Source: an uncultured Coriobacteriaceae bacterium (GTDB lineage: Bacteria > Actinomycetota > Coriobacteriia > Coriobacteriales > Atopobiaceae). From it: a stretch of 64,000 nucleotides of DNA. The notes beneath the pieces were generated by a model that saw only the letters and a list, made by a program, of their open reading frames with translations, did no database searches and was not told the origin of the DNA. The number at the start of each line of letters is the position of its first letter. Positions within the stretch are counted from its first letter, which is position 1. The stretch covers positions 62,001 through 126,000 of the forward strand of contig CADBDT010000004.1 in NCBI GenBank assembly GCA_902793465.1, written 5' to 3'. Below are positions 1 through 64,000 of this stretch, in pieces. The position numbers were made by a program, and so were the translations under genes.

Positions 1-1028
1 TCCTTGCCATCGCGAACGAGCACGTATGCGCCAGTATTGGGATCGCGTACTGGATCCTCGTCTTCGTCCTTTTTTATAAGGCCATCGACGTCTACTGCCA
101 GCATGTAGCAAAACTTTAGGTCCCCGTCGATCCTGCACGGGCCTTTGGCAACGTATGCAAGCGCATTGGCGGGAGTGTTGTGTCCCGGCCTTCCGTCCTT
201 GTCGCCCTTTTTGTAGTAGATGTACAGGCCCAGCTGCTTGCCTATCTCGCCTTTGGCGGCAGCTTCGCCCATCGCTGGGAATCGGTTGAGCAGGAGCTCG
301 ACCGCCTGCGGCTCCAGATAGTTGATTATCAGATCGATGAGCCACGAAAGGTCTTCGTCGGTCAGCGCGTCGCGAGCAGACTGTGCGCAATAGATTTCCA
401 CAAGGCTCTTTTTTGCGGCAGGCGGTTGCGTGGCGCTGGGAGCCGGGTTGGGCATCTCGTCGCTTGGCTCGGGCATCGGCTCCACGACCTGCGCATCTTC
501 TGGCTCCGTCGTCTGTTCCGCACGGCTCGCACGGGCGAACAGGTCCTTAAGGGAGGCTGGGAGTATGTAGGTGATGCCCGTGGAGGCATCGTACACGGAT
601 ATGATCTCCTGCGATCCAAACAACTCGGCAAGCGAGTCGGAAAGCGTTACCGCATACACGTCCTCCGCCAACGAATACTCCTGCGGCACAAAGAACGCGA
701 GGACGGGGAGATAGGTGCGCCCGTCCTGTGCCGTCGCTTTGTTCTCCACCTGGAGGTCGTCGCGCACCCAGAGGACGGGCACGCTCCAGTTGATATCACC
801 CGAGGCGGTTGCGGTGGCATCCTGGTCCAGAGGGGAGCCGGCGCTTGGCTTGTCCACGTCGCCGATTACGACGTCCCTTATCGCTGTGGTCTGATCGGTG
901 GCGACGGTGTGGTTGTCCACGTCTACCGAGCGCTGTTCGGCGAGCGCAAAGCAGGGCGCAATGCCTTGCAAAGCCAGCACGAAGGTAAGAGTAATGGCAG
1001 TAAGACGCGCGAATCTGGAACGCTGCAT
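1..1028 (-). CDS. Secreted protein of unknown function, 3' end beyond the window
   Basis: The frame opens at ATG 1028 behind the Shine-Dalgarno-like GGAAAGAGG and stays open for 342 codons to the window edge, so the C-terminus is missing. Residues 1-30 form a signal peptide (basic start, then a hydrophobic stretch ending CFALAE), so the protein is probably exported. Residues 171-207 are a low-complexity acidic and proline-rich linker (EPMPEPSDEMPNPAPS). It separates an N-terminal region (about 80-170) from a second region (about 208-342) rich in charged residues. I recognise no family or catalytic motif. The start and strand are well supported; the plus-strand reading of the same DNA is a shadow. 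Its 5' side faces the repeat array before the LysR gene, so it is probably transcribed alone. Confidence 0.75.
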   Translation of the reverse strand, partial: MQRSRFARLTAITLTFVLALQGIAPCFALAEQRSVDVDNHTVATDQTTAIRDVVIGDVDKPSAGSPLDQDATATASGDINWSVPVLWVRDDLQVENKATAQDGRTYLPVLAFFVPQEYSLAEDVYAVTLSDSLAELFGSQEIISVYDASTGITYILPASLKDLFARASRAEQTTEPEDAQVVEPMPEPSDEMPNPAPSATQPPAAKKSLVEIYCAQSARDALTDEDLSWLIDLIINYLEPQAVELLLNRFPAMGEAAAKGEIGKQLGLYIYYKKGDKDGRPGHNTPANALAYVAKGPCRIDGDLKFCYMLAVDVDGLIKKDEDEDPVRDPNTGAYVLVRDGK

Positions 1029-1098
1029 GGCGACCTCTTTCCAAAATGAGAAGTATGTTTAAAGTATACCTTTTGCGCCCGCGGGGCGCGCCCACGGG

Positions 1099-1191
1099 GC
1101 GCGATTGCCGGGCCACAGATTCTCTTGCTTGCTCAGCCTCAGAGGGCGCTCACGATTCGTGGCAAGAGAACCCGCGGCCCGGCAATCGCGC
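1099..1191. repeat. Long imperfect hairpin with 16-bp perfect arms
   Basis: The arms 1099-1114 (GCGCGATTGCCGGGCC) and 1176-1191 are exact reverse complements. An inner 8-bp pairing, TCTCTTGC (1121-1128) with GCAAGAGA (1162-1169), extends the structure. It sits between two divergent genes, so it is not an obvious terminator for either. It resembles in form, but not in sequence, the hairpins at 2660-2741 and 20365-20632. Confidence 0.6.
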
Positions 1192-1609
1192 GTGGAATTC
1201 GCGGCGGGAGGGGTCGTCCGTCACGCGCTCGCGGCTGGGGAGGCGATGGCGTCCGTGGCTCACTTCGTTCGCTTCGCTCACAGTTGCCGCCACCGTGTAC
1301 GGTTCTGGAACGAGCAGGTCCCTACCGTGTACACTTGCGGCCACGGCCCTGCCGCCGTGTACAGTAACGGGACAAAACGATCCCTACCGTGCGCACTTAT
1401 CGGCTATAACCGTACACGGTGGGGAGGCTTACGTCCCATAACCGTACACGCTGGCAGGCGCGCGGCACCGTGTACAGTTATGGGACGAACGGGTCCCTAC
1501 CGTGTACAGTCGCTGCTGCCGTTGCCGCCGCCGTGTACAGTTCCGGCACCAATCGCTCCCTACCGTGCGCACTCGCAAGGGACGACGCCGTCGCGCGTGG
1601 AATTCGCGG
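1186..1609. repeat. Repeat family D array bounded by 19-bp direct repeats
   Basis: Most of the 684-base gap 1029-1712 is this array. The 19-base sequence TCGCGCGTGGAATTCGCGG occurs identically at 1186-1204 and 1591-1609. Between them, from about 1290 to 1575, lie about five copies of a roughly 45-bp imperfect palindrome. Each unit reads CCGTGTACAGTT, then a variant of TGGGAC, six variable bases, GGTCCCTACCGTG and TACA or CGCA. One unit is inverted (near 1405-1450). The same family recurs at 13305-13505. Open frames through it are products of base composition. No promoter is obvious inside it. Confidence 0.75.
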
Positions 1610-1712
1610 TGGGGAAACAGGGGCGTTAAGGATAATGGTTGCTAATCAATAGTGTTAACATATAAGCCATGTGCATGTTTTGACGTCGTCTTAAGCAGGG
1701 AATGGGGTCGCA

Positions 1713-2603
1713 ATGGAAATACGTACGCTTCGGTCGTTTCTTGCTGTTGCGCGGGAAGGCAACGTTACGCGGGCGGCCCGTTTGCTGCACATCACACAGC
1801 CTGCGCTCTCGCGTCAGCTATCCGAGCTCGAGCGCGAGATGGGATGCGCCCTCCTCATTCGCGAGCCGCGTGGGGTAACGCTTACCGACGAGGGAATGCA
1901 TCTTCGCAAGCGCGCGGACGAGATAGTGAGCCTTGCCGACAGAACCGAGCTCGAGCTGCGCTCGCCTGTTAGTGAGGTCGAGGGCGACGTGTGGGTGGGC
2001 GGCGGAGAGTCCCGCGCCATGGCAATGGTGGCAAGGGTCGCAACAGACCTTGGGCAAAAGCACCCTGGAGTAAGGATGCGCATACACTCTGGCAACGCGA
2101 CCGATGTTATAGAGCGCGTGGACAAGGGGCTGCTCGACTTTGGTGTTGTGTTTGGGGAAGAGCCAGACACACACTACGATTCTCTGAGGCTCCCACACGA
2201 GGACCGTTGGGGAGTGCTTGTGCCGCGTGGCCATCGTCTGGCTAATGCGCCTGCGATTTCGCTTGACGACTTGCGCGACGAACGTCTTATTGTGAGTGGG
2301 GAAAGCAGCGAGTTTGCCAGGGGAAGCCAAACGATGTTCGACCGTATGGCCGCGGATGGCTTCAACGTGGCGGCTACCTACACGCTCCTCTACAATGCGT
2401 CTCTTTTGGTGGAGGCTGGCATGGGCGTGGCCGTGTGCTTTGACGGCATTGTCAATGCTGGCGAAGACACCCCCTTTGCGTTCGTGCCATTTGAGGACTA
2501 TCCCACAACTCCGGCATGGCTCATATGGAAACGCTACCAGTCCAACTCGCGTGCCTGCGAGCTCTTCCTGCGCCAGATGATAGCCTTCGTTGGCGAGAAT
2601 TAG
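1713..2603 (+). CDS. LysR-family transcriptional regulator
   Basis: A 296-residue protein of the usual LysR length. Residues 1-60 carry the winged helix-turn-helix, including FLAVAREGNVTRAARLLHI and TQPALSRQLSELE. The remainder fits the two-lobed periplasmic-binding-protein-like effector domain. It should act in the cytoplasm as a DNA-binding regulator responding to a small molecule that cannot be named from sequence. The ATG at 1713 is preceded by GGGAATGGGG. LysR genes usually control a neighbour. The closest candidate on the same strand is the peptide-binding lipoprotein downstream, but a long hairpin lies between them. A clear divergent target is not present, because the upstream gap is full of repeats. 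Confidence 0.9.
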   Translation: MEIRTLRSFLAVAREGNVTRAARLLHITQPALSRQLSELEREMGCALLIREPRGVTLTDEGMHLRKRADEIVSLADRTELELRSPVSEVEGDVWVGGGESRAMAMVARVATDLGQKHPGVRMRIHSGNATDVIERVDKGLLDFGVVFGEEPDTHYDSLRLPHEDRWGVLVPRGHRLANAPAISLDDLRDERLIVSGESSEFARGSQTMFDRMAADGFNVAATYTLLYNASLLVEAGMGVAVCFDGIVNAGEDTPFAFVPFEDYPTTPAWLIWKRYQSNSRACELFLRQMIAFVGEN

Positions 2604-2659
2604 CGCACCTCGTGCAAGCAGATGGCGTTACCTTGGGCTTTGTTGTAGGCCTGCATTTC

Positions 2660-2741
2660 GCTACTTTTCACGGGCCGGCCGGCGGGACGCCTCGGCTCAT
2701 GCGCGGGCAGGGCACTCGTCGCTCGGCCCGTGAAAAGTAAC
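2660..2741. repeat. Hairpin with 18-bp arms downstream of the LysR gene
   Basis: The arms 2660-2677 and 2724-2741 (CGGCCCGTGAAAAGTAAC) pair with one mismatch around a G+C-rich loop of about 46 bases. It follows the LysR stop by about 57 bases. It could act as a terminator, but there is no U-run beside the stem, so a repeat element is as likely. Confidence 0.55.
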
Positions 2742-2858
2742 CGCATTTCCAATTTGGCACGTTAACTGGACAAATTCTCTGCAAAAAGGAGTCGCGCGCC
2801 CTATACAATGTGTGTTAAGTATGTTTCTGCATGGCGTCACTGGCCTAAGGTGGGTGAG

Positions 2859-4514
2859 ATGATGGCAAAAGCTTCCCGGTATTGTCGCTCGCTATTGGCG
2901 GCTGCGCTATTCTTCCTCGCACTCCTCTGTACGTCGTGCGCTACCCAACAGCCTGCCCCAACAGATAATCAGCCAGCGGATGCAACAAAGCAATCCCGCT
3001 ATCTCGTTGCCGTCGAGGAAGAACCGGATACGGTGGACTTCCAGTGCACCTCGATTCATTACACCATTGCCACGAACGTCTTCGATCGCCTGGTGGAGAT
3101 GAAGGCCAACGAAAGCGGGGAAGTTGGCGTTACCCCCTCGCTGGCCGAATCTTGGGAGGAGTCGGAGGATGGAAGAAGCTACACGTTCCATCTGCGGAAA
3201 GGCGTGACCTTTAGCAACGGATCCGCCCTCACCTCGTCCGACGTGCTCTATTCGTTCACTAGGCTGCTTACGCATCCAGATTCCTGCAACCAAGACATCG
3301 TGGAGATAATCAAGGGCGCGAAGTCGCTCGAGTCGGGTGCGGCCAAGGAGCTAGAGGGATTCAAGATCCTTGACGACCACACCTTTACCATTACGCTCGA
3401 GCAGCCCTTCGAGGCGTTTTTGGCATGCCTTTCCATGCCTGGCGCATCCATAATGGACAAGGAGACCACCGAGAAGGCAAGCGATCAGTTTGGAAAGGAC
3501 CCCGCTCATACGATTGGAACTGGCCCGTTTGTGCTGCAGGAGTGGGAGCCCCAGAAGGGAATGAAGCTTGGCGTAAACAACGACTGCTGGGCCGGCCCGC
3601 CGCTTTGCGGGGGTCTGGACCTTCGTTTTCTTACAGAGCAGGAGGAAATACGCACGCTGTTCGACAACGGAGAGCTCGACATATTGGATCTTGACGACCT
3701 TGACGACTATGCGGAGTACTATGTGCATGGAGACGTCAACAAAGACAGGATTCACGAAGTGCCGCAAATAGGCATATCCTACATTGCGCTCAACGAATCC
3801 GTAAGCCCTCTGGACGACGCGCGCGTAAGAAAGGCGCTGCAGGTTTCCCTGGACAGAGACATGCTGCTCAACGTGGTGTACAGCGGTCGCGGCTCACTGG
3901 AGAACGGCATATTCTCGCGTGGGCTGTATGGTCACAACGCAAGTCTTCCTCCAATTGAGAAAAACGTCGACGAGGCAAAGAGGTTGCTGGCCGATGCTGG
4001 CTATCCCGATGGGTTTGACCTCACGTTTAGCGTCAAATCGTCCTCCACATCCGCAGAGTCGATGCTTGCGCGCGAAGTGGCCAACATGTGGTCGCAGGTG
4101 GGGGTGCATACCGAAGTAAAGGTGATTCCAGAAGAGGAGTTTATGAGTCGCAGGAAGGGCGGCACACTGGAATGCTATACCGCCACATGGACTGCGGACT
4201 ACAACGACCCCGACAACTATATCTACACCTTCTTTGGCAACCGAGCGAACACCACCTTCCGAAGCCTTTGCTATCCTAGAGAAGACGTTATGGAGCGGGT
4301 GACTAATGCACGTACGATTACCGATTCCAAGAAGCGCATAGACGAGTACCACGACTTGGAAAAGACCATCGTGCAAGACGATGCCGCGTGGGTACCCCTG
4401 TTCTCCAGGACGCGTCTCTATGTGACTTCTGAACGAGTGAAGAATTTCCACCATGCGTGGAACGGCTCGGTCAAAAACGTGTATCGTGAGATGGAAATAG
4501 ACGCGTCATCCTAG
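2859..4514 (+). CDS. ABC transporter substrate-binding lipoprotein, family 5 (peptide/nickel type)
   Basis: A 551-residue extracytoplasmic solute-binding protein. An N-terminal lipoprotein signal ends in the lipobox LCTSC (lipidated Cys27), so the mature protein is anchored on the outer face of the membrane. The body matches the SBP_bac_5 fold: RYLVAVEEEPDTVDF at the mature N-terminus, LAESWEESEDGRSYTFHLRK, and IGTGPFVLQEWEPQKG. I chose ATG 2859 over the in-frame ATG 2808 because AAGGTGGG lies just upstream and the signal peptide then has normal length. No permease or ATPase gene is adjacent. The next gene starts 17 bases after the stop and encodes a membrane c-di-GMP protein, so this may be a sensing rather than uptake protein. 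The substrate is unknown; oligopeptide is the family default. Confidence 0.9.
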   Translation: MMAKASRYCRSLLAAALFFLALLCTSCATQQPAPTDNQPADATKQSRYLVAVEEEPDTVDFQCTSIHYTIATNVFDRLVEMKANESGEVGVTPSLAESWEESEDGRSYTFHLRKGVTFSNGSALTSSDVLYSFTRLLTHPDSCNQDIVEIIKGAKSLESGAAKELEGFKILDDHTFTITLEQPFEAFLACLSMPGASIMDKETTEKASDQFGKDPAHTIGTGPFVLQEWEPQKGMKLGVNNDCWAGPPLCGGLDLRFLTEQEEIRTLFDNGELDILDLDDLDDYAEYYVHGDVNKDRIHEVPQIGISYIALNESVSPLDDARVRKALQVSLDRDMLLNVVYSGRGSLENGIFSRGLYGHNASLPPIEKNVDEAKRLLADAGYPDGFDLTFSVKSSSTSAESMLAREVANMWSQVGVHTEVKVIPEEEFMSRRKGGTLECYTATWTADYNDPDNYIYTFFGNRANTTFRSLCYPREDVMERVTNARTITDSKKRIDEYHDLEKTIVQDDAAWVPLFSRTRLYVTSERVKNFHHAWNGSVKNVYREMEIDASS

Positions 4515-4531
4515 CCCTAGGAGCAGCGACG

Positions 4532-7500
4532 GTGCATTCAATACGCTTTAAAATAACAGCCATCACCATCGCGGAAATACTTACAGCCATACTCTGCGTG
4601 TTTCTGGTTAGCTTCTCCATCATCCAGGCCGAAAACGACCGACGCTCGGTGGAGATGATGGACGTCATCGCGCAGGATACGCAGAAGGCCTTGGAAAAAT
4701 ACACCGACAACATAGAGAATTCTGTGGAGACGTTGGGCAACCTGGCGAGCGACAAGATTGACAGCGCGGTGCTCTTGCAAAACGGTATTCAGGCGGGCAT
4801 GGGCAACGGCACCGGTACCGCTCGGACAACAGAGCAAGTAGCGCAGGTCGACGCGTACATAAGCGAGTACACGAAGGATCTTCTGGTCGACTCCGCGTCG
4901 GTGGCCAACCACACGCACGGCTTGGTGTGCTACTACTACTGCATAAACCCCGACATCAGCGTTTCGTCGCATGGATTCTTCTATTCAAGGGTGGGGAAAA
5001 CGGGCTTTGTTGAGCAGGAGCCTCTGGACGCGCGTGAGTTCGACAGCACGGACATGGAGCATTTTACGTGGTACTTCACGTCCATCGAGCGCGGGCGTCC
5101 CACATGGGTCGGTCCATACAAGGCTCACTTCATTAACGAGATGTCGCTCTGCTCGTATCTCGTGCCCATATACAAGTCGGGAATTTTCATAGGCCTGTTT
5201 GGGATGGACATTCCTACGGAGACCCTTGTGTCCCTCGTGAGCTCGACTCGCGTGTACAACACGGGTTTTGTGAGCCTCCTGGATGCGAACGGACGCGTTA
5301 TCTACCATCCGAGCTTGGAGCCAGGCAGCGAGTTGAACCTACCCGTAGACGACCAGGTGCTCAAGCAAGAGAACAACGGAAGCCAGCTCATTCGCTACAA
5401 TTCCGAAGGCCAAGAGCGGCAGGTGTCGTTTACTACGTTGTCCAATGGCATGAAGCTCCTGGTGGTGGCACCCGTGTCCGAGATAAACGCCTCGTCTATG
5501 CGGCTCATTGGCACCATCCCGCCCGTGGCGTTGCTCGTTACCGCGGTTATTGCTGCGCTGTCCCTGGTGGGCATGCACTTTATTACGCGGCCACTCCTTA
5601 GGCTTACCGCCGCGTCGCAACGACTTGCGGCCGCAGACTACGACGTGGAGCTCGACTATCGTGGCCGTGACGAGGTGGGCGCCCTTACCGCGGCGTTCAA
5701 GCAGATGCGCGACCAGCTTCAGGCATACATCGAGGACCTTAACCGCAGAATCAACGCGGACGACCTTACGGACTTGCCCAACCAGCGGTACTTCTTCAAG
5801 CTGGCCGACGAGGAACGCGCCCGCATGCTCCAAGCCGGGCTGCATCCGGTTACGCTGTACGTCAACCTCGTTGGCATGAAGCACTTCAACCGCCAGCACG
5901 GGTTCGACGAGGGCGACCGCCTAATATGCGAGACAGCCGACGTGCTGGCGCGGCATTTTGGCGTCGGGCGCACGAGTCGCTTCGGACAAGACCAGTTTGC
6001 CGTCCTTACCGACGACACGAACCTCATGGAAAGGATCTACGCCGTCTTCGAGGACTGCAAGAGCGTAAACGGCGGCAACAGCCTTCCCGTAAGCGTTGGC
6101 ATATACCGTAACGAGCTTGAGGACGTGAGCGTTAGCGTTGCGTGCGACCGTGCCAAGTACGCCTGCGACAGGCGCCGTGGGTCGTACTTCTCGGGATGCT
6201 GCTTCTTCGACGAGGGCATGATAAGACAGCTCGAGCTCCTGCGCCATGTTGTGAGCCATTTGGACCAGGCCATCGATCAAAACTGGATTCAGGTATACTA
6301 CCAGCCCATCGTGCGCGCGGTAAGCGGAAGGGTGTGCGACGAGGAGGCGCTGTCGCGCTGGATTGACCCGGAGCGCGGGTTCCTTTCGCCTGCCGACTTT
6401 ATTCCCGCGCTCGAGGACTCCGGTCTCATATACAAGCTGGACCTCTATGTGCTCGAGCAGGTGCTGGACAAGATTCGTAACCAGAGCAAGGCCGGCCTCA
6501 CAATAGTCCCGCACTCCGTAAACCTCTCGCGTTCGGACTTCGACTCGTGTGACATGGTGGACGAGATCTGCAAGCGGGTGGATGCCGCGGGGGTAAGCCG
6601 CGACATGATAACCATCGAGATTACCGAAAGCATAATTGGCAGCGACTTCAAGTTTATGAAAACACAGGTCGAGCGCTTCCAGAGCCTTGGATTCCCCGTG
6701 TGGATGGACGACTTCGGAAGTGGCTACTCGTCCCTCGACTATCTGCAGAGCATCCAGTTCGACCTAATAAAGTTCGACATGAGCTTCCTGCGCAAGCTCG
6801 ACGACGGAAAGAACGGCAGAGTTATACTTACCGAGCTCATGCAAATGGCCACGGCACTTGGCGTGGACACCATATGCGAAGGCGTGGAGACCAAGGAGCA
6901 GGTAAGGTTCCTGCAGGAAATCGGGTGCTCCAAGCTGCAGGGATACTACTACTGCAAGCCCATATCCCTAGAGGGGATTATTGAACGCTACAACAAGGGC
7001 GAGCAGATCGGATACGAGAATCCCAAGGAATCCGATTACTTTGCGACCATCGGCAAGGCAAATCTCTATGACCTTGCGACTATTACCCACAAGGACCAAA
7101 ACTCCCTTCAGAACATCTTTAACACAATTCCCATGGGCATTTTGGAGATAAGCGGCGCCGACGCCGTGTTCGCTCGAACTAATCAGTCGTTTAGGTCATT
7201 CGTACACCGTTACTTTGGCTCTGCGACAACCGACGCGGATGGCGACGTGCCTGCGCTGGACGTTGCGGGGTCCTTCTTCGCCAGGTACGTGCAAGAATGC
7301 TGCGGCAAGGACGAGCAGGGCATGTTTGACGAAGAGCTCTCCCAGCAGACCAATATCCATTTCCTTGCCAGGAGAGTGAGTACGAACCCGGTTTCCGGTA
7401 CTACGGCCGTGGCGATTGCGGTACTTTTGGTATTGTCTGGCGAGGAGGGCGTAACCTATGCAAACATAGCTCGAGCCCTTGCCACGGACTATTACAGAAT

Positions 7501-7828
7501 CTACTATGCCGACCTCGACACTGGCCACTTTATTGAGTACAGCTCTCCCGCGAATGGCGGAGACGACCTGGCCGTGGAGCGTCATGGCGACGACTTCTTT
7601 GCCGCTGTTACAAACGACGCGATGCACCTGGTGAGCGAAGAGGAAAGACCGGTGTTCATGGAGAGGTTCACGCGCGAGCGCATTCTCGAACAGTTGGAGG
7701 AGCACGGAACCTTTATAGTTACCTACACCCTTAGCGAGAATAGTTCCAGTATGGTTGCCAGCATGAAGGTAACGAGGCTCAAACCATCGGACAACCGAAT
7801 CGTAATTGGCGTGAGCATAAAGGGATAA
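4532..7828 (+). CDS. Cache-HAMP-GGDEF(degenerate)-EAL membrane signalling protein
   Basis: A 1098-residue protein starting at GTG 4532, 9 bases after AGGAG. Order of parts: transmembrane helix about 8-30; extracytoplasmic Cache-type sensor about 40-320; second helix about 327-350; HAMP about 350-400; GGDEF domain about 410-560; EAL domain about 580-830; then a PAS-like segment (from about 865) and a C-terminal domain to the end. The cyclase signature GGDEF is replaced by GQDQF (in RFGQDQF), so c-di-GMP synthesis is unlikely. The EAL domain keeps the metal and catalytic motifs EALSRW, NLSR, TESI, DDFGSGYSS, KFD and EGVE, so it is probably an active c-di-GMP phosphodiesterase. The 17-base spacing from the peptide-binding lipoprotein gene suggests co-transcription and possibly a shared stimulus. 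Confidence 0.9.
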   Translation: MHSIRFKITAITIAEILTAILCVFLVSFSIIQAENDRRSVEMMDVIAQDTQKALEKYTDNIENSVETLGNLASDKIDSAVLLQNGIQAGMGNGTGTARTTEQVAQVDAYISEYTKDLLVDSASVANHTHGLVCYYYCINPDISVSSHGFFYSRVGKTGFVEQEPLDAREFDSTDMEHFTWYFTSIERGRPTWVGPYKAHFINEMSLCSYLVPIYKSGIFIGLFGMDIPTETLVSLVSSTRVYNTGFVSLLDANGRVIYHPSLEPGSELNLPVDDQVLKQENNGSQLIRYNSEGQERQVSFTTLSNGMKLLVVAPVSEINASSMRLIGTIPPVALLVTAVIAALSLVGMHFITRPLLRLTAASQRLAAADYDVELDYRGRDEVGALTAAFKQMRDQLQAYIEDLNRRINADDLTDLPNQRYFFKLADEERARMLQAGLHPVTLYVNLVGMKHFNRQHGFDEGDRLICETADVLARHFGVGRTSRFGQDQFAVLTDDTNLMERIYAVFEDCKSVNGGNSLPVSVGIYRNELEDVSVSVACDRAKYACDRRRGSYFSGCCFFDEGMIRQLELLRHVVSHLDQAIDQNWIQVYYQPIVRAVSGRVCDEEALSRWIDPERGFLSPADFIPALEDSGLIYKLDLYVLEQVLDKIRNQSKAGLTIVPHSVNLSRSDFDSCDMVDEICKRVDAAGVSRDMITIEITESIIGSDFKFMKTQVERFQSLGFPVWMDDFGSGYSSLDYLQSIQFDLIKFDMSFLRKLDDGKNGRVILTELMQMATALGVDTICEGVETKEQVRFLQEIGCSKLQGYYYCKPISLEGIIERYNKGEQIGYENPKESDYFATIGKANLYDLATITHKDQNSLQNIFNTIPMGILEISGADAVFARTNQSFRSFVHRYFGSATTDADGDVPALDVAGSFFARYVQECCGKDEQGMFDEELSQQTNIHFLARRVSTNPVSGTTAVAIAVLLVLSGEEGVTYANIARALATDYYRIYYADLDTGHFIEYSSPANGGDDLAVERHGDDFFAAVTNDAMHLVSEEERPVFMERFTRERILEQLEEHGTFIVTYTLSENSSSMVASMKVTRLKPSDNRIVIGVSIKG

Positions 7829-7850
7829 ACCGAAAGCTTGTGCTGAAGTG

Positions 7851-7960
7851 GGGGTGCCGCAAGGGGATACTCCCCATCGGGTACATCGCGGATGAGCCGG
7901 TATCCAACGGAAGCCCTGCTCGCGATGTACCCGTAGGGGAGTATCCCCTTGCGGCACCCC
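7851..7960. repeat. Palindromic element family A, copy 1
   Basis: Left arm GTGCCGCAAGGGGATACTCC continues into CCATCGGGTACATCGCG. The right arm is its near-perfect reverse complement, ending GGGGAGTATCCCCTTGCGG. The centre of about 30 bases is variable. Each arm contains its own small palindrome, GGGGATACTCCCC. It follows the EAL gene and precedes the convergent ROK gene, so it could end transcription in both directions. Confidence 0.85.
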
Positions 7961-7997
7961 GTTTTCGGACTGCCTGCTGGGCGAAGAGATATTCCAG

Positions 7998-8909
7998 CTA
8001 TTTCGTAAGATGGAAGGCAAGTGCGCCAATGAGGTTTGCCTCGTTGCCAAACTTGCAGGTTACGATTTCCGGCTTGCTAAAGGGAAGCCAGCTTGCATTG
8101 GGGTCGTACAGTTGGTCGAACGTCTCGCGTACGATCTCTGTCGTCTGCGGCCGCGCGCTAATGCCGCCGCCGATGGCGTAGCGCGGCAGGTCGAGCGTGG
8201 CCTGCAGGCTCATGATGCCTGCGGCTGCCTGGAGTCCGAATTCCTCAAGAACGGCCTTCGCGTCCTCGTCGCCATTGTCGTAAGCGTCAAAGAGCATGAT
8301 GCCGTCAGCCTCTTCGAGCCCTTTGCGCCTGGCAAACGCGGCGCTTATGGATTTGGCCGAGATGCGGTTTGCCCACATGGAGGAGCCGGCTTCCGGGAAG
8401 CCCTTGCGCATGATGTCAAAGTCGCCCAGCAGGAGCGAGAGCTCTCCGGCGCCACCCGACGCGCCCATGACCACCTTGCCGTCGAGCACGATGCCGCCGC
8501 CGACTCCCGTGCCAAGAACGAGCACCGCGCCGGAGTCCACGTCGCTCAGCGAGCCCAGCCAGCTTTCGGCATACGCCGCACACTTGCCGTCGTTGGATAT
8601 AGTGGCGGACTTTCCGAATACGGCGCCGTACTTCTGTGCCGCGGGATAGTCGTGCACCCATGTAAAGGCCCCGCCCGTGTGGGCAATGCCGCGCTTCGTG
8701 TCTATGCGGCCGGGCATGGAAATGGCCACGCCCTCGTAGTCGTAGCCTGCAACCGTTTTGCGCACGGATTCGAGAGACTCGAGCATGGTGTCCTCGTTGC
8801 TCGTTATCGCCGCCACCTTGCCCTGCTTCTCCATAATGCCGCCCTGGGTCATGATGGCGTACTTAATAAACGTGCCACCGATGTCCAGAACCAGGTATCG
8901 CTTGCTCAT
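7998..8909 (-). CDS. ROK-family sugar kinase (glucokinase-like)
   Basis: A 303-residue cytoplasmic kinase of the ROK family, which phosphorylates hexoses or N-acyl hexosamines with ATP. The N-terminal phosphate-binding loop is LDIGGTFIKYAIM. The second nucleotide motif is LGTGVGGGIVLDG, followed by GASGGAGELSLLLGD in place of the usual ROK GxxGxAGExGH pattern. The Cys-rich zinc motif CxCGxxGC typical of many ROK kinases is absent, so substrate preference is open. I set the start at ATG 8909, behind GGGAGACAAGC. A longer in-frame reading to 9074 runs through repeat B and is unlikely. The gene stands alone, bracketed by repeat A at its 3' side and repeat B at its 5' side. Confidence 0.88.
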   Translation of the reverse strand: MSKRYLVLDIGGTFIKYAIMTQGGIMEKQGKVAAITSNEDTMLESLESVRKTVAGYDYEGVAISMPGRIDTKRGIAHTGGAFTWVHDYPAAQKYGAVFGKSATISNDGKCAAYAESWLGSLSDVDSGAVLVLGTGVGGGIVLDGKVVMGASGGAGELSLLLGDFDIMRKGFPEAGSSMWANRISAKSISAAFARRKGLEEADGIMLFDAYDNGDEDAKAVLEEFGLQAAAGIMSLQATLDLPRYAIGGGISARPQTTEIVRETFDQLYDPNASWLPFSKPEIVTCKFGNEANLIGALAFHLTK

Positions 8910-8956
8910 GCTTGTCTCCCTTATAGAATTGGCGCACCACAACACAGCTAGCTTAT

Positions 8957-9029
8957 CACCTCTCAAGGGGGAGTACCCCTCTTGAGAGGTACCAATCAAG
9001 AGGGGTACTCCCCCTTGAGAGGCGAGGTG
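8957..9029. repeat. Palindromic element family B, copy 1 (double hairpin)
   Basis: CACCTCTCAAGGGGGAGTAC is followed by CCCTCTTGAGAGG, then after a few bases by an inverted copy ending TTGAGAGGCGAGGTG. Each half is itself a hairpin (CTCTCAAG / CTTGAGAG) around GGGGGAGTACCCC, and the halves pair with each other. It lies between divergent genes (ROK kinase and DUF2252). Confidence 0.85.
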
Positions 9030-9120
9030 CCCACAAGTGTCCCAATTTGTGGTTTGGTACGCAGCCGCTCCCAAAAAACAGCTACGATGGTACAGACCAC
9101 CTCAACAAGAAGGGCAAGCC

Positions 9121-10644
9121 ATGGTGCATAGCATCTTAGATCGTATAGATCCAGACAACCGCATACGAAACGTTATAAAGGCTGCGGTAACACCTGCAGA
9201 ACGTATTGACCCTAAGGCGTCGCGCGCTGCTGGAAAAAAGCTTCGCAATAGGCTGCCGCGCGAGAGCATGGGGGAGTTTGCCGTAGCAGAGCATCGGCCG
9301 GACCCGGTCGACCTCATACGGGAGCAGGGAAAGAATCGCGTCCAGGACCTCCTGCCGCTTAGGTACGAGCGCATGGGCGTCTCGGCCTTTACCTTTTATC
9401 GGGGCGCGGCGCTCATTATGGCGCAGGACCTCTCGTATACGCCAAACACGGGCATAGACGTCCAGCTCTGTGGTGACGCGCATGTTTCCAACTTCGGTCT
9501 GTTTGCCAGCCCGGAGCGACGGTTGGTTTTCGACCTCAACGACTTTGACGAGACATCCCGCGGTCCGTGGGAGTGGGACGTAAAGCGCCTGGTGGCAAGC
9601 CTGGAGATCTGTGGTCGCGACCGTGGCTTCTCTACGGAAGACAAGCGACGTGCGGTTCTTGCAGCCGCAAGTACCTACAGAACGGCAATGCGCGAGTTTG
9701 CCAAGATGGGCAACATAGACGTGTTCTACGCGCACATAGACATCGATGAGCTTGTGCACAAGCTCAGCTCTGGAGATGTGCTCCCTACCCTAAGTGCACA
9801 GAAGTTCGAAAAGGAACTCTCTGGAGAGTTTAGCAAGGCGGACCAGAAGGCCTTAAGAAAGACGATCAAGAAGGCGAAACTCAAGGACAACAGCCGTGCA
9901 ATAGTCAAGCTAACGGAAGAGGTCGATGGGCAGGTGAGGATTGTGTCCAACCCGCCCGTGCTCGTGCCCCTTCGCGATGCTCCCGAGAGCATACAGGCCT
10001 TTTCCAAAAAGCTCGGGTACAGCAGTATTGCCGATGCGGTAAGCCACATATTGTCTGAGTATCGCATGACCCTCGACTCCTCGCATCGCCACTTGCTCGA
10101 CCAGTATCGTGGTGTGGACATTGCGCACAAGGTCGTTGGCGTGGGCAGCGTGGGCACGCGCGCGTGGATTGTGGTGATGGAAGGGTCGAACAGCAACGAC
10201 TATCTTGTGCTGCAGATCAAGGAGGCGCAGGAGTCGGTTATCGAGCGCTTTTGCGGCAAGAGCAGCTACTTGGAGCACGGACATCGCGTGGTCTCGGGAC
10301 AACGCGCGATTCAGGCGGCAGGCGATCCCTTCCTTGGCTGGTGCCGTCTTCCTGACGTCGACGGTGGCAAGCGAGACTATTACGTGCGACAGCTGTGGGA
10401 CGGAAAGGGGTCGGCAGATCTGGACCGCATATCGCCAGCAGGTCTCGTGGCGCTTTCTGGCGCATGCGGCTGGACGCTTGCCAGAGCGCATGCACGGACG
10501 GGAGACCGGTTTGCCATAGCATCCTATCTGGGCAAGAAGGACGTGTTCGATCAGGCCATGTACGACTTTGCCGTTGCGTATGCCAACCAGAACGAGCTCG
10601 ACTACCAGCGCTTCGTTGCCGCGCGCGACGGCGGCGAGCTGTAG
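9121..10644 (+). CDS. DUF2252 family protein
   Basis: A 507-residue protein. The family-defining stretch is at about residues 115-165: CGDAHVSNFGLF, LVFDLNDFDETSRGPWEWD and KRLVASLE. These resemble a kinase or aminoglycoside-phosphotransferase-like fold, in which the HxxNFG and DFDE residues would bind nucleotide and metal. The biochemical role of DUF2252 is not established as far as I know. The start at ATG 9121 is supported by AGAAGGG about 7 bases upstream. No signal peptide or membrane segment is seen, so it is probably cytoplasmic. The gene is isolated between repeat B and the nested family A elements. Confidence 0.85.
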   Translation: MVHSILDRIDPDNRIRNVIKAAVTPAERIDPKASRAAGKKLRNRLPRESMGEFAVAEHRPDPVDLIREQGKNRVQDLLPLRYERMGVSAFTFYRGAALIMAQDLSYTPNTGIDVQLCGDAHVSNFGLFASPERRLVFDLNDFDETSRGPWEWDVKRLVASLEICGRDRGFSTEDKRRAVLAAASTYRTAMREFAKMGNIDVFYAHIDIDELVHKLSSGDVLPTLSAQKFEKELSGEFSKADQKALRKTIKKAKLKDNSRAIVKLTEEVDGQVRIVSNPPVLVPLRDAPESIQAFSKKLGYSSIADAVSHILSEYRMTLDSSHRHLLDQYRGVDIAHKVVGVGSVGTRAWIVVMEGSNSNDYLVLQIKEAQESVIERFCGKSSYLEHGHRVVSGQRAIQAAGDPFLGWCRLPDVDGGKRDYYVRQLWDGKGSADLDRISPAGLVALSGACGWTLARAHARTGDRFAIASYLGKKDVFDQAMYDFAVAYANQNELDYQRFVAARDGGEL

Positions 10645-10664
10645 GAGTGCGTTCCGGCAAACGA

Positions 10665-10881
10665 CGTGCTCCTTGTGGATACTCCCCATCGGGTACATCG
10701 CGAGTTGCCCACCAGCGAGCTCGTGCCGGAACGGGGTGCCGCTAGGGGATACTCCCCCTCGGGTACATCGCGAGTTGCCCGTCTCATCATGAGTGGACTA
10801 TCCGCGATGTACCCGAGGGGGAGTATCCCCTAGCGGCACCCATCCGCGATGTACCCGAGGGGGAGTATCCCCAAGGAGCAT
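10665..10881. repeat. Palindromic element family A, outer copy interrupted by another copy
   Basis: The left arm GTGCTCCTTGTGGATACTCC (from 10667) leads into CCATCGGGTACATCGCGAG. The matching right arm is at 10842-10881 and ends GAGTATCCCCAAGGAGCAT. A complete second family A element, 10734-10841, sits inside it. It occupies the gap between the DUF2252 gene and hydE, which converge. Confidence 0.8.
10734..10841. repeat. Palindromic element family A, inner copy
   Basis: A complete 108-bp element bounded by GGGTGCCGCTAGGGGATACT and a right arm ending CCCCTAGCGGCACCC. It is embedded in the outer element, so at least one of the two arrived after the other. Confidence 0.85.
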
Positions 10882-10896
10882 CCCATGCATCAGCCT

Positions 10897-11946
10897 TTAC
10901 AGTCGTATGTCGCCGCGATCCACGGCCAACTCGTAGCCTATGAGGTTCATGCGGAGTCCCAGACAACCGCGACACTGTGCGGACTCCTCGCCCGTGCAAA
11001 TCTTGTTGTCGTACAGCTCGTACTGCTTGCGCACGGCGACGGGGGAGAGGTTGGGCATTACCACGTTGGCGCCGGCCAGCATGCCCTTTTCGCGACCGCG
11101 TGGGTCAATTGTGCCAAGAGCCGTGGTGGCGGGCAGGAGCACGGGCGGATATATGAGGCGAATGATGCTCAGCAGGTAGCAGGTGAGCTCCAGCGTGCCT
11201 GCGGGCTCGTTTGCAAACGGCGTGTCGTGGTGGGGAATAAAGGGGCCGATACCGCACATGTCGGGCTTGAACTCCTCCACGAAGCGCATCTCCTGTGCGA
11301 GGTGCGTCACGGTTTGGTGGGGCGAGCCAACCATAAACCCCGTGCCCACTTGGTAGCCGATGTCGCGCAGGTCTCGCAGGCACTGCATTCTTCTTTCCCA
11401 GCTCATCTCCTTGGGATGAAGGAGGCCGTAGTGTCCCTTGTTCGCTGTCTCGTGACGCAGAAGGTAGCGATTCGCGCCTGCGTCAAACAGGTTTTGGTAG
11501 CTTTGGCGGCTGCGCTCTCCCATGGAAAGGGTTACCGCGGTGTCCGGGCACGACTCCTTTATGCGGGCCACAATGCCGCCCAGAACGTCGTCCGAGAAGA
11601 ACGCGTCTTCGCCACCCTGCAGCACGATGGTGCGAAAGCCCAGCTTGTAGCCTTCGCGTGCGCAGGAAACAATAACGTCGGGTTCCAGGCGGTAGCGCTC
11701 CACGTTGTGGTTGGAGCGGCGTATGCCACAGTAGGTGCAGTCGTTCTTGCAAATGTTGCTTACCTCTATGAGCCCGCGCGTGAACACGGTTTTGCCATAG
11801 ATGGGTTCGCGGACGGCCACGGCCCTTTGGGCAAGCAGCTCGGCCGACTCGTTCGTTCGGTTTTGTATGAGCTCGCAATACTCGTCTTCGATTAGGTGAT
11901 GCGTCTCTTCCAGCTTGCAAACAAGCTCGGCGATTCTTTTGTCCAC
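10897..11946 (-). CDS. hydE: [FeFe]-hydrogenase H-cluster radical SAM maturase HydE
   Basis: A 349-residue radical S-adenosylmethionine enzyme. The [4Fe-4S] motif is CKNDCTYCGI (CxxxCxxC), preceded by FTRGLIEVSNI, typical of HydE. Further family signatures are VLQGGEDAFF and GTGFMVGSPHQT. HydE acts in the cytoplasm in building the diiron subcluster of the H-cluster. I chose GTG 11946 as start: it lies 8 bases after the hydF stop, behind GTAGGTGG, and gives a normal N-terminus. Longer readings overlap hydF. It forms an operon with hydF (transcribed hydF then hydE). Neither hydG nor a hydrogenase structural gene is in the window. Confidence 0.93.
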   Translation of the reverse strand: MDKRIAELVCKLEETHHLIEDEYCELIQNRTNESAELLAQRAVAVREPIYGKTVFTRGLIEVSNICKNDCTYCGIRRSNHNVERYRLEPDVIVSCAREGYKLGFRTIVLQGGEDAFFSDDVLGGIVARIKESCPDTAVTLSMGERSRQSYQNLFDAGANRYLLRHETANKGHYGLLHPKEMSWERRMQCLRDLRDIGYQVGTGFMVGSPHQTVTHLAQEMRFVEEFKPDMCGIGPFIPHHDTPFANEPAGTLELTCYLLSIIRLIYPPVLLPATTALGTIDPRGREKGMLAGANVVMPNLSPVAVRKQYELYDNKICTGEESAQCRGCLGLRMNLIGYELAVDRGDIRL

Positions 11947-11954
11947 AGCGCCAC

Positions 11955-13181
11955 CTACGCCTTCTGTAGTTGGTCGTGTACCTTGGGGAACAGGCGCACG
12001 CTCCGCTCGAGCGTGCCTGTCATCTGGGCGATGACAATACCGTAGTTGGTAAACGGGATTCCCTGGTCCTCGGCGCACTTCATGCGATACTGCACCTCGC
12101 GCTCGGTTATCATGCAGCCGCCACAGTGCACCACGAGGGCGTAGAGGCTCAGGTCCTCGGGGAACTCGCGGCCCGAGCACGTTTTTATCTGCAGGTCGCA
12201 GCTCGTGTGGGCGCGCAGCCAGCGGGGGATTTTTACCGTGCCAATGTCGTTGCACTGGCGATGGTGCGTGCATCCCTCTGCCATAAGCACAGCGTCTCCG
12301 TCCTTGAGGCCTTCCACGGCCGCAACACCTGCCACGGCCGTGTGTAGGAAGCCCTTGTAGCGCGCCATAAGAATGGAGAAGGACGTAAGAGGCACGTCGT
12401 TGGGGGTAATCTTGCTAACCACGCCGAAGGCTTGGCTGTCGGTTACCACGAGGGCAGGCTTGTGGCCCAAACGCTCGAGCGTATGTGCTAGCTCCGTCTC
12501 GCGACAAACCACGGCAATGGCGCCGGAGTCCAACACGTCGCGCACGGCCATCTGCTGCGGGAGGATGAGCCTTCCCTTTGGGGCCGACTCATCTATGGGG
12601 CATACCAGAACCACAAATTCGCCTGGCATTACGAGGTCGCCCAGCAGGCGATGGTCGGGATCCTGCTTGGGCGCGAGTGCACCGAGCCGATTCTTGAGTT
12701 CGTCTACGCCCTCTCCCGTATGGGCGCTTGCCACGATGGCATGGGCGCCGCCGGTCTTTGCAAGCGCTGCTCTTTGCGCGGTGGTAAGGAGGTCGGCTTT
12801 GTTGTGCACGACCACAAAGGGAATGTTTTTCTCCTCAAAGAGGCCAACAAGCTGATCGTCCACATCGCGCATTCCCGCCGTGGCGTCTACTACCAGCACG
12901 GCAATGTTTGTGCGGTTGAGGGTGCGCTTGGTGCGCAGGACGCGCGCCTCGCCCAGCATGCCCACGTCGTCGAACCCTGGCGTGTCCACGATTACCACGG
13001 GGCCCAGCGGAAGGAGCTCCATGGTCTTTTGGACGGGGTCGGTGGTCGTGCCGGCCACATCGGACACGAGCGCGAGGTCCTGCCCGGTTACGGCGTTTAC
13101 GATGCTCGACTTGCCGGCGTTTCGGCAACCAAAGAAGCCGATGTGCACGCGATTGGCGGAGGGTGTGGCGTTGAGGCTCAT
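11955..13181 (-). CDS. hydF: [FeFe]-hydrogenase maturation GTPase HydF
   Basis: A 408-residue GTPase and cluster scaffold. G-domain motifs: P-loop GCRNAGKSS near residue 20, DVAGTTTDPV, DTPGFDD and NKAD. The C-terminal cluster-binding part keeps the CxH motif in EGCTHHRQC and the HCxxC motif in VVHCGGCM, the HydF [4Fe-4S] ligand set. HydF carries the diiron precursor made by HydE and HydG and delivers it to apo-hydrogenase. The start at ATG 13181 gives the expected MSLNATPSANRVHIGFFG beginning. It is first in a two-gene unit with hydE. Upstream is the second family D repeat array. Confidence 0.95.
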   Translation of the reverse strand: MSLNATPSANRVHIGFFGCRNAGKSSIVNAVTGQDLALVSDVAGTTTDPVQKTMELLPLGPVVIVDTPGFDDVGMLGEARVLRTKRTLNRTNIAVLVVDATAGMRDVDDQLVGLFEEKNIPFVVVHNKADLLTTAQRAALAKTGGAHAIVASAHTGEGVDELKNRLGALAPKQDPDHRLLGDLVMPGEFVVLVCPIDESAPKGRLILPQQMAVRDVLDSGAIAVVCRETELAHTLERLGHKPALVVTDSQAFGVVSKITPNDVPLTSFSILMARYKGFLHTAVAGVAAVEGLKDGDAVLMAEGCTHHRQCNDIGTVKIPRWLRAHTSCDLQIKTCSGREFPEDLSLYALVVHCGGCMITEREVQYRMKCAEDQGIPFTNYGIVIAQMTGTLERSVRLFPKVHDQLQKA

Positions 13182-13299
13182 GTGAGTCGCTCCTCTCGGT
13201 CGGACGTATCCTCTCGGTCGGATTACCGTATTGTACTTATTCGTGCGCTGCACAACAAGAGGACAGGTCCGTGGCGCCGCGCGCACTCGCCGCCACGTG

Positions 13300-13513
13300 C
13301 CCCGCCACCGTGTACAGTTTTGGCACGTGCGGGTCCCTACCGTGCGCACTTATCGGCCACAACCGTACACGGTAGGGAAGGCTACGTCCCAAAACCGTAC
13401 ACGGTGCCCGCGGCCCGCCACCGTGTACAGTTTTGGGACCGACGGGACCCCACCGTGTACAGTCCGTTCCACCGTGTACAGTTCTAGCACGCGCGGGTCC
13501 CTACCGCGGACGA
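13300..13513. repeat. Repeat family D array, second locus
   Basis: Several copies of the same unit as at 1290-1575: CCGTGTACAGTTTTGG, then GCGGGTCCCTACCGTG and its variants. One inverted unit lies near 13360-13410 (CCGTACACGGTAGGGA). It fills much of the 482-base gap 13182-13663 upstream of hydF. No gene is seen in this gap. Confidence 0.8.
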
Positions 13514-13567
13514 TGGGGATGGAGACAACTGTCCCGCGCAGGGAGCACTCGGTGTTGGCGTCGGGCT

Positions 13568-13591
13568 AATTTAGTCCCCCTAGGGGCTAAA
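13568..13591. repeat. Short palindrome
   Basis: ATTTAG(T)CCCC is followed by CTA and GGGG(C)TAAAT, an imperfect dyad of about 11 bp per side. It lies between the family D array and the terminator-like hairpin of the RhuM-Fic pseudogene. It could be an operator or part of a terminator. Confidence 0.45.
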
Positions 13592-13608
13592 TATGATCGA
13601 CGCTTACA

Positions 13609-13638
13609 CCCTCGTTTTGCCAGTGCGTAAAACGAGGG
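13609..13638 (-). terminator. Hairpin downstream of the RhuM-Fic pseudogene
   Basis: The perfect 10-bp arms CCCTCGTTTT and AAAACGAGGG flank a 10-base loop. On the minus strand it follows the end of the Fic frame by 25 bases. There is no U-run after the stem, so terminator function is only likely. Confidence 0.5.
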
Positions 13639-13663
13639 CATTGCCCCTTCTAGACTTTCTATA

Positions 13664-14623
13664 TCAAAATGTGTGAGTTTTTGCATATGAGTTGCTCTTG
13701 CATAGAAAATGCATCACAAGATTCACCATAGTCTCCTTTTCGCCTGGCTGGCTCTCGGCAATCATAATGGTGACTGCTACAAGCACTTCATCGGCCAGGC
13801 GTTTGCCACCCATCTTATTAAAGAGCAGATCGCAGCGATCGAGGAAGTAGAGGAAGAGCGCCGCAGCAATGCGTTTGTTGCCGTCTAGAAAGCTATGATT
13901 CTTCACAATAAAGTAGAGCAAATTCGCGGCCTTCTCTTCCGCGGTAGGATATGCCTCTTGCCCGGCAAAGCCCGCATATATATCCCCGATGGACGCGCGG
14001 AAGGAGTCGTCCTTCTCCACACCAAAAAGGGTGGACTCGGAGCCGAATCGCATGTTGGCAATAACCTCGCGACACTCGTCGTAACTGAGCACGTATGCGT
14101 TGGAAGAGCCCTCTGGCCGGGTGATGGTATGGTTGTCGTAGTCGTCTAGAAGGTCGAGTGCGGATGTATAGCTCCTAATGATGTCGAGCACTTGACGTGT
14201 GGCAAGGTCTCCTTCTGGTAGGCGCGACATAACGTTGATGATCTTGCCCAGTTCAACAAGTCGCTGTTCGTTAGCAGCATATCCCTTTGTGATATAGCGT
14301 CACAGTACGTTCGTGGCCCATCGACGAAACTCGACACCACGTTGCGACTTGACGCGATAGCCTACGGAAATAATTACGTCCAGACTATAGAACGCGACTG
14401 GGCGATTGGAGTTTGGAACGTGCAAAAAATGCACGTTACTACCTTCTACCAGCTCTTTTTCGTTAAAGACATTACGTATGTGACGTCTGATAACACTAAC
14501 TTCACGACCAAATAGTGAAGACATGTGCTCTGCGCTGAGCCATACAGTCTCCCGATCTACTTCAACGGGCAGCGTAACTACTCCGTCACTGGATTCGAAC
14601 AGAATGATTTCGGTAGCAGACAC
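13664..14623 (-). pseudogene. RhuM-Fic/Doc fusion protein gene interrupted by an in-frame TGA
   Basis: Read from GTG 14623 (behind GAGGGGAGA), the first part (about 107 codons) is a RhuM-type domain: LPVEVDRETVWLSAEHMSSL, VSVIRRHIRNVFNE, and YSLDVIISVGYRVKSQRG. It ends at TGA 14300-14302, right after FRRWATNVL. The next codons in the same frame read RYITKGYAANEQRLVELGK and then a Fic/Doc domain, to a stop at 13664. That domain contains NHSFLDGNKRIAAALF, the Doc-style HxFxDxNKR motif. The two halves are in one frame with no shift, so a single base change, probably CGA to TGA, broke a known RhuM-Fic fusion type. An internal ATG at 14230 could still make a Fic-only fragment. The role of intact proteins of this type is probably toxin- or defence-related. 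Confidence 0.88.
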
Positions 14624-14961
14624 TGATCTCTCCCCTCGTAGCAAATGGTGCGCGAAATGACTAGGAGATGTTGCCCCGAGCGCGCACTGCGCATAGCGAG
14701 CCCTAGGAACCCATGTGAGCGCAGGTATTGCGTATAAAGAAAGAGAGCTCACTCTCGTGATGGCGGGCTAGCTTTCTTGCAACAATTACAGTGTAGCACA
14801 AAACAGAACAGATGTTTGTATATTTGCGCCAAACCTGTTCTTTTGTTGAGAGGTGCGGACGACTGCGGAAGGGTTGCGCAACGCGACGGTCTTATCTGTT
14901 AGGATGCTCTTACGTTCTGACGGCGAGGATACGTCCGAGCACGAAGTTCTAAGGAGAGCAT
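14624..14961. other. Gap upstream of the nitrogenase-like operon
   Basis: About 340 bases with no gene. The only regulatory sign is near its end: TTGCGC (about 14873) and TAGGAT (about 14900) could be promoter elements but are 20 bases apart. AAGGAG lies just before ATG 14962. No riboswitch-like or dyad structure was recognised. Confidence 0.35.
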
Positions 14962-15714
14962 ATGCTCAAGATTGCCCTGTATGGCAAGGGTGGCATTGGT
15001 AAGTCCACCATGACAAGTAACCTGGCGGCGGCGTTTGCCAGCCAGGGAAAGCGTGTAATTCAGATTGGGTGCGATCCCAAGGCGGACTCCACCATAAACC
15101 TGCTTGGCGGGCAGCCGCTCGAGCCCGTAATGAACTACATGCGCGAAAACGATAACGACCCGACCCTGGACCAGATTGCGCGCGAGGGCTTTGGTGGCGT
15201 GCTGTGCATAGAGACGGGCGGGCCAACCCCCGGTCTCGGCTGCGCAGGACGCGGCATAATAGCTACGTTTAACCTGCTGGAGGACCTGCGCCTGTTCGAG
15301 ACGTGGAAGCCCGACGTCGTGCTGTACGACGTGTTGGGCGACGTGGTGTGCGGCGGCTTTGCCGCGCCTATTCGCGAGGGCTATGCCGAGAAGGTCCTCA
15401 TTGTTACCTCGGGCGAGAAGATGGCGCTCTATGCCGCGAACAACATAAACACCGCCGTGCAGAACTTCGAGGACCGCGGGTACGCGCGCGTGGCAGGTAT
15501 TATCCTGAACCACCGCAACGTTCCCGACGAGGACGCCAAGGTTCGGGCGTTCGCGGACGAGCGAAACCTGCCCGTGGTAGCAAGCATCCCGCGAAGCGAC
15601 GACATAAACCGCTTTGAGGACGAGGGAAAGACCGTCGTAGAGGGCGACCCCTCGCTGCCGGTAAGCAAGTGCTTCCTGGACCTGGCGGCACGCCTGAGCG
15701 CGGGGGAGATCTAG
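14962..15714 (+). CDS. Nitrogenase reductase-like (NifH/BchL-type) ATPase, NflH
   Basis: A 250-residue P-loop protein of the NifH/BchL/CfbC superfamily, which as a dimer hydrolyses ATP to pass electrons from a [4Fe-4S] cluster to a component-1 partner. Visible features: Walker [10 protein letters not shown] at residues 9-16, switch motif CDPKADST at 37-44, and the two cluster cysteines Cys94 (GLGCAGRG) and Cys130 (DVVCGGF). It is shorter than true NifH (about 290 residues), and no FeMo-cofactor genes are near, so it is unlikely to be part of a dinitrogenase. It starts behind AAGGAGAG and is followed after 3 bases by nflD1. It heads the cluster that continues through hypFCDE. Substrate and pathway are unknown. 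Confidence 0.92.
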
Positions 15715-15717
15715 CCC

Positions 15718-17043
15718 ATGGAAAAAACCGCCCGTTACTACACGGCGGAGGAGATAGCGACTCGCGGGCTGGATAACCTGCCCGACGAGCTTGTCTCCAG
15801 CCGTCATCTTATATACAGCTCGCCAGCAACGCTCGCGTTCAACTCGCCCGGTGCCGAGGGATTTGGCGTAAAGCGGGCGGGCCTTGCTATTCCAGGATCC
15901 GTAATGCTGCTGGTGGCTCCCGGCTGCTGCGGACGCAACACCTCGCTTGTTAGCAACATGCCGGCCTACAAGGACCGCTTCTTTTACCTCAACATGGCCG
16001 AGACCGACATTGTTACGGGGCGCCACCTAAAAAAGATTCCCCAGGCGGTGGAGGAGGTGGTCGAGTGCCTGCCGGAACGACCGTCGCTGGTAATGATTTG
16101 CATTACCTGCGTTGATGCCCTGCTGGGAACAGACATGGAACGCGTGTGTAGGCGTGCGCAGGAGCGCGTGGGGCTGCCCGTGCGGCCGTGCTACATGTAT
16201 GCGCTCACGCGCGAGGGACGTCGTCCGCCCATGGTGCATGTGCGCCAGAGCCTCTATTCGCTGCTCGAGCCGCTAAAGAAGCGGCCGACCTCGGTAAACC
16301 TCCTTGGCTTCTTTGCCCCGCTGGTGGACGACTGCGAGCTGTACGGGTATCTGCGCGGGCTCGGCGTAAAAACCGTGCGCGAGATTTCCCGCTGTTCCAG
16401 CTACGACGAGTTCCTGCGCATGGCCGAGGCCAACTTTAACCTCGTACTGCACCCCGAGGCGCGTTTTACTGCGGCCGACCTACAGGAACGTTTGGGGATT
16501 CCCTCCATCGAGCTCATGCGACTGTACGACGTAGATCGCATTCGCAGCCAGTACAAGGCACTGGGACAGGTGCTGGGCGCAAAGTTTGACGATGCGGCCG
16601 ACTACGACGCTGCCCTTGCGGCTGTTAAGGCGTTTGCTGCCGTGGCCCCGCGCGCGACCTTTAGCGTGGGCGAGTGCCTAAACGGCGACGCGTTTGAGCT
16701 TGCGTTGGCGCTCGTGCGCTACGGCTTTGAGGTGCGGGAGGTGTTTGGCACCGTGCAAGCCGAGAACTTCGCGTTCGTGCGACGTCTTGCGCAGGCCAGC
16801 CCCTCCACGCGCATCTATTCCAACATGGAGCCCACCATGCTGTACTACGATGCGGCAGGTTGTCCGGTGGACGTGTGCTTGGGCAAGGACGCGGGGTGGT
16901 ATCACCCCGAGGCGGCGTACCTGGCGTGGAACGAGGACGTGCAGCCCTACGGCTATGCGGGCGTGCGGCGTCTGTTTGAGGCGCTGCGGAATGTGGTGGC
17001 GTCGCGTAGTGCAAACGGTGACCAGGGAGGGGATAACGCATGA
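15718..17043 (+). CDS. Nitrogenase component-1-like subunit (NifD/NifE-type), NflD1
   Basis: A 441-residue protein of the nitrogenase component-1 superfamily. Candidate cluster ligands: Cys70-Cys71 (APGCCGRN), and Cys128 and Cys131 (ICITCVDALLGTD, in the position of the NifD CPxxLIGDD loop). NMAETDIVTGRHLKKIPQA matches the region in NifD and NifE that reads like DVVFGG.KKL. It overlaps nflK1 by the ATGA at 17040-17043, so the pair is almost certainly translated together as a heteromer. It is a clear paralogue of the gene at 23147. It could be a catalytic protein or a scaffold for assembling a metallocluster; sequence alone cannot decide. GGGGGAG precedes the start. Confidence 0.88.
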   Translation: MEKTARYYTAEEIATRGLDNLPDELVSSRHLIYSSPATLAFNSPGAEGFGVKRAGLAIPGSVMLLVAPGCCGRNTSLVSNMPAYKDRFFYLNMAETDIVTGRHLKKIPQAVEEVVECLPERPSLVMICITCVDALLGTDMERVCRRAQERVGLPVRPCYMYALTREGRRPPMVHVRQSLYSLLEPLKKRPTSVNLLGFFAPLVDDCELYGYLRGLGVKTVREISRCSSYDEFLRMAEANFNLVLHPEARFTAADLQERLGIPSIELMRLYDVDRIRSQYKALGQVLGAKFDDAADYDAALAAVKAFAAVAPRATFSVGECLNGDAFELALALVRYGFEVREVFGTVQAENFAFVRRLAQASPSTRIYSNMEPTMLYYDAAGCPVDVCLGKDAGWYHPEAAYLAWNEDVQPYGYAGVRRLFEALRNVVASRSANGDQGGDNA

Positions 17044-18092
17044 GGGGACTTCGAAAGTACCTAACGCCGTTTGCGCCCGACCAGTCCGGCGCCGTAAGCG
17101 TGCTGTACGAGCTCGGCGGCATAGTGGTGGTATGCGATGCGGGCGGATGTACGGGAAACATATGCGGCTTTGACGAACCGCGCTGGACCGCGGGCATTAT
17201 GGGCACACAGCGTCCCGAGTCCTTGCTGCGAAGCGCCGTGTTTAGTGCTGGCCTGCGCGACATGGACGCCATCCTGGGTCGCGACGACAAGCTCGTGGCG
17301 GAGCTTGCCGACGCCGCCAGCAAGATTGAGGCCAACTTTGCAGCGGTGGTGGGCACACCGGTGCCGGCGGTTATTGGCACCGACTACCGCGCGCTGCGCC
17401 GCATGGCGGAGCGGAAGTGCGACCTTCCGGTTCTTACCGTAGACACCACGGGCATGGAGCTCTACGACGTTGGCGCGAGCAAGGCGTACGTGGAGCTCTT
17501 TGACCGGTTTGCCGTCGAACAGCTGCCCGTGGAGGAGGGCCGCATAACCTATCTGGGGGCCAATCCCCTGGACCTGAGCCGCATTCCGCCCGAGTGGATG
17601 AGCCTCTCTTTTTCCGACGTCGTAACCGCCTCTGCTGCGCAGAAGAACGTTGTTGTGGCCCCCTCGGGCCTGGCTGCGGCAAAGCTGCTCGAACGGCGCT
17701 TTGGCACGCCATACGAGGTGGCAAATCCGCTCGCGGGCCTTGGCGAGGAGGCTCAGCCGGACTCGCGCTTGTCGGTTGAGGGAAGGCGCGTCCTTGTGGT
17801 GGACCAGCAGGTGACTGCCAATACCATGCGCGAGGAGCTGCTGGAACGCGGTGCCGCGAGCGTTACCTGCGCCACGTGGTTTATGCAGCTGCCCGAACTC
17901 TCGCAGGAGGGCGATGTGCGTCTGCGCGAGGAGGACGACTTCGAGGAGCTCGTGTATGGCGGGGACTTCGACGTGCTTGTTGGGGACCCGGCGCTCTGGC
18001 GCATTGTGGGCAGCTTTGAGGGCCAAACCGTAGACCTGCCGCAGTTTCCGGTTTCGGGCAACTTGGCGGAGGCTTTGGGAGCTGCGCTATGA
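17040..18092 (+). CDS. Nitrogenase component-1-like subunit (NifK/NifN-type), NflK1
   Basis: A 350-residue partner subunit. The N-terminal region has QSGAVSVLYELGGIVVVCDA with Cys32, then Cys37 and Cys42 (GGCTGNICGFDEPRW). The Gly-Cys and RW positions match NifK-like proteins. AVIGTDYRALRRMAERKCDL corresponds to the second cluster-proximal region. It is shorter than NifK (about 510) and closer to NifN-like minimal proteins. Its TGA overlaps the hypF ATG (18089-18092), a translational coupling that ties a nitrogenase-like subunit to a hydrogenase-cofactor enzyme. It is paralogous to the gene at 24587. Confidence 0.87.
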   Translation: MRGLRKYLTPFAPDQSGAVSVLYELGGIVVVCDAGGCTGNICGFDEPRWTAGIMGTQRPESLLRSAVFSAGLRDMDAILGRDDKLVAELADAASKIEANFAAVVGTPVPAVIGTDYRALRRMAERKCDLPVLTVDTTGMELYDVGASKAYVELFDRFAVEQLPVEEGRITYLGANPLDLSRIPPEWMSLSFSDVVTASAAQKNVVVAPSGLAAAKLLERRFGTPYEVANPLAGLGEEAQPDSRLSVEGRRVLVVDQQVTANTMREELLERGAASVTCATWFMQLPELSQEGDVRLREEDDFEELVYGGDFDVLVGDPALWRIVGSFEGQTVDLPQFPVSGNLAEALGAAL

Positions 18093-20527
18093 GCACAAAA
18101 CGCATCCGCGCATATGGCATAGTGCAGGGAGTGGGCTTTAGACCCACGGTGGACAGGCACGCCACGGCTGCGGGAATTACGGGCACGGTGTGCAACAAGG
18201 GTCCCTACGTGGAGATTTTTGCGCAGGGGAGTAACGAGCGCATCGAACGGTTTTTGGAGCTCCTGCGCACCCAGCCGCCGCGCCGTGCGGCCGTGCTCAA
18301 GCTGGACGTAAAGGCGGTGGAGGAAGCCCCGCAATACAGCACCTTTTCCATAGTGGAGAGCAAAAAGACGAGCGGAGAGATATTCGTTTCGCCCGACATT
18401 GCCATTTGCGAGGACTGCGCGCGCGAGCTGCATGATCCCAGCAACAGGCGTTATCTTCATCCGTTTATAAACTGCACCTGCTGCGGGCCGCGCATGACCA
18501 TTCTGGATGCGCTTCCCTACGATCGCGAGCGCACCAGCATGCGGGAGTTTGCCATGTGCGATGCCTGCTCGAGCGAATACCACGATCCTTCGAGCAGACG
18601 CTACGACGCGCAGCCGGTGTGCTGCAACGACTGCGGTCCCGTTGTCTACCTTGTGGACAGGCCGGAACGCGGGGCCGAGGCCATTACTGCGGCGCGTCGC
18701 GTGGTGGCGCAGGGAGGCGTGGTGGCCATAAAGGGCATAGGCGGGTTTCACCTGTGCTGCGACGCCACCAGTCCCTCGGTAGTGGAGCTTCTTCGTACGC
18801 GCAAGCGCAGGCTGGTAAAGCCCTTTGCGGTAATGGCGCGCAACCTGGACGTCGCGCGCCGCGAGTGCGTGGTGTCGTCCGTGGCTCAGGAGATTCTTAC
18901 CGGGCATCAGAAGCCGATCCTGCTGCTTCCCAAGCGCGAGGGTGGCAAGGCATGCGAAGCGGTAGCGCCCGGCAACCCAAAGCTGGGAATAATGCTGCCG
19001 TATGCGCCGCTCCATCTCCTGCTGTTTGACTACGATGACGAAATCCAGATGCCCGACCTCCTGGTAATGACAAGTGCAAACGAGTCGGGTGCGCCCATAT
19101 GCCGAGACGACGATGACGCTCGTTGCGAGCTTGGCGGGCTGTGCGATGCCATTCTTTCGCACAACCGCAGGATTCGCGTGCGAGCGGACGATACGGTTAT
19201 GGATCTTTTTGAGAACAAGCCCTATATGGTGCGCCGCTCGCGTGGGTGGGCGCCCTTGCCCGTGCTCTTGTCCAAGGACTTTGGTGCGCGCGTGCTGGCT
19301 GTGGGCGGAGAGCTAAAAAACACGTTTTGCCTGGCCTCGCGCGACATGTACTATCCGTCTCCCTACGTGGGCGACTTGGGTGACGTACGCACGGTGCATG
19401 CGTTGGAAGAGACGATCGACCGGTTCCAGACCCTGCTGGAGTTCGAACCGCAGGTGGTCGCGTGCGATCTGCATCCCAAGTACAACTCCACGTTGGTGGC
19501 GCAAGAGACGGCTCGTCGCGCGGGCGTTTCCGTGATCGAGGTCCAGCACCACTTTGCCCACGTGGCGTCGTGCATGGCAGAAAACGACGTGCCCGATGGC
19601 GCCAAGGTAATAGGCGTCTCCTTCGACGGCACCGGCTATGGCACGGACGGCACCGTGTGGGGCGGCGAGATTCTGCTGTGCGACTACGAGGGCTTCGAGC
19701 GGCTGGAACATATAGCCCCGTTTGCCCAGGCAGGCGGCGATATGGCCGCCAAGGAGGGTTGGCGCGTTGCCGTGGGCATGCTGGGCGACGGCGAGGACGC
19801 CGCGCTGGTGGCCGAACGGCTTGGGATGTGTACGAAGGAGGAGGCGCGTGTGGTGCAGGCCATGGTTCGACGTGGCGTTAATACCGTAACCTCCACAAGC
19901 GCGGGCAGGCTGTTTGACGCGGTAAGCGCCGTGCTGGGCGTGCGCAGGTGCTCCACGTACGAAGGTGAGGCCGCAACACAGCTTCAGTTTGCGGCGGAGC
20001 GGGCGAGGTCGTCTGTTGGTGCGGATGATGAGCTGCCACGTTTCGCGCAAACGGACGAGCTCTTTGCATGGATAGTGGAGCGCCGACTTGCGGGCGAAGA
20101 CGCGGGGCGGCTGGCATATGCGTTCCATCTGGGACTCGCGCGTTATGTGGAGGACGCCTGCATACGGGCGCGCGAGAGCACCGGCACGAACGTGGTGGCT
20201 CTTACGGGCGGCTGTTATCAGAACCTGTTGCTGCTCGAGCTCAGTGTGGAGAGGCTCCGCACCCAAGGCTTTGACGTGCTTACGCATAGCCTTGTTCCGA
20301 CTAACGATGGCGGCATTGCACTGGGCCAAGCCGTGGTGGCGGCAAAGAGGAGTGGGTCTGTCCGGAAGGACCTGGGTCGGCGTCGAACGCAGGAGGTGCC
20401 CGTGCTCAAACAGTCCTCGCTGCGCTGCGGAACTGCGCGCGGGCACGCTTCTGCGTCCACCGCCGACCCAGGTCCTTCGATGCGGGGACATGAAGGAACG
20501 GAGACGCGTTCCCTAAGGCCCGGATAG
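18089..20527 (+). CDS. hypF: Carbamoyltransferase HypF with a repeat-derived C-terminus
   Basis: An 812-residue enzyme that makes the thiocarbamate on HypE from carbamoyl phosphate and ATP, the precursor of the cyanide ligands of [NiFe]-hydrogenase. Order of domains: acylphosphatase-like (YGIVQGVGFRPTVDRHA, residues 1-90); two zinc motifs (CEDC with CTCCGPR, and CDAC with CCNDCGP, about 110-185); YrdC-like (about 200-380); and Kae1-like (VQHHFAHVASC, FDGTGYGTDGTVWGG). HypF homology ends near residue 755 (NDGGIALGQAVVAAKR). The last roughly 55 residues are encoded by a family F palindromic element. The start overlaps nflK1. HypC, HypD and HypE follow. No HypA or HypB gene is in the window. Confidence 0.95.
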   Translation: MSTKRIRAYGIVQGVGFRPTVDRHATAAGITGTVCNKGPYVEIFAQGSNERIERFLELLRTQPPRRAAVLKLDVKAVEEAPQYSTFSIVESKKTSGEIFVSPDIAICEDCARELHDPSNRRYLHPFINCTCCGPRMTILDALPYDRERTSMREFAMCDACSSEYHDPSSRRYDAQPVCCNDCGPVVYLVDRPERGAEAITAARRVVAQGGVVAIKGIGGFHLCCDATSPSVVELLRTRKRRLVKPFAVMARNLDVARRECVVSSVAQEILTGHQKPILLLPKREGGKACEAVAPGNPKLGIMLPYAPLHLLLFDYDDEIQMPDLLVMTSANESGAPICRDDDDARCELGGLCDAILSHNRRIRVRADDTVMDLFENKPYMVRRSRGWAPLPVLLSKDFGARVLAVGGELKNTFCLASRDMYYPSPYVGDLGDVRTVHALEETIDRFQTLLEFEPQVVACDLHPKYNSTLVAQETARRAGVSVIEVQHHFAHVASCMAENDVPDGAKVIGVSFDGTGYGTDGTVWGGEILLCDYEGFERLEHIAPFAQAGGDMAAKEGWRVAVGMLGDGEDAALVAERLGMCTKEEARVVQAMVRRGVNTVTSTSAGRLFDAVSAVLGVRRCSTYEGEAATQLQFAAERARSSVGADDELPRFAQTDELFAWIVERRLAGEDAGRLAYAFHLGLARYVEDACIRARESTGTNVVALTGGCYQNLLLLELSVERLRTQGFDVLTHSLVPTNDGGIALGQAVVAAKRSGSVRKDLGRRRTQEVPVLKQSSLRCGTARGHASASTADPGPSMRGHEGTETRSLRPG
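20365..20478. repeat. Palindromic element family F, copy 1, inside the hypF 3' end
   Basis: The 18-bp stem arms GAAGGACCTGGGTCGGCG (20365-20382) and 20461-20478 are perfect reverse complements. The loop holds TGCTCAAACAGTCCTCGC and GCGGAACTGCGCGCG. The same loop occurs in opposite orientation in copy 2. The element is translated as the end of HypF. Confidence 0.8.
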
Positions 20528-20632
20528 GGGCGTGGCGGCGGGCGGCTCGTCACGCGCGCAGTTCCGCAGCGAGCGAAGCGATGCGAGGACTGTTTGAGCA
20601 CGTGGCGAACGCCCGCCGCCACGCCCCTATCC
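20522..20632. repeat. Palindromic element family F, copy 2
   Basis: The 23-bp arms begin GGATAGGGGCGTGGCGGCGG (20522) and end CCGCCACGCCCCTATCC (20632). The loop carries CGCGCGCAGTTCCGC and GCGAGGACTGTTTGAGCA, the reverse complement of the copy 1 loop, with an extra ATCGCTTCGCT segment. Stem sequences of the two copies are unrelated while the loops are conserved. Confidence 0.8.
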
Positions 20633-20705
20633 TGGTCGCAGGGAACATACTACGAAAACATGCGCGGCTCGTCGTTGTGCGAGGCGCTTTACGAAAGGAG
20701 AGACT

Positions 20706-20918
20706 ATGTGCGTAGGACTTTCTGCAAAGGTGGTACGAATTCAGGACGGTATGGCTATGGTAGACGCGTCGGGTGCGCGTCGCGAGGTGTCGGTGCAGCT
20801 TATGGACGATGTTGAGCCCGGTGACTACGTTATGGTCCATGCTGGCATTGCCATTGCGAAGATAACCGACGAGGACGACAGCGAGGCCGATGAGGTTATG
20901 GAGGCGCTTTTGTCATGA
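20706..20918 (+). CDS. hypC: Hydrogenase maturation chaperone HypC
   Basis: A 70-residue protein beginning MCVGLSAKVV. The invariant Cys2 of the HypC/HupF family is a ligand for the Fe(CN)2CO unit. The remainder (GMAMVDASGARREVSVQLM, VEPGDYVMVHAGIAIAKI) is the standard OB-like domain, with a normal length. HypC works with HypD to hold iron while cyanide and CO are added. GAAAGGAGAGACT precedes the ATG. It is separated from hypF only by family F repeats and overlaps hypD by ATGA, so the original operon was probably tighter. Confidence 0.96.
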   Translation: MCVGLSAKVVRIQDGMAMVDASGARREVSVQLMDDVEPGDYVMVHAGIAIAKITDEDDSEADEVMEALLS

Positions 20919-21967
20919 GCACCACGGCTAGGGAGGCGGCAGCGGAGATCCTTAGGTCCTACGACGGGCCTGCGCTGCGCATTATGGAAGTGTGCGGGAC
21001 GCACACGCACGAGATCTTTAGGCTGGGCATTCGCAAGCTGCTGCCGCAGCAGGTAGACCTTATTTCCGGTCCAGGATGTCCTGTGTGCGTAACGCCAGTG
21101 GGCTTTATTGACGAGGCTGTTTGGCTGGCAGAGCATGGGGTTACTGTTACAACCTTTGGCGACCTCGTGCGGGTTCCGGGAACGAGCAAGAACCTGGCAG
21201 ACGCCCGTGCTGCCGGTGGTCGCGTTCAGGTTGTGTATTCGCCGCTCGATGCGCTCGTTTATGCAAAGGAGCATGCGGACGAGCAGGTGGCGTTCTTGTC
21301 GGTGGGATTCGAGACCACCATCCCGGCGGCCTGCCTGGCGGCGGATCAGGCGCATGAGGAGGCCGTGGGGAACTTTAGCCTTCTTACGGCCAACAAGACG
21401 ATGCCCAATGCGTATGCTGCGCTGCGACAGAGTGCCGACGTGTTTTTGTATCCGGGACACGTGCATGCCATTACGGGCACGGGGCTCTGCGAGGAGCTTG
21501 CAAGACAGGGAGTGAGCGGAGTGCTTGCTGGCTTTACTGCAAACGAGCTGGTAACGGCGCTTGCAGTGGCGGTACGCAAGTTCCAGGAGGGAAAGCCGTT
21601 TTTTGTTAACGCATACCCTCGCGTGGTGCGTTCGGAGGGAACGCCGGCAGCTGTGGCGCTTATGGAAAAGGTAATGGAGCCCGTGGATGCCGAATGGCGT
21701 GGCCTGGGCGTTATCCCGCAGTCGGGACTGCAGTTGCGCGAGGCATACGCGGGCGTGGACGCGCGCAAGAAGTTTGACATGCCGCATATTGAGGGCAAGC
21801 CGAATCCGGCATGCAGGTGCGGAGAGGTTCTTCAGGGGCACTGCAAGCCCTCGGACTGCCCACTGTTTGGCAAGGTATGCTCGCCGCAGCATCCGGTGGG
21901 GGCTTGTATGGTATCGGGCGAAGGCGCCTGCTCGGCGTACTTCCAGTACGGAGGTGGTTTGCTGTGA
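20915..21967 (+). CDS. hypD: Hydrogenase maturation protein HypD
   Basis: A 350-residue iron-sulfur protein, the platform on which HypC-HypD assembles Fe(CN)2CO. Conserved residues: Cys27 in EVCGTHTHEIFR, Cys55 and Cys58 in SGPGCPVC, and the C-terminal cysteine cluster binding a [4Fe-4S] centre (CRCGEVLQGHCKPSDC, CSPQHPVGACMVSGEGAC). TVGFETT-type sequence appears as LSVGFETTIPAACLA. All key cysteines are intact, so the protein should be functional. It overlaps hypC by four bases, and its stop overlaps the hypE start. Confidence 0.97.
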   Translation: MSTTAREAAAEILRSYDGPALRIMEVCGTHTHEIFRLGIRKLLPQQVDLISGPGCPVCVTPVGFIDEAVWLAEHGVTVTTFGDLVRVPGTSKNLADARAAGGRVQVVYSPLDALVYAKEHADEQVAFLSVGFETTIPAACLAADQAHEEAVGNFSLLTANKTMPNAYAALRQSADVFLYPGHVHAITGTGLCEELARQGVSGVLAGFTANELVTALAVAVRKFQEGKPFFVNAYPRVVRSEGTPAAVALMEKVMEPVDAEWRGLGVIPQSGLQLREAYAGVDARKKFDMPHIEGKPNPACRCGEVLQGHCKPSDCPLFGKVCSPQHPVGACMVSGEGACSAYFQYGGGLL

Positions 21968-22968
21968 GCAAACAGGTTACATTGGCCATGGGGGCTGGCG
22001 GAAAGCAGACGGCAGAGCTCATAGATGCGGTATTTGCCAAGCGGTTCCAGAGCCCGCTCCTTACGGCGGACGACGCTGCGGTTCTCGAGCGGCCGGCAGG
22101 CAGGATTGCCATGTCGACAGACGGGTTTATAGTGTCGCCGTCGTTCTTTCCTGGTGGCAACATTGGCAAGCTGAGCGTGTGCGGCACGGTTAACGACTTG
22201 GCGTGTATGGGCGCGCGGCCGCTCTACCTTACCTGTGCGTTTGTTATTGAGGAAGGGTTCGAGCTCGCCAAGCTCGAGCAGATTGCCGATGCCATGGCTG
22301 CCACGGCGGCCGAAGCTGGCGTTACCCTTGTTGCTGGCGACACCAAGGTTGCTGGCAAAGGCCAGGTGGATGGTGTGTTTATTACCACGACGGGTGTGGG
22401 CGAGGTCGTAGAGGACGCCGCGCCTGCTGGTGCCAATGCGCGGCCTGGCGACGCGATTATAGTTACGGGTGACGTTGGTCGCCACGGCTGCACCATTCTG
22501 CTGGCGCGCGACGACTTTGGAATTGAGGCAGACGTAACGTCGGACTGCGCTCCGCTCTGGTCGAGCGTGGAGGCTATGTTGGATGCGAGCAAGAACATCC
22601 ACGTTATTCGCGATGCGACGCGCGGCGGTGTGGGCACGGTGCTGTACGAAATAGCCGCACAGAGCGGCGTGGGGGTTTCGCTGGATGCCGCGGCAGTGCC
22701 GGTCGATCCTGCTGTTGGCGGCGTATGTCGCATGTTGGGGCTCGAACCGCTCTACCTTGCCTGTGAAGGCAGGCTGGTGGTTATTGCTCCAGAAGAGGAG
22801 GCCCCGGCGCTGGTGGATGCGCTGCGATCTGCCCCGCATTCGGGCGGTGCCGCCATAATCGGTCGGATTACCAACGAGCAGCCTGGCTGGGTGGTTATGA
22901 ACACGGAGGTGGGAACGCAGACGCTGCTGCCTCAACCCACTGGAGAGCTGCTGCCGCGCATCTGCTAG
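21964..22968 (+). CDS. hypE: Hydrogenase maturation protein HypE
   Basis: A 334-residue PurM-like ATPase that dehydrates the thiocarbamate placed on its C-terminal cysteine by HypF, giving the thiocyanate that donates CN to iron. The N-terminal MGAGGKQTAELIDAVF, the ATP-binding region DDAAVLE and STDGFIVSPSFFPGGN, and the essential C-terminal tail ending PRIC (Cys334) are all present. The GTG at 21964 overlaps the hypD stop and lies behind GGAGGTGG. The gene ends the overlapping hypC-hypD-hypE run. A family A repeat follows, then nflD2. Confidence 0.96.
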   Translation: MSKQVTLAMGAGGKQTAELIDAVFAKRFQSPLLTADDAAVLERPAGRIAMSTDGFIVSPSFFPGGNIGKLSVCGTVNDLACMGARPLYLTCAFVIEEGFELAKLEQIADAMAATAAEAGVTLVAGDTKVAGKGQVDGVFITTTGVGEVVEDAAPAGANARPGDAIIVTGDVGRHGCTILLARDDFGIEADVTSDCAPLWSSVEAMLDASKNIHVIRDATRGGVGTVLYEIAAQSGVGVSLDAAAVPVDPAVGGVCRMLGLEPLYLACEGRLVVIAPEEEAPALVDALRSAPHSGGAAIIGRITNEQPGWVVMNTEVGTQTLLPQPTGELLPRIC

Positions 22969-22995
22969 CGCATTGGTGAGCAGGCTGTCTTAAAT

Positions 22996-23105
22996 GCCGT
23001 GCCGTTAGGGATATTCCCCTACGGGTACATTGCGGATAGTCCACCTCGTGCAAAGGTGTTCTGCTCGCGATGTACCCGATGGGGAGTATCCCCTAACGGC
23101 ACGGC
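22996..23105. repeat. Palindromic element family A, copy 3
   Basis: The outer arms GCCGTGCCGTTAGGG and CCCTAACGGCACGGC enclose GGGTACAT and ATGTACCC. One arm carries a small change (GGGATATTCCCC instead of GGGGATACTCCCC). It lies between hypE and nflD2 and is followed by AGTTTTCGGACGG, a flank shared with copies 1 and 8. It probably interrupts what was one operon. Confidence 0.85.
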
Positions 23106-23146
23106 CTACCACCACGAGTTTTCGGACGGTATAAGGAGGGATGTTA

Positions 23147-24463
23147 ATGCTTAAGCGATTGGGTCCATCGGTTGTGGCAGCGGGGGACGCGACTGCTCCC
23201 GAGCTCTTTGCATCCAAGCTGGAGTTTAACCCTCCGGCGCACGGCACGTGGAACATCGTGCACATTGGCATGCTGGTGCCCGAGGCGCATCAGATATACG
23301 TTTGTGCGCTCAACTGCATGCGTGGCGTAGTGCTTACTGCCGCCGAGATGGGCGCGCGCGATCGGTTTTCGTGCGTGATCCTTAAGGAAGAGGACATCAC
23401 GAAGGGTAAGGTCGAAGAGGTTACCCTGCGCGGCATCTCCGACGTGCTCCATAAGCTTGAGGCGCATGCAGGTCTTCCACCCTGCGTGCTGGTGTTTCCC
23501 GTGTGTACGCACCTGTTTTTGGGCATCAACATGGCGCATGTGTATCGCGAGCTTGAGGCCGAGTTTCCCGACGTGGACTTCGTGCGTGCCTTTATGGACC
23601 CCATTTCCAAGCGAAGGCTTATTCCCGACCAGCGATTGCGCAAGGTTATGTACGACCCGCTGCCTGCGTGCGAAGCCGACCCGCGTCTGGTGGCGCTGTT
23701 GGGAAGCGATTTTGCGCTCGATCCAGATGCGGACCTGCGCATCTTGTTGGCCAAGGGTGGATACGATTTTAGGAGCGTGCACGACTGCGCGACTTACGAC
23801 GAGTTCAAGGGGCTTGCACGTGCCAGCACTATGCTGTGCACATACCCTGGCGGCTTGTTTGGCGCAAAAAAGGTTTCGGCGAGGCTCCAGCGTCGGTTGC
23901 TGTATGTGCCGTCGTCATTTGACTATGCAGAGATCGAGCACCACGAGCGCGAGCTGTGCAAGACGCTTGGCATAGAGCTTCCCGACTTCGAGGCCCAACG
24001 TGCGTTGTGCGACGAGGCACTGGAACGCGTTAGGGTAGTGCTGGGAAGCGCTCCCATAGCGCTTGATGCCGTCGCACATCCGCGTCCGCTGGGCATGGCG
24101 CGCCTGCTGCTGGAACACGGGCTCAACGTTACAGAGGTGTACCTGGATGCCGTCAATCCCGAAGAGGCGGACGAGCTGTCGTGGCTTCGCGACCACGCGC
24201 CAGGGGTTCAGCTGTCGTCTACGGTGCTTCCCGAGCTACGCGTGGCACCGCGCGTTCGAGACCGCAAGACGTTAGCCATTGGACCGCGCGCCGCATGGTT
24301 CTGTGGCACATCGTACTTCGTTAACATTGTGCAAGGTGCCGGCCTGTGGGGCTTTGCGGGCATTCGTACCCTCGCAAGGTTGATGCTGGAGGCATGGGAG
24401 TCGCCCAAAGACCCGCAAGACATCATCCCGCGCAAGGGCTTTGGCTGCCCAAGCTGCTTCTAG
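23147..24463 (+). CDS. Nitrogenase component-1-like subunit (NifD/NifE-type), NflD2
   Basis: A 438-residue protein paralogous to NflD1. Candidate cluster ligands are Cys53 and Cys57 (YVCALNCMRGVV), Cys113 and Cys120 (LVFPVCTHLFLGIN). LKEEDITKGKVEEVTLRGI matches the NifD-like region that follows the first cysteine. The C-terminus ends FGCPSCF, a CxxC pair that NflD1 lacks and that could bind metal or act in redox. ATG 23147 is better spaced from AGGAGG than the ATG at 23141. The gene lies 123 bases before nflK2. The protein should pair with NflK2 and take electrons from NflH, the only reductase-like protein in view. Substrate unknown. Confidence 0.87.
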   Translation: MLKRLGPSVVAAGDATAPELFASKLEFNPPAHGTWNIVHIGMLVPEAHQIYVCALNCMRGVVLTAAEMGARDRFSCVILKEEDITKGKVEEVTLRGISDVLHKLEAHAGLPPCVLVFPVCTHLFLGINMAHVYRELEAEFPDVDFVRAFMDPISKRRLIPDQRLRKVMYDPLPACEADPRLVALLGSDFALDPDADLRILLAKGGYDFRSVHDCATYDEFKGLARASTMLCTYPGGLFGAKKVSARLQRRLLYVPSSFDYAEIEHHERELCKTLGIELPDFEAQRALCDEALERVRVVLGSAPIALDAVAHPRPLGMARLLLEHGLNVTEVYLDAVNPEEADELSWLRDHAPGVQLSSTVLPELRVAPRVRDRKTLAIGPRAAWFCGTSYFVNIVQGAGLWGFAGIRTLARLMLEAWESPKDPQDIIPRKGFGCPSCF

Positions 24464-24586
24464 AGCAAAACAGCGCCCGTACCTCGCGCGGCAAAGGCGC
24501 TTCTTAACAACTTGCCCATGCCTCCTCGAAAGCATGGCGGCAAACAGTATGCTGTTTGCGACGAGAGAACAACCGACGGAGACTGT

Positions 24587-25702
24587 ATGAACAGAAGCTA
24601 TCGCATACTACCAACCTACACGGGCGATGTGTCGGGTGCGTGCTCCGCACTCTTCGAGCTGGGCGGCATGGTGGTCATCCACGACCCATCGGGCTGCAAC
24701 TCCACGTACAACACGCATGACGAGACGCGCTGGTACGACAGGGACAGCCTCGTGTTCATTACCGGTCTCGTTGAGCGTGACGCGATTCTGGGCAACGACC
24801 AAAAGCTCGTGGACGACGTGGTGGATGCCGCGCTTGAGCTCAAGCCTCGCTTTATCGCGCTCTGCAACTCGCCCATACCCTTTATTTCCGGCACCGACTT
24901 CCGGGCGCTGTGCAAGATCATAGAGCGAAAGACGGGAATTCCCGCCTTTTACGTAAGCACCAACGGCATGCACGACTATGTGATAGGCGCGGGCAACGCG
25001 TTTGCCCAAATAGCCCAGCGCTTTGTTGCGGATGGAGCGCCCAGGGCACGTGCGCTCAACATAATGGGCGTTACGCCCCTGGATTTTTGCACGTCGGGCG
25101 AGGTACAGGCGCTGCACGACTTTGCGTACGATGCCGGCTACAAGGTTGTGTCGTGCTGGGCAATAGGCTCGAGCCTGGACGATCTGGCACTTTCTGCGCA
25201 GGCAAGCGTAAACTTGGTGGTGTCGTCCACGGGTCTTTTGGCCGCCCGTGTGCTGCGCGAGCGATTTGGAACACCCTATGTGGTGGGAACTCCCGTGGGG
25301 ACGTTTTCGCAGGTACTTGGGGCGGCTCTTAAGGAGGCCGAGCTTACGGGGTCATGCGCTTGGCCATGCCGCGACGTGCGCGAACCGGCGGGGGACGGCT
25401 CTGCGTGCATAGTTGGCGAGCCTGTTGCGGCGGGGTCCGTGGCCGCTGCGCTGCAACGCGATGCGGGGCCAATGCGTGTGGTGTGTCCGCTCGAGTGTGA
25501 GCCAGAGATGCTGTCCAACTGTGACGTACGCGCATATGGCGAGGAGGCAATCGAGGAGGCGCTTGCTGGTGCCAGCCTCGTTGTTGCCGACAAGTTCTAC
25601 GAGCCCATTTGCCCGCCTGCTGCACGCCTGCGCGTTTGGCCGCACTTTGCCCTTTCGGGAAGGCAATGCTTCGCACAGGAGAGAGACCCTCGGCTGTCGT
25701 AA
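24587..25702 (+). CDS. Nitrogenase component-1-like subunit (NifK/NifN-type), NflK2
   Basis: A 371-residue paralogue of NflK1. The shared pattern DVSGACSALFELGGMVVIHD is followed by GCNSTYNTHDETRW, so Cys37 is kept while the positions of NflK1 Cys32 and Cys42 are His and Thr/His. Cluster binding therefore probably differs between the two pairs. FISGTDFRALCKIIERKTG and YVSTNGMHDYVIGAGNAF align with the matching parts of NflK1. ATG 24587 lies behind ACGGAGACTGT; a longer reading from 24512 has no clear ribosome site. A tandemly duplicated family A repeat begins at its stop codon. Confidence 0.86.
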   Translation: MNRSYRILPTYTGDVSGACSALFELGGMVVIHDPSGCNSTYNTHDETRWYDRDSLVFITGLVERDAILGNDQKLVDDVVDAALELKPRFIALCNSPIPFISGTDFRALCKIIERKTGIPAFYVSTNGMHDYVIGAGNAFAQIAQRFVADGAPRARALNIMGVTPLDFCTSGEVQALHDFAYDAGYKVVSCWAIGSSLDDLALSAQASVNLVVSSTGLLAARVLRERFGTPYVVGTPVGTFSQVLGAALKEAELTGSCAWPCRDVREPAGDGSACIVGEPVAAGSVAAALQRDAGPMRVVCPLECEPEMLSNCDVRAYGEEAIEEALAGASLVVADKFYEPICPPAARLRVWPHFALSGRQCFAQERDPRLS

Positions 25703-25927
25703 GACAGCTGTGGTGATGGTGTGCCGCAAGGGGATACTCCCCATCGGGTACATCGCGAGCGGACCATTCCGTTACGAGGGACTTATCCGCGATGTACCCG
25801 TAAGACAGCTGTGGTGATAGTGTGCCGCAAGGGGATACTCCCCATCGGGTACATCGCGAGCGGACCATTCCGTTACGAGGGACTTATCCGCGATGTACCC
25901 GTAGGGGAGTATCCCCTTGCGGCACAC
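25700..25927. repeat. Palindromic element family A, copy 4, with a 101-bp tandem duplication
   Basis: The unit 25700-25800 is repeated at 25801-25901 with one visible base difference (GATGGT versus GATAGT). Each unit holds the left arm GTGCCGCAAGGGGATACTCC and the start of the right arm. The complete right arm, ending CCCCTTGCGGCAC, is present only after the second unit. The duplication begins in the nflK2 stop codon. Confidence 0.85.
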
Positions 25928-25981
25928 TATGCTTGCAGTTGTTTGGGGATGGGAGCTGTGCCAGGAATCACCCGTGTCGCG

Positions 25982-27025
25982 TTACTCCACGCGCATGTCG
26001 CCTGGCTGGATAACTCCTGCTCGACGGAGGGCAAACGCAACGAGCCATGCCACGGCCGCGGGAATAACTACACATACGAGTGCCATGGCAAGCCACTGCA
26101 TGGGGCCAACGGCCACACCGTTTTCCACCCATCCCGTGTAAAGTCCAATTGGCCCCACGAGTCCGCAGGTGCCCATGCCGCTGGCAATCGCTGCGCCGTT
26201 TTGCTGTAGGCCAAATACGACGGTTGCCACAGGTCCGCCTACCGCGCTTGCCGCAAGCGCGGGCACCCAGGTTACCGGTTTCTTAAAGATGTTGGGTACC
26301 TGCAGCATGGAGGTGCCCAGTCCCTGCGAGACCACGCCCGACCAGCCGTTGTCGGCAAAGCTCGCTGCCGCATAGCCCACCATCTGGGCGCAGCATCCCG
26401 CGAGCGCCGCGCCGCCGGCGAGGCCCGTAAGTCCCAGCGCCGCGCATATGGCCGCACTTGAAATAGGCAGTGTGAGCGCCGCTCCAACCAATACCGAAAC
26501 CACCACGCCCATAAGGAAGGGCTGCAGGTCGGTTGCCCACATTACCAAGCTGCCCAGCCAGGACGCGGCCATGCCAATCCATGGCCCCACAAGCAGTGCA
26601 AGCGCACATCCTATGCCCACCGTAACGCCAGGGGTAACAAGGATGTCCACCTTGGTTTCCTTGGACACTGCCTTGCCGAGCTCGGCGGCAACAATGGCCA
26701 CCACGAACACCGCCAGAGGGCCACCTGCTCCGCCGGCGTCGTTTGCGGCAAATCCCACCGCGGCAAGCGAATACAGCACGAGGGGAGGGGCGTTGAGCGC
26801 GGAGCCTATGGCAATGGCCATGGCGGGTCCGGCTACCGACTTGGCAAATCCGCCAATCTGACCGAACATCTGGATGCCGGTAAGATCTCCGATCGTCGAG
26901 AATATCGTTCCAATGAGCAGGGAGGCAAAGAGGCCTTGCGCCATGGCCCCAAACGCGTCAATGGCATAGCGCTTAAAGCTGGGCCGTATGTCCTTGCGCT
27001 CAAGGAACGAGGGGTTGTCCGACAT
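25982..27025 (-). CDS. PTS-type EIIC membrane protein (PTS_EIIC_2 family)
   Basis: A 347-residue integral membrane protein with about eight to ten hydrophobic segments, matching the EIIC-2 family of sugar phosphotransferase-like permeases. Typical parts are FGAMAQGLFASLLIGTIFST near the N-terminus, the Gly-rich NDAGGAGGPLAVF, and a second half with FGLQQNGAAIASGMGTCG. No EIIA, EIIB or kinase gene lies nearby, so it may be a stand-alone transporter or work with components elsewhere. The substrate is unknown. ATG 27025 follows TGAGGAGGAAAC. The gene faces family A copy 4 at its 3' end and is divergent from the nagB remnant. Confidence 0.85.
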   Translation of the reverse strand: MSDNPSFLERKDIRPSFKRYAIDAFGAMAQGLFASLLIGTIFSTIGDLTGIQMFGQIGGFAKSVAGPAMAIAIGSALNAPPLVLYSLAAVGFAANDAGGAGGPLAVFVVAIVAAELGKAVSKETKVDILVTPGVTVGIGCALALLVGPWIGMAASWLGSLVMWATDLQPFLMGVVVSVLVGAALTLPISSAAICAALGLTGLAGGAALAGCCAQMVGYAAASFADNGWSGVVSQGLGTSMLQVPNIFKKPVTWVPALAASAVGGPVATVVFGLQQNGAAIASGMGTCGLVGPIGLYTGWVENGVAVGPMQWLAMALVCVVIPAAVAWLVAFALRRAGVIQPGDMRVE

Positions 27026-27236
27026 GTTTCCTCCTCAGAAACTCGACCTCGCCAGCAGGCTCGGTCGCAAACCGTAAACAGTATGACGACCCATTGTGGT
27101 GCAAACACGCGCAAAGATGTGCAGGTGCACCCAACTCGTAACCAAACATTGTCCGTCGGCAGGTATTGTGCTGTAAACGTGTTAGTAGCTGGTATACCAT
27201 CATATTCAAGTTAGTTTTGTTGGAAGGGATTCTCAC

Positions 27237-27915
27237 ATGCGCGTAATACGGTGCAAAGACTATGACGATATGAGTCGCAAGACGGCCAACATTATTTCGG
27301 CCCAGGTAATACTTAAGCCAAACGCCAAGCTCGGGCTTGCCACCGGAACCACGCCCATAGGGGCATACAAGCAGCTTATTGCGTGGTACAACAAGGGAGA
27401 CGTGGACTTTAGCCGACCCACAGAGCTACCGCTACTTTATGAACTCCAACTTCTTCGACCACATTAACATCGACAAAGCCCGCACGCACGTGCCCGACGG
27501 GTCCAACCCCAACACGGAGGAGGCCTGCGCTCAGTACGACAAGCTCATGGCGGATGCCGGACAGCTGGACCTGCAACTGCTGGGCATTGGGCGCAACGGG
27601 CACGTGGGCTTTAACGAGCCAGGCGAGTCGTTTTCCAAGGGCACGCATTGCGTAGAGTTGGCCGAGAGTACGATTCAGGCAAACAGCCGTCTGTTCGACA
27701 GCATAGACGACGTGCCGCGCAAGGCGTACTCCATGGGCGTGCAAAACATTATGAGCGCCAAAACCATCCTTGTTGCTGCGTCGGGCGAAGACAAGGCCCA
27801 GGCAGTGCGTGACATGATCTATGGTCCCGTGAGCCCGCATTGCACGGCATCCATACTGCAGCTGCATGCCGACTGCTTTGTTGTTGCAGACGAGGCCGCG
27901 CTAAGCCTTTGCTAG
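27237..27915 (+). pseudogene. nagB: Glucosamine-6-phosphate deaminase remnant (nagB) with internal deletion and frameshift
   Basis: The first frame reads MRVIRCKDYDDMSRKTANII through LGLATGTTPIGAYKQL to GDVDFS near 27412, then becomes nonsense. A second frame resumes at once with PQSYRYFMNSNFFDHINID and continues through GIGRNGHVGFNEPG to a normal C-terminus at 27915. Compared with the known family, about 16 codons are missing at the junction. They include the segment equivalent to NMDEYVG of E. coli NagB, whose aspartate (Asp72) is catalytic. The net change also shifts the frame, so the gene should be dead. NagB converts glucosamine-6-phosphate to fructose-6-phosphate and ammonia. Confidence 0.9.
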
Positions 27916-27916
27916 C

Positions 27917-28087
27917 ATGCGTAAGTTGCCCTTTTCGTCAGACTATTTGGAAAGTGCCCATCCGGCGGTGCTGGATGCGCTGGCGCGTACTGCCGACATC
28001 GCCTTTGATGGCTATGGAACAGACGCGCTCTGCAAGCAGGCGCGCGAGCTCATTCGCGAGGCATGCTACCACTGCGAGTATCCCTGA
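27917..28087 (+). pseudogene. N-terminal remnant of a threonine aldolase-like PLP enzyme
   Basis: A 56-codon frame starting at ATG 27917, one base after the nagB stop. FSSDYLESAHPAVLDAL and DGYGTDALCKQARELIREAC strongly recall the beginning of low-specificity threonine aldolases, which run to about 340 residues. The similarity stops after about 50 codons and a TGA follows. The PLP-lysine part is absent from the next several hundred bases, so this is a truncated remnant. Together with nagB it marks a zone of gene decay. Confidence 0.75.
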
Positions 28088-28109
28088 CAATTGTACTAAT
28101 CAAACTAGA

Positions 28110-28134
28110 CCCCTCTGTCTGTGCGGCAGAGGGG
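28110..28134. terminator. Hairpin between the decayed genes and the HTH gene
   Basis: CCCCTCTG (28110-28117) and CAGAGGGG (28127-28134) form an 8-bp stem. It lies between convergent genes and could end transcription on either strand. No strong U-run follows. Confidence 0.5.
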
Positions 28135-28187
28135 CCATAGCTGATAACTGTTAGAATGACCTATATATGTTTTGAGAAGGGACTAGT

Positions 28188-28634
28188 TTAGTTCTTGCCT
28201 TCCCCAAGATCGACAATTGCCAAGGTTTTGCCCAAAGGAGCAAGGAGCTTTAGGAGGGTGTTGATCTGTGGCGAAATCTCGCAGCCCTCTATACGGCTGA
28301 TTACGGACTGTCGAATGCCAGCGGCTTCGCCGAGTCTGGTTTGCGAGAAGGATGCGTCGCGTCTAATTGCCGAAAGGTTCTTGAGCAAATTGCGTTTTTC
28401 CTGCTCTACGTAATCGGATTCAGTGCCTTTGGCAAACAGATCGTCTGCGCTCATGGAACCGCCCTTTTCCCAGGCTATGCCCGCGCCATCGCCAGCAACA
28501 ACTATGTTGCTGGGAAGGCTCGTTGCCTTTTCGTCCAAGTCTTGTGGACTGTAGTTTTTTGATACCCCGTTGTCGAACCACACGGCTAGCGTGGTGTCGT
28601 TAAGGATTACCGCTGCAATAACGGAGTTGTTCAT
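28188..28634 (-). CDS. DUF2442-like protein with C-terminal helix-turn-helix (antitoxin-like)
   Basis: A 148-residue protein. Residues 1-50 resemble DUF2442 (a short beta domain, LNDTTLAVWFDNGVSKNY). Residues 85-140 are an XRE-type helix-turn-helix (LSAIRRDASFSQTRLGEAAG, IRQSVISRIEGCEISPQI). Proteins built like this are usually antitoxins or regulators paired with a small toxin. No partner gene is seen on either side: downstream is a hairpin and upstream is about 450 bases of A+T-rich noncoding DNA. It may be an orphan antitoxin. AAGAGGCGAGAG precedes the ATG. Confidence 0.8.
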   Translation of the reverse strand: MNNSVIAAVILNDTTLAVWFDNGVSKNYSPQDLDEKATSLPSNIVVAGDGAGIAWEKGGSMSADDLFAKGTESDYVEQEKRNLLKNLSAIRRDASFSQTRLGEAAGIRQSVISRIEGCEISPQINTLLKLLAPLGKTLAIVDLGEGKN

Positions 28635-29090
28635 TTAGCTCTCGCCTCTTTCGGAGTTTTTGTTTCCAAACAGTCAAAGCGTTAACAGTTGTCTTTCATA
28701 GGATATCACGTTAAAGTCCAAGGTGCACAATGAGTACTTTATATTTTAATATCACATCAAGAAGCCACATTAGCAAAAAACCCGCAATCGGGCAACAAAA
28801 AAATTGCAGTTATAGGCATCTTACGGCTAAAAAAATACCAATTAAGTGTCTTTTTGGCGCACGTCTCGGATATTTATCTTCTGTTTGATTTTGGAAAGTT
28901 GACAAAGTTAGACATATGTCAACAATATGATAAATAATATTATGTGCAAAGCGTAAGGAGTTTTACGTCATTGTTCTCCTGAAACCGTGCTCAACAGAGC
29001 TCATTTAAGCCTGTGGCCATATTTCTGTTTTGCCTGTGTTTCGGTATGGTGTTTTGCAGCTCGCCATACCAAATGCATGCTAGTCTGAGT
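28635..29090 (+). promoter_or_regulatory. A+T-rich gap with candidate promoter for the dapAB leader
   Basis: The 28635-29090 stretch is much richer in A+T than its surroundings and has no gene. It contains a small hairpin, CCCG-CAAT-CGGG, between A-runs near 28785. A dyad GTTGAC (28898-28903) / GTCAAC (28918-28923) overlaps possible promoter elements: TTGACA at 28899 or TTAGAC at 28908, and TAAATA at 28931. If TTAGAC and TAAATA are used, the spacing is 17. The transcript would then run into the riboswitch and dapA. The dyad could be a repressor site. Confidence 0.4.
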
Positions 29091-29097
29091 GTGTTGG

Positions 29098-29250
29098 ATA
29101 GAGGAGCAACTACGATGAGACATGGGATAGTCGGCGGGCTGTGACCACATGTGGAGGCGATGGTTGCCGAACTGGAATGCGTGGCAACGGATTCTGGTGG
29201 GGCTGGGGGGAATACCCTCAGAACTGTCTGCGAGTAGAGTGTTGCTTGCG
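29098..29250 (+). promoter_or_regulatory. Probable lysine riboswitch (L box) upstream of dapA
   Basis: The closing stem P1 is formed by GCAAC (29106-29110) with GTTGC (29241-29245). Core sequences agree with the L-box pattern: GAGGAGCAACTACGATGAG at the 5' side, TTGCCGAACTGG in the middle, and AGAACTGTCTGCGAGTAGAG before the closing strand. An intrinsic terminator 40 bases downstream and the identity of the target gene (first enzyme of lysine synthesis) fit transcriptional control by lysine. This is from memory of the consensus, not a covariance-model hit. Confidence 0.75.
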
Positions 29251-29289
29251 GGGGAGCTATCTTGTGGTCGTTTGGCGTTGATGCTTTGT

Positions 29290-29326
29290 CGCCCACAAGG
29301 TTGCAGCCTTGTGGGCGATGGTTTTT
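29290..29326 (+). terminator. Riboswitch-controlled intrinsic terminator
   Basis: CGCCCACAAGG (29290-29300) pairs with CCTTGTGGGCG, and GGTTTTT follows within four bases. CTTGTGG at 29261-29267 could pair with the left arm CCACAAG and act as antiterminator. The structure lies between the riboswitch core and the dapA ribosome site. Confidence 0.85.
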
Positions 29327-29340
29327 GAGAGAGAGGAAGT

Positions 29341-30237
29341 ATGGCAATGGACGTACGCAATATCACAGGTTCCATCGTTGCTCTGGTAACGCCATTTACG
29401 GCCGACGGAGAAATAGACTTTAAGGCGCTCGACCGCCTTGTGGACTTTCACTTGGAAAACGAGACGGACGGCATCTTGGTACTGGGCACCACGGGCGAGT
29501 CTTCCACTATGACCGACGCCGAGGACGTTGCGGTGGCACAGCACGTAATCAATCGAGTGGACGGTGCTATTCCCGTTATTGGCGGCGCGGGATCAAACTC
29601 CACGGAGGAGAGCCTGCGCAAGGCCAAGAGTCTGCAGATGATAGGCTGCGACGCGCTGCTGCTTATTACCCCGTACTACAACAAGTCCAACGAGGAGGGC
29701 ATCTACAGGCACTTTACCGAGGTTCTGGACCAGACCGAGATTCCCTCTATCCTCTACAACATCCCTGGTCGCACTGGCTGCTCCATAAGCGAGGCAAATG
29801 TGGTGCGTCTTGCCGAGCATCCCAACGTTATGGGCATAAAGGAAGCCTCGGGCTCCATTAGCTATGCCACCAGCGTGGCGCGTCACCTCTCGCCCGACTT
29901 CCGCATGTATTCGGGCAACGACGACATGGTAGTTCCCATTCTTTCCTTGGGTGGCTCGGGCGTAATAAGCGTGTGGGCAAACGTGCAGCCGCGTCTGTGC
30001 CATCAGCTCGTATCGAGCTTCCTGGAGGGAGACTGCCAGAAATCGCTTCGCATACAGCTTGAAGGACTCGATCTTGTGCACGCGCTGTTCTGCGAGGTTA
30101 ACCCCATTCCGGTAAAGGCCGCGCTGGCAATGATGGGCCTTATGGAGGAGACGTATCGCATGCCGCTGTACCCGATGGCTGCAAATAACCGCGATCGCCT
30201 GGAGCGGGTTATGAAGGAGGCTGGTATCCTTGGCTAA
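29341..30237 (+). CDS. dapA: 4-hydroxy-tetrahydrodipicolinate synthase DapA
   Basis: A 298-residue aldolase that condenses pyruvate and aspartate semialdehyde, the first step of the lysine/diaminopimelate branch. Signatures: VALVTPFTADGEIDF, GTTGESSTMTD, the catalytic tyrosine region YNIPGRTGCS, and the Schiff-base lysine in MGIKEASGSI. Length is standard. It starts at ATG 29341 behind GAGAGAGGAAGT, directly after the riboswitch terminator, so it should be shut off by lysine. The stop overlaps the dapB start by 8 bases, so the two are a translationally coupled pair. Confidence 0.97.
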   Translation: MAMDVRNITGSIVALVTPFTADGEIDFKALDRLVDFHLENETDGILVLGTTGESSTMTDAEDVAVAQHVINRVDGAIPVIGGAGSNSTEESLRKAKSLQMIGCDALLLITPYYNKSNEEGIYRHFTEVLDQTEIPSILYNIPGRTGCSISEANVVRLAEHPNVMGIKEASGSISYATSVARHLSPDFRMYSGNDDMVVPILSLGGSGVISVWANVQPRLCHQLVSSFLEGDCQKSLRIQLEGLDLVHALFCEVNPIPVKAALAMMGLMEETYRMPLYPMAANNRDRLERVMKEAGILG

Positions 30238-30901
30238 GGTATTCGTTGTTGGCGCCCAGGGTCGTATGGGTGGCCTCGTATGCGACCTGGTGGATGCGAC
30301 CGAGGGACTGGAACTCGCAGGCCGTTACGACGTGGCAAACATAGCGGAGCTGGACGAGCTGGCACCTGCGGTGGACCTTGTAATAGACTTCTCGCAGCCT
30401 GCGGCATTGCCCCATGTTGCGGCCTATGTCGAGCGCACGGGCGCATCTTTGGTGAGCGGCACCACCGGCCTGGGCGCAAGCGACTTTGCGCGTCTAGAGG
30501 CGCTGGGCAAGAACGCGCGCGTGGTGTGGTCGTCCAACTACTCGCTGGGCGTGGCGGTGCTCCGCCGCGTGGCCAAGGAGGCGGCACGCGCCCTTGATGG
30601 CTGGGAGATCGAGATAGTGGAAACGCATCACAAGATGAAGCTCGATGCCCCCTCTGGCACGGCAAAGACCATTGCGGAGCAGGTGGGCGAAGTTTCCGGT
30701 CGCGACGTGGTGTGCCACTCCATGCGCGGTGGTACCGTTGCGGGTACTCACGAGGTGCACTACTTTGGAACCGACGAGGAAATTACGCTTACGCATCGGG
30801 CGGCGAGTCGTCAGATTTTCGTTAACGGTGCCGTTGCCTGTGGCAAGCGCCTCCTTGCGGTAGAGCCTGGCTACTATACCTTTGACGACCTTATGTTTTA
30901 G
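30230..30901 (+). CDS. dapB: 4-hydroxy-tetrahydrodipicolinate reductase DapB
   Basis: A 223-residue NAD(P)H-dependent reductase, the step after DapA. The nucleotide loop is VVGAQGRMGGLVCD, and the catalytic/substrate motif is ETHHKMKLDAPSGTAKTI. The C-terminal HRAASRQIFVNGAVACGKR is also typical. It is somewhat shorter than many DapB proteins (about 240-270), a compact form seen in several bacteria. The start is TTG 30230 inside the dapA end. It is controlled with dapA by the upstream lysine leader. Confidence 0.95.
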   Translation: MAKVFVVGAQGRMGGLVCDLVDATEGLELAGRYDVANIAELDELAPAVDLVIDFSQPAALPHVAAYVERTGASLVSGTTGLGASDFARLEALGKNARVVWSSNYSLGVAVLRRVAKEAARALDGWEIEIVETHHKMKLDAPSGTAKTIAEQVGEVSGRDVVCHSMRGGTVAGTHEVHYFGTDEEITLTHRAASRQIFVNGAVACGKRLLAVEPGYYTFDDLMF

Positions 30902-31030
30902 CGCGACGATCTAGCGCGACCGTCCTAAAACACTGGCTAGTCGCGGTTGCGTGCTTGCACTCCCATGGGAGTTTGTCCTATTCTATAACCTATCTATCAC
31001 TGTGCTTGTTCTTGGCTAAGCGAGGAGTAC

Positions 31031-31609
31031 ATGGGCAGATCGTTTAAACGTATGATTCCACTGTGGATTTCGTACTTGTTGCTGTTTGGCCTTTCTGCGC
31101 TGGGGCCCGTACTGTCTCAGTACGGCGGCATCAGCCGTGGACACTGGGTGTTTCTCTTCCTTATGCCGTTTGCTATAGGAAGCGTTCCCTACAGCTTTAT
31201 TATGGGAGAGATTGTGCAATACCGCACGCGTGCCTCGAGCCGCGTTGCCTGGCGCTGGGGCTTCTTCCACATGCTTGTGGTGTACGCCATCTTTATTGTG
31301 GGCATATTTGACCTCCTTATGGAGACGTCGGACTTGCTGTACTACGGAATATGGATTGCGCCGGCACTGGCCTCGGGACTCTTTTTTGTGCTTGGCATGG
31401 TTGTAATGCGCGTGGAACAGGCCCATTCCGACGCTCGCTACGGCGTAGAGGTAAGCAGGGGAGACCCGTGGGCCTCCTTCTTTGACCTGCAGTGGGAGGA
31501 CGACTCCCCTCGTAACATGGTTGCTCACAGCGAGCTTCGCAAAGAAGACAAGCCCAAGCGTCGCCTTTTCCAGCGCAAGAAGTCCGAGGCGGGCCAAACG
31601 GAAGAATAG
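31031..31609 (+). CDS. Four-helix membrane protein of unknown function
   Basis: A 192-residue protein with four predicted membrane helices (about 8-28, 38-60, 77-97 and 106-130). A hydrophilic, basic C-terminal tail of about 55 residues follows (EDKPKRRLFQRKKSEAGQ). AGCGAGGAGTAC precedes the ATG. I do not recognise the family. It stands alone 130 bases after dapB and may or may not be co-transcribed with it. The charged tail is probably cytoplasmic. Confidence 0.7.
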   Translation: MGRSFKRMIPLWISYLLLFGLSALGPVLSQYGGISRGHWVFLFLMPFAIGSVPYSFIMGEIVQYRTRASSRVAWRWGFFHMLVVYAIFIVGIFDLLMETSDLLYYGIWIAPALASGLFFVLGMVVMRVEQAHSDARYGVEVSRGDPWASFFDLQWEDDSPRNMVAHSELRKEDKPKRRLFQRKKSEAGQTEE

Positions 31610-31805
31610 CATCTGGCTTTGGATGGGGACGTACCCGATAACAAGCCTCCCAAGACTGAGGTGACGCAACCTGTCCCCTAAGCAAAGGACAAAACCGCAA
31701 GGCACCATGGAAAGCAGCCGCGCGCAGTCGTCCTCCGGCCCTTCGTTGGGACAGGGCGTATCCATCGGTTGTGTTTTTGTCAAAAGCGCAAGCATAAGAC
31801 CGTTC

Positions 31806-31830
31806 GCTGTCTGTTGCGCTGGACTATAAT
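31806..31830 (+). promoter_or_regulatory. Candidate promoter of the alcohol dehydrogenase gene
   Basis: A perfect TATAAT lies at 31825-31830, 40 bases before the start codon. The hexamer at about 17 bases upstream (TTCGC-type) is a weak -35. The rest of the 260-base gap 31610-31869 contains GGGGACGTACCC and CCTGTCCCC pieces resembling family C repeats but no gene. Confidence 0.4.
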
Positions 31831-31869
31831 TCTCTTTTGTATCAGTTATTCACATAACTAGGAGGAAAC

Positions 31870-33030
31870 ATGGCAAACCGTTTTGTACTCAACAACATTT
31901 CGTATCATGGCAAGGGCGCCATCGCAGAGGTTCCCGGCGAGATTTCTCGTCGCGGCTACAAGAAGGCGTTCGTAGCCTCCGACCCCGACCTCGTTAAGTT
32001 TGGCGTAACCACCAAGGTAACCGACCTGCTTGACGAGGCGGGCATTGCCTGGGAGCTCTTTAGCGACATAAAGGCCAATCCCACCATCAAGAACGTGCAG
32101 GACGGCGTGGCCGCATTCAAGGCGTCTGGCGCAGACTGCATCGTGGCCGTGGGCGGCGGCAGCGCCATGGACACCGCAAAGGGCATCGGCATTATTGCCC
32201 AGAACCCCGAGTTCGCGGACGTCGTGAGCCTGGAGGGCGTGGCCGACACCAAGAACCACGCGACCTTTACCATTGCCGTTGCCACGACTGCTGGCACCGC
32301 TGCCGAGGTAACCATCAACTACGTGGTTACCGACCCCGAGAAGGAGCGTAAGTTCGTGTGCGTGGACGTTAACGACATTCCCGACGTCGCGGTTGTCGAT
32401 CCCGACATGATGGCTTCTATGCCTGCTGGCCTTACCGCCGCCACCGGCATGGACGCGCTTACCCATGCCATCGAGGGCTATACCACCCGTGGTGCGTGGC
32501 AGCTCTCCGACATGTTCCACCTGGAGGCCATCCGCACCATCGCAGCCAGCCTGCGCGACTCCTACGCAGAGGCCAAGAGCGGCGAGCCCGGCAGCGGTCG
32601 TGAGGGCATGGCGCTTGGTCAGTACATTGCGGGCATGGGCTTCTCCAACGTTGGCCTGGGCATCGACCACGCAATGGCCCACACGCTTTCGGCTCACTAC
32701 GACACCCCGCACGGCGTTGCCTGCGCCATGCTGCTCCCCATTGCCATGGAGTACAACAAGCCCGTCGTTGCCGAGCGTCTTGCCGACGTGGCGGTTGCCA
32801 TGGGCGTGGACATTGCCGGCATGAGCACAGACGAGGCTGCCGACGCCGCGATTGCCGCCGTGCGCCAGCTCTCTGCGGACGTAAACATTCCCAAGACCTG
32901 CGACGGCCTGGTTGAGGCCGACCTGGACCAGCTGGCCAGCGATGCGCTTGCCGACGCCTGCTATCCCGGCAATCCCCGCGAGGCCGACCACGAGACCGTT
33001 AAGGAGCTCTTCCGTAAGATTATGGCGTAG
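31870..33030 (+). CDS. Iron-containing alcohol dehydrogenase (FucO/lactaldehyde reductase-like)
   Basis: A 386-residue group III alcohol dehydrogenase that reduces aldehydes with NAD(P)H. Motifs: nucleotide-binding GGGSAMDTAKGIGII, the histidine region GMDALTHAIEGY, and metal-binding HAMAHTLSAHYDTPHG. The sequence is closest in feel to FucO and 1,3-propanediol dehydrogenase types, but the substrate cannot be fixed. AGGAGGAAAC lies 1-2 bases before the ATG spacing optimum, and a TATAAT box is upstream. It is monocistronic, ended by the strong bidirectional terminator at 33057. It may serve fermentative redox balance. Confidence 0.93.
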   Translation: MANRFVLNNISYHGKGAIAEVPGEISRRGYKKAFVASDPDLVKFGVTTKVTDLLDEAGIAWELFSDIKANPTIKNVQDGVAAFKASGADCIVAVGGGSAMDTAKGIGIIAQNPEFADVVSLEGVADTKNHATFTIAVATTAGTAAEVTINYVVTDPEKERKFVCVDVNDIPDVAVVDPDMMASMPAGLTAATGMDALTHAIEGYTTRGAWQLSDMFHLEAIRTIAASLRDSYAEAKSGEPGSGREGMALGQYIAGMGFSNVGLGIDHAMAHTLSAHYDTPHGVACAMLLPIAMEYNKPVVAERLADVAVAMGVDIAGMSTDEAADAAIAAVRQLSADVNIPKTCDGLVEADLDQLASDALADACYPGNPREADHETVKELFRKIMA

Positions 33031-33056
33031 AGCCAAGTCAGCGGATAAGGGACAGC

Positions 33057-33100
33057 AAAAGCCCCTCGCCATGGTCTTAGTGCCACGGCGAGGGGCTTTT
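33057..33100. terminator. Bidirectional intrinsic terminator
   Basis: AAAAGCCCCTCGCCATGG pairs with a right arm ending CGGCGAGGGGCTTTT, giving U-runs on both strands. It serves the alcohol dehydrogenase gene and the convergent holin-like gene. Confidence 0.9.
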
Positions 33101-33133
33101 CCTGTGTGCCACCAGGGCTGCCAGCCTTTGCGA

Positions 33134-33505
33134 CTAGCGCCTTTCGTCGTTGAGGCCCACGATGGAGCCAACGATGGCCGAGACGATAGAGATGATAATG
33201 GATCCCCAGAGTGCAGCCCAAAAATCGACCACATATACGCCAATGCTAAAGAGGTTGAGCGAGAGCCAGCTCGCAATATTGAGGGCGAGGGCGTTAATAA
33301 CAAAGTGGAAGATGCCCAAGGTAAGAATGGTTACGGGCAACGATATTACCTGCATGATGGGTCGGATGCTCGCGTTAACCAGTGCGATGGCAAGGGCAAA
33401 CACAAAGATGCCCGCATAGCCGCCGTTTACTTCCATGCCAGGAACCAGCATGCATGCTGCCGCGGCCGCAACGGCCGTAACAAGCCATGTAAGAATGAAC
33501 TTCAA
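33134..33505 (-). CDS. Phage holin family IV-like small membrane protein
   Basis: A 123-residue hydrophobic protein with four predicted helices, matching the Mycobacterium-type holin family (PF04020), which is widespread in bacterial chromosomes and not tied to prophage. Recognisable parts are LVNASIRPIMQVISLPVTIL and GIFHFVINALALNIASWL. I chose TTG 33505 because AAAGGAGC lies just upstream. The longer reading to 33562 lacks a site. The C-terminus ends with charged NDERR. No phage genes are nearby, so a membrane housekeeping role is more likely than lysis. Confidence 0.85.
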   Translation of the reverse strand: MKFILTWLVTAVAAAAACMLVPGMEVNGGYAGIFVFALAIALVNASIRPIMQVISLPVTILTLGIFHFVINALALNIASWLSLNLFSIGVYVVDFWAALWGSIIISIVSAIVGSIVGLNDERR

Positions 33506-33617
33506 CGAAGCTCCTTTCGTCCAACTGCCAAATATGGAGCCATCATAATACCCAATTTGCAATCGAGGATATGTTTGGTGACCAAAACTACTCGTCTCAA
33601 CAAATCAAAGCCTGCAA

Positions 33618-33657
33618 AACCACGAATAGGGGACAGTCCCTTAGTTGTGGTTTTGAG
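33618..33657. repeat. Partial family C palindrome
   Basis: CAAAACCAC and GTGGTTTTG flank AATAGGGGACAGTCCCTTA. The core GGGGACAGTCCC is shared with the full family C element at 57793-57853. It lies in the gap before addB. Confidence 0.6.
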
Positions 33658-33770
33658 CCAAGAGCAACTGAAGAGGTATTCCAGCGCGCCAGCATATGCC
33701 CTGCATCATTGTTGTCTTGCGCGTGGGGTATTATGTGCATCATGGATCAGCTGAAAAAGAGGGGGAGCGA

Positions 33771-36700
33771 ATGTCGCTAACCATCCTTACCACAGACGAG
33801 GAACGCCTTGCCGGTATCGCTTTGGAACGGCTCGTTGCCGACGGGTGCCAGAGTGGCGGCGTAGTCGTAATGGTGCCGAGCTTTTCTGAGGTACTTCAGG
33901 TGCAAAAGGACCTGGCAGACGAGGGCGCAGGGTTGGGCGTGGAGGTGTGCACGCCAGACTCGTGGATGCGCGACCGATGGGACGTGTGGGGAGACGGCCG
34001 TCGCGTGGTGGACGGTCCCGTGCGGACGCTGTTGATTGCCGAGTGCCTGCGCAAAAGCGCAAACGAGCCCGGTTTAGAGCTTTCGCAGACGCCTGGAACG
34101 GTGCAGCTGCTTGGCTCGCTGGCGCAGCGTGCGCTGCCTTGGTTCGAAGAAGCCATGCGTGAACATGGGGACAGGTTGACTCCTGCCGAGCGTAATGCGG
34201 TATATCTGTTGGACGCATACGAGAGACTAATAAGCGAACGCGGGTTTATAGAGGGAGCGCAATGTGCGTGCCTGCTGCCCGACTCCCTTGCCCAGGCAGA
34301 AGTCTCGCTTCCTCCTGTAGTGCTTGTGGGATTTGACGACCTAAATCGCACAACACGAGAGCTGGTATGTGGATTGGCTCGGCTTACAGAGGTTACCCTG
34401 GTGGTCCGCACTGCCAAGACGCTCTCCTACGAACAGGCTCTGCTCGCTGCAGGCCAGCTAAGGGAGGATGCGGAGTCGCGTGGGGTTAAGGTCTCCAGCG
34501 AGCAAGCGATGCAAGGTGGGTCTGTCAATCGCGATTCCGAGTTGGACGCACTCTTGCGCGCGCTCTTTAGAAAAGGCGCAATGCCTCTGGAGCCAACGGG
34601 GTCCGTGCGAGAGCTGCTGCCCTCGGGGCCTCTTGCGGAGGCGGAACTTATGGCGCGCGAGATTGCGGGACTTGCGCGGGAGGGAGCACGCAGCGTAGTT
34701 GTGGTCGTGCCCGACGTGCGGCGCGCATGGCGCGAGCTTGCGCCCAAGCTACTGGCGCATAACGTTACGGTGCGTGCGCATATGAGCATGTCGCCCGCAG
34801 ATACCGAGTCGGGCCGGGCGTTTGCGGGATACGTGCGCACGGTTGCGCGGCTCGCGGAACTCGTTCCAACGTGGCCGCCGCCGCAGGAGGTGACGGACGG
34901 TACGTATGTGCAGATAGGTGATATGAGTTGGTGGCCACCCACCGAGCTCGTTGACTTTTTGCTTAGCAGCGTCTCGCATGTTGCTCCGGCTAAGGCGCGC
35001 TCGCTCGACATCGCATGGCGCGGTAACCGTCTGCTTTCGCCTTCAGACGTATTGGACCAGCTTCAAAGCGCGAAGGCGACGTCGGATGCGGTCGAGCGTG
35101 CCACGCGGGAGCTTTTGCGCGGCAGGGTAGGATCGGCGGCGTCCAAGCTGCTGGCTCCCTTTGTTGCCGCGGGAGCGGGCACACCTGCGGCGCGTAGCCA
35201 TGCGTCGCTGGCACAGGAGGAGGCCACGGCGGTTCTGGGTGCATATTTAAGCGTGGCGGCAACGCTCAAGGAGCTGGGCTTGACTGCAGACCCCGAGCTC
35301 AAAACGTCCGTCCCGCTGTCCGAGCTGGCCAAGGCAGCACAGATGGCCTTGGAATCCACACGTATAGCTCTGCGGGTGGAGGCGCACGCAGAGCACGAGC
35401 GCGCCTGCGTGCTGCTGGTGGGACGCAGGGCCGCGGCATCCCTGACGCCGGCATCGTTCGACGTCGCCGTGCTGTGTGGGCTTACTTCCACGGACTTTGC
35501 CGTGCCTTCTGCCGAGGGCGAGCTGGAGGGTATTCTTGCGGACCTAGAAGTGGAACAGGAGCAGGACGCCATTACCACGCAGCGCGCGCTCTTTTCTAGA
35601 CTTTGCTCCCTGCCAACCAAACGCCTTTTGCTCGAGCGCCCGCTCTTTGGGTCGGACGCAAAGGAAACCTATCCTGCGGTTATGCTAACAGAGCTGCTAA
35701 GTTGCTATGGACAAGACCTGCCCGCGTCGCAGCTCTCCGAGGACCAAGCGCGTGCGAACCTTTCGGCAACTGGTGCAGAGCCGGCAAAGGTCGAGGAAGA
35801 AGAGGTGGCGCCCGCTGGAAGCGTGGGCAACTCGCTGCGCCGCCTGGTGGTCGTGCCGCAGGAGGGGCAGGCAGAGCTTCCCGACGGACTGCCGGTGCTT
35901 TCTGCATCGCAAATTGAGTCGTACCTCGAGTGTCCGCTTAAGTGGTTTAGTCTGCGTCGCCTGCGCTTGGGCGACAACGACGCCGGATTTGGCCCGCTGG
36001 AGATGGGTACCTTTGCGCATCGCGTTCTCGAGCTCACGTTTGCCCAGCTCTTTGCGGAGGGCAAGGCCGTGCTAAACGTGCGCGACGTGGATGCCATGGC
36101 ATACGCGCATGCTGTATTAGACGAGCAGTTTAGGACCCATGTTGAGCACCAGCACATGCGCGTGGGCAACAGAATGGCCTACCAGGCGCTCATTCCGCAT
36201 TCCTCGAGGGAAGAAAACGACCTGGAGCGTCTGCATCGCGACCTTTCCTCCACGCTGGAGTATTTGGGAACGCGCTTGCAGGGCTACGAGCCGCGTGCCT
36301 TTGAGTGGGGCTTTGGCCGAGGGAACAGAGCGCCGGAGCAGGAGGGACTTCCCATGCTTGCGGAGGCAACCTATGCGGGTGTGCGCGTAACCGGCACGGT
36401 GGACCGCATAGACATAAATGGGCAGGGCCAGGCCGTAATTATTGACTACAAGCACAAGGGACCCACGGGATTCTTTGCGGAATACGCCGCCTTTGGTGGC
36501 AAGGGCGTCCAGGAAGACGAGTTTGTTCTGCCGCGACGCATACAGTCGTTGCTCTATGCACAGGTTGTGCGCAGAGCTTTTTCCGACCTACGCGTGGTGG
36601 GTGCGCTCTACCTTGGCACGCGTGGCAGCCACGAGCTGTCGGGAGTTGTGGACGAGGCACAAGCCGATGCGATATTTGGAGACACGCTTGGCCCGCGACG

Positions 36701-36902
36701 TGCTATGCAGGTTGTGGTAGATCGCTCCCAGTCCTTTGGGCAGGAGGGCGAGGCAGGCATAAACGCCCTGCTCGACGCCACAGAAGAGGCAATCGCGCGC
36801 AAGGTGGATCGCCTGAGAGAAGGTCATATTGAGGCTGCGCCCTGCGACGCCAAGGCGTGCCTATTCTGCCCGGTTTCCAATTGCGAAAAGAGGCTGCAAT
36901 GA
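33771..36902 (+). CDS. addB: AddB-like PD-(D/E)XK nuclease, inactive-helicase subunit
   Basis: A 1043-residue partner of AddA in double-strand break resection. The N-terminal part is a UvrD-like fold without a good Walker A motif, as is usual for AddB. The C-terminal nuclease is complete: SASQIESYLECPLKWFSLRR (first cluster cysteine), the catalytic IDINGQGQAVIIDYKHKG, and the final CDAKACLFCPVSNCEKRLQ, which with the first cysteine makes the [4Fe-4S] staple typical of AddB. I chose ATG 33771, spaced from GGGGGAG, over an upstream ATG at 33696 with no site. The stop overlaps the addA start (ATGA at 36899). Annotation as AddB rests on domain plan and operon; sequence identity to Bacillus AddB is probably low. 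Confidence 0.88.
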   Translation: MSLTILTTDEERLAGIALERLVADGCQSGGVVVMVPSFSEVLQVQKDLADEGAGLGVEVCTPDSWMRDRWDVWGDGRRVVDGPVRTLLIAECLRKSANEPGLELSQTPGTVQLLGSLAQRALPWFEEAMREHGDRLTPAERNAVYLLDAYERLISERGFIEGAQCACLLPDSLAQAEVSLPPVVLVGFDDLNRTTRELVCGLARLTEVTLVVRTAKTLSYEQALLAAGQLREDAESRGVKVSSEQAMQGGSVNRDSELDALLRALFRKGAMPLEPTGSVRELLPSGPLAEAELMAREIAGLAREGARSVVVVVPDVRRAWRELAPKLLAHNVTVRAHMSMSPADTESGRAFAGYVRTVARLAELVPTWPPPQEVTDGTYVQIGDMSWWPPTELVDFLLSSVSHVAPAKARSLDIAWRGNRLLSPSDVLDQLQSAKATSDAVERATRELLRGRVGSAASKLLAPFVAAGAGTPAARSHASLAQEEATAVLGAYLSVAATLKELGLTADPELKTSVPLSELAKAAQMALESTRIALRVEAHAEHERACVLLVGRRAAASLTPASFDVAVLCGLTSTDFAVPSAEGELEGILADLEVEQEQDAITTQRALFSRLCSLPTKRLLLERPLFGSDAKETYPAVMLTELLSCYGQDLPASQLSEDQARANLSATGAEPAKVEEEEVAPAGSVGNSLRRLVVVPQEGQAELPDGLPVLSASQIESYLECPLKWFSLRRLRLGDNDAGFGPLEMGTFAHRVLELTFAQLFAEGKAVLNVRDVDAMAYAHAVLDEQFRTHVEHQHMRVGNRMAYQALIPHSSREENDLERLHRDLSSTLEYLGTRLQGYEPRAFEWGFGRGNRAPEQEGLPMLAEATYAGVRVTGTVDRIDINGQGQAVIIDYKHKGPTGFFAEYAAFGGKGVQEDEFVLPRRIQSLLYAQVVRRAFSDLRVVGALYLGTRGSHELSGVVDEAQADAIFGDTLGPRRAMQVVVDRSQSFGQEGEAGINALLDATEEAIARKVDRLREGHIEAAPCDAKACLFCPVSNCEKRLQ

Positions 36903-39900
36903 GTGGCATAGACCTTTCGACGCTCAACGAGGCGCAGCGTCGTATAGCAACCACGCTCGACGACCCGCTGTTCGTGCAGGCAGGTGCGGGTTCGGGAAAG
37001 ACGTTTACGCTTACGCGGCGTGTGGTTTGGGCACTTTCGGAGGGCTCCGGAGCCGATGGCAGGCCGTTTTTGGACGACCTCTCGCAGGTTCTGGTAATTA
37101 CCTTTACCAATGCGGCTGCCAGAGAAATAAAGGAGCGCGTTCGCGCAACCCTTCGCGACGCGGGGATGCACGAGCTGTCCCTTTCCGTTGACTCCGCGTG
37201 GATAAGTACCATCCACGGCATGTGTCAGCGAATCCTTAGGCGCAATGCGCTCCAACTGGGGCTCGATCCCGGCTTTGGGGTATGCGATACGCACCTGCAG
37301 GAACAGATGATAGACGAGGCAATCGAACGCGCGGTGGGAGCGGCAAGGCGCAACGCAAAGCGCGACTCGGTTATATGGCGCATGTTTGAGGAGCTGGAGT
37401 ATTCTGGCGTTATTACGCGCGTGCGTACGCTCGTGAACCTTGCCCATGCGGCAAACGAGGGGTTTGAATCGCTGCTCGTGGCAGAGGCAGGTGCTGCTGG
37501 TGGCATTGCCGCGGCCATGAGCGACCTTACGCGCTCGTACGAAGCCATGGGGTCGGCAAAGGGCCTGAGTGCAGCGGCGCAAAAGGCGGTAGGCCCGTCT
37601 CTCGAGGCACTGCGCGGGTTCGAAGCATTGCCGCCCTCGCACCGTACGCCGCAACGCGCACTCGAGGCACTTGCAGCATGCAAGATGCCACGTTCCTCGA
37701 AGGCAATTGCGGATTTTCACGCAGAGGCAAAGGCGGGGCTTGAGTATGCGAGGGCAATGGCAGCGCTTGAGGGCGCAGCCGAGTTGGCGCCGGTGCTCGT
37801 GGACCTTGCACAGCGTACCGACGAGTGCTATGTGCAGCTCAAACGCTCACAGGCACTTTTGGACAACGATGACCTTATTACCCTTGCGCTCGACGCCGTG
37901 CGCAACGACCCGGTGGTGGAGGCCCGCTATGCGGGACGCTTCCGCCTCGTAATGGTGGACGAGTTCCAAGACACCGACACAAAGCAGCTCGAGCTCATCT
38001 CGCTGCTTGCCGGGGGAGGAGCTGGCCGGAGCTCTAACGCAACAGAGCTGGCTTCCCGAAATCGGGGTGCCGCTAGGGGATATTCCCCTACGGGTACATC
38101 GCGGACGGACTACTTCGCAAGGGAATGGCCTGCTCGCGATGTACCCGATGGGGAGTATCCCCTAGCGGCACACAAGTCCGCCTCGGTCGCCGACCTCGGC
38201 AAGCAACGAGACATTGCTCGAGCGGCGTCGTCGCAGGATGCCTCTGGCGGGGAGGCTCCGCGGCACCTGGCAACGGTGGGGGATGCGCAGCAATCCATCT
38301 ATCGCTTCCGCGGAGCAGACGTCTCTGTGTTTAACGCGCACGGCACGCATGTGCCCGAGGCCGGACACGTGCGGTTGGACATGAACTACCGCAGCCACGC
38401 AGACGTTCTTGCGTTCGTAGACGCCGTGTGTGGGGGCCCAGCGGGGGTGCTTAACGACTTTATGCACCTGGATGCATGTCCCACGCGCAAGGACGGCTAC
38501 CGCGCCGTCTCGTTGCCACGCGTGGCCATAGAAGTAACCACGAGCCAAGAGAAGGGCGTAAATGCGCTGGATCGCACGATGCAGCTTGCGAGCCAGGTTG
38601 CCGACCGGCTGGCCCAGTACAGTGCTGCCGGCGAGTCTGCCGGTGGAATGGCGCTGCTCCTAGGCTCCACCACCCACGCCGACTGCTACATAGACGCATT
38701 GCGGGAGCGTGGCCTGGAGTGCGTGGTAACGGGTGGATCCACCTTTACCAAGGCGCCAGAAGTGGGGGTCATGCTGGCACTGCTGCGCACGCTGGCTAAT
38801 CCGCGCGACACCCAGTCGGGATTGTTCCCTTTGCTTTCGAGCGAGATGTTTGAGCTGGACGCAAACGATTTCCTGCAACTTGGCTCGCGAAAACAGCAGA
38901 AGCTGGAGGCGCCAACCAAGCGCACGATTGACCGAGGTCTGGATGAGTTCGAGTTCTTTGGCGGTGTAGCGCCCTCGGCGCGGCTCGAACTTGCGCACGA
39001 GGTTCTTGCAAAGGCGCTGGAAGACGTTAGTACGAAGCCGATCGCAGACGTATGCATGGACGTGGCAATGGGCTCGGGCTGGCTGTCACGTCTCGAAGGG
39101 CAGGGGCCACAGGGCATCGCACGCGAGGCAAACGTGCTGGCAGCCATCCGCTATATACGCGACCTCACCTCCGAGCTGGGGCTCGGGCCTGTGCGCGCAG
39201 CCGCCGAGTTCGCACACTGGCTGGACGTGACTAAGGTCCCACCTGCATCGCTTGCGGGTGCCGAACAGAACACGGTGCGCGTAATGACCATCCATGCATC
39301 CAAGGGCTTGGAGTACCCAGTCGTCGCGGTCGCCGAGTGCTGGGCCAATCCCAAACAGGACGGTGGGCTCTGGTCGGGAAAGAACGGCGAGGGACAGACG
39401 GAGGCGGTGCTCGCTCCAAAAGGCGGCGTTAAGCTCGATGCTGCAGAAGATGCGTGCAGATCGGGCGACATCGTGGATACCGCCTGTAGGTTGCTTAACA
39501 ACGCGCGTGCTGCGGACGCGCAAGAAAAGGCGCGCTTGCTCTACGTCGCACTCACCCGTGCGCGCGAGGCGCTCGTTCTTGCCATGAACGTTCCCACCTC
39601 CAAGCAGGGCATATCGTCCGAGCTTGCAGCGGGTGTGGTGGATGCGATTATGGGCGGCGAGCTTCCGCCAGAAGGGGAGTGCTCGCTGGACTATGGTGGC
39701 TCGGCGCCGGCGTGCGTGCGCCATGTGGTCGCAACACACCACGAGGTCGAGACGTCCGATGCAGACGAGGCAATGCGTGTTGTGGGACTCTATCCTGTGG
39801 AAAGAATCTCTTGCGACGAGGTCTCGCTCGTGCGTGCCCGCGAGGACGTGTTTAGCTACAGCTCTGCGCTGGCGGGCTTGTCGCATGGGGGAGAGGCTGC

Positions 39901-40492
39901 GTCGCCCGCACGTGGCAATGCGCGTCCGGCACCCATGCCGCGCAAGGAGGAGCGCGAGGCGGAGGCCGCTGGTGAGCCGGTTACGTCCGACGAGGACAAG
40001 GCCACCAACTTGGGATCCGCATTCCACATGATTGCCCAAGCAATGGTGGAGTCTGCTGGCGAGCTGCCAGATGCGCGTGTGGATGCCATCTGCCGCCGAT
40101 GGGGCCTCTCGCCACGCCAACGCGCGCGGCTGGACGCTGCACTGTCCATGTGGCGTACGAGCGAACTGCGTGCAGAGGCGCTCGGTTGGGGTATGGTGCG
40201 TGCGGAGGTGCCGTTCTTCACGCTTTCTGGCAAAAGCCCCCACGGTCGCTACGTAGAGGGCGCCATCGACCTGCTGTGTACCAACGGTTCAGCATGCGAG
40301 GGTGCGGCATTGGTGGTGGACTACAAAACGGGAGACTTGCGCCTAACCGAGGATCAGGTGCATGCGCGCCATGCCGCTCAGGCCGAGCTTTACGCCAGCG
40401 TGCTTCTCTCGCTGGGGTTCGACTCTGTGGAGTGCGCCTTTATAGCTGTAGAGACAGGCGTCGTTGCACGCTACAAGTTTGGTAGCAACTAG
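36899..40492 (+). CDS. addA: AddA helicase-nuclease carrying an in-frame palindromic repeat
   Basis: A 1197-residue UvrD-family helicase with C-terminal nuclease. Motifs: Walker A QAGAGSGKTFTLTRR (residues 23-37), motif Ia FTNAAAREIKERVR, motif II MVDEFQDTDTKQLE (about 350), motif III GDAQQSIYRFRGADV (about 460), motif V-type MTIHASKGLEYPVVAV, motif VI YVALTRAREALVLA, and the nuclease motif VVDYKTGD near the end. Between motifs II and III, residues about 390-424 are the translation of a 105-bp family A palindrome (RGYSPTGTSRTDYFAREW and on), with no frame break. Motifs II and III are normally separated by a shorter variable loop, so the protein may tolerate it. It overlaps addB by four bases. 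Confidence 0.93.
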   Translation: MSGIDLSTLNEAQRRIATTLDDPLFVQAGAGSGKTFTLTRRVVWALSEGSGADGRPFLDDLSQVLVITFTNAAAREIKERVRATLRDAGMHELSLSVDSAWISTIHGMCQRILRRNALQLGLDPGFGVCDTHLQEQMIDEAIERAVGAARRNAKRDSVIWRMFEELEYSGVITRVRTLVNLAHAANEGFESLLVAEAGAAGGIAAAMSDLTRSYEAMGSAKGLSAAAQKAVGPSLEALRGFEALPPSHRTPQRALEALAACKMPRSSKAIADFHAEAKAGLEYARAMAALEGAAELAPVLVDLAQRTDECYVQLKRSQALLDNDDLITLALDAVRNDPVVEARYAGRFRLVMVDEFQDTDTKQLELISLLAGGGAGRSSNATELASRNRGAARGYSPTGTSRTDYFAREWPARDVPDGEYPLAAHKSASVADLGKQRDIARAASSQDASGGEAPRHLATVGDAQQSIYRFRGADVSVFNAHGTHVPEAGHVRLDMNYRSHADVLAFVDAVCGGPAGVLNDFMHLDACPTRKDGYRAVSLPRVAIEVTTSQEKGVNALDRTMQLASQVADRLAQYSAAGESAGGMALLLGSTTHADCYIDALRERGLECVVTGGSTFTKAPEVGVMLALLRTLANPRDTQSGLFPLLSSEMFELDANDFLQLGSRKQQKLEAPTKRTIDRGLDEFEFFGGVAPSARLELAHEVLAKALEDVSTKPIADVCMDVAMGSGWLSRLEGQGPQGIAREANVLAAIRYIRDLTSELGLGPVRAAAEFAHWLDVTKVPPASLAGAEQNTVRVMTIHASKGLEYPVVAVAECWANPKQDGGLWSGKNGEGQTEAVLAPKGGVKLDAAEDACRSGDIVDTACRLLNNARAADAQEKARLLYVALTRAREALVLAMNVPTSKQGISSELAAGVVDAIMGGELPPEGECSLDYGGSAPACVRHVVATHHEVETSDADEAMRVVGLYPVERISCDEVSLVRAREDVFSYSSALAGLSHGGEAASPARGNARPAPMPRKEEREAEAAGEPVTSDEDKATNLGSAFHMIAQAMVESAGELPDARVDAICRRWGLSPRQRARLDAALSMWRTSELRAEALGWGMVRAEVPFFTLSGKSPHGRYVEGAIDLLCTNGSACEGAALVVDYKTGDLRLTEDQVHARHAAQAELYASVLLSLGFDSVECAFIAVETGVVARYKFGSN
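38067..38171. repeat. Palindromic element family A, copy 5, inside the addA coding sequence
   Basis: Left arm GTGCCGCTAGGGGATATTCC and right arm ending GAGTATCCCCTAGCGGCAC match the intergenic copies. The length is 105 bp, a multiple of three, and the reading frame used has no stop. It lies between the codons for helicase motifs II and III. Confidence 0.92.
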
Positions 40493-40559
40493 TGGAGCGT
40501 TTCAAATGCGCCTCCCTACTCTTGTTGGCGGGCAATTCGATTTCTTTACTGGTTTTACA

Positions 40560-40592
40560 AAACCTATCAAGAGGGGTACTCCCCCTTGATAG
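40560..40592. repeat. Palindromic element family B, single hairpin
   Basis: ACCTATCAAG pairs with CTTGATAGGT around AGGGGTACTCCCC. It is one half of the double hairpin seen at 8957 and 60103, with two base changes that keep pairing. It lies between convergent addA and the AAA-ATPase gene and may terminate both. Confidence 0.8.
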
Positions 40593-40608
40593 GTGAGCGC
40601 CTCTTCGT

Positions 40609-42192
40609 TCACCCGAGCTCAATGCGCTCGATCGTGCACTCGTGCTCGTCGGTGTCCTCGCGGTAGGTAATTCCCACCAGCACGCACTCGCCAGAGAGGC
40701 CCGCGAGCGCCACAGGGTAGTCACGCGCGCGAATCTGGTCGATTGCGGCATTTGCATCCTTGCTCCACTTGAGTTCTACCACCAGAGGAGGAAGCTTCGA
40801 GCCTAGCTTGGGTATAAACGCGAGGTCTGCGTAGCCACGCCCTCCTGGCAGTTTATCCACCCGCAGGTAGTCGTCCACGCTCCAGATGTAGGCGAGCTTA
40901 ACGGCGGCGCGCAGTGCCTGCTCGTCGTTGTAATAGTGCGGCCCGGCGGCGCTGTTGTGGGCTCGGCGCACCGCATCGGCCACGTACGTGGCGTCTCCCT
41001 CCAGAGTGCGGCGTTGTAGCTCGCGCGAGTCGCGCACCAGGCGCGCAAGCTCGGGGCGGGCGCCCGCCTCCACCGACACAGCAAACTCGCGGCGGATCTC
41101 CTCGTTGGGGATGAACACAGTTCTTTCTATCTCGTCGTAGCCAAGGTAGCCCAGGTGCACGAGCAGGGTGTACACGTCGTTCTTCGAGCGTATGGTGCGC
41201 ATGTCGTTTTCGAAATGGGCTACATTTACAGGCACGTGCTGTCCGTCGAGCATGGCCACGAGGTCCTGCTGAATACCGTCGAAGTCCATATCGATGTAGA
41301 CCTGCAGAGCCTCGTAGGCCTCGGTTGAGGTCCAGTAGTTAGAGTAGTGCCCGCTGCCGATTGCGCGCGCCACGGAGTTGGGGTTGTACACGTGGAGCTG
41401 CTCTGAGCCCTTTCCGATAAGGTACCCGTCGTACCAGCGCTCCATCTGGGCATAATCCATGCCAAAGCGGGCGCATAGGCGCTCGACCTCGTCTGCGTTA
41501 AAGCCCACAAGCTGCGCCAGGTCCTTAGGGTCGACCACCGAGTACTCGTCAAACAGGTTGAGCGCCGAGTGTTGCCCGTACTTCTTGATGGGTAGGATGC
41601 CCGTCATGTACGCGGCATCCACGTAGGGCGCGCCCTTAAAGAGGTCGCGCAGGAAGTCAAGCCAGCGTCGCTGTAGGGCCTCGTCTTCGGCGGCCTCGCG
41701 CATGGGGCAGTCCCACTCGTCGATTACGAACACGAAGCCAGAGCCCTTGAGGTCCGCCGCGAGCTCGAGTGCACCGGCGAGGTCTCCCTCGAGGTAGGGT
41801 TGCGCCTCGGGCCACGCGCGCAGAATCTCGGTGAGCACACAGGTCTTAAACGTCTCCACCAGGTTCTGTATCCCGCCGCCGCGCCCAATCAAGCGCTGGG
41901 CGTCCACGCGTATTACGTCGTGGGCATTGAGGTGTTGCTCGAAGGAAGGATCGGAGGCTACCTTGAGTCCCTCGAACTGCGCGCGGGAGTCGCAGCCACG
42001 GGAGTAGTAGGCCACCAGCATGTTTGCGTCCACGGACTTGCCAAAGCGTCGTGGCCGGCTTATGGCCACGAAGCCAGAATCAAGGCAAAGACGTGCGTTC
42101 ATAAACGACAAAAGCTCGCTCTTGTCAACATAGAACTGCGCGTTGAGCGCACGTTGGAACATTCGGTTTCCCGGATTAAGGTAGATTCCCAT
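40609..42192 (-). CDS. AAA-ATPase-like / PD-(D/E)XK nuclease superfamily protein (DUF1703)
   Basis: A 527-residue protein of the AAA-ATPase_like plus DUF1703 family, common in anaerobes and often in many copies. The N-terminal half has NAQFYVDKSELLSFMN, the P-loop-like SRPRRFGKSVDANML and FVIDEWDCPMREAAED (Walker B type). The C-terminal part holds the nuclease-like motif DLAFIPKLGSKLPPLVVELK with KWSKDANAAIDQI. The cellular role of the family is not established; defence or mobile-element control has been suggested for related proteins. ATG 42192 lies behind GGGAGGGTGA. It is a single gene, divergent from dnaE. Confidence 0.87.
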   Translation of the reverse strand: MGIYLNPGNRMFQRALNAQFYVDKSELLSFMNARLCLDSGFVAISRPRRFGKSVDANMLVAYYSRGCDSRAQFEGLKVASDPSFEQHLNAHDVIRVDAQRLIGRGGGIQNLVETFKTCVLTEILRAWPEAQPYLEGDLAGALELAADLKGSGFVFVIDEWDCPMREAAEDEALQRRWLDFLRDLFKGAPYVDAAYMTGILPIKKYGQHSALNLFDEYSVVDPKDLAQLVGFNADEVERLCARFGMDYAQMERWYDGYLIGKGSEQLHVYNPNSVARAIGSGHYSNYWTSTEAYEALQVYIDMDFDGIQQDLVAMLDGQHVPVNVAHFENDMRTIRSKNDVYTLLVHLGYLGYDEIERTVFIPNEEIRREFAVSVEAGARPELARLVRDSRELQRRTLEGDATYVADAVRRAHNSAAGPHYYNDEQALRAAVKLAYIWSVDDYLRVDKLPGGRGYADLAFIPKLGSKLPPLVVELKWSKDANAAIDQIRARDYPVALAGLSGECVLVGITYREDTDEHECTIERIELG

Positions 42193-42318
42193 TCACCCTC
42201 CCGGATGCGTTGGTCCTTGAAAACAGTATACCCGCATCTAGAGGCCAATCCCGCGCATATTAATGTCGCAGAGTTGTAGTACACTTGTTCCTCAATCCTC
42301 AACAGAAAGGACGAGCCC

Positions 42319-45300
42319 ATGGCGTTCGTTCATCTTCATAACCACACGGACTTTTCCATTCTGGACGGCGCTACGCGCGTGGACGACCTCGTTGGTCGTG
42401 CCGTGGAGCTGGGCATGCCCGCGGTGGCGTTGACCGACCACGGCTACATGTTTGGCGTTCCCAACTTCGACCTTGCGTGCAGGGGCTACAACACGGCCCA
42501 GGCCGACTTTAAGCAGTGGTCGCACGACTTGGAGTGCTTTACCAAGGACTGGGAGCTGGAGGAGCCGGCGGCAGACGCGCCCGATGCCAGCCCTCACGAC
42601 CGCGTGCACGATCAATGGGCAAGCGACGTGGCCGTATGGAACGCCAACGGTGGTGCAGACAACAAGGATGCGGCGCTCGCCGCGGTAAAGGCAAACAAGC
42701 CGGCTCCGCTCATAAAGCCCATCTTTGGGTGCGAGGCGTACTTTATTACCGACGACCAGATTGAGCGCGGCACCAAGCAGCGTCGCTACCACCTTATCCT
42801 TCTTGCAAAGGACGAGACCGGCTACGTTAACCTTATGAAGATGATGAGCAAGGCCGCCAACGAGATGTACTACTACAAGCCGCGTACCACGTTGGACATG
42901 CTGCGCGAGTTTCACGAGGGCATAATTTGCCAGAGCGCGTGCGTGCAGGGCATCATTCCGCAAAACATCCTGGACAACAACTTTGCCGAGGCGGAGCAGT
43001 GGGCGCGCACGTTCCAAGACATCTTTGGGGACGACTTCTACATAGAGATCCAGGACCACGGCCTGGACTTCCGCGGCGGCTACAACGACCGTAGGCTCGA
43101 CGAGCAGCTGGTAAAGCTCGCACACAAGCTGGGCATAAAGGTGGTTGCCACAAACGACATCCACTACCTCACGCGCGAGGACGCGCCCGTGCAGGACACG
43201 CTCTCCTGCATTGGCACGAACGCCAAAATAGACCAGACCGACCGCAAGCGCATGGAGGGCACCGAGTTCTACCTAAAGAGCGAGGAGGAGATGCGCCAGC
43301 TCTTCTCGTGGTGTCCCGAGGCGTGCGACAACACGCTCGAGATCGCGCAGAAGTGCAACTTCGAGCTGGACTGGTCTTCCATGTTCCTGCCCAAGTTCCC
43401 AGGCCTCGAGGAGGGGGAGACCTCCGAGGAGCGTTTTCGCAAGGAGTGCGAGGAGGGCCTCGCGATCCGCTATGGCGACGACTGGGATGGCAAGAAGATA
43501 AACGGCATAGACATCCGCGAGCGGTTTGAGTACGAGTACGACGTAATATGCACCAAGGGCTTTGCGGACTACTTCCTTATTGTTCAGGAGTATGTGCGCT
43601 GGGCCAAGCAAAACGGCATTGGCGTGGGGCCGGGCCGTGGCTCGGCGGCGGGCGCCATCGTGGCCTACGCCATGGACATTACCACCTTTGACCCCCTGGA
43701 AAACGGCCTGATGTTCGAGAGGTTCCTCTCGGTGGAGCGCTCGGAGATGCCGGATATCGACATGGACTTCGACGACGAGCGAAGGCTGGAGGTAATCCAG
43801 CACGTTCGCGAGCTCTATGGCGCCGACCGCGTGAGCCACGTTATTACCTACTCCACCATTAAAGCCAAGCAGGCAATCAACGACTCCGCGCGCGTGCTGG
43901 ACTTTCCGGTGTACAAAGCACAGCAGCTCTCCAAGATGGTGAGCTCCAGCCCCAGCGCCAAGCTCAAGTTTACGCTCAACAAGACCGACGGCAAGGAGGA
44001 CCTGTATAGCCAGGACTTCGTGGACGCATACCGCAACAATGCCGACGACAGGCGCATAATAGACGCGGCGCTTTCCATCGAGGGCCTCACGCGCGGCGAG
44101 GGCGTGCACGCGTGCGCGGTGCTCATTGCGCCCACGCCGGTTAACGACCACGTGCCCACCAAGCTCGACACCAAGGGTGGCGTGGAAATCACGCAGTACG
44201 AGGGCCACTCGGTCGCAGACATGGGCCTGCTAAAGATGGACTTCCTGGGTCTGCGCACGCTTACGGTAATAACCAAAGCGCTGCGCAACATTCGCACCAA
44301 CTACGCCACACCCGAAGACGTGGCAAACGCCCCCGAGGCGGTGCGCTCCACCATTAAGCCGGGCGCCACATGCGTAGACATAGACGTGGACAAGATTCCG
44401 TTCTCCGACCCCAACCTGTTTGCGCTTATGGGACGCGGTCACACGGCGGGCGTGTTCCAAATTGAGTCGGGCGGCATGACGGCAACCATAAAGGGCATGC
44501 AGCCCAAGGAGTTCAAGCACGTGGTCGCACTTATTGCTCTGTACCGCCCCGGCCCTCTGGGCGCTGGTATGGTAGCCGACTATATCGACCGCATGAACGG
44601 CCGTAAGGAGGTTGCGTTCTACGACAACCGCCTGGCCGACATCCTGTCCGAGACCTACGGCACCATGGTCTACCAAGAGCAGGTTATGCAGATCTCCATG
44701 AAGATGTGCGGCTTTAGCGCAGGCGAGTCCGACTCGCGTATTCGTAAGCCGGTGGCAAAGAAGAAGATCAAGCTTCTTACCAGTACGGTGTTCCACTGGG
44801 AGGACGGCAGCGACGAGACGACGTACGACCACTGGATGAACGGCGCCGAAAAAAACGGATACACACGTGCCATTGCACAAAAGATTTGGGACGACGTTTT
44901 GGAGTTCGCATCCTACGCGTTTAACAAGTCCCACTCGGCGGGCTATGCCATCCTGGTTATGCAGACCGCGTGGCTCAAGGCCTACTACCCGCGCGAATAC
45001 ATGGCGTCGGTACTTACCAGCTACATGGGAAAGACCGACAAGATCGTGCACTACCTCTCGGCATGCCGCCACGAGGGCATAGAGATACTTCCTCCCGACA
45101 TCAACGAGTCGGGCAAGGACTTTACGGCTGTTCCCGAGGGCATCCGCTTTGGTTTTGCCGGCATTCGCGGAGTGGGCGAGGGCGTAGGCGACGCCATTCT
45201 TGCCGAGCGCGAGAAGGGCGGCCCCTTTAAGAACCTTCACGACTTCGTGGACCGCGTGGACTCTGGAACCGCAAACCGCCGCGTGGTGGAGGCCCTCATT

Positions 45301-46227
45301 AAGTCCGGCGCGTTTGACTCCACGGGATACACGCGCAGGCAGCTGCTGTTCTTCGTTGACAAGGGCAACCCGACGAACATCCTGGACGCGGCGGCCAAAC
45401 GCCAGCGCGACCGTGCAAGCGGACAGGTGTCGTTCTTCGACATGTTTGCGGACGTGGACGGATCTGGCTTCGACCAAGACGTGCCCGAGCCCGACGGCGT
45501 GGAGTGGGACCGGAGCGTAAAGCTCGCACAGGAAAAGGAAGTGCTGGGTCGCTACGTTTCCGACCACCCACTTGGGCCGTTTGAGTACGCGTTGGCGCAA
45601 GCCCGCGACTTCCAAATATCGGACCTTGAGGCAACCGATGAGCACGTGGACCCGCGCACGGGCGCCACTGTATCCGTTCCGCGCGTGGAGGACGGCAAGA
45701 CCATACGCCTTGCCGGCATGGTCTCGTCGGTGGCAAAAAAGTCCACCAAAACGGGCAAGGCCATGGCCATCGTTACGCTGGAAGACATGGAGGGCGAGGT
45801 AAGCTGCGTGGTGTTTCCCAACCTGTACGAAACGTGCGCAGCCACGCTTGCCGGACAGCTCAACGAAATGGGCGAGTCGGAAGGCGACGTGTTTGTGAGC
45901 ATTACCGGCAAGATGGAGCGCAGCGACCGCGGCGTGCAAATTATCTGCCAAAAGGTGGAGGCGCTCGAGCTCTCGGACCGTACCAACAGGCCCAAGATCG
46001 TGGAGGTAGTGCTTCCTTCCAGCCTGCTTTCGCGTGGACGCATGGAAAAGCTCAACACCGCACTTTCGCGCTTCTCGGGAATGGATCGCGTAGAGATTCT
46101 TGTGCGCTCTGCATCTGGCGACACCATGCGCATGGCGCTGCCGCTGCGGGTGGACGCCCACAACGTGCACATGCTTACGTTGGTGCGCGACATCCTGGGC
46201 AAAGAGGGCGAGGTCGTGCTGGTGTGA
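42319..46227 (+). CDS. dnaE: DNA polymerase III alpha subunit DnaE
   Basis: A 1302-residue replicative polymerase. The N-terminal PHP domain begins FVHLHNHTDFSILDGATRVD. The polymerase aspartates lie in MPDIDMDFDDERR (about residues 475-487), preceded by GVGPGRGSAAGAIVAYAMD. The fingers region contains YRPGPLGAGMVADYIDR, and the tail carries helix-hairpin-helix and OB domains (FGFAGIRGVGEGVGDAIL, IRLAGMVSSVAKKSTKTG). It is about 140 residues longer than E. coli DnaE. About 75 extra residues sit inside the PHP domain (about 62-132, acidic and Ala-rich), between MFGVPNFDLACRG and KPIFGCEAYF. A smaller insertion follows RKPVAKKKIK. GAAAGGACGAG precedes the ATG. Confidence 0.97.
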   Translation: MAFVHLHNHTDFSILDGATRVDDLVGRAVELGMPAVALTDHGYMFGVPNFDLACRGYNTAQADFKQWSHDLECFTKDWELEEPAADAPDASPHDRVHDQWASDVAVWNANGGADNKDAALAAVKANKPAPLIKPIFGCEAYFITDDQIERGTKQRRYHLILLAKDETGYVNLMKMMSKAANEMYYYKPRTTLDMLREFHEGIICQSACVQGIIPQNILDNNFAEAEQWARTFQDIFGDDFYIEIQDHGLDFRGGYNDRRLDEQLVKLAHKLGIKVVATNDIHYLTREDAPVQDTLSCIGTNAKIDQTDRKRMEGTEFYLKSEEEMRQLFSWCPEACDNTLEIAQKCNFELDWSSMFLPKFPGLEEGETSEERFRKECEEGLAIRYGDDWDGKKINGIDIRERFEYEYDVICTKGFADYFLIVQEYVRWAKQNGIGVGPGRGSAAGAIVAYAMDITTFDPLENGLMFERFLSVERSEMPDIDMDFDDERRLEVIQHVRELYGADRVSHVITYSTIKAKQAINDSARVLDFPVYKAQQLSKMVSSSPSAKLKFTLNKTDGKEDLYSQDFVDAYRNNADDRRIIDAALSIEGLTRGEGVHACAVLIAPTPVNDHVPTKLDTKGGVEITQYEGHSVADMGLLKMDFLGLRTLTVITKALRNIRTNYATPEDVANAPEAVRSTIKPGATCVDIDVDKIPFSDPNLFALMGRGHTAGVFQIESGGMTATIKGMQPKEFKHVVALIALYRPGPLGAGMVADYIDRMNGRKEVAFYDNRLADILSETYGTMVYQEQVMQISMKMCGFSAGESDSRIRKPVAKKKIKLLTSTVFHWEDGSDETTYDHWMNGAEKNGYTRAIAQKIWDDVLEFASYAFNKSHSAGYAILVMQTAWLKAYYPREYMASVLTSYMGKTDKIVHYLSACRHEGIEILPPDINESGKDFTAVPEGIRFGFAGIRGVGEGVGDAILAEREKGGPFKNLHDFVDRVDSGTANRRVVEALIKSGAFDSTGYTRRQLLFFVDKGNPTNILDAAAKRQRDRASGQVSFFDMFADVDGSGFDQDVPEPDGVEWDRSVKLAQEKEVLGRYVSDHPLGPFEYALAQARDFQISDLEATDEHVDPRTGATVSVPRVEDGKTIRLAGMVSSVAKKSTKTGKAMAIVTLEDMEGEVSCVVFPNLYETCAATLAGQLNEMGESEGDVFVSITGKMERSDRGVQIICQKVEALELSDRTNRPKIVEVVLPSSLLSRGRMEKLNTALSRFSGMDRVEILVRSASGDTMRMALPLRVDAHNVHMLTLVRDILGKEGEVVLV

Positions 46228-46282
46228 GGTGCGTCCTAGTCTATACTGGCTGTATTGGAGTTCGCAACGAGAGGAGAGAACC

Positions 46283-46663
46283 ATGTCCGAAGTAACGTTC
46301 TACCGCTGCGAGAAGTGCGGCAACCTGGTATATGTGGTACAAAAGGGCACTTGCGTGCCGCAGTGCTGCGGCGAGCCCATGAAGAAGCTCGAGGCCGGAT
46401 CCGTTGACGCTGCTACCGAGAAGCACGTTCCTGCCGTAACACGTGCGGGCGGTGCGATTAAGGTGCAGGTTGGCGAGGTCGAGCACCCCATGCTGGACGC
46501 CCACTACATCCAGTGGATCGCGCTTGTAGCAGGCGACCGCGTGGAGATTCACTACCTGCATCCTGGCCAGAAGCCCGCGACCGAATTCGCGTGCGACGGC
46601 TCGGACAACGTGACCGTGTACGAGTACTGCAACCTCCACGGTCTGTGGAAGGCCGAGGCATAA
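46283..46663 (+). CDS. dfx: Desulfoferrodoxin (two-iron superoxide reductase)
   Basis: A 126-residue enzyme that reduces superoxide to hydrogen peroxide without making oxygen, a typical defence of strict anaerobes. The N-terminal desulforedoxin-like site is intact, with Cys9, Cys12, Cys28 and Cys29 (YRCEKCGN, VPQCCGEP), so this is the two-iron form. The catalytic centre ligands are all present: His48, His68, His74, Cys116 and His119 (EKHVP, HPMLDAHYIQW, CNLHGLW). AGAGGAGAGAA precedes the ATG. A short TATACT box lies near 46243 in the 55-base gap after dnaE, so the gene may have its own promoter. A truncated family A repeat follows. Confidence 0.97.
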   Translation: MSEVTFYRCEKCGNLVYVVQKGTCVPQCCGEPMKKLEAGSVDAATEKHVPAVTRAGGAIKVQVGEVEHPMLDAHYIQWIALVAGDRVEIHYLHPGQKPATEFACDGSDNVTVYEYCNLHGLWKAEA

Positions 46664-46680
46664 CAGTTTAAAAAAGTTTG

Positions 46681-46724
46681 TCCCGTGGTGCCGCTTGGGG
46701 ATACTCCCCCCGCGGCACCCCGGG
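46681..46724. repeat. Truncated family A element (mini copy)
   Basis: GGTGCCGCTTGGGGATACTC is followed by CCCCCGCGGCACC: only the outer arm pair and one core remain, and the central region is lost. It lies 20 bases after the desulfoferrodoxin stop and could serve as a terminator. Confidence 0.7.
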
Positions 46725-46799
46725 ACGCATCCGCCCCCAACTCCCTCCTTTCGCTTTCATGGCGTATTATGGTACTGCCACAGGAAATGGAGGAGTGTT

Positions 46800-48662
46800 A
46801 TGAAGATTGCCATTGCCCAGATAAGCACCCGTGCGGGCGACTTTACGGCAACAAATATGCGTGTGGAGGCCTTGTCGCAGTCCGCCGTCGAGCAGGGTGC
46901 GGAGCTCCTGGTTCTTCCCATGGCGGCGTACACGGGGCCGCGTCCTGTGGACTATTCCAAGCGCGAGGGATTCCAAATCGACCTCTGGGCCGCGCTGTTG
47001 GACCTTGCGCAGAGGGTTGCATGTCCATGTATGGTGCCCGTGGTCATGCAGATGGACGACGAGCCCTACCACGAAGTAGTGATGCTTCAGGGCGGGGAGG
47101 CGGTTCCCATTCGTCTTCGTGCCTTCCTACAGAGCGGGGAAGGGCCTCAAAGGGAGCGCATTGGCGCAATAACCACCTTCGAGTTTGGTGGCGTTAGCAT
47201 GGCGCTCGCACAGACCTACGAGGATCTGGACGACCTCGTGGACGCAAATGCCAACGTGGATGTGGTGCTGTTTATTTCGGACTACAGCTATGCGCTTGAC
47301 GATGCAGGCTCCGTGCTTGGTTCGGCACTTGCAGAAAACCGCCTAAGGGCCGACGCCATTGCGCTCGATGCGTGGTTTGTTGCTGCGGGGTCGGTTGGCG
47401 GATACGGGTTGCAGGTATATGCAGGCGCAAGCTTTGCGCTCTCTCCATCAGGGCAGTTAGTTGCGTCTGCGCCCGCGTTTGAGGAGTCTCTGCTTGTGGC
47501 AGAAGTGCATGGCGCTGCGGGTGAGGCCAATACCCCCGAGGGAGAGCTTGTTCTTGAGCCCGAGATATACAATCGCTCGCTGCATTTGTGGCAGGCACTG
47601 AGCTTGGGGCTTCGCGACTATTTTGTAAAGACCGAGCGCGCGGATGCCGTGCTTGTGATGGACGGTTCTCTGGCATCGTGTCTTCTTGCCGTGCTGGCTA
47701 CCGACGCGCTTGGCCCCACACGCGTATTCGCGCTTGTGGATGACGCGAGACCAGAATACGCAGGCATTGCGCTGGACGTGGCACGCGCGCTGCGCATCAA
47801 TCTTATTGAATGCGACGAGTGCATACGCGCCATCCAGAGCGAGCCTTTGCGCTCTAATGCCTTGCAGGCATATCTTGCGCAAGTTGCCGCACAAAAGGGC
47901 GCGGTGGCGCTTTATCATGCCGACAAGACCTTCCTTGCCGTCGAGGCATCCTCGGCTTCGTGCAGGGTTGCTGAGCTGTTGCCGTTTGGCGACGTGTATC
48001 GTTCGGACCTCATGGAGCTCGCGCACATGCGCAACACTATTTCGCCCATCGTGCCGGCGGCGGCGTTTGCCAACTTTTCGGTTCCTGCGATTAGCGGGCT
48101 TGATGAGGCGGAGCCCACGCCGGAGGCGCGGCTTAAGCGCGTGGACGTTACGCTTGCCAACCACGTGGAGTGGGAGCGCTCGCTCACCGACGTGGTGGCC
48201 AGGCAGGGCGAGGGGCAGGTGTGCCAGAACATAATAGACGCGCTAGACCACACCGAGGCGGCGCGCAGTGTTTGGCCGTACTACCTGGTCATGTCGTCGC
48301 GACCGCTGTTTAGCGCGCGATTGCCTTTGGGCGGCGCATGGAGCGACAGGGTGCGAACCCAGGACGAGCGAAGTGGGGCCATGCGCGCAATGGACGAGCT
48401 TGTAGACAAGCTCCGAGGCTCCAAGGAGCCGTCGGAACCGCCCTCGGGTGCGTTTGGCAACGCAGGCTTAGGCGACTTGCTTAAGGGCATGGAAGTCGAG
48501 TTTAAGGGCGGCCGCTTGGAGGGCGTGGGCTCCGACGCCGTAGAGGGTACGATCAACGAGCTTCTGGGCCTCTTGCAGGAGTTTAGCGCGCAGGACGGCC
48601 AACCCCCAATCGAGGGTCCGTTTGGCCCGCTCACGTGGGGAAGCCCCTTTTCGGAGAACTAG
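46800..48662 (+). CDS. Glutamine-dependent NAD synthetase-like protein with degenerate active sites
   Basis: A 620-residue protein with the two-domain plan of NadE: a nitrilase-type amidase (about 1-265) and an N-type PP-loop synthetase (about 280-570). MKIAIAQISTRAGDFTATN is typical of the family. The expected catalytic residues are missing. LPMAAYTG stands where the nitrilase glutamate is expected (PE motif), AQTYEDLDD where the catalytic cysteine is expected (CEDLW), and LVMDGSLASCLL where the ATP-binding SGGxDS is expected. The frame is long and clean, so it is not a pseudogene. It is probably a pseudoenzyme or a protein with a new role. ATG 46800 follows GGAGG. The gene stands alone between a mini family A repeat and ruvC. 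Confidence 0.8.
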   Translation: MKIAIAQISTRAGDFTATNMRVEALSQSAVEQGAELLVLPMAAYTGPRPVDYSKREGFQIDLWAALLDLAQRVACPCMVPVVMQMDDEPYHEVVMLQGGEAVPIRLRAFLQSGEGPQRERIGAITTFEFGGVSMALAQTYEDLDDLVDANANVDVVLFISDYSYALDDAGSVLGSALAENRLRADAIALDAWFVAAGSVGGYGLQVYAGASFALSPSGQLVASAPAFEESLLVAEVHGAAGEANTPEGELVLEPEIYNRSLHLWQALSLGLRDYFVKTERADAVLVMDGSLASCLLAVLATDALGPTRVFALVDDARPEYAGIALDVARALRINLIECDECIRAIQSEPLRSNALQAYLAQVAAQKGAVALYHADKTFLAVEASSASCRVAELLPFGDVYRSDLMELAHMRNTISPIVPAAAFANFSVPAISGLDEAEPTPEARLKRVDVTLANHVEWERSLTDVVARQGEGQVCQNIIDALDHTEAARSVWPYYLVMSSRPLFSARLPLGGAWSDRVRTQDERSGAMRAMDELVDKLRGSKEPSEPPSGAFGNAGLGDLLKGMEVEFKGGRLEGVGSDAVEGTINELLGLLQEFSAQDGQPPIEGPFGPLTWGSPFSEN

Positions 48663-48663
48663 C

Positions 48664-48688
48664 CAATCAAGGGAGAGTACCCCTCGTA
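48664..48688. repeat. Possible family B half-element
   Basis: CCAATCAAGGGAGAGTACCC resembles the left half of family B but its partner arm is not present. It may be a decayed copy. The remaining gap to 48875 holds no gene. Confidence 0.35.
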
Positions 48689-48875
48689 TAGTCATTCGTA
48701 CATTAATCGAATATGATGATTCGCGTCAAATCAATTAAATCCTATCTTGCGATTTGCGTAGACCGAGGTGGAACATGCTTCGAAGTCTGACGGGACGACA
48801 CTTGGGTATGTACCTCTGATGGCAGGCTCCCAATCAACAGTTCTTGTGCCACCCTTCCCAACTATGTGATACGAT

Positions 48876-48889
48876 AGAACAATCGTTCG
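48876..48889 (+). promoter_or_regulatory. Candidate LexA (SOS) box upstream of ruvCAB
   Basis: AGAACAATCGTTCG matches the Gram-positive LexA dyad CGAAC-N4-GTTCG at all but the outermost left base. It lies about 15 bases before the ruvC start, close to where a promoter (GATACGATA region) would be. ruvCAB is a classic SOS target, which supports the call. Confidence 0.65.
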
Positions 48890-48904
48890 TATAGGGAGAC
48901 AGCC

Positions 48905-49558
48905 ATGATAATTATGGGCATAGATCCCGGCCTTGCCAACACGGGATGGGGAATAGTGGAAACGCGGGGCGCGCAGTGTCGTGCGCGTGCCTACGGGTGC
49001 GTTACCACCAAGTCGAGCATGCCCCTCGTGGATCGGCTGGGAAGCATATTTTCTCAGATAAGCGAGGCCGTCGAGCGATACGGTCCCACGCAGCTTGCCA
49101 TAGAGAAGATCTTCTTTGGCGAAAACGTGCGCTCGGCCATGGCAACCGCGCAAGCTCGTGGTGCCGCCTTAGCCGCTGCGGCACAGGCCGGTCTTGTGGT
49201 GGGGGAGTACACTCCCATGCAAATAAAGCAAGCAGTTGTGGGAACGGGAGCTGCCGACAAGCGGCAGGTTATCTATATGGTGCGCAACGTGCTTGCGCTG
49301 GATCACGACCCGCGGCCCGACCATTGCGCGGATGCGCTTGCGGCGGCGGTGTGCCATGCAAACCTTATGCGCACGCAGGCAATTGCCCGCGATCACGCTG
49401 CGGTTCAGATGTTGGAGCAAGAGCAGGCGCAGGCGCGTCACGATCGCGCCATGGCGCGCCAGATAACGGCCGCAGCTACGGCATCGCATCGCGCGCGTGG
49501 CGAGCGCGACCGCAACGTGGCCAGCCACGTACGACAAAGTAGGAGGTCTACCTCATGA
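48905..49558 (+). CDS. ruvC: Holliday junction resolvase RuvC
   Basis: A 217-residue endonuclease that cuts Holliday junctions. Catalytic acids lie in MGIDPGLANTGWG (Asp7), AIEKIFFGENVRSAMATAQA (Glu near 66) and DHDPRPDHCADALAAAVCH. A C-terminal extension of about 45 residues, rich in Arg, Ala and Gln, follows the normal RuvC end (about 170). GGGAGACAGCC precedes the ATG. The stop overlaps the ruvA start by ATGA (49555). First gene of the ruvCAB operon, probably LexA-controlled. Confidence 0.97.
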   Translation: MIIMGIDPGLANTGWGIVETRGAQCRARAYGCVTTKSSMPLVDRLGSIFSQISEAVERYGPTQLAIEKIFFGENVRSAMATAQARGAALAAAAQAGLVVGEYTPMQIKQAVVGTGAADKRQVIYMVRNVLALDHDPRPDHCADALAAAVCHANLMRTQAIARDHAAVQMLEQEQAQARHDRAMARQITAAATASHRARGERDRNVASHVRQSRRSTS

Positions 49559-50187
49559 TCGTCTATCTTACGGGTACCCTGTTGGAAGTAACGTCCAGTA
49601 CGGTGGTCCTCGATGTGGGAGGCGTGGGATACGAGCTGGGCGTATCTGCCACTACGGCCGCCTCGCTTCCCGAGGTGGGCTCGGCAGGTGTCTCGCTCTT
49701 TGTGCGCATGGTCGTGCGCGAAGGCGCGGTGGACCTATATGGGTTTTCCTCGCGCGACGAGCGCACGCTGTTCGACAAGTTAGTGGGGATATCCCACGTG
49801 GGACCAAAGCTCGCGCTTTCGGTCTTGTCTACGTTTAGCCCAGCTGGCCTTGCCGCAGTTGTTGCCGCAGACGACGTGTCCGGCATGTCGCGCGTTCCCG
49901 GCGTGGGGAAGAAAACAGCATCGCGCCTCATAATGGAGCTTACCGATGTGTTTGCAAAGGATCCCTCGCTCAGCGGGTTGGCTGCAGGTGCAAAGTCGCC
50001 TTCTGTTGCGCCGAGCGCGACCCCTGCTCCCTCGTCCGTCGAAGCCGATGTGGCAGAGGCGCTCATGTCCATGGGCTTTACCAGCCAAGAGGCGGAGCTT
50101 GCAGTGGAAGGGTACCAGGAGGCTGGTGCCACCACGGTAGAGAAGGCGCTCGCGTACGCCCTCAAGCGTCTGGGAGGAAGGAGCTAG
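49555..50187 (+). CDS. ruvA: Holliday junction branch migration protein RuvA
   Basis: A 210-residue junction-binding protein. The N-terminal OB domain begins [20 protein letters not shown] and includes [20 protein letters not shown]. The helix-hairpin-helix motifs are [20 protein letters not shown] and [18 protein letters not shown]. The C-terminal RuvB-contact domain ([19 protein letters not shown]) is present after a Pro/Ala/Ser-rich linker. It overlaps ruvC and ends one base before ruvB, so the three are one translational unit. Confidence 0.97.
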
Positions 50188-50188
50188 C

Positions 50189-51274
50189 ATGTGGGAGGCA
50201 GACTCGGCCGATCTCTTTGCCGATATGGGTGTGTCTGGCCAGGTGCAAGGGTCGCATGGACCGGGCAGGCAAGCGCCTGCGGCACGAGCAGTATCCGCGG
50301 AGCTTACGGGAGATGACATAGACGTAGAGCGTAGCCTGCGCCCCCAGACGCTTGCGGATTACTGCGGACAAGAGCGCGTGGTAGAAAACCTTCGCGTGCT
50401 CATTCAAGCTGCCCGTGCTCGTGGGGAGGCACTTGACCACGTAATATTTTCTGGCCCTCCGGGATTGGGAAAGACCACGCTTGCCGGCATTGTGGCAAAC
50501 GAAATGGGTGCAAAGCTGCGTACCACCTCGGGTCCTGCCATCGAGCGTACGGGTGACCTCGCGGCGATTCTTACCAACCTCGAGGAAGGCGACGTGCTGT
50601 TTGTGGACGAGATCCATCGTCTAAACCACCAGGTAGAGGAGGTTCTCTATCCCGCTATGGAGGACTTCTTCCTAGACATAGTAATAGGCAAGGGACCGGC
50701 TGCGCGCTCCATCCGTTTGGATGTGCCGCGTTTTACCCTGGTGGGGGCAACCACGCGCACCGGTCTGCTCACGGGTCCGCTGCGCGACCGCTTTGGCATC
50801 TCGTACAGGCTCGACTACTACTCCGTGCCCAACCTGGCTGCAATCGTTCAGCGTTCGGCTACGATTCTGGGTGTCTCTTTGGACAACGATGCCGCTGCAG
50901 AAATTGCGTCGCGCAGCCGTGGTACCCCGCGTCTCGCAAACCGCCTGCTCAAGCGCGTGCGCGACTACGCGCAGGTAAAGGCCGGGGGAGAGATAACCTG
51001 GGAGGTGGCCGCTGCCGCCCTTTCGTTCTTCGAGATAGACGAGCTTGGTCTGGACTGGATGGACATAAAGATCCTTGAGGCCCTTACTCAGACGTTCAGG
51101 GGTCGACCCGTTGGCCTTACCACTATAGCCAGCGCCGTAGCGGAAGACCCGTCCACGCTCGAGGACGTCTATGAGCCGTACTTGCTGCAGCAGGGACTAA
51201 TAGTACGCACTCCGCAAGGTCGTCAGGCCACCCTGGCTGCTTTCGAACACCTTGGCGTTACGCCGCCTGCATAA
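50189..51274 (+). CDS. ruvB: Holliday junction branch migration helicase RuvB
   Basis: A 361-residue AAA+ motor. Walker A is [19 protein letters not shown], Walker B is [15 protein letters not shown], and the arginine-finger and sensor region [17 protein letters not shown] follows; the winged-helix end is [18 protein letters not shown]. Before the usual RuvB start there is a tail of about 40 residues (to [14 protein letters not shown]), a common actinobacterial-style extension. GGAAGGAGCTAGC precedes the ATG. Last gene of ruvCAB. The methyltransferase remnant begins just after its stop. Confidence 0.97.
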
Positions 51275-51282
51275 GCCTCGAC

Positions 51283-51723
51283 TTTTTAACGCCAGAACAA
51301 TGCATTCTGCGCAACGATTATGAACGTCGGTAAGCCCTCGTGGAGCTGGACGTGTTGGCTTCGCCTGCTCTTGGGCTTACATTAGAGCAGTTCATTGCCG
51401 TATGCCAGCTAGACTTCTCGGTATTGCAGTCCTATGAGCGTGAGACTTGGTATGACGTTAACAGTCGTGTAGTGTGCTCGCGCAAGGCCATGGGCAACTT
51501 TACGTACAAGCCTGCGGAGTTCAGGAAAGCCTTCGGCGAAATAAATGCCTGTGCTTCAGGCACATACCCCAAGACCTACATCGATGATACGCGTCCGGGA
51601 GGCCCCGTGGAGCGAATCATCGAGTACGTGGCTCCCTTCGACACCTGCGACCGCGTGGAGGACTACTGCACCGCGTGGGCCTTCTTTACCTTCTTTAGTA
51701 AGAAGTATGGTCTTAACAAGTAG
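51283..51723 (+). pseudogene. C-terminal remnant of a DNA methyltransferase-type gene
   Basis: The frame from 51283 reads FLTPEQCILRNDYERR, a TAA stop at 51334-51336, then ALVELDVLASPALGLTLEQF and YERETWYDVNSRVVCSRKAM to a stop at 51723. This order (RRxALVELDVLVAxxLGLT then YERxTWYD) is what I recall from the far C-terminus of large Eco57I/class I-type N6-adenine methyltransferases of restriction or defence systems. The catalytic NPPY region is absent, and ruvB ends just upstream, so only the tail remains. A 127-residue peptide could start at GTG 51340. Family call from memory only. Confidence 0.6.
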
Positions 51724-51819
51724 TAGCGAGAATTGTTGTCCTCCGTATTTGCTAACCTTAGATATCCAACGAGGAACATGTGAGAGAAGTACGAAGAACA
51801 AACGAGAAACGGAACAAAT

Positions 51820-52983
51820 ATGTGTGAGCTGAATAGCGGTCCAAAGGCTGACTCTAGTAGCAGCGCAAAGCCATCAATACTTGCGCACAATATGAGCTTG
51901 GACGCAATGCTGCAACGTGCGAGCAAACTCGTAGCTCAGTCGCGCAGCTATATTGGCCAAGCGGCCAATCTCATTACCGTTTATACGAGCTTTGAGCTGG
52001 GACGATACATCGTGGAGGAGGAGCAACAAGGCAGCAGCCGGGCTGACTATGGTAAACAGGTAATCGATGCCTTGTCGCATTCGCTTACACAAATGTATGG
52101 CAGGGGCTTTTCGACAACGAACCTAAAATATATGCGCCAGTTCTATTTGGCATATCGTGACCGCGAGGAATCAGTTCGTCAATTACAAATTGGCGAATTG
52201 ATCGAGGAGGGGGCAACGGGAATTCGTCAATTCAAAATTGACGAATCTCAAAGTTTGCCGAACCCAAGAATCCGCCCTTTCCGCCTAAGCTGGACTCACT
52301 ACCTTACCCTCATGCGTATCGAGGACCACACTGAGCGCGACTTCTATGAACGCGAGGCCTTTGACAATAACTGGGACGCAAAGACATTGCGGCACCAATA
52401 TGGATCGAGCCTCTACGAACGACTCCTGCTCAGCCGCGACAAAGAAGATGTGATGCGTCTGGCTAACGAAAGTGCAACCCCGCAGAAACCCCAGGATCTG
52501 CTCAAGACTCCCTTCGTGCTCGATTTTGCTGGTCTTGAGGACAAAGCCTCATACCACGAGTCCGACCTTGAGCAGGCGGTGCTCGACCACCTGCAAGACT
52601 TTTTGTTGGAAATGGGCAAGGGCTTTCTCTTCGAGAAGAGGCAGAAGAGATTCAGTTTTGCAGATCGCGACTACTTTTTGGATATGGTGCTCTACAACCG
52701 TTTCCTGCGTTGCTACGTACTGGTTGACTTTAAGGCAGACCTCCTCCGCCACGAGGACCTGGGGCAGATGCAGATGTACGTCAACTACTATGACCGCTAC
52801 GTCAGGCTGCCAGGCGAGAACCCCACGGTGGGTATCCTACTTTGCAAGCGAAGCGACCAAGCGCTTGTGGAACTGACGCTGCCCGAGGATGCCCATATCT
52901 ATGCACGGGAGTATAAGCTCTACTTGCCTGACAAGCAGCTCTTACAAAGAAAGCTCGCCGAGTGGCTGGAGGAAAGCTCATGA
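51820..52983 (+). CDS. YhcG-like PDDEXK nuclease domain protein (DUF1016)
   Basis: A 387-residue protein. The N-terminal DUF1016 helical domain includes ITVYTSFELGRYIVEEEQQG and DALSHSLTQMYGRGFSTTNL, followed by KYMRQFYLAY. The C-terminal nuclease-like domain has HESDLEQAVLDHLQDFLLEM, DYFLDMVLYNRFLRCYVLVD (putative D-(D/E)xK region with FKADLL) and LGQMQMYVNYYDRYVRLPGE. YhcG relatives are often found inside restriction-modification loci, which fits the methyltransferase and helicase remnants on either side. Internal GTCAATTA-type repeats (RQLQIGELIEEGATGIRQFKIDE) mark a variable linker. Its stop overlaps the helicase remnant start (ATGA at 52980). Codon use is less G+C-rich than in neighbours, suggesting transfer. 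Confidence 0.88.
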   Translation: MCELNSGPKADSSSSAKPSILAHNMSLDAMLQRASKLVAQSRSYIGQAANLITVYTSFELGRYIVEEEQQGSSRADYGKQVIDALSHSLTQMYGRGFSTTNLKYMRQFYLAYRDREESVRQLQIGELIEEGATGIRQFKIDESQSLPNPRIRPFRLSWTHYLTLMRIEDHTERDFYEREAFDNNWDAKTLRHQYGSSLYERLLLSRDKEDVMRLANESATPQKPQDLLKTPFVLDFAGLEDKASYHESDLEQAVLDHLQDFLLEMGKGFLFEKRQKRFSFADRDYFLDMVLYNRFLRCYVLVDFKADLLRHEDLGQMQMYVNYYDRYVRLPGENPTVGILLCKRSDQALVELTLPEDAHIYAREYKLYLPDKQLLQRKLAEWLEESS

Positions 52984-53160
52984 TTCCGTCGGTCCTGGCC
53001 AGACAGCTACAGCGGGGCATGGAGGACTACTTCCGCACCACGTTCCCCTTCGTCAACGAGCCCTTCAAGTCCTCGTTCGACCGATTTGCAACAAACGGCA
53101 AGGGACTCTATCTGGAGCCGTATACCGTAATTCGCCTGCCGTTTCGCACGGCAGACGCGA
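52980..53160 (+). pseudogene. N-terminal remnant of a DEAD/DEAH helicase of a defence locus
   Basis: ATG 52980 overlaps the stop of the YhcG-like gene. The first 58 or so codons (MIPSVLARQLQRGMEDYFRT, TFPFVNEPFKSSFDRF, LYLEPYTVIRLPFR) recall the start of large DUF1998-type helicases, which continue to more than 1000 residues with Walker motifs. None of that follows. After about 53150 the frame drifts into unrelated residues and ends at 53363. The helicase was probably lost by deletion. Family assignment is from the N-terminal signature only. Confidence 0.55.
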
Positions 53161-53264
53161 TGCCGTCGTGCTGTGGACGAGTGGCCTCAAGTAATTCTGG
53201 TACAAGAGGAGCTGACGCTTGCTGGGGCGTACGCATAGCCACCATGCATTGTGCACCGACTCGG

Positions 53265-53309
53265 AAAAAGACCCATACCACACAGGCTTTGACCCTGTCT
53301 TGGTATGGG
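53265..53309 (-). terminator. Intrinsic terminator of the zinc-ribbon gene
   Basis: On the minus strand, CCCATACCAAGACAGGG pairs with CCTGTGTGGTATGGG with one mismatch, and TCTTTTT follows. It lies 31 bases beyond the stop of the minus-strand gene at 53341, in the correct orientation. The rest of 53160-53340 contains no gene. Confidence 0.85.
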
Positions 53310-53340
53310 CCTGCGAGATTGATTGAGAAGACCCTAAACG

Positions 53341-53583
53341 TTATGGACGACCCCAGGCCTTGACGCCCCACTTGTCGACCCTCAAATGGAAGTCGTTCGT
53401 ATAGCTGCACTTAGGGCATGTGAAGGTTCCGTCAACCGTCATATAGAACTTTGCGTTGCCCGTGGTAATGAACTCCCTGTAATGGTCGTAGGGGCACTCG
53501 TAGGAAAACGTGAAATCGCCGTTGCTGCTGTATTCCAGCTTGCCCTCACCGCCCACGATATCTTCGAGCTCACTTTCGGTCAT
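53341..53583 (-). CDS. Small zinc-ribbon-like protein of unknown function
   Basis: An 80-residue protein. Cys30 (YECPYDHYREF) and the pair TCPKCSY at about residues 56-60 could form a zinc ribbon with the nearby histidine. A classic terminator follows the gene, which supports it being real. GAGGAAGC lies about 15 bases before the ATG, a poor spacing, so the start could be elsewhere. I do not recognise the family. It sits in a region of decayed defence genes. Confidence 0.6.
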   Translation of the reverse strand: MTESELEDIVGGEGKLEYSSNGDFTFSYECPYDHYREFITTGNAKFYMTVDGTFTCPKCSYTNDFHLRVDKWGVKAWGRP

Positions 53584-53686
53584 CTTGTCTAGCGTGCTTC
53601 CTCACTCATAAACCCCCTCCCTTCCCGGTGGCATTCTCCAAGTTAAGCAACAGAACTCGTGTCCCGCTCCAGAACGATGGGGTACC

Positions 53687-53820
53687 TATTACGATAAGGT
53701 CGCCGGGCTTGGCGAGGTCCATGGCAATGTGGAAGAACAGGTTGTCGCCTGCGGGAACCTTTACGGTAAACGCGGTACCCAGAAGCGGGCTGCCGTTGAT
53801 GGGGCGAAGGCCAGCCCCGC
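53687..53820 (-). pseudogene. RraA-like protein fragment
   Basis: Between the coiled-coil gene and the zinc-ribbon gene, the minus-strand frame reads GGAGLRPINGSPLLGTAFTV, then KVPAGDNLFFHIAMDLAKPG and DLIVI. This matches residues about 30-75 of RraA/demethylmenaquinone methyltransferase-like proteins (about 200-230 long). There is no start codon for it, and the expected D-x-G continuation is replaced by unrelated sequence up to a stop at 53606. It is an internal gene fragment joined to other DNA. Confidence 0.7.
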
Positions 53821-53822
53821 CC

Positions 53823-54503
53823 TTACGAGTAGTACTTCGCGTCGTCGGCAAGCTGCTGGATTTCCTCCACAATCTGGTCGGTGTCGTTGCCGGTAAGGTT
53901 GGAGAGCTCGCTTTCCAGTCTTTCCAGCTCAAGCAGGAGCTGGTTGTTCTTGTTCTGGATCGCGCGCATCTCGCCAAGCGCGTTGCGCATGACCTTAAGG
54001 CGTGCGACCTCGTTGCTCTCGTCGTCGTAGCCACCCGCCTGGTCTATGCGGTCCATGCGCGAGTACTCCGCCGAGTCAAACGCCTGCATGCGATTGACAA
54101 TCTGCGCGGCGTTGCGTGTAATGCCCTCAAACGCGAGCTCCACGGGCACGTTGAACTTGTCCCACGTAAGCGAACCCTTTTCGAACTCCTGGTTCATAAG
54201 CGACAAGATCGACTGCTTGGTAAGGTCGGCCTTGGTAAAGGTGTCCAGCACGCCGCGTGCGGTGGCGTCCAGCGCGCTGTCGCCCACGTAGCGTTGCGCG
54301 ATCCTTTGCACCTCGGCCTGCGATATGTCGCCCTCCAGGTCGATAAACGAGTTGGGGAGAGCCTTTTTCTGCGCGCTCTTTAGGGTCTTGTTTCCCGACT
54401 TGCCCCAGCCGGCCGCGTGGCCAATGCCCCAAACGAGGCCGCCTCCCAGCGCAACTACGACAACCACTCCTACTACTAGCAATATGTTTAGGGCCAATCC
54501 CAT
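53823..54503 (-). CDS. Membrane-anchored coiled-coil protein of unknown function
   Basis: A 226-residue protein. Residues 3-27 are a hydrophobic helix (LALNILLVVGVVVVVALGGG), and the rest is a soluble, highly charged domain. Residues about 165-220 are rich in Leu, Glu, Asn and Gln with a heptad look (LLLELERLESELSNLTGND), so a coiled coil is likely. The start at ATG 54503 follows GGAGAACTGCT. The longer reading adds eight residues without a site. The family is unknown to me. It lies 61 bases downstream of the DUF262 gene on the same strand and may be co-transcribed with it. An internal RraA fragment abuts its 3' end. Confidence 0.75.
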   Translation of the reverse strand: MGLALNILLVVGVVVVVALGGGLVWGIGHAAGWGKSGNKTLKSAQKKALPNSFIDLEGDISQAEVQRIAQRYVGDSALDATARGVLDTFTKADLTKQSILSLMNQEFEKGSLTWDKFNVPVELAFEGITRNAAQIVNRMQAFDSAEYSRMDRIDQAGGYDDESNEVARLKVMRNALGEMRAIQNKNNQLLLELERLESELSNLTGNDTDQIVEEIQQLADDAKYYS

Positions 54504-54564
54504 AGCAGTTCTCCTTGTTCCATGCACAAGCAGGCAAGGGATTCATCCCCTTGCCCCTTTTGAG

Positions 54565-56616
54565 TTAGGCAAGCTCTGCGCGAAGGTCGTCCAGCAGCGG
54601 GCCGCCGTCGCCACGGCGCCAGTACATCCAGCCGCTCTGGCCGTCTGCGGAGGCGCCGAGCGAGGTAAGGAACCGCTCGTAGGCCTCGGTTGGGTCCTCG
54701 AACATCTCGCCGTTGGCCAGCATTATTTTGCCCGTGGAGGTTACGGTGGCACGGCCGGGATGGAGCGGGCTCACACTTACCAGCGCATCGTCCATCTGCA
54801 CCAGACCAGCGTCAAAGAGGTCGGCAAAGCTCACCTTGCGCGTTTCGGCCGCGCGCTTGGACAGACGATACTCCTCGCCAACCCCCTCGGCCACGCTCGG
54901 ACGCCACCATACCTCGAGTGCCTGCTCAACCAGTCGCTCGGCGCGGTTGCGAATGCTTTGGGGTGTCCACTCCTGCGTGGCAAGAACGTCGGTTGCCATT
55001 ACTAGGGGCACCTCGGCAATGCGCTGCTGCTTTTGTTCAAAGCTCGCATCCTGAAGATCGTATCCGTGCGTTGTTATCATAAGGTTGCCCAGGTTGTTAA
55101 CGCATCCCTCAAACGCACGCTCGGGGTCGCTGCCAAGCGTCGCACGCCAGGCTTCGTCGTGCAGTGCCCGCAGGGGAAGTATGTGCTCAAGTGTCCAGTT
55201 GTACTGCTCGAGCACCAGAGTGTCGGTTGGCTCCATGTGCTCGTCGATGCGTGCCAGCAGGTACAGCGCGCTGGAGAGCGAGTGGATGTCGCGCGTGGCA
55301 AGGGCATGGGCAAACTCGGCGTCGGTGGGAAAACGCCTGGGCGTGTCGTCCTCGTTAAGGAGCATGACGGTAAATACCGCAACAACGTTTCCGCCCTCGC
55401 TGCGCACGGCGTCTATGCGTGCGATGAGCGAAGAGAGGAACGGTGCCAGGGCGCTGGGCGCACAGTCGCACACGGCACGGCGGAAGAGATAGCTCTCCAG
55501 CGTTTGCAGCATGTGCAAAAAGCCCTCGCGCGTAAACTCGTGGTGCTCGTAGCCGTCGTAGAGCGATATGAGCAGCGGGTTTGCGGCCAGTACGTTTAGC
55601 TGGGCAATGCGGCCAAATGCACGTCCGAGCTCCTCGTCCTCTACCTGCCCGCGGGCGACGGCGGCGTAGTAGCGGGCAAACCGCCTAAGCTTGAGGCTCA
55701 GGTTTTTCATGCGGTCGTTCTCGTTAAAGCCGTTAAACAGCACGTAGCGCTTGAACGCCTGGTACACGTCCACCTTGGCCATGGAGGTAGGCGCGTGCAC
55801 CACGCTTAGGTAGCTGCGAATAAAGTCGTCAAAGGCGTCGTCGAAGGCCACCGTTTCGGTGGCAAGAATCTGCTCTATGGGACGCCAATAGGTGTGGTAG
55901 AGGTCCTGCTGCTCGGCAAGCGGATAGCTCATGAGCACAAAGTTGCGAACCAGATCCGCATTGGTAAGATCCTTGCCGGTGGCATTCATGGACTCAAAGA
56001 TTACCTGCGGGTCGTCGACGCCCTGCGTAAGGGAGATAGACACGACCTCCAGGCGCTGCAAGCCTGTCCACACGAGGTCCACGTCGTCGAGTGCCGTAAC
56101 GCGACGCTCGAAGAACGCCAGGTTCTGTGCGATTCGCGACATGGGATCGAGCTCGGGCTCCACGCCCTCGTCGAGCGCGTCCACAAGGCTGCGATATGCG
56201 TCGCGGTCGCCCTTGGAAAGGGTGAGCTTGTAATGGTCGTCTCCCGTGCGAAAGCGGTTGGTAAGGTAGCCACCCTCCAAGATTTCCTTGGCCGAAAAGG
56301 TGCGCACGAGCGTTGGGTGGGCGTTGGCATAGCGTGCCAGCGCCACCATGAGCAGCGATATGGTGGTCATGCGCTGCTGGCCGTCTATGAGCAGCAGCGG
56401 CACCACTCCCTGCTCGGAGAGCTGGCCATCCTGGATGGTAACTATGGACCCCGTAAAGTGCGAGGCCTTGCGCTTGCGCCCGCACGTTAGGATGTCGTCC
56501 CACAGCTGGGCGCACTGCGTCTCGCCCCAAGAGTATGGGCGTTGGTATACCGGCACCACAAAGCGCGCGTTCATCTCGCTTGCAAGGCCGAGGATCTTTC
56601 GGGAATTGGCATCCAT
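54565..56616 (-). CDS. DUF262-DUF1524 (GmrSD-like) protein with C-terminal RAMA domain
   Basis: A 683-residue protein of the GmrSD type, a modification-dependent restriction family. The N-terminal DUF262 part has VPVYQRPYSWGETQCAQLWD and the nucleotide-binding LLIDGQQRMTTISLLM. The DUF1524/HNH part has YNWTLEHILPLRALHDEAW and VNNLGNLMITTHGYD. After about residue 595 a RAMA-like domain follows: FADLFDAGLVQMDDALVSVS, ATVTSTGKIMLANG and SGWMYWRRGDGGPLLDDLRA. RAMA domains are thought to read modified DNA, so this fusion could be a stand-alone phage-modification sensor and nuclease. CGTAAGGAGGAGACCCC precedes ATG 56616. The key DGQQR and histidine motifs are intact. Confidence 0.88.
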   Translation of the reverse strand: MDANSRKILGLASEMNARFVVPVYQRPYSWGETQCAQLWDDILTCGRKRKASHFTGSIVTIQDGQLSEQGVVPLLLIDGQQRMTTISLLMVALARYANAHPTLVRTFSAKEILEGGYLTNRFRTGDDHYKLTLSKGDRDAYRSLVDALDEGVEPELDPMSRIAQNLAFFERRVTALDDVDLVWTGLQRLEVVSISLTQGVDDPQVIFESMNATGKDLTNADLVRNFVLMSYPLAEQQDLYHTYWRPIEQILATETVAFDDAFDDFIRSYLSVVHAPTSMAKVDVYQAFKRYVLFNGFNENDRMKNLSLKLRRFARYYAAVARGQVEDEELGRAFGRIAQLNVLAANPLLISLYDGYEHHEFTREGFLHMLQTLESYLFRRAVCDCAPSALAPFLSSLIARIDAVRSEGGNVVAVFTVMLLNEDDTPRRFPTDAEFAHALATRDIHSLSSALYLLARIDEHMEPTDTLVLEQYNWTLEHILPLRALHDEAWRATLGSDPERAFEGCVNNLGNLMITTHGYDLQDASFEQKQQRIAEVPLVMATDVLATQEWTPQSIRNRAERLVEQALEVWWRPSVAEGVGEEYRLSKRAAETRKVSFADLFDAGLVQMDDALVSVSPLHPGRATVTSTGKIMLANGEMFEDPTEAYERFLTSLGASADGQSGWMYWRRGDGGPLLDDLRAELA

Positions 56617-56719
56617 GGGGTCTCCTCCTTACGCTCATTTGCTGGCAAAAGCATACCTCAAATGAGCTCGTATGATTGTGGAGGTACAGGTGGCAGGTCG
56701 TCCGAGAAGTCGCGTCGGA

Positions 56720-56833
56720 GTGGTGTGCCACCAGGGGATACTCCCCATCGGGTACATCGCGAGCGAGCCATTCCCTTGCGAGAGGCCTATCCGTGATGTA
56801 CCCGTAGGGGAGTATCCCCTGGTGGCACACCAC
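56720..56833. repeat. Palindromic element family A, copy 7
   Basis: The arms begin GTGGTGTGCCACCAGGGGAT and end GGGAGTATCCCCTGGTGGCA plus CACCAC. Compared with other copies, the outer GCCGCAAG is changed to GCCACCAG with a matching change on the other arm, so pairing is kept. It lies in the 330-base gap between the DUF262 gene and the ABC transporter. No other feature is clear there except GGGGGAAG before ATG 56947. Confidence 0.87.
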
Positions 56834-56946
56834 GTCTCATGCAACGTAAACCTGCGGTTAAGCGTTGCTCGTAGGCGTGGACATATGTCAAGTAACTCTA
56901 TAGTATGAGGTCTGTTCTTTAAACGGACTCTATCCAAGGGGGAAGA

Positions 56947-57759
56947 ATGAAACTTAAGAACATCGTGGCAGCTCTTTCTGGTACGCTGCTGGCGGTCTCG
57001 CTTGTGGCCTGCGGCGCTGCAGCCAATGGCTCCGGAAGCGCGCAAGGCGGCTCTGGCGATAAGACCTACATAATTGCCAGCGACAACGGCTTTGCTCCGT
57101 TTGAGTTTGCACAGGCCGACAACACCTACACGGGCATCGACATGGATCTTCTGGACGCCATTGCCAAGGACCAGGGATTCAACTACGAGGTTCAGAACGT
57201 TGGCTTTAAGATGGCTGTCTCGTCGCTCGAGGCCGGCCAGGTGGACGGCGTTATTGCGGGCATGAGCATTACCGAAGAGCGTCGCGAGAAGTTTGACTTC
57301 TCCGATCCCTACTACGACTCCACCGTGTGCTGCGCCACGACCGCGGACTCCGAGATTAACAAGCTCGAGGACCTCAACGGCAAGAACGTTGCCGTAAAGG
57401 ACGGCACCGAGAGCCAGAAGTGGGCCGAAAGCATTAAGGACAAGTACGGCTTTACCACCACGACCTTCAAGGACTCCGCAACCATGTACCAGGAGGTAGG
57501 CGGCAACTCCGTGGCCTGCTTCGAGGACACCCCGGTTATGGCCTACTCCATTAGCCAGTACAAGACCACCGGAGGCAAGGAGGGCAAGAACTTCAAGATT
57601 ATTGGCGAGGTTAGCCCCGACGACGCATTTGCCTCCCAGTACGGATTTGCCGTGCAAAAGGGCAAGAACACCGAGCTGCTTAAGAAGTTCAACGACGGTC
57701 TTGCCAACATAAAGAAGAGCGGCAAGTACGAGGAGATCGTAAAGAAGTACCTCGGATAA
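56947..57759 (+). CDS. Amino-acid ABC transporter substrate-binding lipoprotein
   Basis: A 270-residue family 3 solute-binding protein. The signal peptide ends in the lipobox LVAC (Cys22). The body has TYIIASDNGFAPFEFAQADN, GIDMDLLDAIAKDQGFNYE and the conserved DGVIAGMSITEERREKFDFS followed by DPYYDS. It should deliver a polar amino acid to the permease and ATPase encoded at 58696 and 59345. CCAAGGGGGAAGA precedes the ATG. The ligand cannot be fixed from sequence; glutamine or a similar amino acid is usual in this family. The operon is interrupted by 936 bases of repeats after this gene. Confidence 0.93.
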   Translation: MKLKNIVAALSGTLLAVSLVACGAAANGSGSAQGGSGDKTYIIASDNGFAPFEFAQADNTYTGIDMDLLDAIAKDQGFNYEVQNVGFKMAVSSLEAGQVDGVIAGMSITEERREKFDFSDPYYDSTVCCATTADSEINKLEDLNGKNVAVKDGTESQKWAESIKDKYGFTTTTFKDSATMYQEVGGNSVACFEDTPVMAYSISQYKTTGGKEGKNFKIIGEVSPDDAFASQYGFAVQKGKNTELLKKFNDGLANIKKSGKYEEIVKKYLG

Positions 57760-57792
57760 TAGACCCGAGTGGTCCCGCATGCGTGACTACAG

Positions 57793-57853
57793 ATAGGGGA
57801 CAGTCCCCAAGTTGTGATTTATCGAAACCACAACTTGGGGACTGTCCCCTATA
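57793..57853. repeat. Palindromic element family C
   Basis: ATAGGGGACAGTCCCCAAGT followed by TGTGATTTATCGAAACCACA and ACTTGGGGACTGTCCCCTAT: the two halves are near-perfect reverse complements around a short centre. The core GGGGACAGTCCCC recurs at 33618-33657. Follows the binding-protein gene by 34 bases and may partly end transcription. Confidence 0.85.
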
Positions 57854-57856
57854 GGC

Positions 57857-58002
57857 TGCCCGAAAACTCGTGTCGGAGTGGTGTGCCGTAAGGGGATACT
57901 CCCCATCGGGTACATCGCAAGAAGGCCACTCCCTTTCGAGGAGGCCAATCCGCGATTTACCCGTAGGGGAATATCCCCTTACGGCACACTGTTTTCGGGC
58001 AG
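57857..58002. repeat. Palindromic element family A, copy 8, extended ends
   Basis: The familiar arms GTGCCGTAAGGGGATACTCC and GTAGGGGAATATCCCCTTAC lie inside longer outer arms CTGCCCGAAAAC and GTTTTCGGGCAG. The same outer CGAAAAC sequence flanks copies 1 and 3, suggesting that the full element is about 145 bp. Confidence 0.87.
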
Positions 58003-58055
58003 TCTCCCACTTGTGATCCAGCGCAGAATGTGGCATGCAAGGTGTGCCGCCACGA

Positions 58056-58592
58056 TAAATGCACGTGGAAGCGTGTTGTTGCGGTACTTAATGCGCAGGC
58101 ACGTGCATTTGGGTTGTCACGGCCGCGCGAAATGCACGCTGTTGCGGGGCGTCATGCCCAACTGTACGCACCCACGTGCATTTGGAAAGCCGACCGCCCT
58201 CGAAACGCACGTGCATGCGTGTAGTTGGTCGGTACTGCACGCACCCACGTGCATTTGGCACGCACCCACGTGCATTTGGAAAGCCGACCGCCCTCGAAAC
58301 GCACGTGCATGCGTGTAGTTGGTCGGTACTGCACGCACCCACGTGCATTTGGGTGGCCAGGTGACCCCGAGATGCACGTGGAAGCGTGCTGTTAGCCGGC
58401 ACTGCACGCATCCGCGTGCATTTGGAAAGCCAAACGTATCCGAAACGCACGTCGTTGCGTGGCGTCATGCCCAACTGCACGCACCCACGTGCATTTGGAA
58501 AGCCAAACGTGTCCGAAACGCACGTCGTTGCGGGGCGTCATGCCCAACTGTACGCACCCACGTGCATTTGGAATACCGGACGCCTCCGAAAC
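58056..58592. repeat. Repeat family E array, about six units
   Basis: Units of about 75-85 bp: GCACCCACGTGCATTTGGAA, AGCC, eight to nine variable bases, CGAAACGCACGT, then one of two spacers (GCATGCGTGTAGTTGGTCGG or a variant starting SGTTGCGKGGCGTCATGCCC). Two neighbouring units (about 58175-58250 and 58265-58345) are almost identical. Each unit can fold, because ACGTGCATTT and AAACGCACGT pair. With elements C and A it makes up nearly all of the 936-base gap between the binding-protein and permease genes. No gene or uniform spacer set is present. Confidence 0.85.
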
Positions 58593-58695
58593 GCATTCCC
58601 ATACCTGGAACTGGATTACCCTCACGTTAAAAAACGCCAGAAGGTCCTACTGGTCGTATATGATTGACTCTTACATTAACGGACAAAGGATTGCT

Positions 58696-59352
58696 ATGGA
58701 CTTCTTCTCGCTTTTGCAGGAATCATTGCCCATGCTCTTGCAGGGAATGGGCCTCACGCTTCAGCTGTCGGCGGTGTCTCTGTTCTTTGCCATGATCATA
58801 GGCATTGTGGCCTCACTCATGGGCATGTCCAAGAACATCGTGCTTAGGGCCATAAACAAGGCACTCGTTGCCGTCGTGCGCGGAACGCCGCTTCTGGTGC
58901 AAGCGTTCTTTATCTACTTTGGCATTACGGGGCTTCTCGGCATCCGCATTACCGCCTTCCTTGCGGGCACCATCGCACTTTCGCTCAATGCGGGCGGCTA
59001 CCTCTCGGAGATCTTTCGCGGCGGCATTCAGGCGGTCGATCCCGGACAGCGCGAGGCGGCGCGAAGCCTGGGCCTCTCTGCTGGGCAGACCACATGGCGC
59101 ATTATTATTCCCCAGGCAATTCGTATCTGCATTCCCTCGGTGGTAAACCAGTGGTGCATAACCATAAAGGACACCTCCATTATCTCGGTCATTGGCCTGG
59201 CGGAGCTCACCAATGCAGCCGAGTCCATTATTGCCCGAACATATCGTTCGTTTGAAACGTGGCTGATGGTTGGCGCCATGTACTTCATCATTATTTGGCT
59301 GCTTACCCTGCTCGCCCGCTTTGTAGAGAAGAAGGTGTCGCTCGATGAGTAA
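58696..59352 (+). CDS. Amino-acid ABC transporter permease
   Basis: A 218-residue inner-membrane permease of the HisMQ/GlnP family with about five helices. The EAA loop that contacts the ATPase is [20 protein letters not shown], followed by [14 protein letters not shown]. Earlier parts include [17 protein letters not shown]. The ATG at 58696 follows AAAGGATTGCT, and the upstream ATG at 58660 has no clear site. Its stop overlaps the ATPase start by 8 bases, so both are translationally coupled. Transcription must cross the family C, A and E repeats if it starts before the binding-protein gene; a separate promoter is possible. Confidence 0.94.
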
Positions 59353-60094
59353 TTCCAATACCCCCAAGGTGCAAATTCGCGATTTGCACAAGTCGTTTGG
59401 CAACAACGAGGTGCTCAAGGGCATCGACTGCGACATTCAGGCCGGCGAGGTGGTATGCGTAATCGGTCCGTCGGGTTCGGGCAAGTCTACCTTCCTGCGC
59501 TGCATTAACTGCCTTGAGGAGCCCACGCAGGGTACCGTGCGCGTGGACGGCAACCTTATGGACGAAAAAGCCAAGAACATCGACGAGCTCCGCGAGGACG
59601 TGGGTATGGTGTTCCAGCACTTTAACCTGTTCCCGCACCTCTCTGTAATGGAAAACCTTACCATTGCGCCCGTGCTACGCAAAAAGATGGAAAAGGACGA
59701 GGCCGTAAAGGTGGGCATGGACCTGCTGGAGCGCGTAGGCCTTGCCGATAAGGCCGATGCCATGCCCAACAGCCTGAGTGGCGGACAAAAGCAGCGCGTG
59801 GCCATTGCGCGCGCCCTTGCCATGCGGCCTGGCCTCATGCTTTTTGACGAGCCCACGAGCGCACTTGACCCCGAGATGGTGGGCGAGGTGCTAGACGTTA
59901 TGCGCCAGCTTGCCAAAGAGGGCATGACCATGGTTATAGTTACGCACGAGATGGGCTTTGCGCGCCAGGTCTCCGACCGCGTGCTGTTTATTGACCAGGG
60001 CGTAATTGCCGAAGACGGCACCCCCGCAGAGGTGTTTGACAACCCCACGCATGAGCGTACCAAGAGCTTCCTCAACAAGGTGTTGGAGGCGTAG
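59345..60094 (+). CDS. Amino-acid ABC transporter ATP-binding protein
   Basis: A 249-residue cytoplasmic ATPase of the GlnQ/HisP type. Walker [22 protein letters not shown]-loop [20 protein letters not shown], signature [17 protein letters not shown], Walker [18 protein letters not shown] and the switch histidine in [13 protein letters not shown] are all complete. It energises uptake of an amino acid by the adjacent permease and lipoprotein. The start overlaps the permease end. A family B double hairpin follows 9 bases after the stop and probably terminates the operon. Confidence 0.97.
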
Positions 60095-60102
60095 CAACTC
60101 TT

Positions 60103-60170
60103 GACCTCTCAAGGGGGAGTACCCCTCTTGAGAGGCACCTCTCAAGAGGGGTACTCCCCCTTGAGAGGTC
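60103..60170. repeat. Palindromic element family B, copy 2 (double hairpin)
   Basis: GACCTCTCAAGGGGGAGTAC, CCCTCTTGAGAGGCAC, then CTCTCAAGAGGGGTACTCCC and CCTTGAGAGGTC. It is the same double-hairpin plan as at 8957. It lies between the convergent ATPase and purL genes. Confidence 0.87.
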
Positions 60171-60181
60171 ATAGGTCCGTG

Positions 60182-63100
60182 CTATTCCGTAAAGTAGGCC
60201 ACGCCACCCTCGAACAGCGGTTGGAACGCATTGCCCGGCACGTTTTGGTACAGGCCGTCGGCAGAGCGCTCGGTGTGTCCCATCTTGCCCAGAACGCGTC
60301 CGTCGGGACTGGTAATGCCCTCGATGCAAAGGGCCGAGCCGTTGGGGTTAACGCTTAGGTCCATGGACGGCACGCCTTGCTCGTCCACGTACTGCGTGGC
60401 AATCTGGCCCTTGTCCTTAAGCTGTGCGAGCAGCTCGTCGGAGGCCACAAAGCGTCCCTCGCCGTGACTTATTGCAATGTTGTGCACGTCTCCCACCTGG
60501 CACTTGGAGAGCCAGGGCGAAAGGTCGCTTGCCACGCGCGTCCGTACCAGGCGGCTCTGGTGACGGCCTATGGTGTTAAACGTAAGGGTGGGGCAGGCGT
60601 CGGTCATGTCCACAATGTCGCCGTACGGTACCAGGCCGAGCTTTACCAGAGCTTGGAAGCCGTTGCAGATGCCCAGCATAAGGCCGTCGCGGTCGTTAAG
60701 GAGCCTGCGCACAGCTTCCGTCACCTGCGGTGCGCGGAAAAACGCGGTAATAAACTTGGCCGACCCGTCGGGTTCGTCGCCGCCGCTAAAGCCGCCAGGT
60801 ATCATAACGATCTGCGCGCGGTCGATCTCCTCCACCAGCTTGCTGGTGCTCTGGGCGACTGCCGCAGGGGTAAGGTTGTTAATTACGAACGTGGTCACCT
60901 CGGCCCCGGCGCGCCTAAACGCACGGGCAGAGTCGTACTCGCAGTTGTTGCCGGGGAACACGGGTATTACCACGCGCGGTTTGGCCTTGGCTATGGAAAC
61001 GTGGGGGATGCTCTTCTCAGTCTCCGTATGGAAGTTGACCTGCTCGACCTCATCGCCTTCGCCTCGATAGGGGAATACGGGCTCCAGTCGCGACTCCCAT
61101 GCCTCTTGCTCGGCCGCGAGGTCGATGGCCTCGCCGTCGCAGACAAGCTCGTAGGCGCGCGTGACCGTTCCCACATGCTCGACGCGCACCAGATTGTTGC
61201 TGCGAGGAACAAAGGTGCAGTCGCTCACCTCAACCACAAAGCTGCCGTAGGCGGGGGAGAACAGCAGGTCTGCGTCCATGCCCCACAGGTTTGCGCCAAG
61301 ACGGTTGCCTACGCACATCTTGAACACTGCCTCGGCAAAGCAGCCATAGCCAGGGGTGGAGACCGCCAGGGCATCGCCGTCGCCAATAAGCCTCTCCACG
61401 AAGTCGAGCACGGCAAGGAGCGACTCGGGCTCGGGAGTAATGCCGTCCGCGCCGTAGTTTGGCCGCACGAGCACGATCTTGCTGTCTGCGTGCTTGAACT
61501 CGGGCGACGTTACGCGATTGAGGCTGCCGACGGCGGTCGCGAAGCTCACCAGGGTGGGCGGCACGTCCAGGTCCTCAAAGCTGCCGCTCATGGAGTCCTT
61601 GCCGCCAATGGAGCCAATGCCCAGGTCGAGCTGCGCCATTAGGGCACCGAGTACTGCGGCGCAGGGCTTTCCCCAGCGCTCCGGCTCGTCGCGCAGGCGC
61701 TCGAAGTACTCCTGGAAGGTAAGGTAGGCATCCTTGTGCAACAGACCGCATGCCACGAGGCGCGAGACCGATTCCACGACGGCCAGATAGGCGCCCGTAA
61801 ACTGGTTTGCGCTGGCAAGGTAGGGGTTGTACCCCCATGCCATGCCGCTTACGGTTGTCGTCTCGCCGTCCACAGGCATCTTGGCAACCATTCCCATGGA
61901 AGGAGTCAGCTGCGTGCGACCTCCAAAGGGCATAAGCGCGCTCGCGGCGCCGATGGTGGAGTCGAAGCGCTCGGAGAGACCCTTGTTGGAGGCCACGTTT
62001 AGGTCGGTCACAACCGAGCGCAGGCGCTCGGCGACGGTTGTGCCTTCCCAGGATGGAGCCCATGGCTCGGCGGCCTTCACATGCACGCTCTGATGCTTGG
62101 GCGCGCCGTTGGAGTTAAGAAACTCGCGGCTTATGTCCACAATGGTCGCACCGTTCCAGCTCATGTGCAGGCGCGGGTCTGCCGTTACGGTTGCCACGGC
62201 CGTTGCCTCGAGGTTCTCCTCCTGCGCATAGCCAAAGAACTCCTCTACGTCCTCGGGTGCCAGTGCCACAGCCATGCGCTCTTGGCTCTCCGAGATGGCA
62301 AGCTCGGTGCCGTCCAGGCCTTCGTACTTCTTGGGTACGAGGTCCAGGTTGATGTCCAGTCCGTCTGCCAGCTCGCCAATGGCCACGCTTACGCCGCCAG
62401 CACCAAAGTCGTTGCAGCGCTTTATGAGCTTGCAGGCGTCTTCGCGGCGGAACAGACGCTGGAGCTTGCGCTCTATAGGGGCGTTGCCCTTTTGTACCTC
62501 CGCTCCGCAGGTGGTGAGGCTCTCCAGTTTGTGTGCCTTGGAGCTGCCCGTGGCGCCGCCGATTCCGTCGCGGCCGGTGCGTCCGCCCAGCAGCACAATA
62601 ACGTCGCCGGGAGCGGGGCACTCGCGGCGCACGTGGCTTGCCGGGGTGGCGCCCACCACGGCACCTATCTCCATGCGCTTTGCCACGTATCCTGGGTGAT
62701 AGAGCTCGCTTACCTGACCGGTTGCGAGGCCAATCTGGTTGCCGTAGCTGGAGTATCCCGCTGCGGCAGTGCGCACGAGCTTGCGCTGGGGCAGCTTTCC
62801 GGACATTGTCTCGCTTACGGGGATGGTAGGATCGGCGGCGCCGGTTACGCGCATGGCTTGGTACACGTAGCTGCGGCCAGAAAGCGGGTCGCGGATAGCG
62901 CCGCCAATGCAGGTGGCCGCGCCGCCAAACGGCTCGATCTCGGTGGGATGGTTGTGGGTCTCGTTCTTGAAGAGAAACAGCCAGTCCTGGTCCTCGCCGT
63001 CCACGTCCACCTTTACCTTTACCGTGCAGGCGTTTATTTCCTCGGACTCGTCCAGTCCCGTGAGCCTGCCCGTGTGTGCAAGGTACTTTGCGCCAATGGT

Positions 63101-63910
63101 TCCCATGTCCATAAGGCACACGGGCTTGTTTTCCCGTCCAAGCTCGCCGCGAATGCTTAGGTAGCGATCGAAGGCCGCCTGCACCACGGCATCGTCGATG
63201 TCCACCTTGTCGAGCACCGTGCCAAACGTGGTGTGGCGGCAGTGGTCCGACCAGTAGGTGTCTATCATCTTTATTTCCGTAATGGTGGGGTCGCGCTTCT
63301 CGGACGCAAAGTACTCCTGGCAGAAGGCGATGTCCGCGAGGTCCATTGCCAGACCCCGCTCGTCAATGAACTCTGCGAGCCGCTTTTTGCTCAGCTTGCG
63401 GAATCCCTTTAGGACCTCTACCGCCTGGGGCTCGGCCAGCTCGAGCGCCAGCGTCTCGCGCTCTTCCAGTGAGGCCTCGCGAGCCTCCACGGGATTGATT
63501 ACGTAGTTCTTTACTGCCTCGAGCCCCGCGTTGCTCACGCGACCTTCCAGCACGTATACCTTGGCGCTTGCGACCACAGGCCGCTCGCCCTGGCTTATGA
63601 GCTGTATGCACTCGCTTGCGCTTGCGGCGCGCTGGTCAAACTGGCCGGGAAGAAACTCCACGGCAAACACCTTGGCCGTCTTTGCGAACTTCGGAAGTTC
63701 GAAGAACACGTTGTCGGACTGTGGCTCGCTAAATACGGTGGGGACGCAGCGCTCAAACAGCTTGGCGTCTATTCCCTCCACGTCGTAGCGGTTGATTATG
63801 CGAACGTCCTTTAGCCCCTTTACGCCCAAGGTGTGGCGCAGCTCGTGGCTGAGCTCTTGGGACTCGACGTCAAAGCCGGCTTTCTTTTCCACGTAGACGC
63901 GAGAAACCAT
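60182..63910 (-). CDS. purL: Phosphoribosylformylglycinamidine synthase, single-chain (PurL with PurQ domain)
   Basis: A 1242-residue enzyme of the fourth step of purine synthesis, which amidates FGAR to FGAM using glutamine and ATP. The synthetase body has VYVEKKAGFDVESQELSHEL at the start, TYWSDHCRHTTFGTVLDKVD, NETHNHPTEIEPFGGAATCI and GRTGRDGIGGATGSSK. The C-terminal glutaminase domain has the nucleophilic cysteine in LMLGICNGFQALVKLGLV, FPGNNCEYDSARAFRRAG and the late ISHGEGRFVA. It is the large fused form rather than the PurL/PurQ/PurS complex. The start at ATG 63910 is only 6 bases after the stop of the upstream partial gene, so they form one operon. Ends before a family B hairpin. Confidence 0.96.
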   Translation of the reverse strand: MVSRVYVEKKAGFDVESQELSHELRHTLGVKGLKDVRIINRYDVEGIDAKLFERCVPTVFSEPQSDNVFFELPKFAKTAKVFAVEFLPGQFDQRAASASECIQLISQGERPVVASAKVYVLEGRVSNAGLEAVKNYVINPVEAREASLEERETLALELAEPQAVEVLKGFRKLSKKRLAEFIDERGLAMDLADIAFCQEYFASEKRDPTITEIKMIDTYWSDHCRHTTFGTVLDKVDIDDAVVQAAFDRYLSIRGELGRENKPVCLMDMGTIGAKYLAHTGRLTGLDESEEINACTVKVKVDVDGEDQDWLFLFKNETHNHPTEIEPFGGAATCIGGAIRDPLSGRSYVYQAMRVTGAADPTIPVSETMSGKLPQRKLVRTAAAGYSSYGNQIGLATGQVSELYHPGYVAKRMEIGAVVGATPASHVRRECPAPGDVIVLLGGRTGRDGIGGATGSSKAHKLESLTTCGAEVQKGNAPIERKLQRLFRREDACKLIKRCNDFGAGGVSVAIGELADGLDINLDLVPKKYEGLDGTELAISESQERMAVALAPEDVEEFFGYAQEENLEATAVATVTADPRLHMSWNGATIVDISREFLNSNGAPKHQSVHVKAAEPWAPSWEGTTVAERLRSVVTDLNVASNKGLSERFDSTIGAASALMPFGGRTQLTPSMGMVAKMPVDGETTTVSGMAWGYNPYLASANQFTGAYLAVVESVSRLVACGLLHKDAYLTFQEYFERLRDEPERWGKPCAAVLGALMAQLDLGIGSIGGKDSMSGSFEDLDVPPTLVSFATAVGSLNRVTSPEFKHADSKIVLVRPNYGADGITPEPESLLAVLDFVERLIGDGDALAVSTPGYGCFAEAVFKMCVGNRLGANLWGMDADLLFSPAYGSFVVEVSDCTFVPRSNNLVRVEHVGTVTRAYELVCDGEAIDLAAEQEAWESRLEPVFPYRGEGDEVEQVNFHTETEKSIPHVSIAKAKPRVVIPVFPGNNCEYDSARAFRRAGAEVTTFVINNLTPAAVAQSTSKLVEEIDRAQIVMIPGGFSGGDEPDGSAKFITAFFRAPQVTEAVRRLLNDRDGLMLGICNGFQALVKLGLVPYGDIVDMTDACPTLTFNTIGRHQSRLVRTRVASDLSPWLSKCQVGDVHNIAISHGEGRFVASDELLAQLKDKGQIATQYVDEQGVPSMDLSVNPNGSALCIEGITSPDGRVLGKMGHTERSADGLYQNVPGNAFQPLFEGGVAYFTE

Positions 63911-63916
63911 AAAAAC

Positions 63917-64000
63917 CTACCCTTCGTTGAAAAAGACGCCCTCCATAATAGCCGAGGACTGCGCCTGGGTGACAAAATTGCCGCACTTGTTGCAAATAGA
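63917..64000 (-). CDS. C-terminal end of an unidentified gene upstream of purL
   Basis: The last 27 codons visible read SICNKCGNFVTQAQSSAIME then GVFFNEG, ending with TAG at 63917-63919. A CxxC pair (CNKCG) suggests a zinc ribbon or cluster site. The 5' part is outside the window. Spacing of 6 bases to purL points to a shared operon, so a purine-related or regulatory role is possible but not shown. Confidence 0.6.
   Translation of the reverse strand, partial: SICNKCGNFVTQAQSSAIMEGVFFNEG

Follow-up and report, generated by a model that had tools for sequence, protein, structure and literature searches.

In the described pathway by which [FeFe]-hydrogenase is matured, HydG splits tyrosine into CO and CN and supplies HydE with Fe(CO)2CN(Cys) as a synthon, after which HydF delivers the [2Fe] unit to HydA; HydG is regarded as the enzyme that naturally provides the H-cluster with its CO and CN. 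The known job of HypC-HypD is the mounting of ligands on iron. Among the nitrogenase-like proteins, Dos Santos et al. 2012 (PMC3464626) distinguished 'NifHEN-like' sequences, in Coprococcus catus and, as two linked copies, in Dorea longicatena, whose D/E-like subunit has two cysteines and whose K/N-like subunit has one; the passages of that paper devoted to them mention neither hyp genes nor a link to hyd, and assign no function. As far as those passages describe them, these sequences are probably the same genes as the nfl genes treated below.

The window (the whole analysed stretch of 64,000 nucleotides from an uncultured Coriobacteriaceae bacterium) contains, on a single strand between 14962 and 25702, a block with the gene order H-D1-K1-hypF-C-D-E-D2-K2. 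The first-pass annotation had recognized nflH, the two DK pairs and hypFCDE on one strand, with an ATGA overlap of nflK1 and hypF, and all of this was confirmed, the identities by family models, profile or predicted structure. The genes hydE and hydF (10897-13181), which lie on the strand opposite to the block, and TM1266 neighbours were absent from that annotation. The features are the following:

hydE, 10897..11946, minus strand: radical SAM maturase of the [FeFe]-hydrogenase H-cluster (TIGR03956, 550 bits, cut-off 255)
hydF, 11955..13181, minus strand: [FeFe]-hydrogenase maturation GTPase/scaffold (TIGR03918, 548 bits, cut-off 326)
nflH, 14962..15714, plus strand: predicted NifH-like ATP-dependent reductase (PF00142, Fer4_NifH, 294 bits; P-loop GKGGIGKS)
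nflD1, 15718..17043, plus strand: component-1 alpha-like subunit (PF00148, 114 bits)
nflK1, 17040..18092, plus strand: component-1 beta-like subunit (PF00148, 46 bits)
hypF, 18089..20527, plus strand: carbamoyltransferase, first step of CN ligand synthesis (TIGR00143, 732 bits, cut-off 466)
hypC, 20706..20918, plus strand: Fe(CN)2CO scaffold chaperone (TIGR00074, 67 bits, cut-off 48)
hypD, 20915..21967, plus strand: Fe-S scaffold for Fe(CN)2CO (PF01924, 426 bits; curated model 370, cut-off 193)
hypE, 21964..22968, plus strand: carbamoyl dehydratase, thiocyanate carrier (TIGR02124, 410 bits, cut-off 252)
nflD2, 23141..24463, plus strand: second, strongly diverged component-1 alpha-like subunit (profile and predicted structure)
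nflK2, 24587..25702, plus strand: second component-1 beta-like subunit (PF00148, 100 bits)

ATGA overlaps also join D1/K1 and hypC/hypD, and a GTGA overlap joins hypD/hypE. The more likely starts are ATG 24587 for nflK2 (over TTG 24512) and GTG 21964 for hypE. All PF00148 matches in the window's genome are genes of the block, and HydE carries the radical SAM motif CKNDCTYC.

The P-loop, Cys94 and Cys130 that had been noted for NflH were found as described, and both cysteines are invariant in 18 relatives. The NifH and CfbC models gave NflH equal scores, and in the trees it formed its own clade, apart from NifH and BchL. In NflD1 (predicted structure with a pLDDT of 86, matching nitrogenase component-1 chains) Cys71 and Cys131 align to the P-cluster cysteines Cys88 and Cys154 of NifD and Cys128 is extra; in NflK1 Cys37 aligns to Cys95 of NifK and Cys42 is also conserved. 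NflD2 had no match in Pfam or NCBIfam; its profile match to VnfD/NifE (E 2e-5) and its predicted structure (pLDDT 84, nitrogenase fold at E 6e-13) identify it as a predicted component-1 fold protein. Its Cys55, Cys59, Cys122, His124 and Cys216 are invariant and its C-terminal Cys439 is conserved, and Cys37, His32, His44 and His353 are invariant in NflK2 (numbering from ATG 24587). Each DK pair has three of the six P-cluster cysteines (the equivalents of Cys88 and Cys154 in D, and of Cys95 in K), which with one further ligand would be enough for a [4Fe-4S] cluster. The alpha-Cys275 ligand of FeMoco is absent, its column holding His/Asp/Asn in D1 and Tyr/Asn/Glu in D2, and the column of alpha-His442 contains no His in D1 or D2, in a part where the alignment is less sure. 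NifB was not found in the window's genome and scored over cut-off in just one of the 50 block-bearing genomes, so that a NifB-derived cofactor is not supported; a Mo, V or Fe nitrogenase is rejected on the missing FeMoco ligands, the incomplete P-cluster set and the lack of NifB in the window's genome.

A tetrapyrrole or C-S bond reductase (of the DPOR, CfbCD or methylthio-alkane reductase type) that has acquired hyp genes would agree with the component-1 fold, the NifH-type partner and the equal scores of NflH with the NifH and CfbC models. This origin is nevertheless very improbable, as the scores stay below the cut-off for every one of these family models, NifB is as rare as given above, the cysteine set differs, and the recurrent neighbours are hydrogenase maturases and not substrate genes. 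DPOR (BchLNB) is rejected on scores for BchL and BchB that fall far short of the cut-off, the lack of the first of the three N-type cysteines and a separate placement in the trees; CfbCD on the scores of H (298 bits vs a cut-off of 402) and D1 (19 vs 268) and on the presence of two subunits per enzyme, not a single D. The standing of the Nfl proteins outside these two groups, on which the first-pass reading depended, therefore holds, for BchLNB by trees and cysteine set and for CfbCD by family model score only. Methylthio-alkane reductase, which is characterized by six P-cluster cysteines, Cys270 of MarD and MarB (PMC12552129), is rejected on its different cysteine set and the absence of a NifB-like gene from the window's genome; its structures 9fmg and 9d9u gave a weak profile match only.

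The features of HypCDEF needed for Fe(CN)2CO synthesis were all present: HypF contains the acylphosphatase, zinc-finger, YrdC and Kae1-like domains, HypE has an intact C-terminal PRIC with the terminal cysteine invariant (11/11), the CGTHTH and GPGCPVC motifs and C-terminal cysteines of HypD are invariant, and so is Cys2 of HypC (11/11), within a motif that reads MCVGLS in the window's genus and not MCxGxP. HypA and HypB were not found within the block. Given an intact HypFCDE and the wide occurrence of hypD in the class (of the 295 hypD-positive Coriobacteriia genomes, 268 lie outside the window's family), the hyp genes might be thought to mature a conventional [NiFe]-hydrogenase encoded elsewhere in the genome, with nfl as an accidental neighbour. 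However, the [NiFe] large subunit (PF00374) was found neither in the window's genome nor in 25 block-bearing members of its family, and block-bearing genomes mostly lack a [NiFe]-hydrogenase; two Negativicutes that do encode the large subunit (G410 and G411) keep a separate hypCDE beside their [NiFe] genes. In addition, the HypD proteins of the nfl loci form a separate clade (support 100/100) apart from [NiFe] HypD, and the synteny extends across two phyla. Service to a [NiFe]-hydrogenase is thus refuted for the window's genome, within its 98.7% completeness, and as a general explanation it deserves practically no credence. Within the window's family hypD is restricted to block-bearing genomes; in the apparent exception (G248, hypD without D1) the block is cut by a contig end and joined to hydF-hydE. 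The precedent for orphan hyp genes in isoprene reductase concerns hypA and hypB only, not hypCDEF (PMC10134865).

Thirty-eight long loci with the block were found in gut and rumen bacteria belonging to the Coriobacteriia and to several families of the Bacillota; hypFCDE is complete in 36 of these loci and cut in the other two. Wherever the sequence of a relative extends far enough, Nfl and HypFCDE are co-localised. The conservation of these neighbours, with which the first-pass reading was to stand or fall, was therefore borne out. Chance clustering in one assembly is ruled out by the synteny across two phyla. The conserved co-localisation and the confinement of hypD in the window's family to block-bearing genomes support the prediction that Nfl and HypFCDE act as one functional unit. 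HydE, HydF and/or the TM1266 regulator occur near 31 of the 38 clusters, and in 15 loci, representing both phyla, one or more of them are directly adjacent and on the same strand; in seven loci no Hyd gene was present in the sequence stretch examined. In block-bearing genomes hydF/hydE often neighbour the block or share an operon with it. TM1266, an [FeFe] regulator, sits within the block in Bacillota. HydG lies beside the block in none of the 38 loci, and in HydG-positive congeners it lies between HydE and HydF (L136, L137).

HydG, scored by TIGR03955 over its cut-off, was found in none of the 50 block-bearing genomes, and the eight HydG-positive genomes among the 79 tested all lacked the block. 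The 59 HydF-positive genomes divide into 49 with the block only, eight with HydG only, none with both and two with neither (Fisher p 2e-8, uncorrected for kinship); these two (G085, G423) may reflect gene loss, gaps in draft assemblies or a third route. Among 400 Coriobacteriia, 43 HydG-positive and 27 block-positive genomes showed no overlap, and both types occur within the window's genus as well as within genus g14. The genomes are mostly MAGs or drafts, and an independent loss of HydG from 50 of them through assembly gaps is implausible. HydF is present in 49 and HydE in 48 of the 50 block-bearing genomes (HydE being counted through cross-matches to the HydG model and in the locus sequences), and these genomes keep HydA-type proteins; the H-cluster motifs of HydA in the window's genome are intact (TSCSPGW, MPCTAK, EIMGCPGGCV). 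On the HydE and HydF trees the HydG/block label changes five times, at least three to four of which are forced by supported branches, so that as reconstructed these trees require several independent swaps. HydG has also been reported missing in Clostridium acetogens, on motif-based calls (PMC9431212).

The HydE, HydF and TM1266 neighbours and the strict absence of HydG point to H-cluster maturation as the destination of the block. Very probably it would act as a HydG-independent supply of an Fe-CN/CO unit for the H-cluster, and comparative genomics strongly supports such a predicted replacement of HydG. Of the first-pass proposals, that of a reductase acting on a Hyp-derived unit may well be right; that of a new metalloenzyme carrying a Hyp-derived cofactor is disfavoured by the same two observations. 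In the latter case D1K1/D2K2 would form the catalytic enzyme, HydE and HydF helping to assemble its cofactor or being nearby for other reasons; the resemblance of the two DK pairs to a nitrogenase plus its scaffold and the conserved C-terminal cysteine of D2 are in its favour. We consider it improbable, since it leaves unexplained the absence of HydG from all 50 genomes, its alternation with the block within genera and, repeatedly, on the HydE and HydF trees, and the position of TM1266 inside the Bacillota block.

For the replacement of HydG the following steps can be envisaged. Going by the functions of their families, HypF and HypE would form cyanide, with carbamoyl phosphate as its source, and HypC-HypD would attach both CN and CO to a single iron. 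As the H-cluster needs a CN:CO ratio other than that of Fe(CN)2CO, an extra step would have to follow: the NifH-like protein would use ATP, driving low-potential electrons into D1K1 and D2K2, one of which would reductively convert Fe(CN)2CO to a synthon with one CN and two CO, or alternatively make extra CO from CO2 or formate, and the other would act as a scaffold, as NifEN does for NifDK. The remodelling chemistry, in which CO would be added and excess CN removed, is put forward tentatively, with rather low confidence. The end product is probably already accepted by HydE, as HydG and the block replace one another within the same HydE/HydF lineages. A variant in which Nfl only makes CO, by ATP-driven reduction of CO2, and never touches Fe(CN)2CO, with Hyp supplying CN and HydE/HydF carrying out the assembly, seems rather unlikely: it gives a reason for reductive enzymes, as more CO is needed than Hyp supplies, nitrogenase Fe proteins do reduce CO2 to CO, and no further CO source is seen in the block, but it has no need of HypC and HypD, which are conserved with the block, and does not account for two different DK pairs. 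We regard as evenly balanced the full proposal of an independently evolved second H-cluster route, in which two nitrogenase-like complexes would reshape Fe(CN)2CO from HypFCDE by reduction into the synthon used by HydE.

No earlier account of a link between the block and the H-cluster was found in the literature covered, which mostly excluded subscription papers and preprints, and a second route to this cofactor appears to be unreported. If true, there would be two biosynthetic solutions to the H-cluster, the HydG-free one being widespread in gut and rumen bacteria, and genomes with HydE and HydF but without HydG would be accounted for. A group of nitrogenase-like proteins without an assigned role since at least 2012 would gain a function, HypCDEF would be at work outside [NiFe]-hydrogenase, and a tyrosine-independent maturation system would become available to biotechnology. 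Nitrogenase-type chemistry, [NiFe]-type ligand synthesis and [FeFe]-hydrogenase assembly would be joined in one pathway.

Compared with the HydEFG pathway, the block genomes keep HydE, HydF, HydA-type proteins and TM1266, with the same H-cluster as predicted target, but have nine or ten non-homologous genes in place of HydG. With the HypCDEF branch of [NiFe]-hydrogenase maturation the block shares intact catalytic residues of HypF, HypC, HypD and HypE, so that CN and Fe(CN)2CO are the expected products; it differs in lacking HypA/HypB and, in the window's genome, the large subunit, and in its own HypD clade and the HypC sequence MCVGLS. Like NifHDK with NifEN, it combines one NifH-like reductase with two DK-type pairs of the component-1 fold, whereas its pairs have an incomplete P-cluster set and no FeMoco ligands, and NifB is lacking. 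The nearest H, D and K relatives found are NflHDK of the Treponema/Sporomusa type (L004, L160), with H 55-56% identical, but there a single DK pair without hyp genes lies beside iron-type ABC transporters.

If the nfl-hyp block replaces HydG as the source of the Fe-CN/CO unit of the H-cluster, HydG should be missing wherever the block occurs. Among 79 genomes, HydG scored over cut-off in none of the 50 that carry the block (including G248, where a contig end truncates it) and in eight block-negative genomes, among which are both block-negative members of the window's genus. HydF passed its cut-off in 59 of the 79: 49 with the block, eight with HydG, two with neither and none with both; the Fisher p value for the block/HydG distribution ignores kinship. 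The 20 genomes lacking HydF comprised 19 with neither block nor HydG, and G379 (88% complete), which has the block. HydE was recovered from 48 of the 50 block-bearing genomes (as cross-matches of the HydG model, confirmed in the fetched loci), and within 400 Coriobacteriia the 43 HydG-positive and 27 block-bearing genomes showed zero overlap. In the HydE and HydF trees the two types are intermixed, with five label changes of which at least 3-4 are forced by supported branches; the exclusivity therefore has several origins instead of being a single coincidence passed down by descent, and either supplier serves the same maturases. The predicted replacement of HydG by the block is well supported by these sequence comparisons.

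HydF without HydG or block was seen in G085 (locus L141) and G423 (L139, L140), for which gaps in the drafts, decay and a third route are candidate explanations. For some Clostridium acetogens in which HydG was reported as not found, the mechanisms have been called 'not yet identified' (PMC9431212). The open literature searched contains surveys of nitrogenase-like proteins, and we found no report in it connecting hyp genes and nitrogenase-like proteins with [FeFe] maturation.

When flanking genes were clustered across loci, three families recurred, namely HydE, HydF and the [FeFe]-linked regulator TM1266. The window is arranged as follows.

Block and neighbouring maturase genes in the window
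10897-11946, strand opposite to nflH: hydE, beside hydF
11955-13181, strand opposite to nflH: hydF, with hydE 1.8 kb upstream of nflH
14962-15714, plus strand: nflH, first gene of the block
after nflH to 25702, plus strand: nflD1, nflK1, hypF, hypC, hypD, hypE, nflD2, nflK2, in that order

The window's genome encodes HydA, the enzyme carrying the H-cluster, and this HydA has each of the three H-cluster motifs. Of 38 loci, 15 have hydF or hydE immediately next to the block and on its strand, as in L070 (Lachnospiraceae; H-D1-K1-hypFCDE-TM1266-D2-K2-hydF-hydE) and L138 (Coriobacteriia; hypF..K2-hydF-hydE), and none of the loci contains HydG. In HydG-positive congeners it is HydG that HydE and HydF flank (L136, L137). 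A 49-base direct repeat is present in three imperfect copies upstream of hydF (13296-13508).

The first-pass annotation had described tightly packed Nfl genes and a complete HypFCDE set on one strand, and this holds: all nine genes are on the plus strand, and ATGA/GTGA overlaps join the genes inside D1-K1-hypF, including nflK1/hypF, and inside hypC-hypD-hypE. The hyp genes pass curated family cut-offs, and the residues needed for catalysis are retained: the C-terminus of HypE is PRIC, HypD preserves CGTHTH, GPGCPVC and its C-terminal cysteines, and HypC still has Cys2, its MCxGxP motif reading MCVGLS. The nflD2 product has the component-1 fold despite matching no Pfam or NCBIfam model. A palindromic intergenic repeat of ~40-50 bases (GGGGATACTCCCC..CGGGTACATCGCG plus complement), which looks like a REP-type element, occurs in many copies (10660-10888, 22992-23109, 25698-25932), some as tandem 101-base units and one site between hypE and nflD2. 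A lysine riboswitch (RF00168, 73 bits; 29091-29267) precedes dapA-dapB.

One scan of GTDB contigs gave 16 D1 relatives, and strong D1 matches numbered 26 in 400 Coriobacteriia and 19 in 299 Lachnospiraceae genomes, the genomes sampled being mostly MAGs or drafts. The co-occurrence of nfl and hypFCDE, which the first-pass annotation had proposed to check, was confirmed: hypFCDE is complete in 36 of 38 long loci (L008 and L144 are cut by a contig end or by the fetched stretch) and D2K2 is present in 35. The order is H-D1-K1-hypF-C-D-E-(H2)-D2-K2, many loci having a second NifH-like gene before D2, or D2-K2-H-D1-K1-hypFCDE in some Lachnospiraceae. Since nflD2 and nflK2 lie 1.6-4 kb apart in some congeners (L009, 9389-13503; L085, 5-6383), D2K2 need not be one transcript. 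In L071 (G483) hydE lies directly 3' of hypE, and D2K2 was not found within the 20 kb stretch.

A [NiFe]-hydrogenase large subunit was found neither in the window's genome nor in 25 other block-bearing family members sampled, and hypD within the family is confined to the 26 D1-positive genomes and G248. In two Negativicutes genomes that encode a [NiFe] enzyme, a separate hypC-D-E lies beside it, and the nfl HypD form one clade (support 100/100) that excludes [NiFe] HypD, those of the two Negativicutes among them. The absent large subunit, the separate hyp sets and the distinct HypD clade make [NiFe]-hydrogenase a very unlikely client of the block.

In the established Hyp pathway, HypF and HypE make cyanide from carbamoyl phosphate. 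Fe(CN)2CO is assembled by HypC-HypD (PMC6802093), and in the normal route Fe(CO)2CN passes from HydG to HydE (PMC11736057); compared with the HydG unit, the Hyp unit carries an extra CN and is short of one CO. ATP-driven Nfl complexes may correct this imbalance, either by exchanging ligands reductively while the unit is bound or as a source of CO, and one DK pair, be it D1K1 or D2K2, would serve as scaffold and the other as catalyst. Because of its extra cysteines and invariant C-terminal cysteine, D2 is, as a guess from sequence, a candidate holder of the Fe-CN/CO unit.

Weaker D1 matches (L086-L095, L004, L160) constitute a sister type, possibly metal- or corrinoid-linked, which has a single DK pair and lacks hyp genes. 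The Nfl trees were built from nitrogenase-superfamily sequences other than MAR and CfbD. On Treponema and Sporomusa plasmids this type adjoins iron-type ABC transporters (L004, 14223-17396; L160, 8001-11273). NifB exceeded its cut-off in just one of the 50 block-bearing genomes (G115, L156; 389 bits), which may also fix nitrogen or have another nitrogenase-like system. FeMoco ligand Cys275 is conserved in neither D1 nor D2. When D1, K1, D2 and K2 were aligned jointly with NifDKEN and BchNB, the alpha-Cys62/beta-Cys70 cysteine proved lost, that of the alpha-Cys88/beta-Cys95 column was present in all four Nfl subunits and that of alpha-Cys154 only in D1 and D2. Each DK pair therefore has three cysteines at P-cluster positions, which is the arrangement described by Dos Santos et al. 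(PMC3464626).
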